From Oscillospiraceae bacterium (GTDB lineage Bacteria; Bacillota; Clostridia; Oscillospirales; Oscillospiraceae), in contig JAFQCX010000039.1 in the NCBI GenBank assembly GCA_017416245.1, positions 1 to 39,065 on the forward strand: DNA of 39,065 nucleotides, in the 5' to 3' direction. A model generated the notes under the pieces. The model had not been told where the DNA came from and made no database searches. It was given only the letters and a program-made list of their open reading frames with translations. The position numbers and the translations under genes are program-made. Of the stretch, positions 1 to 39,065 are shown in pieces (position 1 is the stretch's first letter; the number at the start of each line of letters is the position of its first letter).

Positions 1-137
1 TACTCAAGAATTTTCGTTGGCTTAAATTCGATTTTACTCGAAACTTAAACAATTCATAATTGTCCAAGGTGTTTGTTCGTCTTTGCGTTATTCAATTTAC
101 AAGGTACATCGCTCTCCGCCAGGCGGTTAGCTTGCTT
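1..137 (-). other. Probable rRNA operon leader (partial)
   Basis: No ORF is present. On the minus strand this stretch follows a strong promoter (138-166). It contains a GTACCTTGTAAATTGAATAA-type segment and ends in a CCAACGAAAATTCTTGAGTA-type segment, wording typical of clostridial 16S leaders. A CCGCCTGGCGG palindrome and a CAATTATGAATTG palindrome lie inside. The 16S gene itself would start beyond position 1, so this is an inference from resemblance; no rRNA sequence is visible in the window. Confidence 0.55.
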
Positions 138-166
138 ATTCTAACACAACACCATACCCTTGTCAA
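138..166 (-). promoter_or_regulatory. Strong sigma-A promoter reading toward position 1
   Basis: On the minus strand a perfect TTGACA -35 (161-166) and a TAGAAT -10 (138-143) are separated by 17 bases. It points out of the window to the left, into the probable rRNA leader. Its strength fits a stable-RNA promoter. Confidence 0.75.
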
Positions 167-205
167 GAACTTTTTTCAAATTTATTCCTTATTTTTTGCA
201 AAAAA

Positions 206-233
206 TTCAGGGGTTCAAAAGAACCCCTAAATT
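206..233 (-). terminator. Intrinsic terminator of hpf
   Basis: On the minus strand an AGGGGTTC-TTTT-GAACCCCT stem-loop, extended by A/T pairs, is followed by a run of T. It lies just after the hpf stop codon and separates hpf from the rRNA-type promoter downstream. Confidence 0.8.
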
Positions 234-250
234 CAAGCTATCTCTCTAAG

Positions 251-787
251 TTATTCAGCATCATCGATCAAGCCGTAGCCGCCGTCATTTCTGCGGTAGA
301 CCACTGCAAAGCTTCCGCCGTTATCTTCATCCCGGAAGGCGAAGAAGTTATGCTCCAGCAGGTTCATCTGCATAACAGCCTCCTCGCGGGTCATCGGCTT
401 AAAGTAGAACTGCTTGGTTCTGACGATCTTTAAGTCATCTTCCGGCTCATCTGCTGCAAAAGAGGTTTCTTCCACTGTTCTCGTAAAAGCATCCTGACGC
501 AGGCGACGGGCCAGGCGGGTCTTATTTTTACGAATTTGTCCCTCAATAGTGCCAACGGCTGCATCAATGGATGCAAACATATCCGAGGTGGACTCATTTG
601 CTCTGAACCAGGTGCCGGCTCCATGAACCGTAAGTTCTACCTTATTACGGTTCTTCTCCACAGAAAATGTAACAAGTGCTTCCGCATCCTCCTCAAAATA
701 CCGAGCCAGCTTCATTACCTTCTTCTCGGCATAGGCGTGGACATTGCCGGGCAGCTTAACTTTTTTCTCACTGTACTGAAACTTCAT
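251..787 (-). CDS. hpf: Long-form ribosome hibernation promoting factor
   Basis: This 178-residue protein has the two-domain organisation of long HPF. The N-terminal S30AE/RaiA domain (about residues 1-100) starts MKFQYSEKKVKLPGNVHAYA and binds the decoding and mRNA channel of the 30S subunit. A short linker leads to a C-terminal dimerisation domain with the conserved segment around KPMTREEAVMQMNLL (about 130-178), which joins two 70S ribosomes into inactive 100S particles. The start is supported by AAAGGAG nine bases upstream. A promoter at 832-860 precedes the gene and a terminator follows at 206-233, so it is probably monocistronic. The family is usually induced in stationary phase or stress. 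A GATCAATC-centred palindrome (811-822) lies in the 5' UTR and could be a regulatory site. Confidence 0.95.
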   Translation of the reverse strand: MKFQYSEKKVKLPGNVHAYAEKKVMKLARYFEEDAEALVTFSVEKNRNKVELTVHGAGTWFRANESTSDMFASIDAAVGTIEGQIRKNKTRLARRLRQDAFTRTVEETSFAADEPEDDLKIVRTKQFYFKPMTREEAVMQMNLLEHNFFAFRDEDNGGSFAVVYRRNDGGYGLIDDAE

Positions 788-831
788 ATGCGGTCGCTCC
801 TTTCTTTTTACCGATCAATCGGTCTACTTAA

Positions 832-860
832 ACTATACCACGGTTTTCTCTTTTGGACAA
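832..860 (-). promoter_or_regulatory. Promoter of hpf
   Basis: On the minus strand TTGTCC (855-860) and TATAGT (832-837) are separated by 17 bases, about 45 bases before the hpf start codon. The -35 lies just beyond the stop codon of the DUF4364 gene. A 12-bp palindrome CCGATCAATCGG (811-822) lies between the promoter and the ribosome binding site. Confidence 0.7.
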
Positions 861-862
861 GG

Positions 863-1405
863 TCAATCCTCCAATTCGTCCGTATTATCCAAAAGCTCCG
901 ACATCGTCAGATTGTAAAGTGACTCTGCCTTCTGCTCAAACAGCCTGCCAAGACGTATCGCCTGCCGCTGGTTGGGCGCAACCAGCTCCAGCGTCATCAG
1001 ATTTCCCATCTCATCGTCCAGCGACATAACCACAGAACAATCGCCGTTATCCCGGGGAATAATCTGGGTCTTCACAAAGCTGCTGCGGCGAAGCTGACGG
1101 TTAAATCTTTCAACAGCATTTTCTGCCCGCTGCTTTACTGTAAAGGCAATGGAGTCTTCCGTCAGTTTGCCGTCTGCCCTGCCCTTTTCCGTAATCTCAT
1201 AGCGTTCCTCATCCAGCTTCTGCATATGCCCTGTTTCCACCATTTGCGGCAGGGCTGTGCATACATCAAAATAGCTCAGGCACTCATCCTGATAGCAAAG
1301 CTCATATACCTCCTGGGCTGTCAGCGGATAACTGGAACGGGCCGCTACAAATAAAATCAAAACCTTTACATCCATCATATCGTGGATAAAGCCTAATCTC
1401 TTCAT
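863..1405 (-). CDS. DUF4364 family protein (winged-helix-like)
   Basis: This 180-residue protein starts MKRLGFIHDMMDVKVLIL and matches what I know of DUF4364, a Clostridia-specific family. The N-terminal half (about residues 8-75) looks like a winged helix: helical segments with an LTAQEVYELCYQDE stretch, and a TEKGR wing typical of MarR/PadR-like regulators. The C-terminal half is an alpha/beta domain with no motif I recognise. The start at 1405 is chosen because GAGGTGAAATAT directly precedes it; a longer reading frame to 1432 would overlap the -10. The gene is separated from hpf by the hpf promoter. Regulatory targets are unknown; DNA binding is inferred from fold resemblance only. Confidence 0.8.
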   Translation of the reverse strand: MKRLGFIHDMMDVKVLILFVAARSSYPLTAQEVYELCYQDECLSYFDVCTALPQMVETGHMQKLDEERYEITEKGRADGKLTEDSIAFTVKQRAENAVERFNRQLRRSSFVKTQIIPRDNGDCSVVMSLDDEMGNLMTLELVAPNQRQAIRLGRLFEQKAESLYNLTMSELLDNTDELED

Positions 1406-1423
1406 ATATTTCACCTCATATTT

Positions 1424-1451
1424 ATTATACAAAATGCTGACAAAAAATCAA
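1424..1451 (-). promoter_or_regulatory. Promoter of the DUF4364 gene
   Basis: On the minus strand TTGATT (1446-1451) and TATAAT (1424-1429) are 16 bases apart, and the -10 lies close to the ribosome binding site. It supports the start codon at 1405. Confidence 0.6.
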
Positions 1452-1453
1452 GC

Positions 1454-1481
1454 ACAACACAAACACAACCTGCATAATCTG
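1454..1481 (+). promoter_or_regulatory. Possible sigma-K-type promoter of dpaAB
   Basis: CATAATCTG (1473-1481) resembles the sigma-K -10 consensus CATAnnnTA, and an AC dinucleotide (1454-1455) sits 17 bases upstream as in sigma-K -35 elements. No sigma-A promoter is evident here. In Bacillus the homologous spoVF operon is sigma-K dependent, so the placement makes sense, but the match is short and one base off. Confidence 0.4.
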
Positions 1482-1501
1482 TCATGAAAGGATGGATGGT
1501 T

Positions 1502-2242
1502 ATGGGTGATTGTATTCTTTACGCAGCGGGGTACTCCCCCGCTATGAGTTACTGTATTCAAGCTTTAAAGAAGGACGGCTTTACCATACTCTCAGAGCCC
1601 AGCATGCAGGTGACCCATTTGTTACTTCCCGTGCCCAGCTTTGCGCCGGACAGCAGCATCGTGGGCGGTGGAAACTTAAGTACATTATTGACCTTACTGC
1701 CAAGGAATATTACGGTCATCGGTGGGAATCTAGACAGGCCGGAGCTGGATTACTACAATACCGTTGATTTATTACAGGATGAAACCTACCTGTCATTAAA
1801 TGCCAATATTACTGCTCACTGTGCGGTGAAGCTGGCTATGAACCAGTTGCCTGTTATATTGGAAGGGTGTCCGGCTTTGCTTTTCGGTTGGGGAAGAATC
1901 GGCAAATGTCTGGCAAGGCTTTTGCGTCAGTTGGGCGCACAGGTAACCGTATGCGCCAGAAAGGAAACCGACAGATGCGCCTTGATCTCTCTTGGATATG
2001 ATGCGATCGATTATCCACAGGTGCAGCTTCAGGATTACCGCGTTATTTTTAATACCGTGCCCACAATGCTGTTTCCTAGCTGTCCGGGAGATGGGCTAAA
2101 AATCGATCTTGCCTCCCGGCTGGGACTGGGAAGCGAAGATGTCATTTGGGCAAGAGGACTTCCCGGCAAGGATGCCCCTGCCAGTTCCGGCGCGTTGATC
2201 GCCCGTTCTTTGATACCTATTCTCAGAAAGGAGACAGTATGA
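1502..2242 (+). CDS. dpaA: Dipicolinate synthase subunit A
   Basis: This is the subunit of dipicolinate synthase that works with DpaB to oxidise the dihydrodipicolinate-type intermediate of lysine synthesis to dipicolinic acid in the mother cell. The protein is about 246 residues, shorter than the roughly 300 residues of the Bacillus protein. A Rossmann-type nucleotide site is visible as LLFGWGRIGKCLARLL near residue 125. The conserved C-terminal stretch KIDLASRLG...ARGLPGKDAP matches the family. I start at 1502 because GAAAGGA lies about nine bases upstream; an ATG at 1484 is in frame but has no ribosome binding site. It overlaps dpaB by four bases (ATGA), which implies translational coupling. 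Presence of the pair implies an endospore former. Confidence 0.9.
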   Translation: MGDCILYAAGYSPAMSYCIQALKKDGFTILSEPSMQVTHLLLPVPSFAPDSSIVGGGNLSTLLTLLPRNITVIGGNLDRPELDYYNTVDLLQDETYLSLNANITAHCAVKLAMNQLPVILEGCPALLFGWGRIGKCLARLLRQLGAQVTVCARKETDRCALISLGYDAIDYPQVQLQDYRVIFNTVPTMLFPSCPGDGLKIDLASRLGLGSEDVIWARGLPGKDAPASSGALIARSLIPILRKETV

Positions 2243-2799
2243 CTATTGGATTTGCTATGTGCGGCTCGTTCTGCACCTACGGGCAGGTTTTTCCCGTTAT
2301 GGAAGCTGTTGCAAAGAATCACACCGTGATACCTATTTTCTCTCAAATCTCTTACACAACAGACAGCCGATTTGGCACGCACGAAGAGCATATCCATACA
2401 GCAGAGAATATATGCAACCGTCAGGTACTACACACAATCGAACAGGTAGAGCCAATTGGTCCTAAAAAGCTGTTGGATGCGCTCATCATTGCGCCCTGCA
2501 CCGGAAACACGTTGGCAAAGCTTGCCCACAGCATCGCGGATGGGCCGGTAACGCTGGCTGCAAAAAGTCATTTGCGGAACGGGCGACCTGTGATCATTGC
2601 CGTATCTACCAACGATGCGTTAGCCGGCGCAGGTGAAAACATCGGAAAACTCCTCAGCAGAAAGCATTATTACTTTGTGCCCTTCGGCCAGGATGATGCG
2701 GTAAACAAACCCACCAGTATGGTCGCCGACTTTACAAAAATACCCGACACGTTGGCGGCTGCATTGGAAGGAAAGCAAATTCAGCCGATAATTCTATAA
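2239..2799 (+). CDS. dpaB: Dipicolinate synthase subunit B (flavoprotein)
   Basis: This 186-residue protein belongs to the flavoprotein family of SpoVFB/DpaB. It begins MTIGFAMCGSFCTYGQVFPV, with the GSFCT-type N-terminal nucleotide loop, and carries the IIAPCTGNTLAKLAHSIADG motif of this FMN-binding fold (about residues 82-101). It forms dipicolinate synthase with DpaA. The ATG overlaps the dpaA stop codon, and AAAGGAG ends about four bases upstream, inside dpaA. A hairpin terminator follows directly after the stop codon. The cell would use the product, chelated with calcium, for spore core dehydration and heat resistance. Confidence 0.92.
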   Translation: MTIGFAMCGSFCTYGQVFPVMEAVAKNHTVIPIFSQISYTTDSRFGTHEEHIHTAENICNRQVLHTIEQVEPIGPKKLLDALIIAPCTGNTLAKLAHSIADGPVTLAAKSHLRNGRPVIIAVSTNDALAGAGENIGKLLSRKHYYFVPFGQDDAVNKPTSMVADFTKIPDTLAAALEGKQIQPIIL

Positions 2800-2829
2800 A
2801 AAGGTGGGTGCAAAGCTGCACCCACCTTT
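2800..2829. terminator. Bidirectional terminator between dpaB and nadE
   Basis: The stem AAAGGTGGGTGCA / TGCACCCACCTTT with an AAGC loop sits between two convergent genes. A and T runs flank both sides, so it can serve dpaB (plus) and nadE (minus). Confidence 0.85.
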
Positions 2830-2833
2830 ATCA

Positions 2834-4783
2834 TTATAGTTTATCCACTTCATCCAGCCAAACCCGCGCAACTGCGTCGCTGGGCATTTTCCAATCGCCC
2901 CGGGGGCTGACAGAGATATGGCCCACCTTAACACCGTCCGGCATACAGCTCCGCTTAAATTGCTGGGTAAAGAATCTGCGGTAGAATACCTTCAGCCACT
3001 TTTTGACAGTATCCGTATCGAAATCATCCCGGAATGCCCGGCAAGCCATGGTATAGATTTTCTTCGGTGTGAAATCAAATCTAAGCATATTATACAGGAA
3101 GAAATCGTGGAGGGCATAAGGTCCTACCAAATCCTCGGTCTGCTGAGAAATTTTACCCGTTTCATCAGGAGGTAGCAGTTCAGGGCTAATGGGCGTATCC
3201 AAAATGTCCATAAGCACGTCCCGCGCGGCAGCAAATCGGGAATCCTCTGCAATGTTGGCAATGATCCAACGGATCAGGGTCTTCGGCACAGAGGCATTCA
3301 CGCTGTACATACTCATATGGTCGCCATTGTAGGTACACCAGCCCAGAGCCAATTCGCTCAGATCTCCTGTTCCCACCACGATGCCGCCAACTTCGCCTGC
3401 ATAGTCCATCAGAACCTGTGTGCGTTCTCTTGCCTGGGCATTTTCGTAGGTAGTGTCAAACACACCGGGATCGTGGCCAATGTCCCGGAAGTGGGTGTTT
3501 ACTGCATCCTTTATGGAAATTTCCTTGGCGGAAATCCCCAGCACCTTCATCAGTTCCCATGCATTTTGATAGGTACGGTCAGAGGTACCGAAGCAAGGCA
3601 TTGTGACACCGTAGACATCTGTCATAGGTCTGCCCAGGCGGCGCATTGCCTCTACGGCTACCAGCAGCGCAAGGGTGGAATCCAAGCCGCCGGAAATGCC
3701 CACGACCGCATTTGCTCCAATGGCTTTCAGCCGCTGCGCAAGACCTGTCACCTGAATGTTGAAAATGGAGCTGCAGCGTTCCATACGGGTTTGGCGGTCT
3801 GCCGGCACAAAGGAAAGCTTATTCAGATTATAGAGTGCGCCATCGGAACGAAGAGCATTGCTGCGGCAGTCTACAATGCAGGCAGGCTCCACTTTGCCAT
3901 AAAAGGTGGTAGCATCCCGAACGCTCTTGTTCTTTCTGCGCTCTGCGCGAATTTTGCCCAAGTCTGCGTCCTGCACCAGCAGGTAGTCCGTTTGCAGATC
4001 CTGCTTGTTCTCAAAGAGCAAATTGCCGTTTTCTGCAATCAGGCTGTGACCGGAGAACACCAGATCCTGGGTAGACTCCGTATAGCCCGCAGAACAAAAG
4101 GCATAGATGCAGTTGCACATAGAGGACTGATGCTTTACCAGATCCCGACGATACGCACGTTTGCCCACAGTTTCATTGGAGGCGGACAAGTTTAAGATCA
4201 CCTCTGCGCCGTTCAAAGCCAGCATTGTGGACGGGGGCATGGGTGACCACAAATCCTCGCAGATCTCAACGCCCATCAATGTGCCATCACCGATCTTGAA
4301 AAGCAAATTCCGGCCAACCGGAATATCGTACTCTCCCACCAGTCCCAAATCGGATGTGTGGACAGAGGCTTGCATCAAATCATAAGAAGAAGAGAACCAG
4401 CGGCGCTCATAGAATTCCTTATAGTTGGGAAGATACGTCTTTGGCACAATACCTCTGACAATTCCATCAGAAATCACAATACCGCAGTTATACATCTGTC
4501 CTCTTATCAGCAGAGGCGCACCTACTGCAACGGTAAGCGACGGAAACCGTTTGGTATATTCACATATCTGCGACAAACCGTCCACAGCCGCATTCAACAG
4601 CGCGCTTTGGAAAAACAGGTCGGCACAGGTGTAGCCGGTCAATGCCAGTTCAGGAAATACGACCACGTCGCAGCCGGCATTCTCCGCCTCTGCAATCTTA
4701 TCGCAAATATCCTGGGTGTTCACTATTACATCAGCCACCTTCACCGGCGGCACTGCACAGGCAATTCGAATGTAGTCCAGCAT
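2834..4783 (-). CDS. nadE: Glutamine-dependent NAD+ synthetase
   Basis: This 649-residue two-domain enzyme makes NAD+ from deamido-NAD, ATP and glutamine in the last step of NAD synthesis. The N-terminal nitrilase-like glutaminase domain shows the catalytic triad context: E in FPELALTGYTC (about residue 45), K in LPNYKEFYERRWF and the nucleophile C in GVEICEDLW. The C-terminal synthetase domain carries the ATP pyrophosphatase loop GISGGLDSTLALLV and a GTGDLSELALGW segment. The length is typical for the glutamine-dependent class. GGAGG six bases before ATG 4783 fixes the start. The gene diverges from the WYL regulator at 4917, and both promoters flank a perfect dyad at 4840-4863, so the regulator may control it. 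Confidence 0.96.
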   Translation of the reverse strand: MLDYIRIACAVPPVKVADVIVNTQDICDKIAEAENAGCDVVVFPELALTGYTCADLFFQSALLNAAVDGLSQICEYTKRFPSLTVAVGAPLLIRGQMYNCGIVISDGIVRGIVPKTYLPNYKEFYERRWFSSSYDLMQASVHTSDLGLVGEYDIPVGRNLLFKIGDGTLMGVEICEDLWSPMPPSTMLALNGAEVILNLSASNETVGKRAYRRDLVKHQSSMCNCIYAFCSAGYTESTQDLVFSGHSLIAENGNLLFENKQDLQTDYLLVQDADLGKIRAERRKNKSVRDATTFYGKVEPACIVDCRSNALRSDGALYNLNKLSFVPADRQTRMERCSSIFNIQVTGLAQRLKAIGANAVVGISGGLDSTLALLVAVEAMRRLGRPMTDVYGVTMPCFGTSDRTYQNAWELMKVLGISAKEISIKDAVNTHFRDIGHDPGVFDTTYENAQARERTQVLMDYAGEVGGIVVGTGDLSELALGWCTYNGDHMSMYSVNASVPKTLIRWIIANIAEDSRFAAARDVLMDILDTPISPELLPPDETGKISQQTEDLVGPYALHDFFLYNMLRFDFTPKKIYTMACRAFRDDFDTDTVKKWLKVFYRRFFTQQFKRSCMPDGVKVGHISVSPRGDWKMPSDAVARVWLDEVDKL

Positions 4784-4813
4784 AAGATCCCTCCATCGTC
4801 TTTTTATATCCAT

Positions 4814-4841
4814 ATCATACCACATTCTCCCCATTTTGCAA
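4814..4841 (-). promoter_or_regulatory. Promoter of nadE
   Basis: On the minus strand TTGCAA (4836-4841) and TATGAT (4814-4819) have a 16-base spacer. The -35 overlaps the first bases of the dyad at 4840-4863. Confidence 0.65.
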
Positions 4842-4863
4842 TGGGAATATGAAATTTCCCATT
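4840..4863. promoter_or_regulatory. Candidate operator dyad between nadE and WYL gene
   Basis: AATGGGAA (4840-4847) and TTCCCATT (4856-4863) are perfect 8-bp inverted arms with an 8-base spacer. The site touches the -35 elements of both divergent promoters. It is a good candidate binding site for the WYL regulator encoded next to it; binding is inferred. Confidence 0.5.
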
Positions 4864-4890
4864 CCCAGAACAGATTTTTTGTGCTATACT
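4862..4890 (+). promoter_or_regulatory. Promoter of the WYL regulator gene
   Basis: TTCCCA (4862-4867) and TATACT (4885-4890) are 17 bases apart. The -10 is good and the -35 is weak, and the -35 overlaps one arm of the dyad, consistent with autoregulation. Confidence 0.55.
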
Positions 4891-4916
4891 GAATAAAAAG
4901 AACGGAGGTGCAAACT

Positions 4917-5912
4917 ATGCCGAAATCTGATAACCAGAAACTGAAAATCTTCTACATCCTTGATTATCTGCAAAAAAACTCCCACGAGGAGCACCCCGTG
5001 AGAGCCTCTGATTTGATTGCTATGCTGGATCGTCAGCACAACATCTCCTGCGACCGCAAGACCGTATACTCCGATGTGGCCGCCTTGCAGGAATACGGCG
5101 TGGATATTGTTTCTATACCGGGCAAGAATGGCGGTTATTATATTGCTTCCCGCAATTTCGAGTTGCCGGAATTAAAGCTTTTGATCGATGCGGTGCAATC
5201 CAGCAAGTATTTGACCGAGAAAAAGTCCCGGGAGCTTATCGAGAAGCTGCTGACCCAATGCAATGAGCAGGACGCCAAGCTGATGAAGCGAAACGTTCTG
5301 GTATCGGGGCGGGTCAAGAGTATGAACGAGACCATTTATTACAGCGTGGACTCTATCCAAGAGGCTATTACGCAGAATAAGCAAATTGCCTTCCGTTACT
5401 TTGACTGGGATTTCAGCGGAAAACGAAAGTACCGGGAAAAGACCTATGTCGCCAGTCCATACGGGCTGTGTCAAGACAACGAAAATTGCTATTTGCTTGC
5501 TCTGTCTGACCGCCACGGCATCACATCCTACCGTGTGGACAGAATGATCGACATCTCCCTTTTGGACACGCCCCGTGTCCCCTGCCCCGAATTGACAGGC
5601 AAAGCCCTGATTGATCACGCCAATCGGCTGTTTCAAATGTACTCGGGCGATGCTGTAGACGTAAAGCTGAGATTTCACAACAGTCTGATCAACGTGGTGG
5701 TGGACCGCTTTGGACGGGACACTATGCTGATTCCCGACGGGCCGGAGCATTTCAATTTTACTGTTCGTGTGGCAGTATCGCCTATGTTCCTAAGCTGGGT
5801 TATGGGTTTTGGAAACAAAGCCAAAATACTCTATCCCCAAGCTGTTGTCGATGAGCTTGTTGCTCTCTGTCAGGAGGCTATGAGCCAGTACTCATTTCCT
5901 CCCGTTCCGTAG
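4917..5912 (+). CDS. WYL-domain transcriptional regulator
   Basis: This protein of about 331 residues has an N-terminal winged helix-turn-helix (about residues 1-75, with SDLIAMLDR... SCDRKTVYSDVAALQEYGVDI, typical of DeoR-like HTH_11 domains). A central WYL domain (about 130-215, AFRYFDWDF... ASPYGLCQDNENCYLLAL... YRVDRM) and a WCX-type C-terminal extension follow. WYL domains bind nucleotide or nucleic-acid ligands, so this is probably a ligand-responsive DNA-binding regulator. The start at 4917 follows GGAGGTG by six bases; an in-frame GTG at 4908 lies inside the Shine-Dalgarno and is rejected. Its divergent neighbour is NAD synthetase, which suggests nucleotide-linked control. The 3' end overlaps the convergent lipoprotein gene by 35 bases. 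Confidence 0.88.
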   Translation: MPKSDNQKLKIFYILDYLQKNSHEEHPVRASDLIAMLDRQHNISCDRKTVYSDVAALQEYGVDIVSIPGKNGGYYIASRNFELPELKLLIDAVQSSKYLTEKKSRELIEKLLTQCNEQDAKLMKRNVLVSGRVKSMNETIYYSVDSIQEAITQNKQIAFRYFDWDFSGKRKYREKTYVASPYGLCQDNENCYLLALSDRHGITSYRVDRMIDISLLDTPRVPCPELTGKALIDHANRLFQMYSGDAVDVKLRFHNSLINVVVDRFGRDTMLIPDGPEHFNFTVRVAVSPMFLSWVMGFGNKAKILYPQAVVDELVALCQEAMSQYSFPPVP

Positions 5913-6399
5913 CTAAGCTGAAGGAGGTGAATATCTCCCTCCACTGGGGCTGCACCTTACCCGCTTTGTCTTCATCAGCCAAGGCTGTGAGTACATAATG
6001 GTATGCCCCGTCATCCAGCACACAGGCTCTGCCCACCTGCATTCCCTGTTCCCCTGCCGTTGTCCACGTCCACTGGTATCGTTTCGTATCTCCGTGGCGG
6101 GTTTGCAAAATTTGCAGGTCATCCTTATTCATTCCTGTTGTGTTGCGGATCGTCTTCTGCAAGTCGCCTGCTTCCATCGTTTGCACGGTAACGGAATAAT
6201 CATCGCAAAGGTATAGCGTTCCTTCTTCCTCGCTTTGCAGCGCAGGCGCGGACAGCTCTGCCGGCAGCTGGAGCTGTATGCGCCTTACGGCTGAAACCAC
6301 CGGCGTATCCTGCACATCCGTAACGGTTTCCAGCATAGTTTCCTTGCCACATCCTGCAAGAAGCATTGCAAGCAGCGGTATGATCCAAAGTTTCTTCAT
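5878..6399 (-). CDS. Small predicted lipoprotein, function unknown
   Basis: This 173-residue protein begins MKKLWIIPLLAMLLAGCGKE, a clear type II signal peptide with lipobox LAGC (Cys17). After lipidation it would be anchored to the outer face of the membrane. The remainder contains TTGMNKDDLQILQTRHGD and ends in a SLATEREEMSTGS tail; I do not recognise a named domain. Its 3' end overlaps the WYL gene by 35 bases on the other strand. It is divergent from the DUF1294 gene with only 28 bases between start codons, so promoters must overlap coding sequence. Confidence 0.75.
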   Translation of the reverse strand: MKKLWIIPLLAMLLAGCGKETMLETVTDVQDTPVVSAVRRIQLQLPAELSAPALQSEEEGTLYLCDDYSVTVQTMEAGDLQKTIRNTTGMNKDDLQILQTRHGDTKRYQWTWTTAGEQGMQVGRACVLDDGAYHYVLTALADEDKAGKVQPQWREIFTSFSLATEREEMSTGS

Positions 6400-6427
6400 T
6401 TTAAGCCCTCCCGAAAGGATTTTCTCT

Positions 6428-6679
6428 ATGACATTTTATCTGTTACTAATAAATGCCGTGGGCTTTGCCATTATGCTTTACGATAAGTATTTGGCAAAAA
6501 ATAATCTTTGGCGGATCCCGGAGAAGACGCTTTTCGGTATCGCCGCTTTTGGTGGCAGCGTAGGGTGCTTACTGGGTATGTACACCGCCCGTCACAAGAC
6601 CAGGCACAAATCCTTTACACTGGGCATACCGGCAATTTTGGCAATACAGCTACTTGCCGTTTGGTTCTTTACAAAATAA
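6428..6679 (+). CDS. DUF1294 family small membrane protein
   Basis: This 83-residue protein begins MTFYLLLINAVGFAIMLYDK and has the DUF1294 hallmarks: an N-terminal membrane segment, then YDKYLAKNNLWRIPEKTLFGIAAFGGSVG, a HKTRHKSF basic motif and a final membrane helix. It is an integral membrane protein of unknown function. The ATG at 6428 follows AAAGGA by nine bases; the longer upstream frame is antisense to the lipoprotein and is rejected. The frame ends before an imperfectly terminator-like hairpin at 6684-6724. Confidence 0.85.
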   Translation: MTFYLLLINAVGFAIMLYDKYLAKNNLWRIPEKTLFGIAAFGGSVGCLLGMYTARHKTRHKSFTLGIPAILAIQLLAVWFFTK

Positions 6680-6683
6680 CAGC

Positions 6684-6724
6684 AAGCTCCGCAAACACTA
6701 TTTTACGTAGAGTTTGCGGAGCTT
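6684..6724. other. Long hairpin between DUF1294 and XRE-kinase genes
   Basis: Perfect 13-bp arms AAGCTCCGCAAAC / GTTTGCGGAGCTT are separated by a 15-base loop. It lies right after the DUF1294 stop codon and could end that transcript, but it has no good T run, so a terminator call is uncertain. Confidence 0.5.
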
Positions 6725-6737
6725 CTCTACCAAAAAT

Positions 6738-6770
6738 TCTATTGAGAATAGATTCCCTCTTCGATATAAT
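6738..6770 (+). promoter_or_regulatory. Promoter and operator-like dyad of the XRE-kinase/nagA operon
   Basis: TTGAGA (6742-6747) and TATAAT (6765-6770) have a 17-base spacer. A perfect dyad TCTATT-GAG-AATAGA (6738-6752) covers the -35, where an XRE protein could repress its own transcription. Confidence 0.7.
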
Positions 6771-6795
6771 AAACATAGAAAGTGAGGGAAACGGT

Positions 6796-7938
6796 ATGAA
6801 AAGGACCATTGCGTTTGCTGAAAACCTGAAGCACTACAGAACCAAATTGGGATTGACCCAAAGGCAGCTTGCCCAGGAAATCGGATATACGGAAAAATCC
6901 GTTAGTAAATGGGAAAGCGGCGGCGCGCTGCCTACGATGGAAATGGCGTTGACGCTTGCAGACCTGTTCAATCTTTCATTGGATGAACTGATTTTTGAAA
7001 ACAATACCTGCTATTATTTTTTGGGAATTGACGGCGGTGGCACCAAGACCACATTCAAACTTATCGACAAAAGCGGAATGCTGCTGAGCAGGATTTCCAA
7101 AGGTCCCAGCAATCCCAACGACATCGGCATTGAGCAGACTCTGGCGGTGCTCAAAGACGGGATCAATGAGGTTTGCAAGGGTATCCCTTACAACAAGGTC
7201 ACCCTGTTTGCCGGGCTGGCCGGATTTGGGTATCCCGGTGACAGCACTAATGTTCTTTCCCGCTTCCTTGACAAATTCGGGTTCTTTGCCTACCACACCG
7301 GCAACGACATTGAAAACATTGCTGCTCTTTCCAATTATGATAAATGTATACTGGTCATTATGGGCACAGGATTTAATGTTTATGCGATCAATGGCAGTAA
7401 CAAAAAGGGATTTGCCGGTTGGGGGCAACTGTTTGACGAGGGTGGCTGCGGCTACACCTTAGGCAGAGATGCCATTACCGCAGCTCTGTGCGCCGAAGAT
7501 GGCAGCGGCAGTCCTACCCTACTGACTGATCTTTTTACCAAGCGCTTAGGACAGACCGCCGGCGCGCATCTTACAAAATTCTATCAGGGTGGTAAGCGGT
7601 ACATTGCTGAATTTGCAGATCTTGCGTTCCGGGCGGCTGCATCCGGCGATTCTGTCGCAAAGGAAATCTTGGAAAAGAATGCAACCTTTGCTGCAGGAAA
7701 AATCAGCGCTGCGCTAAGAGAACTAAATGCGAATGCCGCCGGGCACAGCATCCCCGTCATCTTTGCCGGCGGCATCAGCAAGCAGCACAGTGTCCTGTTT
7801 CCGCTGATCCGAAAGCATCTTACAGCAAACTGTGATTTGATGCATTTGGAACACGAGCCGGTTGATGGCGCTGTTTTTAAAGCAAAAAAGCTATTCGAAG
7901 AACGAACCGCTTCACAGGAGGCAGACGATGTATTATAA
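6796..7938 (+). CDS. XRE HTH domain fused to BadF/BcrA-type N-acetylglucosamine kinase-like ATPase
   Basis: This 380-residue fusion has a helix-turn-helix of XRE/Cro type at about residues 10-65 (LTQRQLAQEIGYTEKSVSKW). A BadF/BadG/BcrA/BcrD ATPase-family domain follows, starting at YYFLGIDGGGTKTTFKL (about 73-90, phosphate-1 loop), with ILVIMGTGFNVYAI as phosphate-2 region and a FAGGISKQHSVLFPL adenosine-type motif near the C-terminus. Members of this ASKHA group include N-acetylglucosamine kinases. The start at 6796 follows a GTGAGGG sequence. It overlaps nagA by 11 bases, so the likely job is phosphorylation of GlcNAc and/or sensing amino sugar to control the operon. Kinase residues look intact, but catalysis is inferred. 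Confidence 0.85.
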   Translation: MKRTIAFAENLKHYRTKLGLTQRQLAQEIGYTEKSVSKWESGGALPTMEMALTLADLFNLSLDELIFENNTCYYFLGIDGGGTKTTFKLIDKSGMLLSRISKGPSNPNDIGIEQTLAVLKDGINEVCKGIPYNKVTLFAGLAGFGYPGDSTNVLSRFLDKFGFFAYHTGNDIENIAALSNYDKCILVIMGTGFNVYAINGSNKKGFAGWGQLFDEGGCGYTLGRDAITAALCAEDGSGSPTLLTDLFTKRLGQTAGAHLTKFYQGGKRYIAEFADLAFRAAASGDSVAKEILEKNATFAAGKISAALRELNANAAGHSIPVIFAGGISKQHSVLFPLIRKHLTANCDLMHLEHEPVDGAVFKAKKLFEERTASQEADDVL

Positions 7939-9058
7939 AAATGCATTCATCTATTGCAGGGATTTTACCTTCCACAAGGGTGCTTTTCAGGTAGTAGACG
8001 GAAAATTCGGCAAGCTTCTGCCTGATTCCGTGCCGTCAGATGCAATTGATCTGCAGGGCGCACTGGTCATTCCGGGCTTGGTAGATATCCACACCCACGG
8101 CAATTCCGGCGCTGATTTCTCTGACGGGGATTACAAGGGGCTGAAACGGATGGCGGCATATTATGCCCAATCCGGCATCACCTCTTTTGCGCCGGCATCC
8201 ATGACCCTGCCCTATGCCGACCTGCAAAAAGCCTTTATTAACGCCCATCGGCTGACAGAAGAATCCCCCGCGGGATATTCTGTTCTGCGGGGGATCCATA
8301 TGGAAGGCCCCTATTTTTCTTACGAGAAACGCGGCGCGCAAAACGCAGAACATCTGAAAGCCCCCGACATTTCCGGCTTTTTGGCTTTACAGAAATCCTG
8401 CGGTGGCTTGATACGCATTGTGGACATTGCGCCGGAACTAGCCGGAGCAATTGACTTCATTCGGGAAGTGCAAGCTGAGTGCACCGTTTCCGTCGCCCAC
8501 ACAAATGCCGACTACGACCAAGCCAAGGCTGCTTTTGCCGCAGGCTGCACCCATTTGACACACCTTTTCAACGTGATGCCCGGTATGCACCACCGCGCGC
8601 CCGGTGTCATTCCTGCTGCTGCAGAAAATGCCAATGTCCGGGCGGAGCTGATCTGTGACGGGCTGCATGTACATCCTGCAATGGTACGGCTTGCATTTGA
8701 CATTTTCGGCAGTGAGCGTATTGTCCTCATCTCCGATTCCGGCCGCTGCTGCGGTATGGAAGACGGCAGCACATTTATGCTGGGCGGGCAAAGCGCACGG
8801 TTAGAAAACGGCATTGCAAAGCTTTCAGACGGCACTATCGCCTGCTCCGCAGCAAATCTATATCAATGTATGTGCAATGCTATCCGGTTCGGCATTCCCC
8901 GTGAGGCTGCGATCCGCGCTGCTACCTATAACCCTGCCTGTGTCATTGGCGCTGACACGCTTGTGGGCTCCATTGAAACAGGAAAGATCGCGGACTTTCT
9001 CATCTGCAGTCCTGATTTTGTCCAAAAGCGTGTCTTCCTGTCCGGGCGTGAACTGTAA
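7928..9058 (+). CDS. nagA: N-acetylglucosamine-6-phosphate deacetylase
   Basis: This 376-residue amidohydrolase converts GlcNAc-6-P to glucosamine-6-P and acetate. It shows the metal-binding VDIHTHGNSG motif (His55, His57), the EGPYFS glutamate, VAHTNADYDQA and LTHLFNVMPGMHHR histidines, and the catalytic aspartate in VLISDSG. The ATG follows AGGAGG by six bases and overlaps the upstream kinase-regulator gene by 11 bases. No glucosamine-6-P deaminase (NagB) is present in the window, so the downstream step must be encoded elsewhere. A strong terminator follows at once. Substrate could come from cell-wall recycling or mucin. Confidence 0.94.
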   Translation: MYYKNAFIYCRDFTFHKGAFQVVDGKFGKLLPDSVPSDAIDLQGALVIPGLVDIHTHGNSGADFSDGDYKGLKRMAAYYAQSGITSFAPASMTLPYADLQKAFINAHRLTEESPAGYSVLRGIHMEGPYFSYEKRGAQNAEHLKAPDISGFLALQKSCGGLIRIVDIAPELAGAIDFIREVQAECTVSVAHTNADYDQAKAAFAAGCTHLTHLFNVMPGMHHRAPGVIPAAAENANVRAELICDGLHVHPAMVRLAFDIFGSERIVLISDSGRCCGMEDGSTFMLGGQSARLENGIAKLSDGTIACSAANLYQCMCNAIRFGIPREAAIRAATYNPACVIGADTLVGSIETGKIADFLICSPDFVQKRVFLSGREL

Positions 9059-9061
9059 ACA

Positions 9062-9093
9062 AAAACTCCTTTGCCAGCAGGCAAAGGAGTTTT
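9062..9093. terminator. Bidirectional terminator after nagA
   Basis: Perfect 14-bp arms AAAACTCCTTTGCC / GGCAAAGGAGTTTT with an AGCA loop lie between convergent nagA and the C_GCAxxG_C_C gene. Confidence 0.88.
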
Positions 9094-9097
9094 CCAA

Positions 9098-9544
9098 TTA
9101 TAAGGGATTCTTTTCTATAAATTCGTCAACCAGCTTTGCGGCAACCATTACCATTCTTGCGCAGGGGCGCTTGGCATAGTACTCTGCCGTTCTGGGAGAA
9201 GGATTGGGATCGGTCGGAATATTTACGAGCAATTCACGACAGATAATGCTGCCGTTTTCCTCTTTGAATTTCTCTGCCAATCCATGAACTCTGGCATACA
9301 GTTCCTTTTTTGCCTCGTCATCGGTGGGACTCTCGTAACCATAAAGCTGACCCATTACAAAGAACATACCGCTTACTGCGCCGCACACCTCACGCAGGCC
9401 GCCCATACCGCCGCCAAAGCCGGACACCAGCTTCGCTGTATGATCCTTATCCAGCCCGGTCAAATCGCAAAATGCCACCGCCACCGCCTGTGCGCAGTTG
9501 TAGCCTTCCAAAAACAGTTCAGCCGCTTTTATCGAATGATCCAT
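9098..9544 (-). CDS. C_GCAxxG_C_C family redox-type protein
   Basis: This 148-residue protein belongs to the C_GCAxxG_C_C family (split-Soret/putative redox) common in anaerobes. Visible conserved elements are the first cysteine in GYNCAQAVAVAF, a glycine-rich FGGGMGGLREVCGAVSG stretch that carries the CGAxxG motif, a later Cys in IICRELL and the C-terminal Cys in RPCARMV. The pattern suggests a bound metal or redox disulfides, but the function is not established. It sits downstream of the two flavoprotein genes with 14 bases between, on the same strand, so it may be co-transcribed and share electron-transfer chemistry with them. A terminator follows. Confidence 0.85.
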   Translation of the reverse strand: MDHSIKAAELFLEGYNCAQAVAVAFCDLTGLDKDHTAKLVSGFGGGMGGLREVCGAVSGMFFVMGQLYGYESPTDDEAKKELYARVHGLAEKFKEENGSIICRELLVNIPTDPNPSPRTAEYYAKRPCARMVMVAAKLVDEFIEKNPL

Positions 9545-9558
9545 AGTATATTCTCCTT

Positions 9559-11136
9559 TTATAAATTCTCTATCAGCGCCTCAGCGCATTGCATACCGTC
9601 AATAGCCGCAGACATAATGCCGCCTGCGTAGCCTGCACCCTCACCTGCCGGGTACAAGCCCCGTAGACCAACAGACTGACGGGTTTCATCCCGCAGGATC
9701 CGCACAGGAGAAGAGCTTCTGGTTTCCGGGGCTGTCAGCACGCTATCGGGATGGGCAAAGCCCTTGAGATTACCATCTAACCGGGGCAATGCCTCTTTCA
9801 GCGGATCGGTGATCTTAGCGGGCAGCACCTCATGCAGATCACACCAGGTTACGCCCGGCCGGTAGGTTGGCTTTACGCTGCCGGCGCCCACGGAAGGTCT
9901 GCCATCCAAAAAGTCACCTACCGTTTGGGCAGGGGCAGCATAATTTCCACCGCCGACTCTGTATGCTTTTTGTTCGATTTCCCGTTGCCAGTGCATACCT
10001 GCAAGGGGATCCTGGGAGGGAAAGTCTTTGGGATTGAGGGTGACCAGCAGAGCAGCGTTTGCATTTTCTCCCTCACGATCTGCATAACTCATACCGTTGG
10101 TGACCACGCCCCCCTCTTCGGAGCTTGCCGCCACCACGTATCCACCGGGACACATACAGAAGGTGTATACCGTTTCGTTATCCAAATGCTTCACCAGTTT
10201 ATAGTCTGCCGGTGGCAACACAGGGTTATATTGGCCGTACTGTGATGCATCAATCACCTGTTGCGGATGCTCTATCCGCACGCCCATAGCAAAGGGCTTC
10301 GCCTCCAACGGAATGCCCGTTTCCTGCAAATAGGTAAAGGTATCTCTGGCGCTGTGGCCGATAGCGAGAATCACCTGGTCACAGGGTACGGTTTCATTAT
10401 GATTGATGATCAGGCCGGTAAGTGATCCGTTTTCCTGATTAATACCCGTTACCTGGGCGTTGAACCGCACCTCACCACCCAAGGAAATAATTTTCTGGCG
10501 TAAATTCTGCACCACCGTCAGCAGCACATCCGTTCCCACGTGGGGTTTGGCATCAAACAGAATATTTTCCCTTGCGCCCATTTTTACAAACTGCTCCAAT
10601 ATCCAGCCGATTCTGGGATTGTTCACCCCTGTATTCAGCTTTCCGTCGGAAAATGTACCGGCGCCGCCCTCACCAAATTGCACGTTGCTCTTATCGTCCA
10701 GTTCCCCTGTTTCCCAAAATTTTTGCACCTTTTCGTGACGGGAAACCGCGTCCTCACCGCGCTCCAAAATCAGCGGTCGCAGACCTGCCATAGCCAGCAC
10801 CAGGCCGGCAAACATCCCTGCAGGGCCAAAGCCCACCACCACAGGATGGTGTGCTGGCGTTTTGTCGCATTTGGGGACTTTATAATACTTGTTATTTGCC
10901 AGGCTTGCACGTTTGCAGCCCGACTGTTTCAGTATCTTGTTTTCACTGCCGTCTACTGCCACATCCACCGTATAGACGATTCGCACATCCGGCTTCTTTC
11001 TGGCATCCACAGAACGGCGCACAATGGTCAGCTTCCGAATCTTCGAGGCAGAAATGCGCAATGCCTGCGCCGCCTCAAAAGGAAGCTGAGAGATATTGTG
11101 CTCCGGCGGCAGGCTGATTTCTCTTATACGAATCAT
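9559..11136 (-). CDS. FAD-dependent dehydrogenase, COG2509 family
   Basis: This 525-residue flavoprotein begins MIRIREISLPPEHNISQLP. It has an N-terminal alpha/beta domain of about 95 residues, then the FAD dinucleotide fold VVVGFGPAGMFAGLVLA (about 98-114), an ERGEDAV segment, an FGEGGAGTFSDGKLNTG motif characteristic of COG2509, and a C-terminal GEGAGYAGGIMSAAIDG FAD-binding motif. The family is predicted to be a cytosolic oxidoreductase of unknown substrate. ATG 11136 overlaps the stop of the HI0933-type gene (ATGA), and AAAGGA precedes it by seven bases. The overlap says the two flavoproteins are translated together. Confidence 0.88.
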   Translation of the reverse strand: MIRIREISLPPEHNISQLPFEAAQALRISASKIRKLTIVRRSVDARKKPDVRIVYTVDVAVDGSENKILKQSGCKRASLANNKYYKVPKCDKTPAHHPVVVGFGPAGMFAGLVLAMAGLRPLILERGEDAVSRHEKVQKFWETGELDDKSNVQFGEGGAGTFSDGKLNTGVNNPRIGWILEQFVKMGARENILFDAKPHVGTDVLLTVVQNLRQKIISLGGEVRFNAQVTGINQENGSLTGLIINHNETVPCDQVILAIGHSARDTFTYLQETGIPLEAKPFAMGVRIEHPQQVIDASQYGQYNPVLPPADYKLVKHLDNETVYTFCMCPGGYVVAASSEEGGVVTNGMSYADREGENANAALLVTLNPKDFPSQDPLAGMHWQREIEQKAYRVGGGNYAAPAQTVGDFLDGRPSVGAGSVKPTYRPGVTWCDLHEVLPAKITDPLKEALPRLDGNLKGFAHPDSVLTAPETRSSSPVRILRDETRQSVGLRGLYPAGEGAGYAGGIMSAAIDGMQCAEALIENL

Positions 11137-12347
11137 TTTGCATCCTTTCCTGCGTTGTATCCTGCCAAGCAGCCGGAGCTCCAAGCCCATTGCAGGTTAT
11201 AGCCACCACAATCACCGTCAATATCCAGCACTTCGCCACAGGCATACAAACCGGGAACCAAGCGGCTTTCCATTGTGGCTGCATCAAATTGCTCCGTAAG
11301 AACACCGCCTGCCGTAACCTGCGCGCTATCCATACCAAGGGGCTCGGTCAGCGCGATTTCCAGCGATTTTACCGCGCGGCAGACCTCCTCTGCCTCTGCG
11401 TTACTCAATTCCTTTGCATAGGTTTTTCCTTTGATCCCTGCGGTTTTACACAAGACTCTGCCCAATCGGTTATGGAGAATGCCTGTGAGCAGGTCCTCCA
11501 TGGGCAGGTTGGAATTTCTTCGCTGCAACAACGCTTCATAAAGGTTATCACGTGACCAATCCGGCAGAAAGTCCAGCTTTGCTGTCCATTCACCGCCGCC
11601 GTAGCACACATCACGGGATATCTCAAAGACCACAGGGCCGGAGATCCCCTGCTCTGTCAGTTGCAATTCCCCTGTGCTTTCGGAAAACAGCTCACTATCT
11701 CTCATAATCTGCACGTGGCAGTTGGCGCGGACACCTTTCAGGCCGGCAATGCCGCCCCAGCCGGTTTTGATCTGCACCAGCGACGGACGGAGTCTTGTTG
11801 CTTTGTGACCCAGTTTTCCCAGTAATTTATAGCCGGACATAGTACCACCCAGCTTGCTGCCGGCAAGACCACCGCAAGCAATAATCAACTTGTCGCAAGA
11901 AACTGTTTCGTCACTGCCGATAACAGAAAAGCCGCACTCGTTCTTTTGAATTTTTTCTGCCTCAAAGCCCAGCTTCAATGTAATGTTAGGGCGATTCAAA
12001 TTGAGCCGCAGTACATCCACAACAGAATTTGCCTGATCGGAATAGGGGTAGACTTTACCGCTGGGCTCAACCACTGTATAAAGCCCTAGATCCCGAAACC
12101 ATTTCAGCGTAGCATCCGGGTTCATAGCACCAATGGCAGGCAGCACAAAATCAGGCTGCTCCCCGTGGTAGCCGCCCCTACTTGCGTTCATATTGGAAAG
12201 ATTGCAACGTCCGTTTCCCGTGGCTTGCAGTTTTCTGCCCACACGATTCTGCCGATCCATAAGGATGACATTCACATTGGGATTTTCAGATGCGGCAAGG
12301 GCTGCTGCCATGCCGGATGCGCCTGCACCGATAATGCCTATGACCAT
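11133..12347 (-). CDS. HI0933/BaiN-like NAD(P)/FAD-dependent oxidoreductase
   Basis: This 404-residue protein has the HI0933-family signature: MVIGIIGAGASGMAAALAA at the N-terminus (FAD Rossmann fold), VGRKLQATGNGRCNLSN (about residues 39-55), a central GGLAGSKLGGTMSGYKLLGKLGH segment, and a C-terminal AGGVLTEQFD... CGEVLDIDGDCGGYNLQWAWSSG motif. BaiN of Clostridium scindens, described as acting on oxo-bile acids, is in this broad family, but the family is widespread and I do not assign bile-acid activity. The start follows AGGTGA closely; the upstream promoter at 12370-12398 supports it. It is first in an operon with the COG2509 flavoprotein and probably the C_GCAxxG_C_C gene. Confidence 0.88.
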   Translation of the reverse strand: MVIGIIGAGASGMAAALAASENPNVNVILMDRQNRVGRKLQATGNGRCNLSNMNASRGGYHGEQPDFVLPAIGAMNPDATLKWFRDLGLYTVVEPSGKVYPYSDQANSVVDVLRLNLNRPNITLKLGFEAEKIQKNECGFSVIGSDETVSCDKLIIACGGLAGSKLGGTMSGYKLLGKLGHKATRLRPSLVQIKTGWGGIAGLKGVRANCHVQIMRDSELFSESTGELQLTEQGISGPVVFEISRDVCYGGGEWTAKLDFLPDWSRDNLYEALLQRRNSNLPMEDLLTGILHNRLGRVLCKTAGIKGKTYAKELSNAEAEEVCRAVKSLEIALTEPLGMDSAQVTAGGVLTEQFDAATMESRLVPGLYACGEVLDIDGDCGGYNLQWAWSSGCLAGYNAGKDAK

Positions 12348-12369
12348 ACATTCACCTGCTTTCTCTCCT

Positions 12370-12398
12370 ATTATAGTAAATATTCCACCCAGAAACAA
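12370..12398 (-). promoter_or_regulatory. Promoter of the flavoprotein operon
   Basis: On the minus strand TTGTTT (12393-12398) and a perfect TATAAT (12370-12375) have a 17-base spacer. It is back to back with the ylmH promoter. Confidence 0.7.
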
Positions 12399-12409
12399 GG
12401 AAAACTTTC

Positions 12410-12437
12410 TTGCATTGCTAAAATACTGTGGTATAAT
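12410..12437 (+). promoter_or_regulatory. Extended -10 promoter of ylmH
   Basis: TTGCAT (12410-12415) and TATAAT (12432-12437) have a 16-base spacer, and a TGn extension precedes the -10. Confidence 0.72.
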
Positions 12438-12464
12438 ACCATAAGAAACCATAAAGGAGCGCCT

Positions 12465-13250
12465 ATGGACCGAAGTAATATTGAAAAAATTGCAAAAACC
12501 GCGGATGACAAGGTGCTTCTTGCTAAGGTTTGGGATAAAATCCACAGGGGCATACAAAAAAACATCCCCGCAAGCACCTGTTTTCTCTCCTTGCGGGAAT
12601 TGGAGATGACCAAATATCTGTTTGGACAGGCAGAGGGCTTATATGCCTTTGGCGGCTATAAAGACGCGGAACGGCAAATGCTGGTATTCCTGCCGGAGTA
12701 TTTGGATGAAAGTGCATTGCTGGGTGAAGAATCTCCCCTATCCTGTCTGCGGGCAACCTTCTATGAGGGCGACACTCCCACCCATCGGGATTTTTTGGGC
12801 GCGCTGATGGGCGCCGGTATAGCAAGAGAAACTGTGGGTGATATCTGTGTTGGAAAGGGCTGCTGTGATTTCTTTGTTACAAAAGAAATTGCCCCCTATG
12901 TATTGCAGAATTTTCACTCCGCAGGCCGGACCAAGGTTCGTTTGGAGCAGATTCCGCCAGCTGAGGTTTTTGTACCCCAGGCAGAAACCAAAGAGATTCG
13001 CGACACTGTATCCTCCCTTCGGTTAGATAGTGTGATTTCTTCCGGGTTTCGGGTAAGCAGAGGGACAGCTACAGAATATGTCAGCGCCGGAAAGGTTGCT
13101 ATCGACGGTCTTCCCTGCGAAAAAGCAGACAAGATCGTTGCAGAGGGAGCAAAAATCTCCGTCCGTGGTTTGGGGAAAATTCAACTGAAAAGCATCAATG
13201 GGCAGACCAAAAAAGGTCGCATTTCCATTGTGATCAATCGTTATGTATGA
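12465..13250 (+). CDS. ylmH: YlmH-type S4 RNA-binding protein
   Basis: This 261-residue protein starts MDRSNIEKIAKTADDKVLLA. Its N-terminal part matches the YlmH family (a pseudouridine-synthase-like region with FLSLRELEMTKYLF and YKDAERQMLVFLPEY), followed by VGDICVGKGCCDFFV and a C-terminal S4 domain (about residues 180-250: RLDSVISSGFRVSRGTATEY...VAIDGLPCEKAD). YlmH homologues act on ribosomes or ribosome-associated RNA and are usually encoded near the cell-division cluster; here that context is absent. AAAGGAG precedes the ATG by six bases. The longer frame starting at 12165 is antisense to the flavoprotein and is rejected. The DUF896 gene follows 10 bases after the stop codon. Confidence 0.88.
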   Translation: MDRSNIEKIAKTADDKVLLAKVWDKIHRGIQKNIPASTCFLSLRELEMTKYLFGQAEGLYAFGGYKDAERQMLVFLPEYLDESALLGEESPLSCLRATFYEGDTPTHRDFLGALMGAGIARETVGDICVGKGCCDFFVTKEIAPYVLQNFHSAGRTKVRLEQIPPAEVFVPQAETKEIRDTVSSLRLDSVISSGFRVSRGTATEYVSAGKVAIDGLPCEKADKIVAEGAKISVRGLGKIQLKSINGQTKKGRISIVINRYV

Positions 13251-13260
13251 GGTAAAGAGT

Positions 13261-13467
13261 ATGGATATGGATCAAGTTATTAAACGCATCAATGAACTTG
13301 CCGCAAAGGCAAAAAAAGAGGGGCTGACCCCGGAGGAACTCACAGAACGGGACAAGCTCCGCAGAATCTATATTGATTCTGTCAAGGCAAGCTTAGTGGG
13401 ACATCTGGAGAACACCTACATCGTCAGACCCGACGGCACAAAGGAAAAGGTCGGCAAAAAGAATTAG
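13261..13467 (+). CDS. DUF896 family protein (YnzC-like)
   Basis: This 68-residue helical protein has the DUF896 sequence core: INELAAKAKKEGLTPEELTE followed by LRRIYIDSVKASLVGHLENT and a YIVRPDGTKEKV tail. Bacillus members include YnzC; the biochemical role is not established. The start at 13261 follows GAGG by about ten bases; ATG 13243 in the same frame overlaps ylmH and is less well supported. It is in an operon with ylmH and ends before a bidirectional terminator. Confidence 0.88.
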   Translation: MDMDQVIKRINELAAKAKKEGLTPEELTERDKLRRIYIDSVKASLVGHLENTYIVRPDGTKEKVGKKN

Positions 13468-13473
13468 CAATAA

Positions 13474-13502
13474 AAAACGGAGGTGCTAAGCACCTCCGTT
13501 TT
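13474..13502. terminator. Bidirectional terminator between DUF896 gene and secG
   Basis: Perfect 13-bp arms AAAACGGAGGTGC / GCACCTCCGTTTT with a TAA loop, flanked by A and T runs, separate convergent genes. Confidence 0.88.
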
Positions 13503-13508
13503 ACTTTT

Positions 13509-13757
13509 TTAGTGGCTGATGTTCAGCAAGCAGACCAGCAGGGTCAGAATGATCCAAGCCAATGCGATCCACTTGGTAGCAGCTGCCAGCTTTCTATCCT
13601 TATTGGCAGCGTTGCTTTTGTTCATATAAGAATCACTGTTGCCGGAGATAGCGCCGGACAGACCGGCTTCCTTGCCGGATTGGAGCAATACCACCACGAT
13701 CAGCGCAACGCTGGCGATCACTTCCAGAACAGTTAAAATAATCTTTACGACTTCCAT
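13509..13757 (-). CDS. secG: Preprotein translocase subunit SecG
   Basis: This 82-residue membrane protein begins MEVVKIILTVLEVIASVALI. It has two transmembrane helices (about residues 4-25 and 58-79) joined by a loop that holds the SecG-typical LLQSGKEAGLSGAISG segment. It associates with SecYE and assists the SecA-driven export channel. GGAGGTT lies eight bases upstream of ATG 13757; the seven extra in-frame residues upstream include the Shine-Dalgarno and are excluded. It lies 129 bases downstream of prfB on the same strand. Confidence 0.92.
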   Translation of the reverse strand: MEVVKIILTVLEVIASVALIVVVLLQSGKEAGLSGAISGNSDSYMNKSNAANKDRKLAAATKWIALAWIILTLLVCLLNISH

Positions 13758-13886
13758 TTTTGTAACCTCCCTCCGCATACCGCTATTGGGTCACGGATCA
13801 TATGTGTATCCCGATACTACGGATTTTTATCAAGCTAAGCAAGTATAACACAGGAATGTCAGAATTGCAAGTATTTTCTAATTTTT

Positions 13887-15011
13887 TTACTTGGTTACCC
13901 AATTTCCTGTGGCCAAACAGTTCAAATATGCGTTAATAAAGGGATCTAACGCGCCGTCCATAACGCCGTTTACATTGGATGTTTCACAGCCGGTGCGGGT
14001 ATCCTTTACCAAGGTGTAGGGCATAAAGACGTAGTTACGGATCTGGCTGCCCCACTCGATTTTCTTTTGCACACCCTTAATGTCGGAGATCTTCTCCAAG
14101 TGCTCCCGTTCCCGAATCTCCACCAGCTTACTGCGGAGCATACGCAAGCAGGTTTCCTTGTTTTGGAACTGGCTGCGCTCAGTTTGGCAGGATACCACGA
14201 TGCCAGACTTGTGAATCAGTCGCACCGCAGAGGAGGTCTTGTTAATATGCTGACCGCCTGCGCCGGAGGAACGGAACACCTGCATCTCGTAGTCTTCCGG
14301 CTTGATCTCAAAGTCCTCGCTATCATCGGCGATCTCAGGAATCACTTCAATTGCCGAGAAGGAGGTTTGACGGCGGGCGTTGGAATCAAAGGGAGAAACA
14401 CGAACCAGTCTGTGAACGCCGTTCTCCCCTTTCAGGAAGCCGTATGCATTCTCACCCTCGATGAGAATATCCGCGGATTTCAAACCCGCTTCTTCACCCT
14501 CCTGATAGTCCATGATCTTATAGGTATAGCCGTGGGCTTCAGCCCAGCGGGTATACATACGGTAAAGCATCTGGCACCAATCCTGGGCCTCTGTGCCACC
14601 TGCGCCTGCCTGGAAGCTGACCAGCGCATTATTACGGTCGTAGGTGCCGGTAAGCAGGGTCTGCAAACGGCAGCTTTCCATATCGGCAGACAGTTTATCG
14701 AAGCCCTCGATCAGCTCGGGAAGCATAGAATCATCATCTTCCTCTGCAGCCATCTCGCAAATGGTCATCAGATCCTCCCAGGAGGAAGTCATCTGCTTAT
14801 ATTTTTCCAGCTTGTTTTCACAGCTTTTTGTTTTCATCACAACCTGCTGGCTCTTTTCGGGATTATCCCAAAAACCGGGTGCCTCCTGCATTGCGCGCAA
14901 ACGCTCCAGCTCGTTGCGCAATCCCTCGATATTCAGAGAATCCGCCAGGCCCAGAAGCGCAGGCTTGACCTCATTCAATTTTTGTTTGTAGCTATCGAAC
15001 GCAATGTTCAT
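13887..15011 (-). CDS. prfB: Peptide chain release factor 2, frameshift-free
   Basis: This 374-residue class I release factor recognises UGA and UAA. The stop-codon tripeptide SPF (206-208), the QAGAGGTEAQDW segment (about 134-145) and the GGQ peptidyl-hydrolysis motif (252-254, in SSGAGGQHINKTSSAVRL) are all present. The N-terminal helical domain is complete from MNIAFDSYKQ with no in-frame UGA, so the usual programmed +1 frameshift near codon 25 is absent. The start is supported by AGAGG eight bases upstream and a very good promoter at 15058-15086. secG follows after a short gap. Confidence 0.95.
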   Translation of the reverse strand: MNIAFDSYKQKLNEVKPALLGLADSLNIEGLRNELERLRAMQEAPGFWDNPEKSQQVVMKTKSCENKLEKYKQMTSSWEDLMTICEMAAEEDDDSMLPELIEGFDKLSADMESCRLQTLLTGTYDRNNALVSFQAGAGGTEAQDWCQMLYRMYTRWAEAHGYTYKIMDYQEGEEAGLKSADILIEGENAYGFLKGENGVHRLVRVSPFDSNARRQTSFSAIEVIPEIADDSEDFEIKPEDYEMQVFRSSGAGGQHINKTSSAVRLIHKSGIVVSCQTERSQFQNKETCLRMLRSKLVEIREREHLEKISDIKGVQKKIEWGSQIRNYVFMPYTLVKDTRTGCETSNVNGVMDGALDPFINAYLNCLATGNWVTK

Positions 15012-15057
15012 AGGGACAGCCTCTCATTTCCTTAAAATTTGCACAGTTCGGTTGTTT

Positions 15058-15086
15058 ATTATACCCCAAATCCCCTGTTATGTAAA
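15058..15086 (-). promoter_or_regulatory. Promoter of prfB
   Basis: On the minus strand TTTACA (15081-15086) and perfect TATAAT (15058-15063) have a 17-base spacer, about 47 bases before the start codon. Confidence 0.78.
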
Positions 15087-15097
15087 GAGGAAAATGT

Positions 15098-15120
15098 AAA
15101 AAAGCAGGCAATGTGCCTGC
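15098..15120 (-). terminator. Intrinsic terminator reading on the minus strand
   Basis: On the minus strand GCAGGCA-CAT-TGCCTGC is followed by TTTTTT. It lies one base outside the 274-bp inverted-repeat element and would end a transcript coming from the 26-residue ORF. Confidence 0.75.
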
Positions 15121-15121
15121 A

Positions 15122-15395
15122 TAGCCTGAGTAATATAATCCAAACCCGCCTAAGCGGGCGCCTGATTTGCTCAGGCTGCTTTTTATTCATTGATGGGCGT
15201 CAGCCCATCTGCTTCATTAAAGATTGCCTGACCCAATCATCCATCCCGCTTAGGTCACAGATTTCTGAGACGTGTGACCGTTCTGAGGCAAGGCGCAGCT
15301 TTGCAGATGGGCTTTGTGCCCTTCAAAAAGTTGCAACGCAGCATCAGGGCGGCCGCACGGCTCAGAAACGGGTTCGGATTATTTTACTCAGGCTA
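15122..15395. mobile_element. 274-bp element with 27-bp terminal inverted repeats, MITE-like or structured RNA
   Basis: The ends (15122-15148 and 15369-15395) are inverted copies of each other with two mismatches in 27 bases. Each end begins TA followed by GCCTGAGTAA on its own strand, so the element is flanked by TA as in MITEs of the IS630/Tc1-mariner group. No ORF of note lies inside. The interior has nested hairpins: GGTCACA...TGTGACC, GTTCTGAG...CTCAGAAAC, GGGC-TTTGT-GCCC, and GATGGGC/GCCCATC arms that can pair in more than one way. One of the two end mismatches becomes a G-U pair if the minus strand is transcribed. Both a non-autonomous mobile element and a structured RNA remain possible; no other copy is seen in the window. 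Confidence 0.6.
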
Positions 15396-15397
15396 AT

Positions 15398-15478
15398 CTA
15401 TCTTTCGCTGGGACCGCCGTCCTCATCATCGAAAATCAAATCCTCTAAATCTGCATAGGGATCATTGCACTCTTTCAT
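15398..15478 (-). CDS. 26-residue acidic small protein (candidate)
   Basis: An ATG at 15478 preceded by GGAGGAG at seven-base spacing opens a frame starting MKECNDPYADLEDL and ending GPSER, with ten Asp/Glu residues and one Cys. The stop codon TAG (15398-15400) is two bases from the inverted-repeat element, whose other side meets a terminator. Without the element, the ORF would be followed directly by that terminator, the layout of a small monocistronic gene. A TATACT -10-like hexamer lies at 15509-15514 but no good -35 is seen. I do not recognise the sequence; the ribosome binding site is the main evidence. Confidence 0.5.
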   Translation of the reverse strand: MKECNDPYADLEDLIFDDEDGGPSER

Positions 15479-15551
15479 CCGTTCTCCTCCTTTCTGCACC
15501 AAGGATATAGTATACATCCCGTGGTATTTAAAATCTGTTGAACGGTGACAG

Positions 15552-15580
15552 TTGACATTGAAACTGTTTTCCGCTACAAT
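15552..15580 (+). promoter_or_regulatory. Promoter of tRNA-Arg
   Basis: Perfect TTGACA (15552-15557) and TACAAT (15575-15580) have a 17-base spacer, 12 bases before the tRNA 5' end. It is one of the two strongest promoters in the window. Confidence 0.8.
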
Positions 15581-15592
15581 ATTCCATTATAT

Positions 15593-15667
15593 GCTCCCTT
15601 AGTTAAATGGATATAACAAGCCCCTCCTAAGGGCTAGTTGTAGGTTCGATTCCTACAGGGAGTGCCA
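15593..15667 (+). tRNA. tRNA-Arg (anticodon CCT)
   Basis: This 75-nt gene includes an encoded CCA. The acceptor stem is GCTCCCT/AGGGAGT, the anticodon arm AGCCC-CTCCTAA-GGGCT gives anticodon CCT (reads AGG), and the T arm is GTAGG-TTCGATT-CCTAC. It is solitary, with its own promoter and terminator. The D arm is short-paired (GTTA/TAAC). Confidence 0.92.
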
Positions 15668-15669
15668 AA

Positions 15670-15695
15670 AAAGACCCGCCATTTGGCGGGTCTTT
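15670..15695. terminator. Terminator after tRNA-Arg, bidirectional
   Basis: Arms AAAGACCCGCC / GGCGGGTCTTT with an ATTT loop, followed by a T run on the plus strand, lie between tRNA-Arg and the convergent reductase gene. Confidence 0.88.
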
Positions 15696-15714
15696 TTTTG
15701 ATATTGTGAAGCTG

Positions 15715-17340
15715 TTAGCCCTGCAAAATGAAGTCCAGCAGTTGGTCCATATTCTTCTTTCCGAAGGATACCTTTTCATCGTTAATGACAAGGCACGGTA
15801 CGCTCATCACATTATATTGGTTCTTGAGATGCTCAAAATGACGAATGTCATAAACATGGGCCGTAATATTTGGATTGGCTGCAGCGATCCGTTGGGTCGC
15901 CACCACCAGATCCGGACACATGGTACAAGATAGCGTGACCAGGATTTTGATATCTGTTTTGTTGGTAACGGCTGCGATCTGTTCCCGGGTGGCTTCATCC
16001 AGCGCCTGCCCCGGTCCTGCCGCGTTGTACAAACCCAGCACAAAGGAAGTAAACTCGTGGCCGCCGGGAACGCCGTGAAAGGCAAGTCCTGTGGGCGCGC
16101 CATCTATCTGACACACCTCCACGCAGGGGGCAAATGTTTCTGCTGCCTGCCTATTTGTTATCTCAAGGGTCAGCTTGTCCGTCAGTGACGACAGAACCGT
16201 TACAAAGTTCTCCAGTTCTGCCGAAATCGGGCGGTTATCCAAATAGAGTTTCAGCAGAAGCGGACTTTCCATTCGGGCAAACACCGTATCCAACTGCTTG
16301 CGCATTTCTGCTGTGAACAGTTCTCCGGATTCTTCCGATTGGTGGGTATCCACGGTAACGGTTGTTTGGGTCTGCTTTTGGGCAGGCGCATCGGCGCGCA
16401 GGCCTGTTTTTCGGTGCAATGCAGCCACATATTTTTCAAGCACTGTTGCTGCCAAGGCGCCGTCGCTGGTGGCAGTCACGACCTGCCGCAGGGGCTTTAT
16501 ACACACGTCCCCCGCGGCATACACGCCGTTTACGCTTGTTTTTTGATTTTCGTCTGTAATAATATAACCCTGTTCATTCAGCTCTATCAAGCCCTTGACC
16601 GTTTCTGTGGCAGGCGCATATCCAGCAAACACAAACACCCCAAAGGATTCCTGGCTTTTATACTCCGTCACCTCCCCGGTGACGGTATTTTTGTATCTTG
16701 CATAGGTCAGACCGTTATCGCCGGACACTTCTTCCAGCACCGTATTGGCGAGAACTGTAATCTTCTCGTGATTTTTGGCTTGATCTGCAACGGAGGCGGC
16801 ACAGGAAAAATCATCCTTGCGAATGAGGATCGTCACGTGCCGGGCAAATTTAGTCAAAAATACGCTTTCCTCTGCCGCGGCATAACCGCCACCCACTACA
16901 AAGATCTCCTTGTCGGTAAAAAACTCCCCGTCACAGGTGGCGCAATAGGCAACACCATGTCCCTTGTGTTCCTCTTCTCCCTTAAAGCCAACATTTTTGG
17001 GATGGGCGCCAGTGGCCAAAAGGATACCTAAGCAGCGGTAATCTCCCCGGTTGGTGCGCACAGTTTTTACATCGCCGGAAAGATCAAACCCAGTTGCTTC
17101 CGCGATCTGGAATTCCGCGCCAAAGGCCTCGCCCTGCTGATATATGGTGTCTGTTAACGCCTTGCCACTGACCTTTTCGATTCCGGGATAGTTAACGACC
17201 TCGTGGGTAATGGCAATTTGACCGCCAAACTGTTCCTTTTCCAGCACCAGCACCCGATATTTTGCCCTTGCCAGATATAAGGCGGCGGTCAGCCCCGCAG
17301 GGCCGCCGCCAACGATGATCACATCGTATAAATTATCCAT
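15715..17340 (-). CDS. AhpF-like flavin reductase with thioredoxin-fold domain at the C-terminus
   Basis: This 541-residue protein has an N-terminal thioredoxin-reductase-type module (residues 1 to about 310): MDNLYDVIIVGGGPAGLTAA for FAD, redox pair CATC (Cys133/Cys136) and a VNGVYAAGDVC FAD motif. A C-terminal double thioredoxin-fold module follows (about 345-541) with a CTMC redox pair (Cys472/Cys475). In standard AhpF the thioredoxin-fold module comes first, so the order is reversed here. The likely role is NAD(P)H-dependent reduction of the adjacent peroxiredoxin. The start codon overlaps the ahpC stop by one base (TAATG). It is the last gene of the dfx-ahpC-reductase operon and ends before a terminator. 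Confidence 0.88.
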   Translation of the reverse strand: MDNLYDVIIVGGGPAGLTAALYLARAKYRVLVLEKEQFGGQIAITHEVVNYPGIEKVSGKALTDTIYQQGEAFGAEFQIAEATGFDLSGDVKTVRTNRGDYRCLGILLATGAHPKNVGFKGEEEHKGHGVAYCATCDGEFFTDKEIFVVGGGYAAAEESVFLTKFARHVTILIRKDDFSCAASVADQAKNHEKITVLANTVLEEVSGDNGLTYARYKNTVTGEVTEYKSQESFGVFVFAGYAPATETVKGLIELNEQGYIITDENQKTSVNGVYAAGDVCIKPLRQVVTATSDGALAATVLEKYVAALHRKTGLRADAPAQKQTQTTVTVDTHQSEESGELFTAEMRKQLDTVFARMESPLLLKLYLDNRPISAELENFVTVLSSLTDKLTLEITNRQAAETFAPCVEVCQIDGAPTGLAFHGVPGGHEFTSFVLGLYNAAGPGQALDEATREQIAAVTNKTDIKILVTLSCTMCPDLVVATQRIAAANPNITAHVYDIRHFEHLKNQYNVMSVPCLVINDEKVSFGKKNMDQLLDFILQG

Positions 17341-17903
17341 TACAGCTGTCCTACCAAATCCAGGCTGGGTTTCAGCGTTTCAGCGCCGGGCTTCCAGTTT
17401 GCAGGACAAACCTGATCGCCGTGGGCGTGGACAAATTGGCAAGCCTGCACTTTCCGCAGAAGCTCCTCGGCATTTCTGCCCACATTACCGGCGGATACTT
17501 CATAGCCTACGATCTTTCCCTCGGGATTGACGATGAACGTTCCCCGTTCCGCAAGACCGTCTGCCGCAATCAGCACTTCAAAATCCTTGGAAATAGCGTG
17601 GGTGGGATCAGCCAGCATAGGGTAATTGATCCTCTTAATGCGGTCAGACGCATCGTGCCAGGCCTTGTGGACAAAGTGGGTATCGGTGGATACGGAATAA
17701 ACCTCACAGCCGATAGCCTTGAACTGTTCGTACTTATCTGCCAGATCCTCAAGCTCTGTGGGACACACAAAGGTAAAGTCAGCAGGATAGAAGAAAAACA
17801 CACTCCATTTGCCCAGCATATCCTCCTTGGATACGAATTTAAAATCGTTCTCGTGGAATGCGTAGGTGCGAAAATCGGATACTTCCTTGTTGATCATAGA
17901 CAT
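17340..17903 (-). CDS. ahpC: Peroxiredoxin AhpC-type
   Basis: This 187-residue typical 2-Cys peroxiredoxin reduces hydrogen peroxide and organic peroxides. The peroxidatic Cys47 lies in FYPADFTFVCPTELEDL, an active-site Arg lies in the central part, and the resolving Cys is in VCPANW near residue 167. GGAGG nine bases upstream supports the ATG at 17903. Its start is three bases beyond the dfx stop, with the ribosome binding site inside dfx, and its stop overlaps the reductase start, so the three genes are one operon. The reductase downstream is the probable electron donor. Confidence 0.95.
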   Translation of the reverse strand: MSMINKEVSDFRTYAFHENDFKFVSKEDMLGKWSVFFFYPADFTFVCPTELEDLADKYEQFKAIGCEVYSVSTDTHFVHKAWHDASDRIKRINYPMLADPTHAISKDFEVLIAADGLAERGTFIVNPEGKIVGYEVSAGNVGRNAEELLRKVQACQFVHAHGDQVCPANWKPGAETLKPSLDLVGQL

Positions 17904-17906
17904 AGC

Positions 17907-18281
17907 TTAATCCCTCCATAAATTGTGTTGATTGCAAAATGCGTAAACTGCCCGGACCTCATCCCCGTCACAGATGGCAAATTTGGCTCTTGGCTCATCG
18001 TCCGGGTCCAAATGAGCATACTGGATTCCGTGTTCCGTTTCCAGGCATACCCATTCGATATAGTGCTCCGAAGTCATGGGATGTTGGGTCGCACCCACCG
18101 TGACGTGGACCGTATTGCCCTCTTTTTCATAGAGTGGGATATGTTTCTCTTGAGAGGCTTCTGTGGTGCCGGGTGTGAGTTCGTGCATTTTTTCTCCGCA
18201 GCAATAAACGGGAACACCCTTGTCCCGGATCATCGCAATAATATTGCCGCAATGGTTACAAATATAGAATTTTTGTTTCAT
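17907..18281 (-). CDS. dfx: Desulfoferrodoxin (superoxide reductase)
   Basis: This 124-residue two-domain protein reduces superoxide to hydrogen peroxide without making oxygen, the anaerobe strategy. The N-terminal desulforedoxin domain holds the Fe(Cys)4 ligands in YICNHCGN and VYCCGEKM (Cys8, Cys11, Cys27, Cys28). The C-terminal domain holds the Fe(His)4Cys site: EKHIP, QHPMTSEHY and the terminal CNQHNLW. The start at 18281 follows GGAGGGATATT; the longer frame to 18332 has no ribosome binding site. The peroxide it makes is the substrate of the next gene product, AhpC. Confidence 0.94.
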   Translation of the reverse strand: MKQKFYICNHCGNIIAMIRDKGVPVYCCGEKMHELTPGTTEASQEKHIPLYEKEGNTVHVTVGATQHPMTSEHYIEWVCLETEHGIQYAHLDPDDEPRAKFAICDGDEVRAVYAFCNQHNLWRD

Positions 18282-18371
18282 AATATCCCTCCTTCTATGA
18301 AAAGTGTGTCCCGAATAGCATAAATAATTCATTCATTGCAGGGTATACTTGCTATAAAAGGAAGTGGAAAA

Positions 18372-19784
18372 ATGGCACAAAATAATCATTACAAAAAAGG
18401 CTTTGTTCCATACGCATTGGCGGCATTTCTCATCGGCTTTGTAGGTGGCTTTTCTACCGTATTGGGTCCGGCTTTTGTGCGTGATCTGGACATAGCCTAC
18501 AACAACACCACCTGGACAGCTTTAGCGCAGGCTATGTCCACCGCCGCCTGCGCGCCGATTTTGGGCAAGGTCGGTGATGTGATCGGCCGCAGAAGAACTT
18601 TGCTTTTGGGCATTGCGGTGTTCACCCTTGGCAATGCGCTGTCTGCCCTGGCGAACTCCCTTGTATTTATGCTGGTTGCCCGGTTTGTGGTAGGCATCGG
18701 CACGGCAGCAATGGGTCCTGTGATCCTTGCCTATATTGCAATGGAGTTTCCCCCGGATAAAATCGCCAAAGGCTTTTCTTTGTATATGCTGATCTCCAGC
18801 GCATCCGTTATTTTTGGACCAACGCTGGGCGGTTTGATGATTTCCTCTTACGGCTGGCGCGCTATGCTTTGGGTCTGCGTGGCAATTTGCGCTGTCACTT
18901 TTGGTGTCTGTCTTATAACCGCAGGAAAAGAAATTTCCCCGCCACAAAAACTGCAAAGCTTTGACCTTTTGGGTGCGGTACTGGTGTTGCTTTTCTTCAG
19001 CCTTGTGCTGTGCATTCCCTCGTTTGGACAGAATTTCGGCTGGACATCAAAGGCTTTTCTCGGTGTGTTGATTGTTGCCAGCGTTAGTTTAGCCGGCCTG
19101 ATTGCAGCAGAAAAACGGGCAGTGCGTCCCATTCTGCCCGGTAGATTTATGAAACGGCGGGCATTTATCCTTAGTGTGATCGCCCTGTTTCTGACACAGG
19201 GTCTTATGCAGGCCAATATGACCAATACCATCGTTTTTGTCAATTACACCCAGGGTGCAGCCAGTGCTGTATCCGGCTACGCAATTTCGGTGATGTATCT
19301 GGGTATGTCTTTGGGTGCTGTTCTTTTAGGCCCTTTGGCAGATAAATTCGAGCCAAAACGGGTGCTGACCGGCTCACTGATTCTCACAGGTGTTGGTTGC
19401 GGCTTTTTGTACTTGTTTTCAGCCACTACCTCTACCCTGCTGCTGATGGCATCGCTGGGCATCCTGGGGTTAGGCTTGGGTGGTAACGGCACCATCTTTA
19501 TGAAGGTGGTGCTATCCGGCATTTCCCAGCAGGATGCCGGCGCAGGCACCGGCACCTACGGTTTGTTTCGCGATTTGTCTGCGCCCTTCGGTGTTGCCGT
19601 TTTTGTGCCGTTGTTTACCAACCAGATCACAGATCTGATCGCATCCGGCGCTACAGAAGCTTCTGCCGCCGTTCAGGCCATTCACTTGTTGGCGGTCGCC
19701 GAATTACTTTGTGTCGTTACGGGTATTGCGGTAATTTTCTTTCTTCCCAAAATTCACAACAAAGGAGCAGCAGCATGCGATTAA
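18372..19784 (+). CDS. MFS transporter resembling bile-acid carrier BaiG
   Basis: This 470-residue integral membrane carrier has 14 or so hydrophobic segments, with the MFS loop 2-3 motif GKVGDVIGRRRTLLLG near residue 70. Its N-terminus (MAQNNHYKKGFVPYALAA... DIAYNNTTWTALAQAMSTAACAP) resembles, from memory, the clostridial bile-acid transporter BaiG, which has a closely similar YKKGFVPF opening and an YNNTTW segment. A drug/H+ antiporter (DHA2) reading is the fallback. The ATG at 18372 follows GGAAGTGG; an upstream in-frame TTG at 18336 is less likely. It overlaps the SDR gene by ten bases, so carrier and dehydrogenase are translated together and probably share a substrate. Confidence 0.82.
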   Translation: MAQNNHYKKGFVPYALAAFLIGFVGGFSTVLGPAFVRDLDIAYNNTTWTALAQAMSTAACAPILGKVGDVIGRRRTLLLGIAVFTLGNALSALANSLVFMLVARFVVGIGTAAMGPVILAYIAMEFPPDKIAKGFSLYMLISSASVIFGPTLGGLMISSYGWRAMLWVCVAICAVTFGVCLITAGKEISPPQKLQSFDLLGAVLVLLFFSLVLCIPSFGQNFGWTSKAFLGVLIVASVSLAGLIAAEKRAVRPILPGRFMKRRAFILSVIALFLTQGLMQANMTNTIVFVNYTQGAASAVSGYAISVMYLGMSLGAVLLGPLADKFEPKRVLTGSLILTGVGCGFLYLFSATTSTLLLMASLGILGLGLGGNGTIFMKVVLSGISQQDAGAGTGTYGLFRDLSAPFGVAVFVPLFTNQITDLIASGATEASAAVQAIHLLAVAELLCVVTGIAVIFFLPKIHNKGAAACD

Positions 19785-20560
19785 AAGATAAAGTGGTATT
19801 GATCACCGCCTCAACAAGGGGTATCGGCCTTGCCTGTGTGAAGGCCTGCGCAATGGAAGGCGCGAGAGTTTATATGGCAGCGCGCAATATGCAACAGGCG
19901 CAAGAAATCGCAAACACATTCACCGACGTAAAATGTGTATACAATGATGCAACCAAGCCGGAAACCTTTGCTTCTGCGGTGAAGAATGTGATATCTGACG
20001 CCGGTCGCATTGATGTGCTTGTCAATAATTTTGGCACATCCAATCCCGGCAAGGATCTGGATTTTATGGCTACAGATCCTCAGGTTTTTCTGGATACTGT
20101 GAACTTAAACCTGCGCAGTGTCTTTATGGCAAGTCAAGCTGCCGCAAAGTATATGGCAAGATCCGGCGGAGGCAGCATTATCAACATTTCCTCTGTAGGA
20201 GGAAGCGTGCCGGACATTTCCCAGGTAGCATACGGCACAAGCAAGGCAGCGATCAACTATCTTACCAAGCTGATCGCCGTACAGGAGGCAAAGAATCACA
20301 TTCGGTGCAATGCGGTATTGCCGGGAATGACCGCAACCGAAGCGGTGGAAAACAACCTGTCAGAGGATTTTCGCAGTCTGTTTCTGCGTCATATTCCCCT
20401 GGGCAGAATGGGTCTGCCGGAGGAAATTGCACAGGCTGTGGTCTATTTTGCCAGCGATGCTGCCGCATACACCACCGGCCAAATCCTCTCCGTATCCGGC
20501 GGTTTTGGCTTGGCGACCCCTGTTTACGGCGATTTGGCAAAGAAGGACAATCGAAGATGA
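19775..20560 (+). CDS. Short-chain dehydrogenase resembling 7-alpha-hydroxysteroid dehydrogenase
   Basis: This 261-residue classical SDR has the glycine motif TASTRGIG (residues 11-18), active-site Ser140, Tyr153 and Lys157 (NISSVGG, YGTSK) and NNFG at 84-87. Arg15 and Arg37 (MAAR) sit where NADP(H)-dependent clostridial 7-alpha-HSDH bind the 2'-phosphate. The C-terminal half (IRCNAVLPGM... FRSLFLRHIPLGRMGLPEEIA... GGFGLATPVYG) is strikingly like the Clostridium sardiniense (absonum) enzyme as I recall it. That enzyme oxidises the 7-alpha hydroxyl of primary bile acids. A generic 3-oxoacyl-ACP reductase is the alternative. AAAGGAG precedes the ATG, and a terminator follows. Confidence 0.82.
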   Translation: MRLKDKVVLITASTRGIGLACVKACAMEGARVYMAARNMQQAQEIANTFTDVKCVYNDATKPETFASAVKNVISDAGRIDVLVNNFGTSNPGKDLDFMATDPQVFLDTVNLNLRSVFMASQAAAKYMARSGGGSIINISSVGGSVPDISQVAYGTSKAAINYLTKLIAVQEAKNHIRCNAVLPGMTATEAVENNLSEDFRSLFLRHIPLGRMGLPEEIAQAVVYFASDAAAYTTGQILSVSGGFGLATPVYGDLAKKDNRR

Positions 20561-20570
20561 CTTATGGCAG

Positions 20571-20602
20571 AAAAAAGCGTAGCCCGCAGGCTACGCTTTT
20601 TT
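20571..20602. terminator. Bidirectional terminator between SDR and dprA
   Basis: Perfect 14-bp arms AAAAAAGCGTAGCC / GGCTACGCTTTTTT with a CGCA loop lie between convergent genes. Confidence 0.88.
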
Positions 20603-20612
20603 GGGTATTCGT

Positions 20613-21500
20613 TTAAAACAAGCTTTCAACATTGGGTTGCAAGGCACATAGATCAGAAAGGTCTTTCGATGCGATCAGGGTTGCGCCCAGCTGCTTCAGT
20701 TCCAGCGCTGTGGAACTGCCGTCAGCATAACAGAACACAGGACTCCAGTTATTGTGGAGGTTTTTCAATGTGCCAGCCCACGTGCCACCATTTTGTCCGT
20801 TACACTGGGCAACAATGGTGATATACCCGAGGGTATGGATCACCCGATTTCGGCTCAATGCCCGCATAGCGGAAAAGGGCAAATCAAAGCTATCCTCAGA
20901 CAGATACAGCACATTTTTCACAAGGGGACATTTCTCCAATTCGTCTGCCACCACGCTGATCACGCTGCCTCCATTTTCCAGGCAGGCTTGCTGGGCAGCT
21001 CTGTCTGCGCCTCTTGCGTTGCCGGAAACCAGTGTGAATCCCTGTTTGGCCACTTCCCTGCCAACAGTTTCTGCAAAGAGCCGGTTTGCATCACTTAACT
21101 GGCGGCTGCCAACAAGGGAAACTGCCGGTCTGTTAAGCAACGCCACATCTCCCTTTGCCCAAAGGCAACCGGGGGCATCCAAGCCCAGGCGTTTTCGCAC
21201 CGCTTTGGGATATGCCTCGCTCACCCGGCTGATAGGGTAGCAGTCCTGTCTGTTTCCGCGGTTTATATAGCTTGAAAGTCTATCCTCTTCCGACAAAAGG
21301 GTGACGATCCGCAACGCCGTCCGCCTGTCGTAGCCCAATGCCACCAGGTCATCCTCGGCCAGCTCCCGGGATTGCTTAGGCTTTTCCATTTGGGTGACGC
21401 GCATAGCAAGGCTGCGGAATTGGGCAACCGTCAAGGGTTTTCTCTCCATATCCCCCAACTGACTGGTCAACAGCAGGAAACCCTGCTCTTTGGCGGTCAT
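20613..21500 (-). CDS. dprA: DprA/Smf-type DNA processing protein
   Basis: This 295-residue protein has the DprA Rossmann-like domain in the central and C-terminal part (about residues 100-270): SLVGSRQLSDANRLFAETVG, the signature FTLVSGNARGADRAAQQACL, and SVISVVADELEKC. DprA binds single-stranded DNA that enters the cell and loads RecA; in non-competent bacteria its role is unclear. The N-terminal 95 residues are helical with no motif I recognise, and no winged-helix C-terminal domain is evident. It overlaps the DEAD-box helicase gene by four bases (ATGA). The usual Clostridia context next to topA is absent here. Confidence 0.85.
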   Translation of the reverse strand: MTAKEQGFLLLTSQLGDMERKPLTVAQFRSLAMRVTQMEKPKQSRELAEDDLVALGYDRRTALRIVTLLSEEDRLSSYINRGNRQDCYPISRVSEAYPKAVRKRLGLDAPGCLWAKGDVALLNRPAVSLVGSRQLSDANRLFAETVGREVAKQGFTLVSGNARGADRAAQQACLENGGSVISVVADELEKCPLVKNVLYLSEDSFDLPFSAMRALSRNRVIHTLGYITIVAQCNGQNGGTWAGTLKNLHNNWSPVFCYADGSSTALELKQLGATLIASKDLSDLCALQPNVESLF

Positions 21501-22681
21501 TTAAAACGCTTCTTTACAACAGGCGCTTTGACGATTTCTTCGGTCAAAGTCCCATCGCTGCCCAGAAGCATAGGGCGAATGGTATAATTGGAATATTTGG
21601 CGATCTCATCCAGCTTTGCTTTTTCGGGGAAGTTGCCGATCACAGACCAGGCAACACCCTTGCGCTTGGCTCTGCCTGTTCTGCCGATACGGTGTACATA
21701 GTACTCGTTCTCCTCCGGCACGTCAAAGTTGATGACGCAATCCACATCGTCCACATCAATTCCACGGGAGGCTACGTCTGTGGCGATCAAAACAGGCAAT
21801 TTACCCTCACGATAGCGCTGCATAGTCTTCTCCCGCTGGCTTTGACGAATATCGCCGTGGATACAATCACAATCCAAACCTGCCCGCTGGAAATCATCGG
21901 ACAGTCGTTGGCACATATGCTTGGTATTGCAGAAAATCATTACACGCTCGTAGCCCTGGGTGCGTATCAGCCGCAGGGTGGTTTCTGCTTTCTCCAAGGC
22001 AGAAACCGTAATGCTGAACTGGTCAATATCCGGGCGATCCTCCTTCTTAGGCTCTACGGTGATCTCCTCCTCGTCCCGCTGGTACATCCAGGAAACGGTC
22101 ATTACCTCCTGAGAAATGGTGGCAGAGAAAAGGCCCAGATTCTTCCGGTTCTTTACCTTATCGATAATTTTGGTTACGTCCTTGAAAAAGCCCATATCCA
22201 GCATACGGTCAGCTTCGTCCAGTACCACCGTTTGAATCTTATCCAAACGGATATTTTTGCGGTTATAGTGATCCATAAGTCTGCCGGGGGTCGCCACCAC
22301 GATTTGGGGCTTCTTTTCCAGTTGCTTTGCCTGCCCCACAATGCCTGCGCCGCCATAGAGCACCGCCACGCGGATCCCTTGATAGTAGGTCAGAAGGCCA
22401 CGAAGCTCGTCGCCGATTTGGATCGCTAATTCCCGGGTGGGCGCCAAAATGAGGCCCTGCACCTCCTGAGAGGCAGGGTCAATATGTTCGATCATCGGTA
22501 TACCAAAAGCAAAGGTCTTGCCTGTGCCTGTGGGTGCTTTGGCGATCACATCTTTCCACTGCATAAATTGGGGAATCGCCTTTGCCTGAATGGTTGTGGG
22601 ATAGCCATAGCCTTTCTTCTCCAGGGCTTTCAGCATTGCCTCCGACAAACCCAGATCCCGAAACGTTACATTCTCTTCCAT
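21497..22681 (-). CDS. DEAD-box RNA helicase
   Basis: This 394-residue superfamily 2 helicase has the full motif set: Q-motif (YPTTIQAKAIP), motif I APTGTGKTFAFG, Ia PTRELA, II VLDEADRMLDMGFF, III SAT (FSATISQEV), and C-terminal motifs V (ATDVASRGIDV) and VI (HRIGRTGRA). RNA duplex unwinding in ribosome assembly or cold adaptation is the general role of this family; no RNA-binding C-terminal extension such as in CshA/DbpA is present. It starts with a moderate AAAGGACA ten bases upstream. It is the first gene in the minus-strand pair with dprA. Confidence 0.93.
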   Translation of the reverse strand: MEENVTFRDLGLSEAMLKALEKKGYGYPTTIQAKAIPQFMQWKDVIAKAPTGTGKTFAFGIPMIEHIDPASQEVQGLILAPTRELAIQIGDELRGLLTYYQGIRVAVLYGGAGIVGQAKQLEKKPQIVVATPGRLMDHYNRKNIRLDKIQTVVLDEADRMLDMGFFKDVTKIIDKVKNRKNLGLFSATISQEVMTVSWMYQRDEEEITVEPKKEDRPDIDQFSITVSALEKAETTLRLIRTQGYERVMIFCNTKHMCQRLSDDFQRAGLDCDCIHGDIRQSQREKTMQRYREGKLPVLIATDVASRGIDVDDVDCVINFDVPEENEYYVHRIGRTGRAKRKGVAWSVIGNFPEKAKLDEIAKYSNYTIRPMLLGSDGTLTEEIVKAPVVKKRFK

Positions 22682-22784
22682 AATTTTTATGTCCTTTTCT
22701 TTCCGTTATTTCTTCGTATTTTAACAGATTTTTACCAGCTTTGCAACCTATGGAAAAGGAATTCCCCTTTCTTTCAGTTTTTCG

Positions 22785-22813
22785 TGGACAAATGGGATAA
22801 ACTATGCTATATT
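22785..22813 (+). promoter_or_regulatory. Promoter of the tmk-like operon
   Basis: TGGACA (22785-22790) and TATATT (22808-22813) have a 17-base spacer, before a ribosome binding site at 22845-22851. Confidence 0.7.
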
Positions 22814-22860
22814 ATATGTTGATATTTTATAGCAAAAAACAGCAAAGGAGTTTGCAGAAA

Positions 22861-23529
22861 ATGGGCAAACTAATTGTAATTGAAGGCACTGACGGTTCGG
22901 GAAAATCCACCCAATTCCGTTTGATGTCTGAGCATCTGAATAACGATAACGTTGCATTTAAGCATTTGGTATTCCCCCGCTACAGCGAGGAGAGCTCTGC
23001 CCTGATCCGTATGTATCTGGGCGGTCAGTTCGGTGGAAAGCCTACGGATGTCAACGCCTACGCAGCATCCTCTTTCTATGCCGTTGACCGTTACGCCTCT
23101 TACAAGATGGACTGGGGACAGTGGTATGAAGACGACGGTTTGGTGCTCTCCGATCGCTATACCACCTCCAACGCGGTGCATCAGGCATCCAAAGAGCCTG
23201 CCGAGCGCAGAGAGCAATTCCTGCACTGGTTGTACGATTTTGAGTATGCCAAGCTGGGGCTGCCTAAGCCGGATCTGGTGATTTACTTAGATGTGCCTAC
23301 GGATTTTACGGAAAAGCTGCTCCGTCACAGAGAGGCCGATACCAACACCAAGGCTGATATCCACGAGCAGGATATGCAGTATCTTGCCACCTGCCGTGAA
23401 ACAGGTCGCGCCGCTGCAAACTACTACGGCTGGACGGTGATCCACTGTGTAAAAGACGGTGCGATGCGCTCTATGGAGGATATCCACCAGGAGATCTACC
23501 GTCACGTTACCAAATGTCTGGAGGACTGA
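22861..23529 (+). CDS. Thymidylate kinase family protein
   Basis: This 222-residue kinase begins MGKLIVIEGTDGSGKSTQF, with the dTMP-kinase P-loop EGTDGSGKST (residues 8-17). A DR(Y/F) motif appears in LVLSDRYTTSN, with LDVP in the middle and a LLRHREADTNTKADIHEQD lid-type segment. It should phosphorylate dTMP to dTDP; some members of the longer clade act on other deoxynucleosides, so the exact substrate is not certain. The ATG at 22861 follows AAAGGAG by ten bases. The DJ-1 gene starts three bases after its stop, which places it first in an operon that continues through mltG and the U32 gene. Confidence 0.88.
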   Translation: MGKLIVIEGTDGSGKSTQFRLMSEHLNNDNVAFKHLVFPRYSEESSALIRMYLGGQFGGKPTDVNAYAASSFYAVDRYASYKMDWGQWYEDDGLVLSDRYTTSNAVHQASKEPAERREQFLHWLYDFEYAKLGLPKPDLVIYLDVPTDFTEKLLRHREADTNTKADIHEQDMQYLATCRETGRAAANYYGWTVIHCVKDGAMRSMEDIHQEIYRHVTKCLED

Positions 23530-23532
23530 ATT

Positions 23533-24075
23533 ATGGTTTATGTATTACTGGGGACAGGTTTTGAAGAGGTTGAGGCCATTACCCCTGTGGATCTGCTGCG
23601 CCGCGCCGGCATTGACGTGCTTACTGTGGGCATTACAGGAAAAACTGTCTTTGGCGGCCACAACATCGGCATAGAAGCCGATATCACGTTGGATGAAATG
23701 GACCTGACCAATTTGGAAATGATCGTCCTGCCCGGCGGTCTTGGCGGTGTTGCCTCCTGCCGAGCCAGCCAAGGCGCGCTGAACGCTCTGAAGTTTGCCT
23801 GGGAGAACGGTAAGTTCGTTGCTGCCATCTGCGCAGGCCCGACGGTTCTTGCTGACCTGCATATTACAGACGGCAAGGAAGTTACCTGCTACCCCGGCTG
23901 TGAAAAGGATATGGGTAGCGCAAAATGCCTTCCCAACACTGCCTGTGTGCGGGACGGAAATCTCATAACCGGCACCTCTGCCGGTTGCGCAATACCCTTT
24001 GCTCTTGCGCTGATCGAAGCGTTGAAGGGCAAAGATGCGGCAAAGAAAGTGGCCCAACAGATCGTGATTCGCTGA
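23533..24075 (+). CDS. DJ-1/PfpI family protein
   Basis: This 180-residue DJ-1-type protein starts MVYVLLGTGFEEVEAITPVD, with the glutamate of the active site near residue 12 (FEEVE) and the nucleophile Cys100 in AAICAGPTVLA. The VLPGGLGG and TGTSAGCAIPFALA motifs are also present. DJ-1 family members act as glyoxalase III/deglycase-type enzymes or redox chaperones; older annotations call them ThiJ. No thiazole pathway gene lies nearby, so a stress role is more likely. GGAGGACTGAATT precedes the ATG, inside the end of the kinase gene. Confidence 0.92.
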   Translation: MVYVLLGTGFEEVEAITPVDLLRRAGIDVLTVGITGKTVFGGHNIGIEADITLDEMDLTNLEMIVLPGGLGGVASCRASQGALNALKFAWENGKFVAAICAGPTVLADLHITDGKEVTCYPGCEKDMGSAKCLPNTACVRDGNLITGTSAGCAIPFALALIEALKGKDAAKKVAQQIVIR

Positions 24076-24089
24076 CAGGAGGCTGATGT

Positions 24090-25643
24090 ATGGACAACAA
24101 GGAAAATAAGCAGTTATCAGCCGAAAACCAAAAATGGCTTGATGACCTGCTGAATAACCCCTCCTCTCAAGAGGTGGGCGCAGGTGAACTGGCAACGCAG
24201 TTTGCAAAGCCGGAAGAAAAGCCTGTGAAAATTCCCGAGGAGGAGCAGGTAATTTTAGATGCCAAAGCCCTCATTTCCGGGGACGCGCATATAGCGGATA
24301 TTGAAGACGACGAGCTTGAGAAAATCCTTGCTGAGGACTGGCTGGCCATCACCCGGGAAGAGGAAGAAGCTGCCGCTGCTGAAGCTGAAGCAGAAACTGT
24401 TCCGGAGGAATCCGCCCTCGAAAACGCCGAGGAAGAAGAGAGCGCAGACCCCCAACCCCGCCGCCGTCGTTTCAGAAAGTTCATTGAAGCCAAGCGGCGT
24501 CCCAAAAAGACTGACGGTTACGGTCTTTTGGGCATTCCCCACATTATCTCCACCGTTATTTGGCTGGCGCTGATCGTGGTGATCGGTGTTTCTCTGGGAC
24601 GGGTGCTGTGGGTCTGCTGCGCAGATGTGATGGCATTCGGCAAAGAGCCCCAGCAGGTGACTATTACCATCACAGAAAAAGATGACATTGGCTCCATCTC
24701 CAAGAAGCTGGGCAATGCCAATCTCATTCGGTATCCCGGCCTGTTTGAGTTTTTCGCAAAGATCACAGGGAAGGATGAGGATATCTGCACCGGCACCTTT
24801 ACGCTGAATTCCCAGTATGACTATAACGCCATGATCAACGCTATGTACTCCTACGGCGCTCGCCGTGAAGAGGTGGACATCATGTTCCCCGAGGGCTACA
24901 ACTGCGCGCAGATCTTTAAGCTCCTGGAGGAGAAAAATGTCTGTACTGCTGCGGAGCTGGAGGATTATGCCGCCTTTGGCGAGCTGTCTGATTACTGGTT
25001 CTTAGAGGGTGTTGAACGGGGAACGAAATACTGTCTGGAAGGCTATATGGCCCCGGATACCTATACCTTCTATACAAATGATACCCCCCGGCGTGTCATT
25101 GAAAAATTCCTGAACGAATTTGATGACCGTTTCACCGACAAGATGAAGCAGGATTTCCAAACCATTCAAACGCAATATGCCAATCGGCTGAAAGCAAACG
25201 GTTTCGGCCCTGGCTATGCAGAGGCGAATCCTTTGACTTTGCATCAGGTGGTAACGCTGGCATCTATCATCCAGAAAGAGACCTCCTCTGACAGCGAATG
25301 TTACGATATTGCATCTGTTTTCTATAACAGACTTGTGAATCGCAACATTCAGTCCCTGGGCGCAGATATTACTGTTCACTATGCGCTGAAAGACTATTTC
25401 TTTGAAATTGAAGAGCTGACCGCTGAGCATCTGAACATGGATAGCCCCTACAATACCCGTAAGAACAAGGGTATCCCTCCCGGACCCATCAGCAATATGG
25501 GTGTTCAGGCGCTGTACGCCGCGTTGGAGCCCAACGATACCAACTACCACTATTTCGTTTTTGACAAGGCAAAAAATGCCCACCGTTTTGCCGTTACCGA
25601 ACGGGAACACCTGCAAAACGTGGCAGAGCTTATGGGGGGCTAA
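24090..25643 (+). CDS. mltG: Endolytic murein transglycosylase
   Basis: This 517-residue membrane-anchored enzyme ends nascent glycan strands by cutting within them. It has an unusually long cytoplasmic N-terminal tail: acidic and Glu/Ala-rich up to about residue 120, then an Arg/Lys-rich patch (122-140), a single membrane helix (about 147-175) and the YceG-type extracellular catalytic domain. The catalytic Glu lies in IIQKETSSDSECYDIASVF, and the closing signature NTRKNKGIPPGPISNMG is present. The start follows AGGAGG by seven bases. The stop overlaps the next start by one base. The tail could interact with the cytoplasmic divisome, but that is speculation. Confidence 0.92.
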   Translation: MDNKENKQLSAENQKWLDDLLNNPSSQEVGAGELATQFAKPEEKPVKIPEEEQVILDAKALISGDAHIADIEDDELEKILAEDWLAITREEEEAAAAEAEAETVPEESALENAEEEESADPQPRRRRFRKFIEAKRRPKKTDGYGLLGIPHIISTVIWLALIVVIGVSLGRVLWVCCADVMAFGKEPQQVTITITEKDDIGSISKKLGNANLIRYPGLFEFFAKITGKDEDICTGTFTLNSQYDYNAMINAMYSYGARREEVDIMFPEGYNCAQIFKLLEEKNVCTAAELEDYAAFGELSDYWFLEGVERGTKYCLEGYMAPDTYTFYTNDTPRRVIEKFLNEFDDRFTDKMKQDFQTIQTQYANRLKANGFGPGYAEANPLTLHQVVTLASIIQKETSSDSECYDIASVFYNRLVNRNIQSLGADITVHYALKDYFFEIEELTAEHLNMDSPYNTRKNKGIPPGPISNMGVQALYAALEPNDTNYHYFVFDKAKNAHRFAVTEREHLQNVAELMGG

Positions 25644-26860
25644 TGAAAAAAATAGAATTGCTTAGTCCTGCCGGGGATATGGAACGGCTGAAAATGTCTG
25701 TTTTATATGGCGCAGATGCAGTGTATCTGGCTGGCACTGCCTTTGGTATGCGTTCCTTTGCCGGTAACTTTACCCCCGAGGAGCTGCCTAAGGCAGTGGA
25801 ATTTGCCCACAGTCACGGAGTAAAGGTACACGTTACCGTCAACACGATGCCCCGCAACGAGGAAATCGCAGCCCTTCCCCCCTATCTGGAGCAATTGCAG
25901 GATGCAGGGGTCGATGCGCTGATCGTGGCAGATATGGGCGCATTCACCCTTGCCGGCAAATATGCCCCCAAGTGTCAGCGGCACATTTCCACCCAGCAAT
26001 CTATCGCAAATTACCAGTGCGCACAGGCCTGGTATGACTTAGGCGCAACGCGGGTCGTGCTGGCAAGAGAGCTGAGTTTGGATGAGATCCGCACCATTCG
26101 GGAAAAGACCGACAAAAAATTGGAGATCGAAACCTTTGGCCACGGCGCAATGTGCGTCAGCTATTCCGGTCGGTGTTTGCTCAGCAACTATATGACAGGA
26201 CGGGATTCCAACCGTGGAGCCTGCGCCCAGCCCTGCCGTTATCAATATGCATTAATGGAGGAAAAGCGTCCCGGTGAATACTTCCCTGTATTCGAGGACG
26301 AAAAGGGCACGTACATTATGAATTCCCGGGATATGTGCACCATCGACCATCTGAAGGATTTGATGGACGCAGGCATTGACTGCATCAAGATCGAAGGACG
26401 CGCCAAGTCCGCCTACTATGCAGCCATTGTTACCGGCGCTTACCGTCACGCCATTGACGACGTCTTTGCAGGGCGTGAAATTGACCCCGTTTGGCGGGAC
26501 GAGGTAGAACACGTGAGCCACCGCTACTACTCCACAGGCTTTTACTACGGCTTCCCCGGACAATATACGGAACACTCCCGGTATATCCGTCAGTGGCAGG
26601 TCTGCGCTATTGTGGAAAGCTGTGATGAAAACGGATTGGCTCTGTGCAGCCTGCGAAACAAATTCTCCAAGGGTGATACCTTAGAGGTTGTTGGGCCTGA
26701 CAAAAAGCCTGTTGCCTTTGCAGCAGGTGAAATGACTACTGTTGAGGGTCAGCCCCTGGACGAGCCCAGAACACCGCAAATGCAGTTTTATCTGCAGCTG
26801 CCGGAAGCTGTTCCGGCTATGAGTATCCTGCGCAGGAATGTGGATCTATCCCCAAAATAA
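25643..26860 (+). CDS. Peptidase U32 family protein (TrhP/YegQ-like)
   Basis: This 405-residue protein has the U32 signature ETFGHGAMCVSYSGRCLLS (about residues 166-184) and the N-terminal MKKIELLSPAGDMERL... AVYLAG segment. A C-terminal beta-rich domain follows from about residue 330. The family is historically called collagenase-like, but many members act in RNA modification: TrhP/YegQ in tRNA U34 hydroxylation and RlhA in 23S rRNA. Protease activity is not shown by the sequence. It overlaps mltG by one base (TAATG), a common gene order in Clostridia. A strong terminator follows the stop. Confidence 0.9.
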   Translation: MKKIELLSPAGDMERLKMSVLYGADAVYLAGTAFGMRSFAGNFTPEELPKAVEFAHSHGVKVHVTVNTMPRNEEIAALPPYLEQLQDAGVDALIVADMGAFTLAGKYAPKCQRHISTQQSIANYQCAQAWYDLGATRVVLARELSLDEIRTIREKTDKKLEIETFGHGAMCVSYSGRCLLSNYMTGRDSNRGACAQPCRYQYALMEEKRPGEYFPVFEDEKGTYIMNSRDMCTIDHLKDLMDAGIDCIKIEGRAKSAYYAAIVTGAYRHAIDDVFAGREIDPVWRDEVEHVSHRYYSTGFYYGFPGQYTEHSRYIRQWQVCAIVESCDENGLALCSLRNKFSKGDTLEVVGPDKKPVAFAAGEMTTVEGQPLDEPRTPQMQFYLQLPEAVPAMSILRRNVDLSPK

Positions 26861-26865
26861 ATAGC

Positions 26866-26900
26866 AAACGAGCGTGTCTTACACAAAGACACGCTCGTTT
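26866..26900. terminator. Bidirectional terminator after the U32 gene
   Basis: Perfect 15-bp arms AAACGAGCGTGTCTT / AAGACACGCTCGTTT with an ACACA loop lie between the convergent U32 and glycosyltransferase genes. Confidence 0.9.
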
Positions 26901-26914
26901 TGTTGCATTTCATT

Positions 26915-28087
26915 CTAACGATTTAAAGAGGTTCCGTGAATGATGGGCTTCCAGTTTTTCGGCTTGGAGAAAAGCGCCCAAATGTGAAGCGGATACCAGG
27001 AGGCAAGAAACACCGGATACATCACAATGGCTTTCCATTGCTTCCGCAAGGCTCTTTTTGCTGTTACAGAAAGGGCCAGGCCCATTGCCATACCACCAAG
27101 CCAGAATCCTGCCAGCGATATGAGCAAATTGCTGATAAGCTGGGCAGGCAAAGTGGTAAATATTCCGTACATCAAAGGAATCAACGTCAGCAGCTGCGCG
27201 TAGATCATATTGATATGAATAGCCAGATCCCAGCGAAGCCAGCTGGGTTTCTTTCCCAAAAGGTGCCATGTGTATCGGTTGGCAACGCTTTGCACACCTG
27301 CGCTCCACCGCCGTCTTTGACGCATAGAAATGCCAAAGGACAAGGGCTCTTCGTCATAGGTAAGGGCATCGGGAACAAAGTAGACCTTCTCCCCTATCTG
27401 AGCGCACTGCACCGCGAACTCAATATCCTCTGTCAGTGTTACCGTGTTCCAGCCATCCAACTGCTGCAAGATTGCATCTGTTACCATAAAGCCGGTGCCG
27501 ATCAGCTTAGCGCTCAGAGGAAGGGGCATACGCGCCTTACTGTGGAGCAGGTTGATGCTTTGGAAATACAGATCATATCCGCCGGAAACCCAGTTGTCAT
27601 ATGGGTTCAACGCGCACTGGCGGCTTTTGGCTACCTTTGCCCCGGCAACAATGGCATCATTCATCCGCGACAGGAACTGCGGATCCACCACATTATCTGC
27701 ATCGAACACGCAGTAGGCGTCATACTTGCCGGAAAGCTCCTTAAGAATTTGGTGCAGCACCTCACCTTTGGTGCTGACCGGCGCGGTGCAATGGAGCACC
27801 TTTGCCCCTGCATTTAAGGCCGCGGTCTCTGTATTGTCGGTGCAGTTATTGGGAATTACAAAGATGTCAAACAGCGCCTTTGGATAATCCTGAGCCTGCA
27901 GGCTCTTGATCAGCGTCCCTAACACATTCTCTTCATTACGGGCAGGAATCAAAACTGCAAATCTGGTCTTCGGCTGCGCAACAGAATATTTCTTTCGGGG
28001 TAGCAGACAAAAAAAGCTTGTGATCGTGGTATATCCGATCAGCAGCTTAGCAAGCCAGCCTATGATTTTCACAAAAATCTCCAGCAT
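26915..28087 (-). CDS. Family 2 glycosyltransferase, membrane-bound
   Basis: This 390-residue GT2 enzyme has an N-terminal membrane segment (about residues 3-28) and a catalytic GT-A domain starting FAVLIPARNEENVLGTLI. Key elements are the DAD motif (YCVFDADNV), TEDIEF as the catalytic-base region, and QRRRW near residue 250. Three to four C-terminal membrane helices follow (about 290-370). The pattern fits processive or single-step polysaccharide or glycolipid synthases, such as N-acetylglucosaminyltransferases; the sugar is not predictable. Its promoter region (28102-28136) is nearly identical to that of the beta-helix gene, so the two may be expressed together. Confidence 0.85.
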   Translation of the reverse strand: MLEIFVKIIGWLAKLLIGYTTITSFFCLLPRKKYSVAQPKTRFAVLIPARNEENVLGTLIKSLQAQDYPKALFDIFVIPNNCTDNTETAALNAGAKVLHCTAPVSTKGEVLHQILKELSGKYDAYCVFDADNVVDPQFLSRMNDAIVAGAKVAKSRQCALNPYDNWVSGGYDLYFQSINLLHSKARMPLPLSAKLIGTGFMVTDAILQQLDGWNTVTLTEDIEFAVQCAQIGEKVYFVPDALTYDEEPLSFGISMRQRRRWSAGVQSVANRYTWHLLGKKPSWLRWDLAIHINMIYAQLLTLIPLMYGIFTTLPAQLISNLLISLAGFWLGGMAMGLALSVTAKRALRKQWKAIVMYPVFLASWYPLHIWALFSKPKNWKPIIHGTSLNR

Positions 28088-28101
28088 TTGACACCTCCTC
28101 C

Positions 28102-28136
28102 CATTTCGTTACATTATAACTCGTATTTGCAAAAAA
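28102..28136 (-). promoter_or_regulatory. Promoter of the GT2 gene, shared 35-bp sequence copy A
   Basis: On the minus strand a perfect TATAAT (28113-28118) is preceded by the conserved element TTTTTTGCAAATACGAG. The 35-base block is identical at 33 positions to 30314-30348. No consensus -35 lies at the proper distance, so the conserved element may be an activator site. Confidence 0.6.
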
Positions 28137-28173
28137 GATATTGGAAAAAGCAACAAAAACAGCAAATACAGTA

Positions 28174-30249
28174 TCAGTTGATTGCATTATCTCGCATAAA
28201 CGCCCGGTCGCCGCAAAGGCTCTCCATATCCAGCGGCTGTTCGCAGTCAGCGATAATATTATCGTGAATTCTCCAGCAGGGGTCCGGCGGCGTCAGGTCA
28301 AACATTTCACCGCTAACGAGGTTATAGTCCTCTGCCAGCGTAAATATGCCAGTATCAGCGTCCACACTGTCCAGCGTGATCATATCGCCGTTTTGCATAT
28401 GCATCTTCCAGCCCCGGTACAGATGGCTGCGGCGGCGGGGCAGCGGCGGAATGCCCCGCCAAACAAACTGCCTGTCGCTGAGCACCTCTCCCACTTTGCC
28501 GGGGCAACAAATGGTCTCAATGCCCTTTCCGCAACCCACGATCGTGTTGTCGTGAATGTTGACCCGAATGGCATCGTCCCGCAGCTGAATAGCCGTTACA
28601 TTGGTATCCGTATCTCCGTTGACATATATCTGATTGTCCGAAATAGTGGTATCTGGCGTAGATATATGGATGGCGTACCGATAATCGGTAGGCTCATTAA
28701 TAGCGGTCATATTAAAGCTGTTACCTGTGACAATGATATTGCCAGCAGGCAGATCATTCTTACCGGTGTCACCCTTGAGTCTGATCGCCCGGGAATTGAA
28801 ATTCACAAAGGTATTATTGCGGATAATCACCTGGGTTGCGCAGGCAGAGGCATTGATCATAGGCATAGTATTGGGGAAATTGCCGTATTTACAGCTGCTT
28901 TCAAACACATTGTCCGCAATCACATGCTGGCCGGTGCCAAGGCGTTCCATAACCTCATCCCGTCTGCGCAGATTGCCGCAGGCGATGGCGCCGCAATCAC
29001 GGAAATAGCTGTTTTTGATCACCACATACCGGGAAGAACCCTCCCAGGAATCGCCGCCCACATGGCGAACACGGCAGGAAAGGATTTGGGTGTTCTCTGC
29101 GTAGTCATTATTATTAAAGCCGTTTCTCGCGCAATCCTCAACGCTGCAATTCTCGTATACCAATAGCTTTGTGTAGCAGGCGGGCTCTTCATCAGCGGTG
29201 CGGGATTGGCTGCAGCAATAGAAGCACTCTGCCGACATATGCCTTGCGTGACAGTTATTGACCCGCACCCGCTGGGTGCTCCAGACAGCCAATGCATTGG
29301 ACTTACAGAAATAGAAGCCCCAAACACCGCTGGCGCCCTTGGTGATCATGTGTCCGGCCTGATCTCTCTGATCAAAACCCATACCGCCCCGCATAGACAT
29401 ATCCCGGATATTGACTTCCAGACCTCCGTTCAGCACGATACAAGCGCCGGCCTGTGCCCTTGTACCAGCGCCCTGTTTTTCACTTACAAGCGTTGCAATA
29501 TCGCCGGGTATAATGCCAATATCTCCCTCACCAATGTCCAGCAGCACATTGGTAGCTGTTTCACCTTGAATGGTAATAGATGTAGGGTTATTAACACATA
29601 AACTCTTAGACAGGCGGTAATGTCCGTTCGGAATAAAAACATTTTTCTTTTCCGCCACGGCAGCATCAATACAGGCCTGCAAAGCCATTGTATCGCTATG
29701 ACGAATGATACATTGGGCGGAAGTGGCTGCGGCAACATTCAGCGTCAAGCGGTTGCCGTCAATTCTCTCAATTTTACCTACCAAGCTGTTACGGAAGGCA
29801 ATCGTGATCACACGGCCCTCCGCCCAGCAGGGGAGCTCTTTCAGCTTAATTTCCACGCCGGCGCTGAGCTTTTGCCAGCCGTAAGTAATGGGAACTTCCT
29901 CGCTCCATGTGCGGGCAAAATCGTTGGACCAGCGGAATACGCCGGGGTTTCTCGAATCAAAATCAATAAAATACACCGTATGTGTACCGTTACTGCCGTC
30001 CCAACCACGAACCTGCACCTCGTCGGTAATGTCCACATAATGACCGTGGTATCCCATAGGTCCCCAGAGATTAAAGGAGGCTACAAATGGATTGCAACCG
30101 CGGAGTTCCACCTCTTGACCTACCTGAAAATCACCAACATCCTCCAAAAGAAACACATTGCTACCTGCTGTAGCCTCTGCTGTGGTGGTAAACTCAGAGC
30201 CGCTGGCGCCAAAATCCTTTGCGCATAAATAACCATCCGCTATGTTCAT
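28174..30249 (-). CDS. Right-handed parallel beta-helix protein with inserted N-terminal domain
   Basis: This 691-residue protein belongs to the pectate-lyase-type beta-helix superfamily. The two halves of the usual N-terminal motif are split: AKDFGASGSE at residues 10-19 and ALQACIDAAVAEKKNVFIPNG at about 189-209. About 170 residues of beta-rich sequence (VQVRGWDG, FRWSNDFARTW) lie between them. The rest is repeated short strands with Asn/Asp-rich turns (IIRNNTFVNFNSRAI, IIVTGNSFNMT, TISDNQIYVNG), typical of the solenoid. No signal peptide or anchor is visible, so it is predicted cytosolic unless exported unconventionally. Polysaccharide lyase, epimerase or tailspike-like roles are possible; no catalytic set is assigned. 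AAAGGGAGG precedes the ATG. Confidence 0.82.
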   Translation of the reverse strand: MNIADGYLCAKDFGASGSEFTTTAEATAGSNVFLLEDVGDFQVGQEVELRGCNPFVASFNLWGPMGYHGHYVDITDEVQVRGWDGSNGTHTVYFIDFDSRNPGVFRWSNDFARTWSEEVPITYGWQKLSAGVEIKLKELPCWAEGRVITIAFRNSLVGKIERIDGNRLTLNVAAATSAQCIIRHSDTMALQACIDAAVAEKKNVFIPNGHYRLSKSLCVNNPTSITIQGETATNVLLDIGEGDIGIIPGDIATLVSEKQGAGTRAQAGACIVLNGGLEVNIRDMSMRGGMGFDQRDQAGHMITKGASGVWGFYFCKSNALAVWSTQRVRVNNCHARHMSAECFYCCSQSRTADEEPACYTKLLVYENCSVEDCARNGFNNNDYAENTQILSCRVRHVGGDSWEGSSRYVVIKNSYFRDCGAIACGNLRRRDEVMERLGTGQHVIADNVFESSCKYGNFPNTMPMINASACATQVIIRNNTFVNFNSRAIRLKGDTGKNDLPAGNIIVTGNSFNMTAINEPTDYRYAIHISTPDTTISDNQIYVNGDTDTNVTAIQLRDDAIRVNIHDNTIVGCGKGIETICCPGKVGEVLSDRQFVWRGIPPLPRRRSHLYRGWKMHMQNGDMITLDSVDADTGIFTLAEDYNLVSGEMFDLTPPDPCWRIHDNIIADCEQPLDMESLCGDRAFMRDNAIN

Positions 30250-30313
30250 AAGAAGTCCTCCCTTTGTGACAATATCTTCATATGAATTTTTTGTTCATTA
30301 TGCTACCGTCTCT

Positions 30314-30348
30314 CATTTCGATACATTATACCTCGTATTTGCAAAAAA
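30314..30348 (-). promoter_or_regulatory. Promoter of the beta-helix gene, shared 35-bp sequence copy B
   Basis: On the minus strand TATAAT (30325-30330) is preceded by the same TTTTTTGCAAATACGAG element as in the glycosyltransferase promoter, with only two differences over 35 bases. Confidence 0.6.
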
Positions 30349-30385
30349 AGAAAGTGTTAAAAATAAAAAAGAAAGTGTTAAAAAT
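30344..30385. repeat. Two tandem 21-bp direct repeats
   Basis: Two perfect copies of a 21-base unit that starts AAAAAAGAAAGTGTT lie end to end, just upstream of the beta-helix promoter, with the A run of a third beginning at the adjacent terminator. Confidence 0.75.
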
Positions 30386-30386
30386 A

Positions 30387-30419
30387 AAAAAGTCCGCTTT
30401 CTGTGAAAACGGACTTTTT
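30387..30419. terminator. Terminator after the NamZ gene
   Basis: Arms AAAAAGTCCG / CGGACTTTTT with a 13-base loop sit two bases after the minus-strand stop of the NamZ gene. Confidence 0.8.
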
Positions 30420-30421
30420 CA

Positions 30422-31579
30422 TTATTCGTAAATCAAATAGGGCTTTCTTGCAAGCTCGAATTCAGCGGATTCACGTCCCCACTTTTCTTCCAGCCACATA
30501 ACAGATTTGCCCTGTTTTACGCTGTCCACAACGTCCGCAGTACCCATACGGGGCACCGCCAGATAATGCGCATCCAAAACAAAATCCTCGGGATACAGCG
30601 TTGCCAGCACATCAATCAAGTTCAGCTGGAACTGAACAGGACGGAACGCTTTTTTATCCGTCAGCAGAATCATAAAGCCGTCACAAAGCACATCAGGTTC
30701 TGCTATATATTTTGCCTTATAGTATTTCTCGATACAAAATACGCCGGGCAGATCTCTGCTGTTGAGGGCATCGGCAACCTTTTGACCGTCCATCCAAGGC
30801 GCGCCGATGTACTGGAACGGTGTGGTCGTTCCGATTCCCTTGCTGATTGATGCGGCCTGCAAAAGTCCGGTTGCATTGAAATAATAGCAGGAATCCACCG
30901 TGGGAATATTGGGGCTGGGAGGCAGCCAGGGCAGGCCAGTCTCCTCGTAAGACATATCCCGACGATAGTTCTCCATAGGCAGCACTGTCAGCTTACAGCC
31001 AACGTGTTGGGTCTCATTATACATAAGTGCCAATTCACCAATGGTCATACCGTGGCGCAGGGGGTAGCCAAAGCCGTTCAGAAGCTCAATATAGCGATAT
31101 TGCTCTTCAGTTGCATTTCCTTCCACCGCGCCGCCCAGAGGGTTAGGGCGGTCGGGAATCACTACCTCGCAGCCGGCCTTTGCTGCCGCATCCATCAGCG
31201 TCAACATCCAGGGGGTATAGGTCCAATGGCGGACGCCGGTATCCTGGGCGCAGAACACCACCGCGTCCACAGTTTTCAGTGGCTCCACAGGCGGACGCCA
31301 ATCGGGATAGTCATACAGGTTCACAATGGGAATGCCGGTCTTTTTGTCTACAGACTGCAAGCCGGGATCACCGGCGTACAGGTCGCCGCGAACGCCGTGC
31401 TCCATACCGATGAAAAAGGACACCTCTACGTCGGTATATGCAGGAATCACGTCGATCAGCGCTGCGCCGTCATTATCCCGGGCAGTGGCATTCATCATAA
31501 GGGCAATTTTCTTACCCCGTAAATGATCGTGAAGCTTCTCGATCGGTAGTATTACTTTTCCATTTGGCCAGTTATTCAC
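30422..31579 (-). CDS. namZ: DUF1343 exo-beta-N-acetylmuramidase-like protein (NamZ)
   Basis: This protein of about 385 residues belongs to DUF1343, whose Bacillus member NamZ releases N-acetylmuramic acid from the non-reducing end of muropeptides. Visible family motifs are GMEHGVRGDLYAG near the N-terminus, FCAQDTGVRHWTYTPWM and IPDRPNPLGG. No signal peptide is present, unlike secreted family members, so it may act in the cytosol on imported fragments. The start is ambiguous: GTG 31579 has AGGAG at eight bases, whereas ATG 31585 is only two bases from that Shine-Dalgarno. I prefer GTG. It is followed by a terminator. The amino-sugar unit nagA is elsewhere in the window and could use the released sugars. 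Confidence 0.85.
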   Translation of the reverse strand: MNNWPNGKVILPIEKLHDHLRGKKIALMMNATARDNDGAALIDVIPAYTDVEVSFFIGMEHGVRGDLYAGDPGLQSVDKKTGIPIVNLYDYPDWRPPVEPLKTVDAVVFCAQDTGVRHWTYTPWMLTLMDAAAKAGCEVVIPDRPNPLGGAVEGNATEEQYRYIELLNGFGYPLRHGMTIGELALMYNETQHVGCKLTVLPMENYRRDMSYEETGLPWLPPSPNIPTVDSCYYFNATGLLQAASISKGIGTTTPFQYIGAPWMDGQKVADALNSRDLPGVFCIEKYYKAKYIAEPDVLCDGFMILLTDKKAFRPVQFQLNLIDVLATLYPEDFVLDAHYLAVPRMGTADVVDSVKQGKSVMWLEEKWGRESAEFELARKPYLIYE

Positions 31580-31723
31580 AGTCATCACTCCTGTTAATTT
31601 TTGTCTTTACTGTTGGTAAGTTGAAAACATTCTACCACGAATTATATATAAATTCCAGTATTCTGCTATAAATCGTTGATTTTATCAAACTTTTAATCAT
31701 AACAGGAAAATCACTGTTTGCTC

Positions 31724-32503
31724 TTATCCTTGTGTCCGGCCCAAAAGATATGCCTGCTCGTTTGTTAGAACATCGATTTTACCCGCGTCCCGCATTTGGC
31801 TTAAGTATGCGGCAAATTCTGCAAAGCTATCGTAATCATAGCACAACCTGCCTTCGTAAATCTCCTCGCCGGGTTTTCTGAATCGGTGGAATGTAAACAC
31901 AACGCAGGCTCTTTCCGCTGCCGCCAATTCCACCAGGCTTTTCATATCCGCAACAGATCTTTGGTGACTTATAACCACTGAGTTAACGCTCAATCCGTCA
32001 AAGCTATAGATTAATTGGGGTGCGTTCTTATATAAAAAGTCCGACGCGCCCTGCGCGATCAGCCTATCACAAAACGCTAATTGCTGAGGATTTGGATTGG
32101 AATTCCTGCCGGTTCGCACATACAGCAGCTTCATGGAACGCAAACGCTCTGCATTTTCCTCAATAAATGCATTCTGCATCTTGCTACCAGGTGATGCAAA
32201 GCCAATAGCATCTTGCTTGATGTTCAGCCATTCATACAGGCACTCCACGCTCTTGGAAACATCTTTATCGTCGTTCTCGTGGGTATGTCCATGGGCGGCG
32301 ATTTCAATCAAGGGATCACTATGCATAATTTTCAGTTGCTCTCTTGTCAGGCGGTCTGCGTCCCCCACCAAACCGGTCACTATATTATAGGTGGCGCTGA
32401 GCCGATACTTTTTTAAGACATTTTCATAGACTCTGAAGCCATCGGCATCTCCATCGTCTATGGAGATCACGATCGTGCCTTTTTCAAAACGAGATGTTTT
32501 CAT
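31724..32503 (-). CDS. Polysaccharide deacetylase family protein (first copy)
   Basis: This 259-residue protein has the NodB-homology core: the DD metal/base motif in IVISIDDGDADGFRVYE (about residues 10-27) and the His-ligand motif AAHGHTHEND (about 75-84). A later FHRF segment contributes the C-terminal His. The substrate may be an N-acetyl or O-acetyl glycan. No signal peptide is seen, so a cytosolic or small-molecule substrate is likely. AAAGGAG precedes ATG 32503 at seven bases; the longer frame to 32587 has no ribosome binding site. A TGTTACAAT -10-like box lies upstream. No clear terminator follows. Confidence 0.8.
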   Translation of the reverse strand: MKTSRFEKGTIVISIDDGDADGFRVYENVLKKYRLSATYNIVTGLVGDADRLTREQLKIMHSDPLIEIAAHGHTHENDDKDVSKSVECLYEWLNIKQDAIGFASPGSKMQNAFIEENAERLRSMKLLYVRTGRNSNPNPQQLAFCDRLIAQGASDFLYKNAPQLIYSFDGLSVNSVVISHQRSVADMKSLVELAAAERACVVFTFHRFRKPGEEIYEGRLCYDYDSFAEFAAYLSQMRDAGKIDVLTNEQAYLLGRTQG

Positions 32504-32563
32504 TTTTCTTCTCCTTTTTTGTTTTTTTACATTGTAACATATTAAATGCATAATTGCTACATT

Positions 32564-32617
32564 AAAAAAGGACTCCACATTAGGCAAAAAAGGACTCCAC
32601 TTCGTGAAGTCCTTTTT
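32564..32617. terminator. Terminator of the MBL gene with duplicated stem arm
   Basis: On the minus strand arms pair across GAA with one G-U: 32586-32600 and 32604-32617, near AAGGACTTCAC / GTGGAGTCCTT. The arm AAAAAAGGACTCCAC occurs twice, at 32564-32578 and 32586-32600, so either copy could pair with the same partner. Confidence 0.7.
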
Positions 32618-32623
32618 ATGTAT

Positions 32624-33373
32624 TTATGTATCTTTTGCAATCACTTCGTCTAAGCGTTTTTCGCAATAAGTCAGGAATTCATGCCAAAGATTTTTGTCAA
32701 TGAATTTATTCTCTCCTGTTTTCAAAAGCAATTCGCCCTTGACGGCAGTATCGTTATTCCAAACGTGGTTACCGATGAACACATCAACGTTTTCCTTTTG
32801 CAGTCTGTGCAGAGAGTCACGGTAATCCTCTCTGCAGCCATCATAGTCAAAACGTCCTTGCGCCAGCGTATTGGCGCCGGCACCGCCAAACATACCCACA
32901 CGATATGTCTGCCCGTTCTCTTCCGTTTCAAAGAAAAAAGAAATCGTTCCCCTTGTATGTCCCGGTGTTTCCATAAAGGATATGGTGGTATTGCCAAGAG
33001 AGAGCGTATCCCCCTCACTAACCAAAATGTCGGGGGCAAAATACCTTTTTGCTTTTTCTGCATCGTGACGGCCGATCAGGGTCTTTGCCCCGGACAGATC
33101 AACCATTGCCGCCGTTGCTTCGGCGTGATCCCCGTGCCAGTGGGTATTGATGATATACTTGATATCCTTGGGATTGAAGCCCAGCTCATAGATTGAGCGG
33201 ACTACCAGATACAATGCATTTGCATATCCCGGGTCGATCAAGATAAGGCCATCCTTTGTATCGATCAAATGACAGGAAGCCTGAAAAGTTCCCACGAAAT
33301 AGATGTTTCCAATTATTTTGAAGGGTTGCAGTTTCCCTTCCCAAGGGTTTTGGATTTTTCTTCTTGTAAACAT
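32624..33373 (-). CDS. Metallo-beta-lactamase-fold hydrolase, B3-like
   Basis: This 249-residue protein has the Zn-binding motif THWHGDHAEAT (HxHxDH), a second His in ETPGHTRGTISF and a final His in IGNHVWNND. The spacing and the region ENGQTYRVGMFGGAGANTL resemble subclass B3 enzymes, with no Cys ligand. No signal peptide is present, so an antibiotic-inactivating periplasmic role is unlikely; a lactonase or sugar-ester hydrolase fits better. The start at 33373 lies one base from the stop of the dehydrogenase gene, and its ribosome binding site is weak (AGGCGATG), suggesting coupling. It is followed by a terminator. Confidence 0.85.
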   Translation of the reverse strand: MFTRRKIQNPWEGKLQPFKIIGNIYFVGTFQASCHLIDTKDGLILIDPGYANALYLVVRSIYELGFNPKDIKYIINTHWHGDHAEATAAMVDLSGAKTLIGRHDAEKAKRYFAPDILVSEGDTLSLGNTTISFMETPGHTRGTISFFFETEENGQTYRVGMFGGAGANTLAQGRFDYDGCREDYRDSLHRLQKENVDVFIGNHVWNNDTAVKGELLLKTGENKFIDKNLWHEFLTYCEKRLDEVIAKDT

Positions 33374-33374
33374 A

Positions 33375-34448
33375 TTAGCATCGCCTGGCTTCCAGTTTCT
33401 TTACGATCTCGTCGCCGACCTCCTGTGTTGAATTGCTGCCACCAAGATCTGCGGTCAGCACCTTTTCATCACAAAGCACCTCTTCGATACAATCGATAAG
33501 TGTCTTGCCCCAATCGGTATGGCCAAAGAAATCCAACATTTGACTTGCAGACCAGACAGTTGCCAACGGGTTTGCTTTCCCCTGCCCTGCAATGTCGGGT
33601 GCAGAGCCGTGGATAGGCTCAAACATAGACGGGAATTTTCTTTCAGGATTGATGTTTGCGCCTGCCGCAAGACCCATACCGCCTGCAATGGCTGCGCCAA
33701 GGTCGGTAAGAATATCGCCGAAAAGATTGGATGTAACAACGATTTCAAACCGCTTGGGGTCCTTGATCATAAACATACTCGCAGCATCTACCAGATAGGA
33801 ATAGGTTTTTACCTCGGGATATTCCTTGCCGACTTCTGCAAATATCTGATCCCAGAAAACCATAGAGTAATTCAGCGCATTGCCCTTGCTGATGCTCGTA
33901 AGGGTCTTATGCTCTTTCTTCGCCAGTTCATAGGCATAACGGATGATCCGCTCGCAGCCGACTCTGGAAAATACGCCATCCTGAATTACCACCTCGTTGG
34001 GTTTATTCTTGAACAGCCAGCTACCGCTTCCTGCATATTCGCCTTCACTGTTTTCTCGCACGAACACCATATCCACATCCGACTCACTTACGTTCTTGAG
34101 CGGACAGGGTGCGCCTTTCAGCAGCTTTACAGGACGCAGGTTGACATACTGATCGAATTTCTTACGGATCGTCAGCAGCAGATCCCACAAGGATATGTGG
34201 TCGGGTACGCCAGGCGCGCCCACTGCGCCTAAGAATATGGCATCAAATTCTGACAGGATCTCGATACCGTTTTTGGGCATCATCTCGCCGTTTTCCAGAT
34301 AATACTCACAGCCCCAGGGAAAATGGGTAAATTCAAAGGTAAATCTGCCATCCAGCTCCGCAACCTTTTTTAGTACCTTAACACCCTCAGCAATTACCTC
34401 GGGACCTATGCCGTCACCGGCAATGACTGCTATTTTATATGTTTGCAT
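33375..34448 (-). CDS. Tartrate/D-malate-type dehydrogenase (isocitrate/isopropylmalate family)
   Basis: This 357-residue beta-decarboxylating dehydrogenase starts MQTYKIAVIAGDGIGPEV. The substrate-binding region YVNLRPVKLLKGAPCPLKN and the VRENSEGEYAGSGSWLF segment, followed by VIQDGVFSRVGCERIIRYAYELA, are closer in wording to tartrate/D-malate dehydrogenases (TtuC/DmlA) than to LeuB. Catalytic Lys and Tyr positions lie in the conserved YDAA(S) and ISKGN stretches, and metal-binding aspartates in the FGDILTD segment. It oxidises a 2-hydroxy acid with NAD(P) and Mn/Mg. AGGA precedes ATG 34448 by eight bases. It is divergent from a LysR regulator and overlaps no upstream gene. Confidence 0.85.
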   Translation of the reverse strand: MQTYKIAVIAGDGIGPEVIAEGVKVLKKVAELDGRFTFEFTHFPWGCEYYLENGEMMPKNGIEILSEFDAIFLGAVGAPGVPDHISLWDLLLTIRKKFDQYVNLRPVKLLKGAPCPLKNVSESDVDMVFVRENSEGEYAGSGSWLFKNKPNEVVIQDGVFSRVGCERIIRYAYELAKKEHKTLTSISKGNALNYSMVFWDQIFAEVGKEYPEVKTYSYLVDAASMFMIKDPKRFEIVVTSNLFGDILTDLGAAIAGGMGLAAGANINPERKFPSMFEPIHGSAPDIAGQGKANPLATVWSASQMLDFFGHTDWGKTLIDCIEEVLCDEKVLTADLGGSNSTQEVGDEIVKKLEARRC

Positions 34449-34501
34449 TTTACAGCATCCTTTCTGCATTTATACTTGATATTATCAGTGTAGCAAATTA
34501 T

Positions 34502-34522
34502 AATATATTTGTAAAATATATT
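34502..34522. promoter_or_regulatory. Candidate LysR-type operator (perfect dyad)
   Basis: AATATATTT-GTA-AAATATATT has perfect 9-bp arms around a 3-base centre and lies between the divergent LysR and dehydrogenase genes, where LysR proteins normally bind. It fits an AT-rich T-N11-A-type site. Confidence 0.55.
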
Positions 34523-34564
34523 TTTTCTAATTTTTAATAGCTTATTTCTATAAAGGAGCAATAT

Positions 34565-35440
34565 ATGACACTTGATCAGCTTCGCTATTTTCAAGCAGTA
34601 TGCAAGTATAACAGCGTCAGTCGGGCAGCGGAATTTCTAAACATCTCCCAACCGTCGGTTTCAAATGCCATCAGCAAATTAGAAAACGAATTCGGCACGA
34701 CGCTTTTTACACGACAGAACAAGCGGCTTACCCTTACCAAAGAGGGTACGACCCTTTTGGAGCTTACCGACGATTTGTTGCTTCGCGCTGAAAACACAGT
34801 GAAAACAATGAACGGATTAAGCGATAATAAAGTGCTGAACATCGGTATTCCTCCTATGCTCAGCTCCTTGATCCTGCCTGTTTTATACAATGATTTCTTT
34901 AAAAACTGTCCGGATATCAAAATCAATTTCTTTGAAGGGAATCGCAGTGAGCTCATTCAGATGTTGGAGGAAACCAAAATCAATATGGCCTTCCTCCCCC
35001 ACAACGGACAGTTCGATAACAGATTCCACGCCAAACTGCTTATGGAATTGGATAATGTGTGTTGTGTTGGTAAGGGACACTGTTTATCGCAAAAGAAATC
35101 TGTAACCATTGAAGATATAAAAAACGAGCCATTGGTCTTATTTAAGAACAGTTTCTTTCAAACTGAGCGCCTGCTGGAACGGTTTAAGCAAAGCAACCAT
35201 ACGCCAAATGTCCTGCTGGATACCACACAGGTATCCACTGTGCAGAATATGGTATCCAATGGCCTTGCTGTTGGTTTTATGTTTGAATTCTTGCTGAAAA
35301 CAACACCCGACATCGCGGGCATTAAGCTTGATCCGCCTATGCGTACACAGGTCAGTCTTGTGTGGAAGCAAGGCGAGTATCTGTCAGGAAATATGAACCA
35401 ACTTATTGCATTTGTGAAAAACCATTTCCCCTGTGAATAA
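34565..35440 (+). CDS. LysR-family transcriptional regulator
   Basis: This 291-residue LTTR has the N-terminal winged HTH (residues 1-60: MTLDQLRYFQAVCKYNSVSR... LNISQPSVSNAISKLENEFG) and a periplasmic-binding-protein-like effector domain (about 90-290). Its divergence from the tartrate/D-malate-type dehydrogenase, with a perfect dyad between them, suggests it activates that operon when an organic acid is present. AAAGGAG precedes the ATG at about seven bases. A strong terminator follows its stop. Confidence 0.92.
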   Translation: MTLDQLRYFQAVCKYNSVSRAAEFLNISQPSVSNAISKLENEFGTTLFTRQNKRLTLTKEGTTLLELTDDLLLRAENTVKTMNGLSDNKVLNIGIPPMLSSLILPVLYNDFFKNCPDIKINFFEGNRSELIQMLEETKINMAFLPHNGQFDNRFHAKLLMELDNVCCVGKGHCLSQKKSVTIEDIKNEPLVLFKNSFFQTERLLERFKQSNHTPNVLLDTTQVSTVQNMVSNGLAVGFMFEFLLKTTPDIAGIKLDPPMRTQVSLVWKQGEYLSGNMNQLIAFVKNHFPCE

Positions 35441-35445
35441 AAAGC

Positions 35446-35477
35446 AAAAAAGCACACCGTAGGGCGGTGTGCTTTTT
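35446..35477. terminator. Bidirectional terminator after LysR gene
   Basis: Arms AAAAAGCACACCG / CGGTGTGCTTTTT with a TAGGG loop lie between convergent LysR and polysaccharide deacetylase genes. Confidence 0.86.
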
Positions 35478-35488
35478 AGATGTCGGAA

Positions 35489-36316
35489 TTATAAATAAAG
35501 GGTTTCTCCGCCCTTTATGCAATGTGTCTTTCCGCCTTGATAGAACCAAACATCGATCGCAGATGGATTATGTACGATCTTCTTGTCCACACTGGTTTGA
35601 AGATTTTCATAGGCCTTTACATAGTCATAGATTTCAATGTTGGTTGCATACCAGATATCGTCTTTACCGCCAACATACTCTGCGAATTTTTCAATCACTT
35701 CCCAGTTATCTTTGTTGTCAAATTCATAACTGTGACCCCAAACATAAAACAGCCAGTTGTCGCTGCTGAATCTGCACTTTTCCTCAACAAACTTTTTTGC
35801 CAGCTCCATAAGTCTGGGGTTATTATGATGGCAAGTGGGGTGCAGCTCCAGCCAATTTTCAGGGAACTTGAAGTTTTCGGATGACTTTACTGTTCTGGAA
35901 TAGCATATTCCGCATTTTTTCAAGCAATCAATTACTTCGCTACTATATGTTCCAAAGGGATATGCCATTCCCCTTGCCAAGGTACCGTAATGGGTTTCGA
36001 TGCTTCGCCGGTCTTCAAGTATTTCCGTTAGGATTTCATCTGACTTCAATCTTTCCAAAAAAGGATGTGTATAGGCATGAACGGCAACCTCATGGCCGGA
36101 ATTTATATACAGTTCTTTTGCCTCTGACAGCTTCATTCTGCCATAATATCTTTCCCGCACGGCATCTTCCGCTAAGTAGGATCCGGAATTGATATTAAAA
36201 GTGCCTTTAATGCCGTACTGATCCAGTATTTTGATCAGCCTGATGTCCTGCACAACACCATCGTCATAGCTTAAAGTTAGCACTTTTGATTTGCCGTCTT
36301 TTAATTTCATATACAT
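35489..36316 (-). CDS. Polysaccharide deacetylase family protein (second copy)
   Basis: This protein of about 275 residues has a NodB core: VLTLSYDDGVVQDIRLI (DD motif at the N-terminus), EVAVHAYTHPFLERL for the His pair, and AYPFGTYSS and a later VWGHSYEF for the other conserved segments. Like the copy at 31724 it has no signal peptide or anchor. I start at 36316 (MYMKLKDGK...) because GAGG lies about eight bases upstream; the frame to 36373 adds 19 residues with no ribosome binding site. The product would act on acetylated sugars in the cytosol. It stands alone after LysR. Confidence 0.8.
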   Translation of the reverse strand: MYMKLKDGKSKVLTLSYDDGVVQDIRLIKILDQYGIKGTFNINSGSYLAEDAVRERYYGRMKLSEAKELYINSGHEVAVHAYTHPFLERLKSDEILTEILEDRRSIETHYGTLARGMAYPFGTYSSEVIDCLKKCGICYSRTVKSSENFKFPENWLELHPTCHHNNPRLMELAKKFVEEKCRFSSDNWLFYVWGHSYEFDNKDNWEVIEKFAEYVGGKDDIWYATNIEIYDYVKAYENLQTSVDKKIVHNPSAIDVWFYQGGKTHCIKGGETLYL

Positions 36317-36448
36317 AACAGTTTCCTCACCTATCCATATATTTCCGTCTATTGCAAACGGAATGCTATTCATTTGCTGATTGTTTTATATCACACTTTC
36401 GTGAAGTTTGCAATGCTTTTTGAGAAACAAGAACATTTTCGCAAAAGC

Positions 36449-36480
36449 AAAATCCCGTCCACTTACGCGAACGGGATTTT
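36449..36480. terminator. Hairpin with A and T flanks
   Basis: Arms AAAATCCCGT / ACGGGATTTT with a 12-base loop lie in the gap between the deacetylase gene and the small membrane gene cluster. Both strands end in A/T-rich tracts, so it could end the minus-strand transcript of the islet genes. Confidence 0.55.
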
Positions 36481-36483
36481 TGT

Positions 36484-36516
36484 CTCTCGTGTCCAAAAAA
36501 ACTGGTTGAAAACTGA
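36484..36516. repeat. Dispersed imperfect repeat, copy 1
   Basis: A roughly 33-bp sequence containing CTCTCGTGTCC and ACTGG recurs at 37396-37428 with about 27 matches. Both copies lie in intergenic AT-rich sequence of the islet, near small genes with CxxC motifs. Confidence 0.55.
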
Positions 36517-36522
36517 GAAATT

Positions 36523-36567
36523 TCATTTCGTACCGCAATTATCGCAAACAACAAATTTATTCTTCAT
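36523..36567 (-). pseudogene. Possible 14-residue zinc-ribbon remnant or microprotein
   Basis: A tiny frame on the minus strand reads MKNKFVVCDNCGTK and stops. It contains one CxxC knuckle, as in the start of a zinc ribbon, with only a weak AAGGCAGTG upstream. It may be a truncated gene; real expression is unsupported. Confidence 0.25.
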
Positions 36568-36600
36568 AATTATCACTGCCTTATAATCTCATAAGAAATA

Positions 36601-36969
36601 TTATACACACATAGGCAAGAAGCAAGTCAAAGTCATCAAACCAAACAAGCAACTTAGCGTAAAAGACAACTTTCTTATCACGTTGTTTTGTGCAATTTTA
36701 GATGAGATGATTGAGAAAATCAATCCGACAACAGAAATCAAAAAAGTGCCAATAACAACAATATCTATTGGAACACCCAAATACTCATGTCCGCTGGCAT
36801 TTGATGCCTCAAGCCTATCCAGTTGGCTCTTCACTTCGATAGTGCCGGCAATTACAAAGTATATATCATACGCAAAAATAAGAACTATCAATATAACTAG
36901 AATCCAAGAAACTATCCTTCTCATAGCATCACACAGCCTAATCGATTTGTTATTTATTTGCAAATTCAA
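36601..36969 (-). CDS. Small membrane protein, unknown family
   Basis: A predicted protein of up to 122 residues with three hydrophobic segments: about residues 19-41 (IVSWILVILIVLIFAYDIYF), 68-90 (IDIVVIGTFLISVVGLIFSI) and 101-119. The start is uncertain. TTG 36969 overlaps the end of the zinc-ribbon gene by 20 bases, with AGGG upstream, while ATG 36924 gives 107 residues with a weak ribosome binding site. I do not recognise a family. It is probably translated with the upstream zinc-ribbon gene. Surrounding sequence is AT-rich compared with the rest of the window. Confidence 0.55.
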   Translation of the reverse strand: MNLQINNKSIRLCDAMRRIVSWILVILIVLIFAYDIYFVIAGTIEVKSQLDRLEASNASGHEYLGVPIDIVVIGTFLISVVGLIFSIISSKIAQNNVIRKLSFTLSCLFGLMTLTCFLPMCV

Positions 36970-37321
36970 GCCATAACCCTACTAAAAGGCTTATAGCTGC
37001 GACACCGATAATTATCCATTCTGTAAGACCTGCTTTTCGATTCGGATCATACAGCTCCATTGGTGAGAAAAGGTTTTTCAAAAAAGAGCAAACAAACATC
37101 CCAAAGAGGCAAACTGGGAGGAGAAAATCTTTTATTCCCAAGAAAAAGTATGCGATACATACAACCAACGTTGCATCAGATCGGCTTGTGCCATATTTCT
37201 TTATACGCAAGCTGCTGCCGCAAGACAAACACTTAAAACCACCTTTTTCCCATATTGCGTGTTTGCATTTTCTTAAAAAGCTAATCTTATTGTCACAAAC
37301 AGGACATCGGAAAGCACTCAT
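36950..37321 (-). CDS. Zinc-ribbon membrane protein, unknown function
   Basis: This 123-residue protein starts MSAFRCPVCDNKISFLRK, with a four-cysteine ribbon: CPVC (about residues 6-9) and CLSC (about 30-33). Two hydrophobic segments follow (about 54-80 and 100-118). The arrangement, zinc ribbon followed by membrane helices, is common in small uncharacterised proteins of Firmicutes. Start 37321 follows GGAG with an 11-base gap; a TTG at 37354 is in frame but lacks one. It overlaps the next gene by 20 bases if that gene starts at the TTG. Confidence 0.6.
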   Translation of the reverse strand: MSAFRCPVCDNKISFLRKCKHAIWEKGGFKCLSCGSSLRIKKYGTSRSDATLVVCIAYFFLGIKDFLLPVCLFGMFVCSFLKNLFSPMELYDPNRKAGLTEWIIIGVAAISLLVGLWLEFANK

Positions 37322-37395
37322 AAATTTCACGTCTCCAAAACTTATAAAAAACAAAATACACTTTCATTCAAGTATGTGTGACTTTACTTTTTACC

Positions 37396-37428
37396 TCTCA
37401 TATCCAAAAAACTGGACGAAAACCTGAT
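37396..37428. repeat. Dispersed imperfect repeat, copy 2
   Basis: This is the partner of 36484-36516: CTCTCATATCC and ACTGG cores and a GAAAAC-CTGA end. It lies between the zinc-ribbon gene and the next small gene, with no gene in it. Confidence 0.55.
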
Positions 37429-37439
37429 TTTCTTAATTA

Positions 37440-37769
37440 TTAACCGCCTATATAGCCCTCACGTAAGTTAACCTCAACTGCTACACCGTTTTCAAAAAAA
37501 ATTTCATACCACAAGGAATCATCGTAACTCATTATCAATTCTGGAGTATTATCTCGAATCATATAAACTCCGTAAGTTATTTCCCCGTCATTGTTCGTGC
37601 GAGTTCCATTAAAATCGCCGTATTTTTCTATAATTTTGTCTTGGGTGTTACCTATTATAAATCTGTCATTATAGGCAAAATGCGTAGGATGATAATATTT
37701 AAAGACACAGATAAAAGTAACGACTATTAAAATACAACTTGCCAAAATAACAATTATTTTCTTTTTCAT
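37440..37769 (-). CDS. Small exported or membrane-anchored protein, unknown
   Basis: This 109-residue protein begins MKKKIIVILASCILIVVTFI, a hydrophobic N-terminal signal or anchor. No lipobox with a proper Cys position is clear. The rest, beginning YHPTHFAYNDRFIIGNTQDKI, resembles the IIGxxxDxIIExYG element of SmpA/OmlA-like and BamE-like folds, but the match is weak. A GAGG lies about ten bases upstream of the ATG. No neighbour suggests a role, apart from the lipoprotein gene just upstream. Confidence 0.6.
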   Translation of the reverse strand: MKKKIIVILASCILIVVTFICVFKYYHPTHFAYNDRFIIGNTQDKIIEKYGDFNGTRTNNDGEITYGVYMIRDNTPELIMSYDDSLWYEIFFENGVAVEVNLREGYIGG

Positions 37770-37803
37770 ACCATAAACGCCTCGGGTGTATTATATGCTT
37801 GTA

Positions 37804-38619
37804 TTAAAATTTGTTATTCGGTGGGAAATTCAATTTGTATGCAATGGAGAAGATAAGATTTTTCTTTTCTCCGGTTTGATTTTTAAAGGTTTCAATTGTT
37901 ATATATATGTGTCCGTTATATTCATCGTTTGAAAAATTATAACGCAGTTGCATAGTAGAAAGCGTAATTTCGCCTTTGTATTCAGCCGTAGAGTAATCTA
38001 TAAGGGACGGATACCCTAATTCTTTTATTATCTCGTCTAATGATGAATCCTTTGTTATTTTTTCGAAGAATTTGATTTCGGGAACTAAAGGCGCACTATC
38101 TGTTTCAAAATCCAGTCCATTTTCGTAAAAAGAGATATTTACCTGCGTTACAAGACAATCCTTCATTTTGCCCTGATAATTCTCGCCCGGATTTATTGCA
38201 TAGGCCAAAAAATGATTGCCTTTTTGAGAAACTACCTTTAAAGAGCCGAAACTCAATTTTGATTCAAGATCTAAATGATATACAGGTTCAAAATTTATTT
38301 CGGTTATATCAAAACCTTTTTTTAACAGGTCTTCTACCGTTATGGGCAAGGTGATTTCGGTGCCGTCGATTTTGACTTTGAAATTTGATTTTGCTGGTTT
38401 AAGTTTTTGTTCTTTATCGAGCTCGTATTTATAACTTTTTAATGTTGCGCTCGGAGACTCTTGAGTAAAGGTGTATTTTGAAAGATCTATACGCTTTGAC
38501 ATTTCGGTTTTAAAGGTTTCGTAGTCGGTTATAAGTCCAATTTTTTCTTCTTTATTGGCACAGGAAACAAGACTAAAAAGGCAACTGATCGTAAGTATAA
38601 TGCATAATAAATTTCTCAT
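37804..38619 (-). CDS. Predicted lipoprotein, unknown function
   Basis: A 271-residue protein with a lipoprotein signal MRNLLCIILTISCLFSLVSC (lipobox LVSC, Cys20) and an otherwise unrecognised, beta-rich, charged body (DYETFKTEMSKRIDLSKYTF at its start). The start at 38619 follows AAGGGGA seven bases upstream; the frame to 38763 is excluded because it lacks a ribosome binding site. It would be anchored outside the cytoplasmic membrane. It lies between the small anchored gene and the tRNA cluster, in AT-rich DNA. Confidence 0.65.
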   Translation of the reverse strand: MRNLLCIILTISCLFSLVSCANKEEKIGLITDYETFKTEMSKRIDLSKYTFTQESPSATLKSYKYELDKEQKLKPAKSNFKVKIDGTEITLPITVEDLLKKGFDITEINFEPVYHLDLESKLSFGSLKVVSQKGNHFLAYAINPGENYQGKMKDCLVTQVNISFYENGLDFETDSAPLVPEIKFFEKITKDSSLDEIIKELGYPSLIDYSTAEYKGEITLSTMQLRYNFSNDEYNGHIYITIETFKNQTGEKKNLIFSIAYKLNFPPNNKF

Positions 38620-38761
38620 AAAACCATCCCCTTTCATATGTATAATAGCATAAAAGCAGCGGATCCGCAATACATCTTCACTATTCACTATTACCTTCCA
38701 AAAATCCCAAATGCGTGTTCTAGTGAAGAGCGAAAAGTGAAGAGATAATAGTGAAAAGTAC

Positions 38762-38794
38762 AAAAAGAAAAAGCCACACTATCGTGTGACTTTT
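38762..38794 (-). terminator. Terminator after tRNA-Cys
   Basis: On the minus strand GTCACAC-GATA-GTGTGGC (one G-U pair) is followed by a T-rich tract, directly after the tRNA-Cys 3' end. Confidence 0.7.
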
Positions 38795-38799
38795 CTTTT

Positions 38800-38874
38800 T
38801 GGAGGTACCTCCCGGATTTGAACCGGGGAATGAGAGTTTTGCAGACTCTTGCCTTACCACTTGGCCAAGGTACC
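38800..38874 (-). tRNA. tRNA-Cys (anticodon GCA)
   Basis: This 75-nt gene includes CCA. The acceptor stem is GGTACCT/AGGTACC, the anticodon loop CTGCAAA gives anticodon GCA, and the T arm is CCCGG-TTCAAAT-CCGGG. It is the last tRNA in the minus-strand cluster before the islet. Confidence 0.94.
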
Positions 38875-38883
38875 ATTTATGAA

Positions 38884-38908
38884 AATAGGAACGCAGAGCG
38901 TTCCTATT
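38884..38908. other. Hairpin between tRNA-Gly and tRNA-Cys
   Basis: Perfect arms AATAGGAACGC / GCGTTCCTATT with a 3-base loop. No long T run follows, so it is a processing or partial termination structure rather than a clear terminator. Confidence 0.6.
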
Positions 38909-38917
38909 CTATTTGAT

Positions 38918-38993
38918 TGGAGCGGGTGACGAGGCTCGAACTCGCTACCTCCACCTTGGCAAGGTGGCGCTCTACCAGATGAGCTACACCCGC
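38918..38993 (-). tRNA. tRNA-Gly (anticodon GCC)
   Basis: This 76-nt gene includes CCA. The acceptor stem is GCGGGTG/CACCCGC, the anticodon arm CCACC-TTGCCAA-GGTGG gives GCC, and the T arm GCGAG-TTCGAGC-CTCGT is intact. Confidence 0.94.
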
Positions 38994-38997
38994 ATCT

Positions 38998-39016
38998 CGG
39001 TTCCCATTGGGAACCG
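38998..39016. other. Hairpin between tRNA-Phe and tRNA-Gly
   Basis: Perfect arms CGGTTCCC / GGGAACCG with a 3-base loop fill the gap between two tRNA genes. It has no T run and begins directly after the CCA of the upstream tRNA. Confidence 0.6.
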
Positions 39017-39065
39017 TGGTGCCTCCGGTCGGAATCGAACCAACGACACGTGGATTTTCAGTCCA
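39017..39065 (-). tRNA. tRNA-Phe (anticodon GAA), partial at window edge
   Basis: The 3' half is visible: anticodon loop CTGAAAA (GAA), T arm GTTGG-TTCGATT-CCGAC, and CCA end. The 5' half lies beyond the window. Confidence 0.85.

Follow-up and report, generated by a model that had tools for sequence, protein, structure and literature searches.

The locus lies in a stretch of 39,065 nucleotides (hereafter the window) that is part of an Oscillospiraceae genome bin of 1.55 Mb, 66% complete. Two genes are encoded on the forward strand: a BaiG-like MFS carrier of 470 aa (positions 18372..19784) and an SDR of 261 aa (19775..20560), which is predicted from its sequence to be an NADP-dependent 7α-hydroxysteroid dehydrogenase (7α-HSDH) of the HdhA type. 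The two open reading frames share the ten bases at 19775-19784, exactly the overlap given in the initial annotation of this DNA. The terminator that it placed at the operon end is also present, as an intrinsic-terminator-like hairpin on the same strand (20571..20602) with 14 pairs, the loop CGCA and a U6 run closing the 3' arm (-22.4 kcal/mol, z -4.93); this hairpin is not among the matches of a consensus terminator scan. Three genes are encoded divergently on the reverse strand: a desulfoferrodoxin of the superoxide reductase type (17907..18281; PF01880 61.8 bits, cut-off 22.2; TIGR00320 106.5 bits, under the cut-off of 146.9), the 187-aa peroxiredoxin AhpC (17340..17903; TIGR03137 301.1 bits, cut-off 272) and a 541-aa AhpF-like flavin disulfide reductase with a thioredoxin-fold domain (15715..17340; TIGR03143 714.3 bits, cut-off 687.65). 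The intergenic region between the two arms (18282-18371) contains an inverted repeat, AGTGTGTCC-N29-GGGTATACT, with a central AATAAT (18303..18349). Three sigma-70 promoters were predicted in 18200-20700, compared to 2.9 in shuffles, and none is wholly inside the divergent gap.

References for BaiB, BaiCD, BaiE, BaiF and BaiH gave no match within the window (of a bin that is 66% complete), in agreement with the original description of this pair as lacking the rest of a bai operon; a bai operon remnant was therefore rejected for the window. The GC content of the module (0.47-0.52) is like that of the flanking DNA (0.50 and 0.46), and the GC3 values of the carrier (0.54) and HdhA (0.53) are only slightly lower than those of the other genes measured (0.56-0.64). 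Composition thus gives no sign of recent transfer.

The carrier shares 61% identity with Extibacter muris BaiG (471 columns) and 59% with its Proteocatella sphenisci counterpart, versus 20% with E. coli EmrB. The likeness to BaiG, initially proposed from the N-terminal wording of the carrier, is therefore real. Both BaiG genes sit among BaiB, BaiCD, BaiE, BaiF and BaiH, as recognised with reference proteins drawn from loci of the scan described below; in addition, E. muris BaiE matches 4l8o (360.5 bits) and Proteocatella BaiA2 matches 4is2 (452.5 bits). According to excerpts of the corresponding papers, E. muris converts cholate to deoxycholate by 7α-dehydroxylation (PMC7781625), P. sphenisci has a bai operon (PMC9426597) and BaiG is an importer of unconjugated primary bile acids (PMC7996314, PMC9426597). 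Against the DHA2 efflux model TIGR00711 (cut-off 230.2), the carrier scores 133.4 bits and E. muris BaiG 149.5 bits: as BaiG is as weak as the carrier, this model cannot separate import from export. With both proteins under the cut-off and identities of 59-61% to BaiG, the carrier does not fall among the DHA2 drug exporters, and this identity was rejected. A renewed search of eight family genomes at E 1e-8 gave no match besides the BaiG-like gene in any of them, suggesting that the BaiG-like family is well apart from other MFS proteins there. BaiG-like genes at 43-49% identity also occur in same-family genomes; seven such loci were fetched whole for comparison only, four of which (L023, L049, L050 and L051) are bai-like operons and three (L048, L052 and L053) are not.

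The SDR passes the NCBI equivalog for clostridial 7α-HSDH, NF049979.1, with 396.7 bits (cut-off 350). The second-best model, glucose 1-dehydrogenase PRK07231, gives 201.6 bits (cut-off 215), the FabG model TIGR01830 gives 178.3 bits (cut-off 297.75), and the other HSDH models among the 25 listed for this protein are far under their cut-offs. Among solved chains, the best match is the NADP-dependent 7α-HSDH of Clostridium absonum (also known as C. sardiniense; 5epo, 245 bits, with the runner-up at 140.5), to which the SDR is 48.6% identical overall (123/253) and 53.8% identical in its last third (43/80). The C-terminal third had been called very like the C. sardiniense enzyme: similarity does peak there, although "very like" overstates it. 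Since the C. absonum enzyme is nearest and both model scores are under their cut-offs, FabG and sugar dehydrogenase were rejected as identities of the SDR. The residues that the initial annotation listed as intact (Ser140, Tyr153, Lys157, Arg15 and Arg37) are all present and align with C. absonum Thr145, Tyr158, Lys162, Arg16 and Arg38, respectively, and the C-terminal tail GGFGLATPVYGD has the C. absonum pattern GGFxLxTPxY, which is absent from E. coli HdhA and FabG. An excerpt of the structural paper on the C. absonum enzyme notes that Thr145 replaces Ser and that a third arginine, Arg194, is near the NADP phosphate (PMC4785404). The window SDR differs from 5EPO at both sites, with Ser140 and Glu189, respectively. 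A 7α specificity of the SDR is predicted by homology.

Genomes were scanned with the carrier alignment. Of 120 confirmed relatives, the 80 most similar to the window carrier were surveyed (the window itself is not included in the 80-locus counts). Five of these 80 loci are bai operons. HdhA is directly behind the carrier in 60 of the 75 non-bai loci, a pairing that is beyond chance. If only the 71 non-bai loci with at least 300 bases downstream are considered, HdhA follows in 59, while the other 12 carriers have varied downstream sequence. The loci are not independent, as some are from one bin (L062/L065, L076/L110 and L097/L100) and others are near-copies (L056-L058). By family label, the 60 pair loci are from Oscillospiraceae (33), Lachnospiraceae (6) and Eubacteriaceae (2), with 19 unlabelled. 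A ruminant host name or an RUG label, which we take to mean rumen-derived, is found in 41 of the 60 titles (the RUG label alone in two), and the colon, rectum or cecum is named in 38. Oscillibacter sp. ER4 (L067) is the only pair record without a MAG label. The carrier and HdhA are thus a conserved module, newly seen here. A bile salt hydrolase family (PF02275) match was absent from the window genome, which is incomplete, and from three of six other genomes in which the module is present, whole or in part.

The SDRs of the window and of 57 of the 60 pair loci were aligned (58 proteins; the rest were too short or had a stop sign). Ser140, Tyr153, Lys157 and Arg37 are invariant in all 58, and Arg15 is Arg in 57; the position corresponding to C. 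absonum Arg194 is Glu in 38, Asp in 19 and Ala in one. All seven pair SDRs scanned pass the NF049979 cut-off, the lowest being that of L135 (358.2 bits). In an SDR tree of 81 rows built with a quick method, the window SDR falls in a 60-row set, all pair loci except L017. Its sister group comprises C. absonum and four lone HdhA genes, and the set is not nested inside that group; the program flagged the joining of C. absonum to these lone genes as two long branches meeting. The 65-row clade that includes 5EPO has an SH-aLRT support of 82 and a 68-row clade has 97, with the E. coli and Brucella 7α-HSDHs, BaiA2 and FabG falling outside the pair/C. absonum clade. C. absonum is the only characterised clostridial enzyme among the references of this tree, which was built without 7β- and 12α-HSDH references.

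Seven loci identical to others were removed ahead of tree building. Two carrier trees were constructed: one of 69 rows, based on the selection made for the SDR tree, from which stretches with a stop sign had been dropped, and a rebuilt one of 89 rows, without the short fragments L015, L054 and L055. BaiG proteins from the five bai operons group together (SH-aLRT 96) amid the pair carriers, which are not a single clade (11 label changes in the 89-row tree). The place of EmrB, the sole outgroup, differs between the two trees, so the root is unsure.

The divergent oxidative-stress operon had been regarded as possibly incidental. This view finds no support: of the 50 pairs whose upstream sequence extends to 1.5 kb or more, 39 have ahpC and/or ahpF divergent from the carrier (36 of these 39 with ahpC and 27 with desulfoferrodoxin), and a common inverted repeat is present, indicating that the operon is probably not an incidental neighbour. 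The arm was not found in the other 11 pairs or in any of the five bai operons. Conversely, L083 and L084 have the carrier and the ahp arm but, with more than 1.6 kb downstream, no HdhA. Distances between the proteins are correlated across loci (carrier/HdhA r 0.84, n=57; carrier/AhpF 0.89, n=38; HdhA/AhpF 0.90, n=36; AhpC with either, 0.78). These values (r 0.78-0.90, n=36-57), obtained among genes of the module only, fit joint inheritance, but vertical descent would give them too.

The repeat between the arms was surveyed in the window and 45 loci with the gap left free between 14 and 75 bases. When up to two mismatches are allowed in each half, 42 of the 46 divergent intergenic regions contain it, compared to 0.78 on average and never more than 3 in 100 composition shuffles (which ignore the relatedness of the loci). 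The commonest form is AGTGTGTCC-N29-GGACATACT. The gap is 28-31 bases in 41 of the 42 repeats (57 in L104), and the central AATAAT, counted by eye, is present in 33. In L103, both halves are altered in matching fashion (AGTATAACC and GGTTATACT). A strict form of the repeat has a single match in the window's genome, at 18303-18349, and occurs in three of 400 family genomes, every time at the module; it is stringent, marking three of the nine genomes in this sample with a carrier of at least 60% identity. No further strict copy was found in the 1.11 Mb of the 80 loci. The carrier-facing half is kept upstream of eight carriers for which no ahp arm was detected (L076, L081, L105, L107, L113, L115, L122 and L127; in L122, part of ahpF is matched, and in L076 the repeat is complete), suggesting that this half may be part of the carrier promoter or an operator on it.

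The distribution of the module within the genus of the window is patchy. The carrier is absent from all nine same-genus genomes at E 1e-60, as is full-length AhpF (seven have 40-45% matches over approximately 310 residues and two have none), and HdhA is absent from the three searched at E 1e-50. The prfB genes of all nine genomes are 80-89% identical to that of the window, an argument for assigning the contig to this genus. A DEAD-box helicase gene adjoins dprA in all nine, and prfB is on another contig in eight (G135 being the exception), so no clean empty site was found in these genomes. Six other genomes of the family have the module, whole or in part. Searches detected full-length AhpF in G170, G209 and G386 but not in G395, G005 or G034, which speaks against the five genes being a fixed unit; the module reaches the contig end in G395 and G005, and in G034 the pair is without an ahp arm.

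We consider it probable that this locus forms a compact bile-acid module in gut Clostridia, in which BaiG-like uptake and 7α-oxidation by HdhA are co-expressed with a divergent superoxide and peroxide defence as a joint response to bile and oxidative stress. Of this scheme, the protein families, the gene arrangement, its recurrence, the shared element and the patchy distribution are observed, whereas the substrates and the direction of flux would follow from the named families, and co-expression and benefit are inferred. The carrier would import unconjugated 7α-hydroxy bile acids (cholate and chenodeoxycholate). BaiG transport is driven by protons, and import by this carrier is probably proton-driven as well. 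With NADP+, the HdhA-type SDR would reversibly convert the 7α-hydroxyl to a 7-oxo group, making the bile acid less membrane-active and yielding NADPH, and the desulfoferrodoxin-AhpC-AhpF arm would clear superoxide and peroxide. Expression of both arms from one bidirectional control element would make the unit a combined answer to the two stresses. The stand-alone uptake-plus-oxidation unit for 7-hydroxy bile acids envisaged in the initial annotation has survived the sequence tests and is partly supported: of the outcomes named there as refuting it, neither an SDR among FabG or sugar dehydrogenases nor a carrier among DHA2 drug exporters was observed. The divergent operon set aside in that annotation belongs to the same recurring unit.

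Alternative readings concern either the two proteins or the link between the arms. The SDR may be a bile-acid enzyme of other regiospecificity (acting on 12α, 7β or 3-hydroxyl groups, or on several steroids) beside a carrier that is still a bile importer. The pair SDRs share no more than 45-53% identity with their C. absonum relative (n=58) and, following the PG motif, are fixed at Met185, Val191 and Leu195 (58/58), unlike C. absonum; moreover, an excerpt of the bovine literature names 12-ketoLCA as a hindgut product. We nonetheless regard this as unlikely, as the seven pair SDRs above the NF049979.1 cut-off comprise all those scanned and the remaining HSDH models listed score far below theirs, a comparison to be read with a tree that has no 7β- or 12α-HSDH references. 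A similarly low likelihood is assigned to export by the carrier, whereby bile acids that have leaked in would be oxidised and the 7-oxo product pumped out by a detoxification-and-efflux unit. Both the carrier and E. muris BaiG match TIGR00711 weakly, and the best solved relatives of the carrier by sequence export drugs or antiseptics, but BaiG, which scores alike, is named as an importer in the excerpts cited above, and the carrier is much closer to BaiG (61%) than to EmrB (20%). It is very unlikely that the substrate is another steroid or amphiphile of herbivore guts, such as a plant sterol or saponin aglycone: the predominance of ruminant or RUG labels (41/60 titles) would suit such a compound, but of the proteins compared, those nearest to the carrier and to the SDR are, independently, bile-acid proteins. 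The bile-acid reading is the most likely at the sequence level.

The ahp/dfx arm could instead be an ordinary neighbour, old, vertically kept and functionally unrelated to bile acids, a reading to which we give a modest but real chance. Common descent is also expected to produce correlated divergence, and the arm is missing from 11 of 50 pairs. However, both Oscillospiraceae- and Lachnospiraceae-labelled loci contain the block, the carrier and full-length AhpF are both absent from the nine same-genus genomes, and a symmetric element with a near-constant gap (28-31 bases in 41/42) sits between the arms. At the other extreme, the five genes could be one transferable redox unit of the ruminant hindgut, in which NADPH from bile-acid 7-oxidation feeds AhpF-AhpC and a dedicated regulator on the repeat switches all of the genes; we consider this doubtful. 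The use of HdhA-made NADPH by AhpF is speculation, and AhpF enzymes are usually NADH-specific. If it were true, host bile would be an electron donor for oxygen defence.

The proposed bile-acid module resembles several known systems in part. The window carrier is 58-61% identical to BaiG from the bai operons of E. muris, Dorea sp. D27, Lachnospiraceae CE91-St61, P. sphenisci and Peptacetobacter sp. In contrast to these operons, BaiB, BaiCD, BaiE, BaiF and BaiH are not found beside it, so no 7-dehydroxylation is expected, and a search of the bai loci did not reveal the module's inverted repeat. The lone hdhA genes of same-family genomes (L007-L011) belong to the same equivalog (L007, L008, L009 and L011, 4/4 above the cut-off), but the surrounding 13-19 kb (L017-L021) contains no BaiG-like carrier. 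Judged by its genes, the module is BaiG plus HdhA minus the rest of bai, joined to peroxide and superoxide defence; going beyond the earlier reading, it is a recurring five-gene unit with its own divergent element. A cloning paper on the C. absonum 7α- and 7β-HSDH genes reportedly noted that a transporter may be encoded close by, so the pairing of a carrier with an HSDH may in itself have been known before. The desABCD operon of Clostridium scindens likewise combines an HSDH with a putative carrier, according to an excerpt of PMC7996314, but is a glucocorticoid side-chain system, likened to the module by gene content alone. Among the titles and abstract openings listed from the open-licence literature, no description of a carrier-HSDH-ahp module was found.

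In the available portion of a dairy-cow gut genome survey by KEGG terms (PMC9750977), 7α-HSDH is reported in three genomes only, assigned to Escherichia flexneri (two) and Yoonia, and deoxycholate and 12-keto products, not 7-oxo ones, are named for the hindgut. With so few 7α-HSDH genomes recognized, the module may have been overlooked as a possible source of 7-oxo bile acids. BaiG is usually discussed within the 7-dehydroxylation operon; here, among the best 80 loci, 60 of the 75 non-bai carriers are tied to a 7α-HSDH gene. The module would be a concrete link between bile-acid handling and oxygen defence that is open to experiment.

Bai-like operons were observed in same-family genomes at four of the loci fetched for comparison (L023, L049, L050, and L051), where the gene content comprises a BaiB-like ligase, BaiF-like transferases, and a BaiG-like carrier. 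These carriers share 42-45% identity with the carrier of the window (18372-19784). L050 also contains a gene of BaiE size, and L049 has a match to BaiH (72%). An HdhA-like SDR (42%) is likewise present in L023 and L049; that of L023 scores 274.2 bits against NF049979, the NCBIfam equivalog for clostridial 7alpha-HSDH, and is under the 350-bit cut-off.

BaiG-like carriers are also found next to other genes. In the carrier tree, those of L115, L121, and L127 form a clade apart and lack HdhA. Downstream of the carrier, L115 and L121 have a lipoprotein-like ORF with the stretch GMGGIAPGDRFAG common to both, and L127 has an ABC-transporter ATPase-like ORF 1.3 kb away. In L117 and L118 (carriers at 63%), the next gene is not HdhA and, as judged by eye, appears thioesterase-like at its start. 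A single internal stop interrupts the carrier gene of L076 (L076:10001-11374), whose pair locus is intact apart from this; the stop reflects either sequencing error or decay.

Another SDR is encoded elsewhere in the window's genome (L003; G000:C26:14100-14840). It groups in the SDR tree with the L055 SDR of genome G248 (L055:5446-6246), which lies close to a BaiG-like carrier fragment. The L003 SDR may resemble 12alpha-HSDH, but neither protein was matched by any NCBIfam model at E 1e-60.

Approximately 3 kb past the end of ahpF (15715..17340, minus strand), the window encodes an HI0933-like flavoprotein (11133-12482; PF03486, 223.4 bits). C. scindens BaiN is a member of this widespread family.
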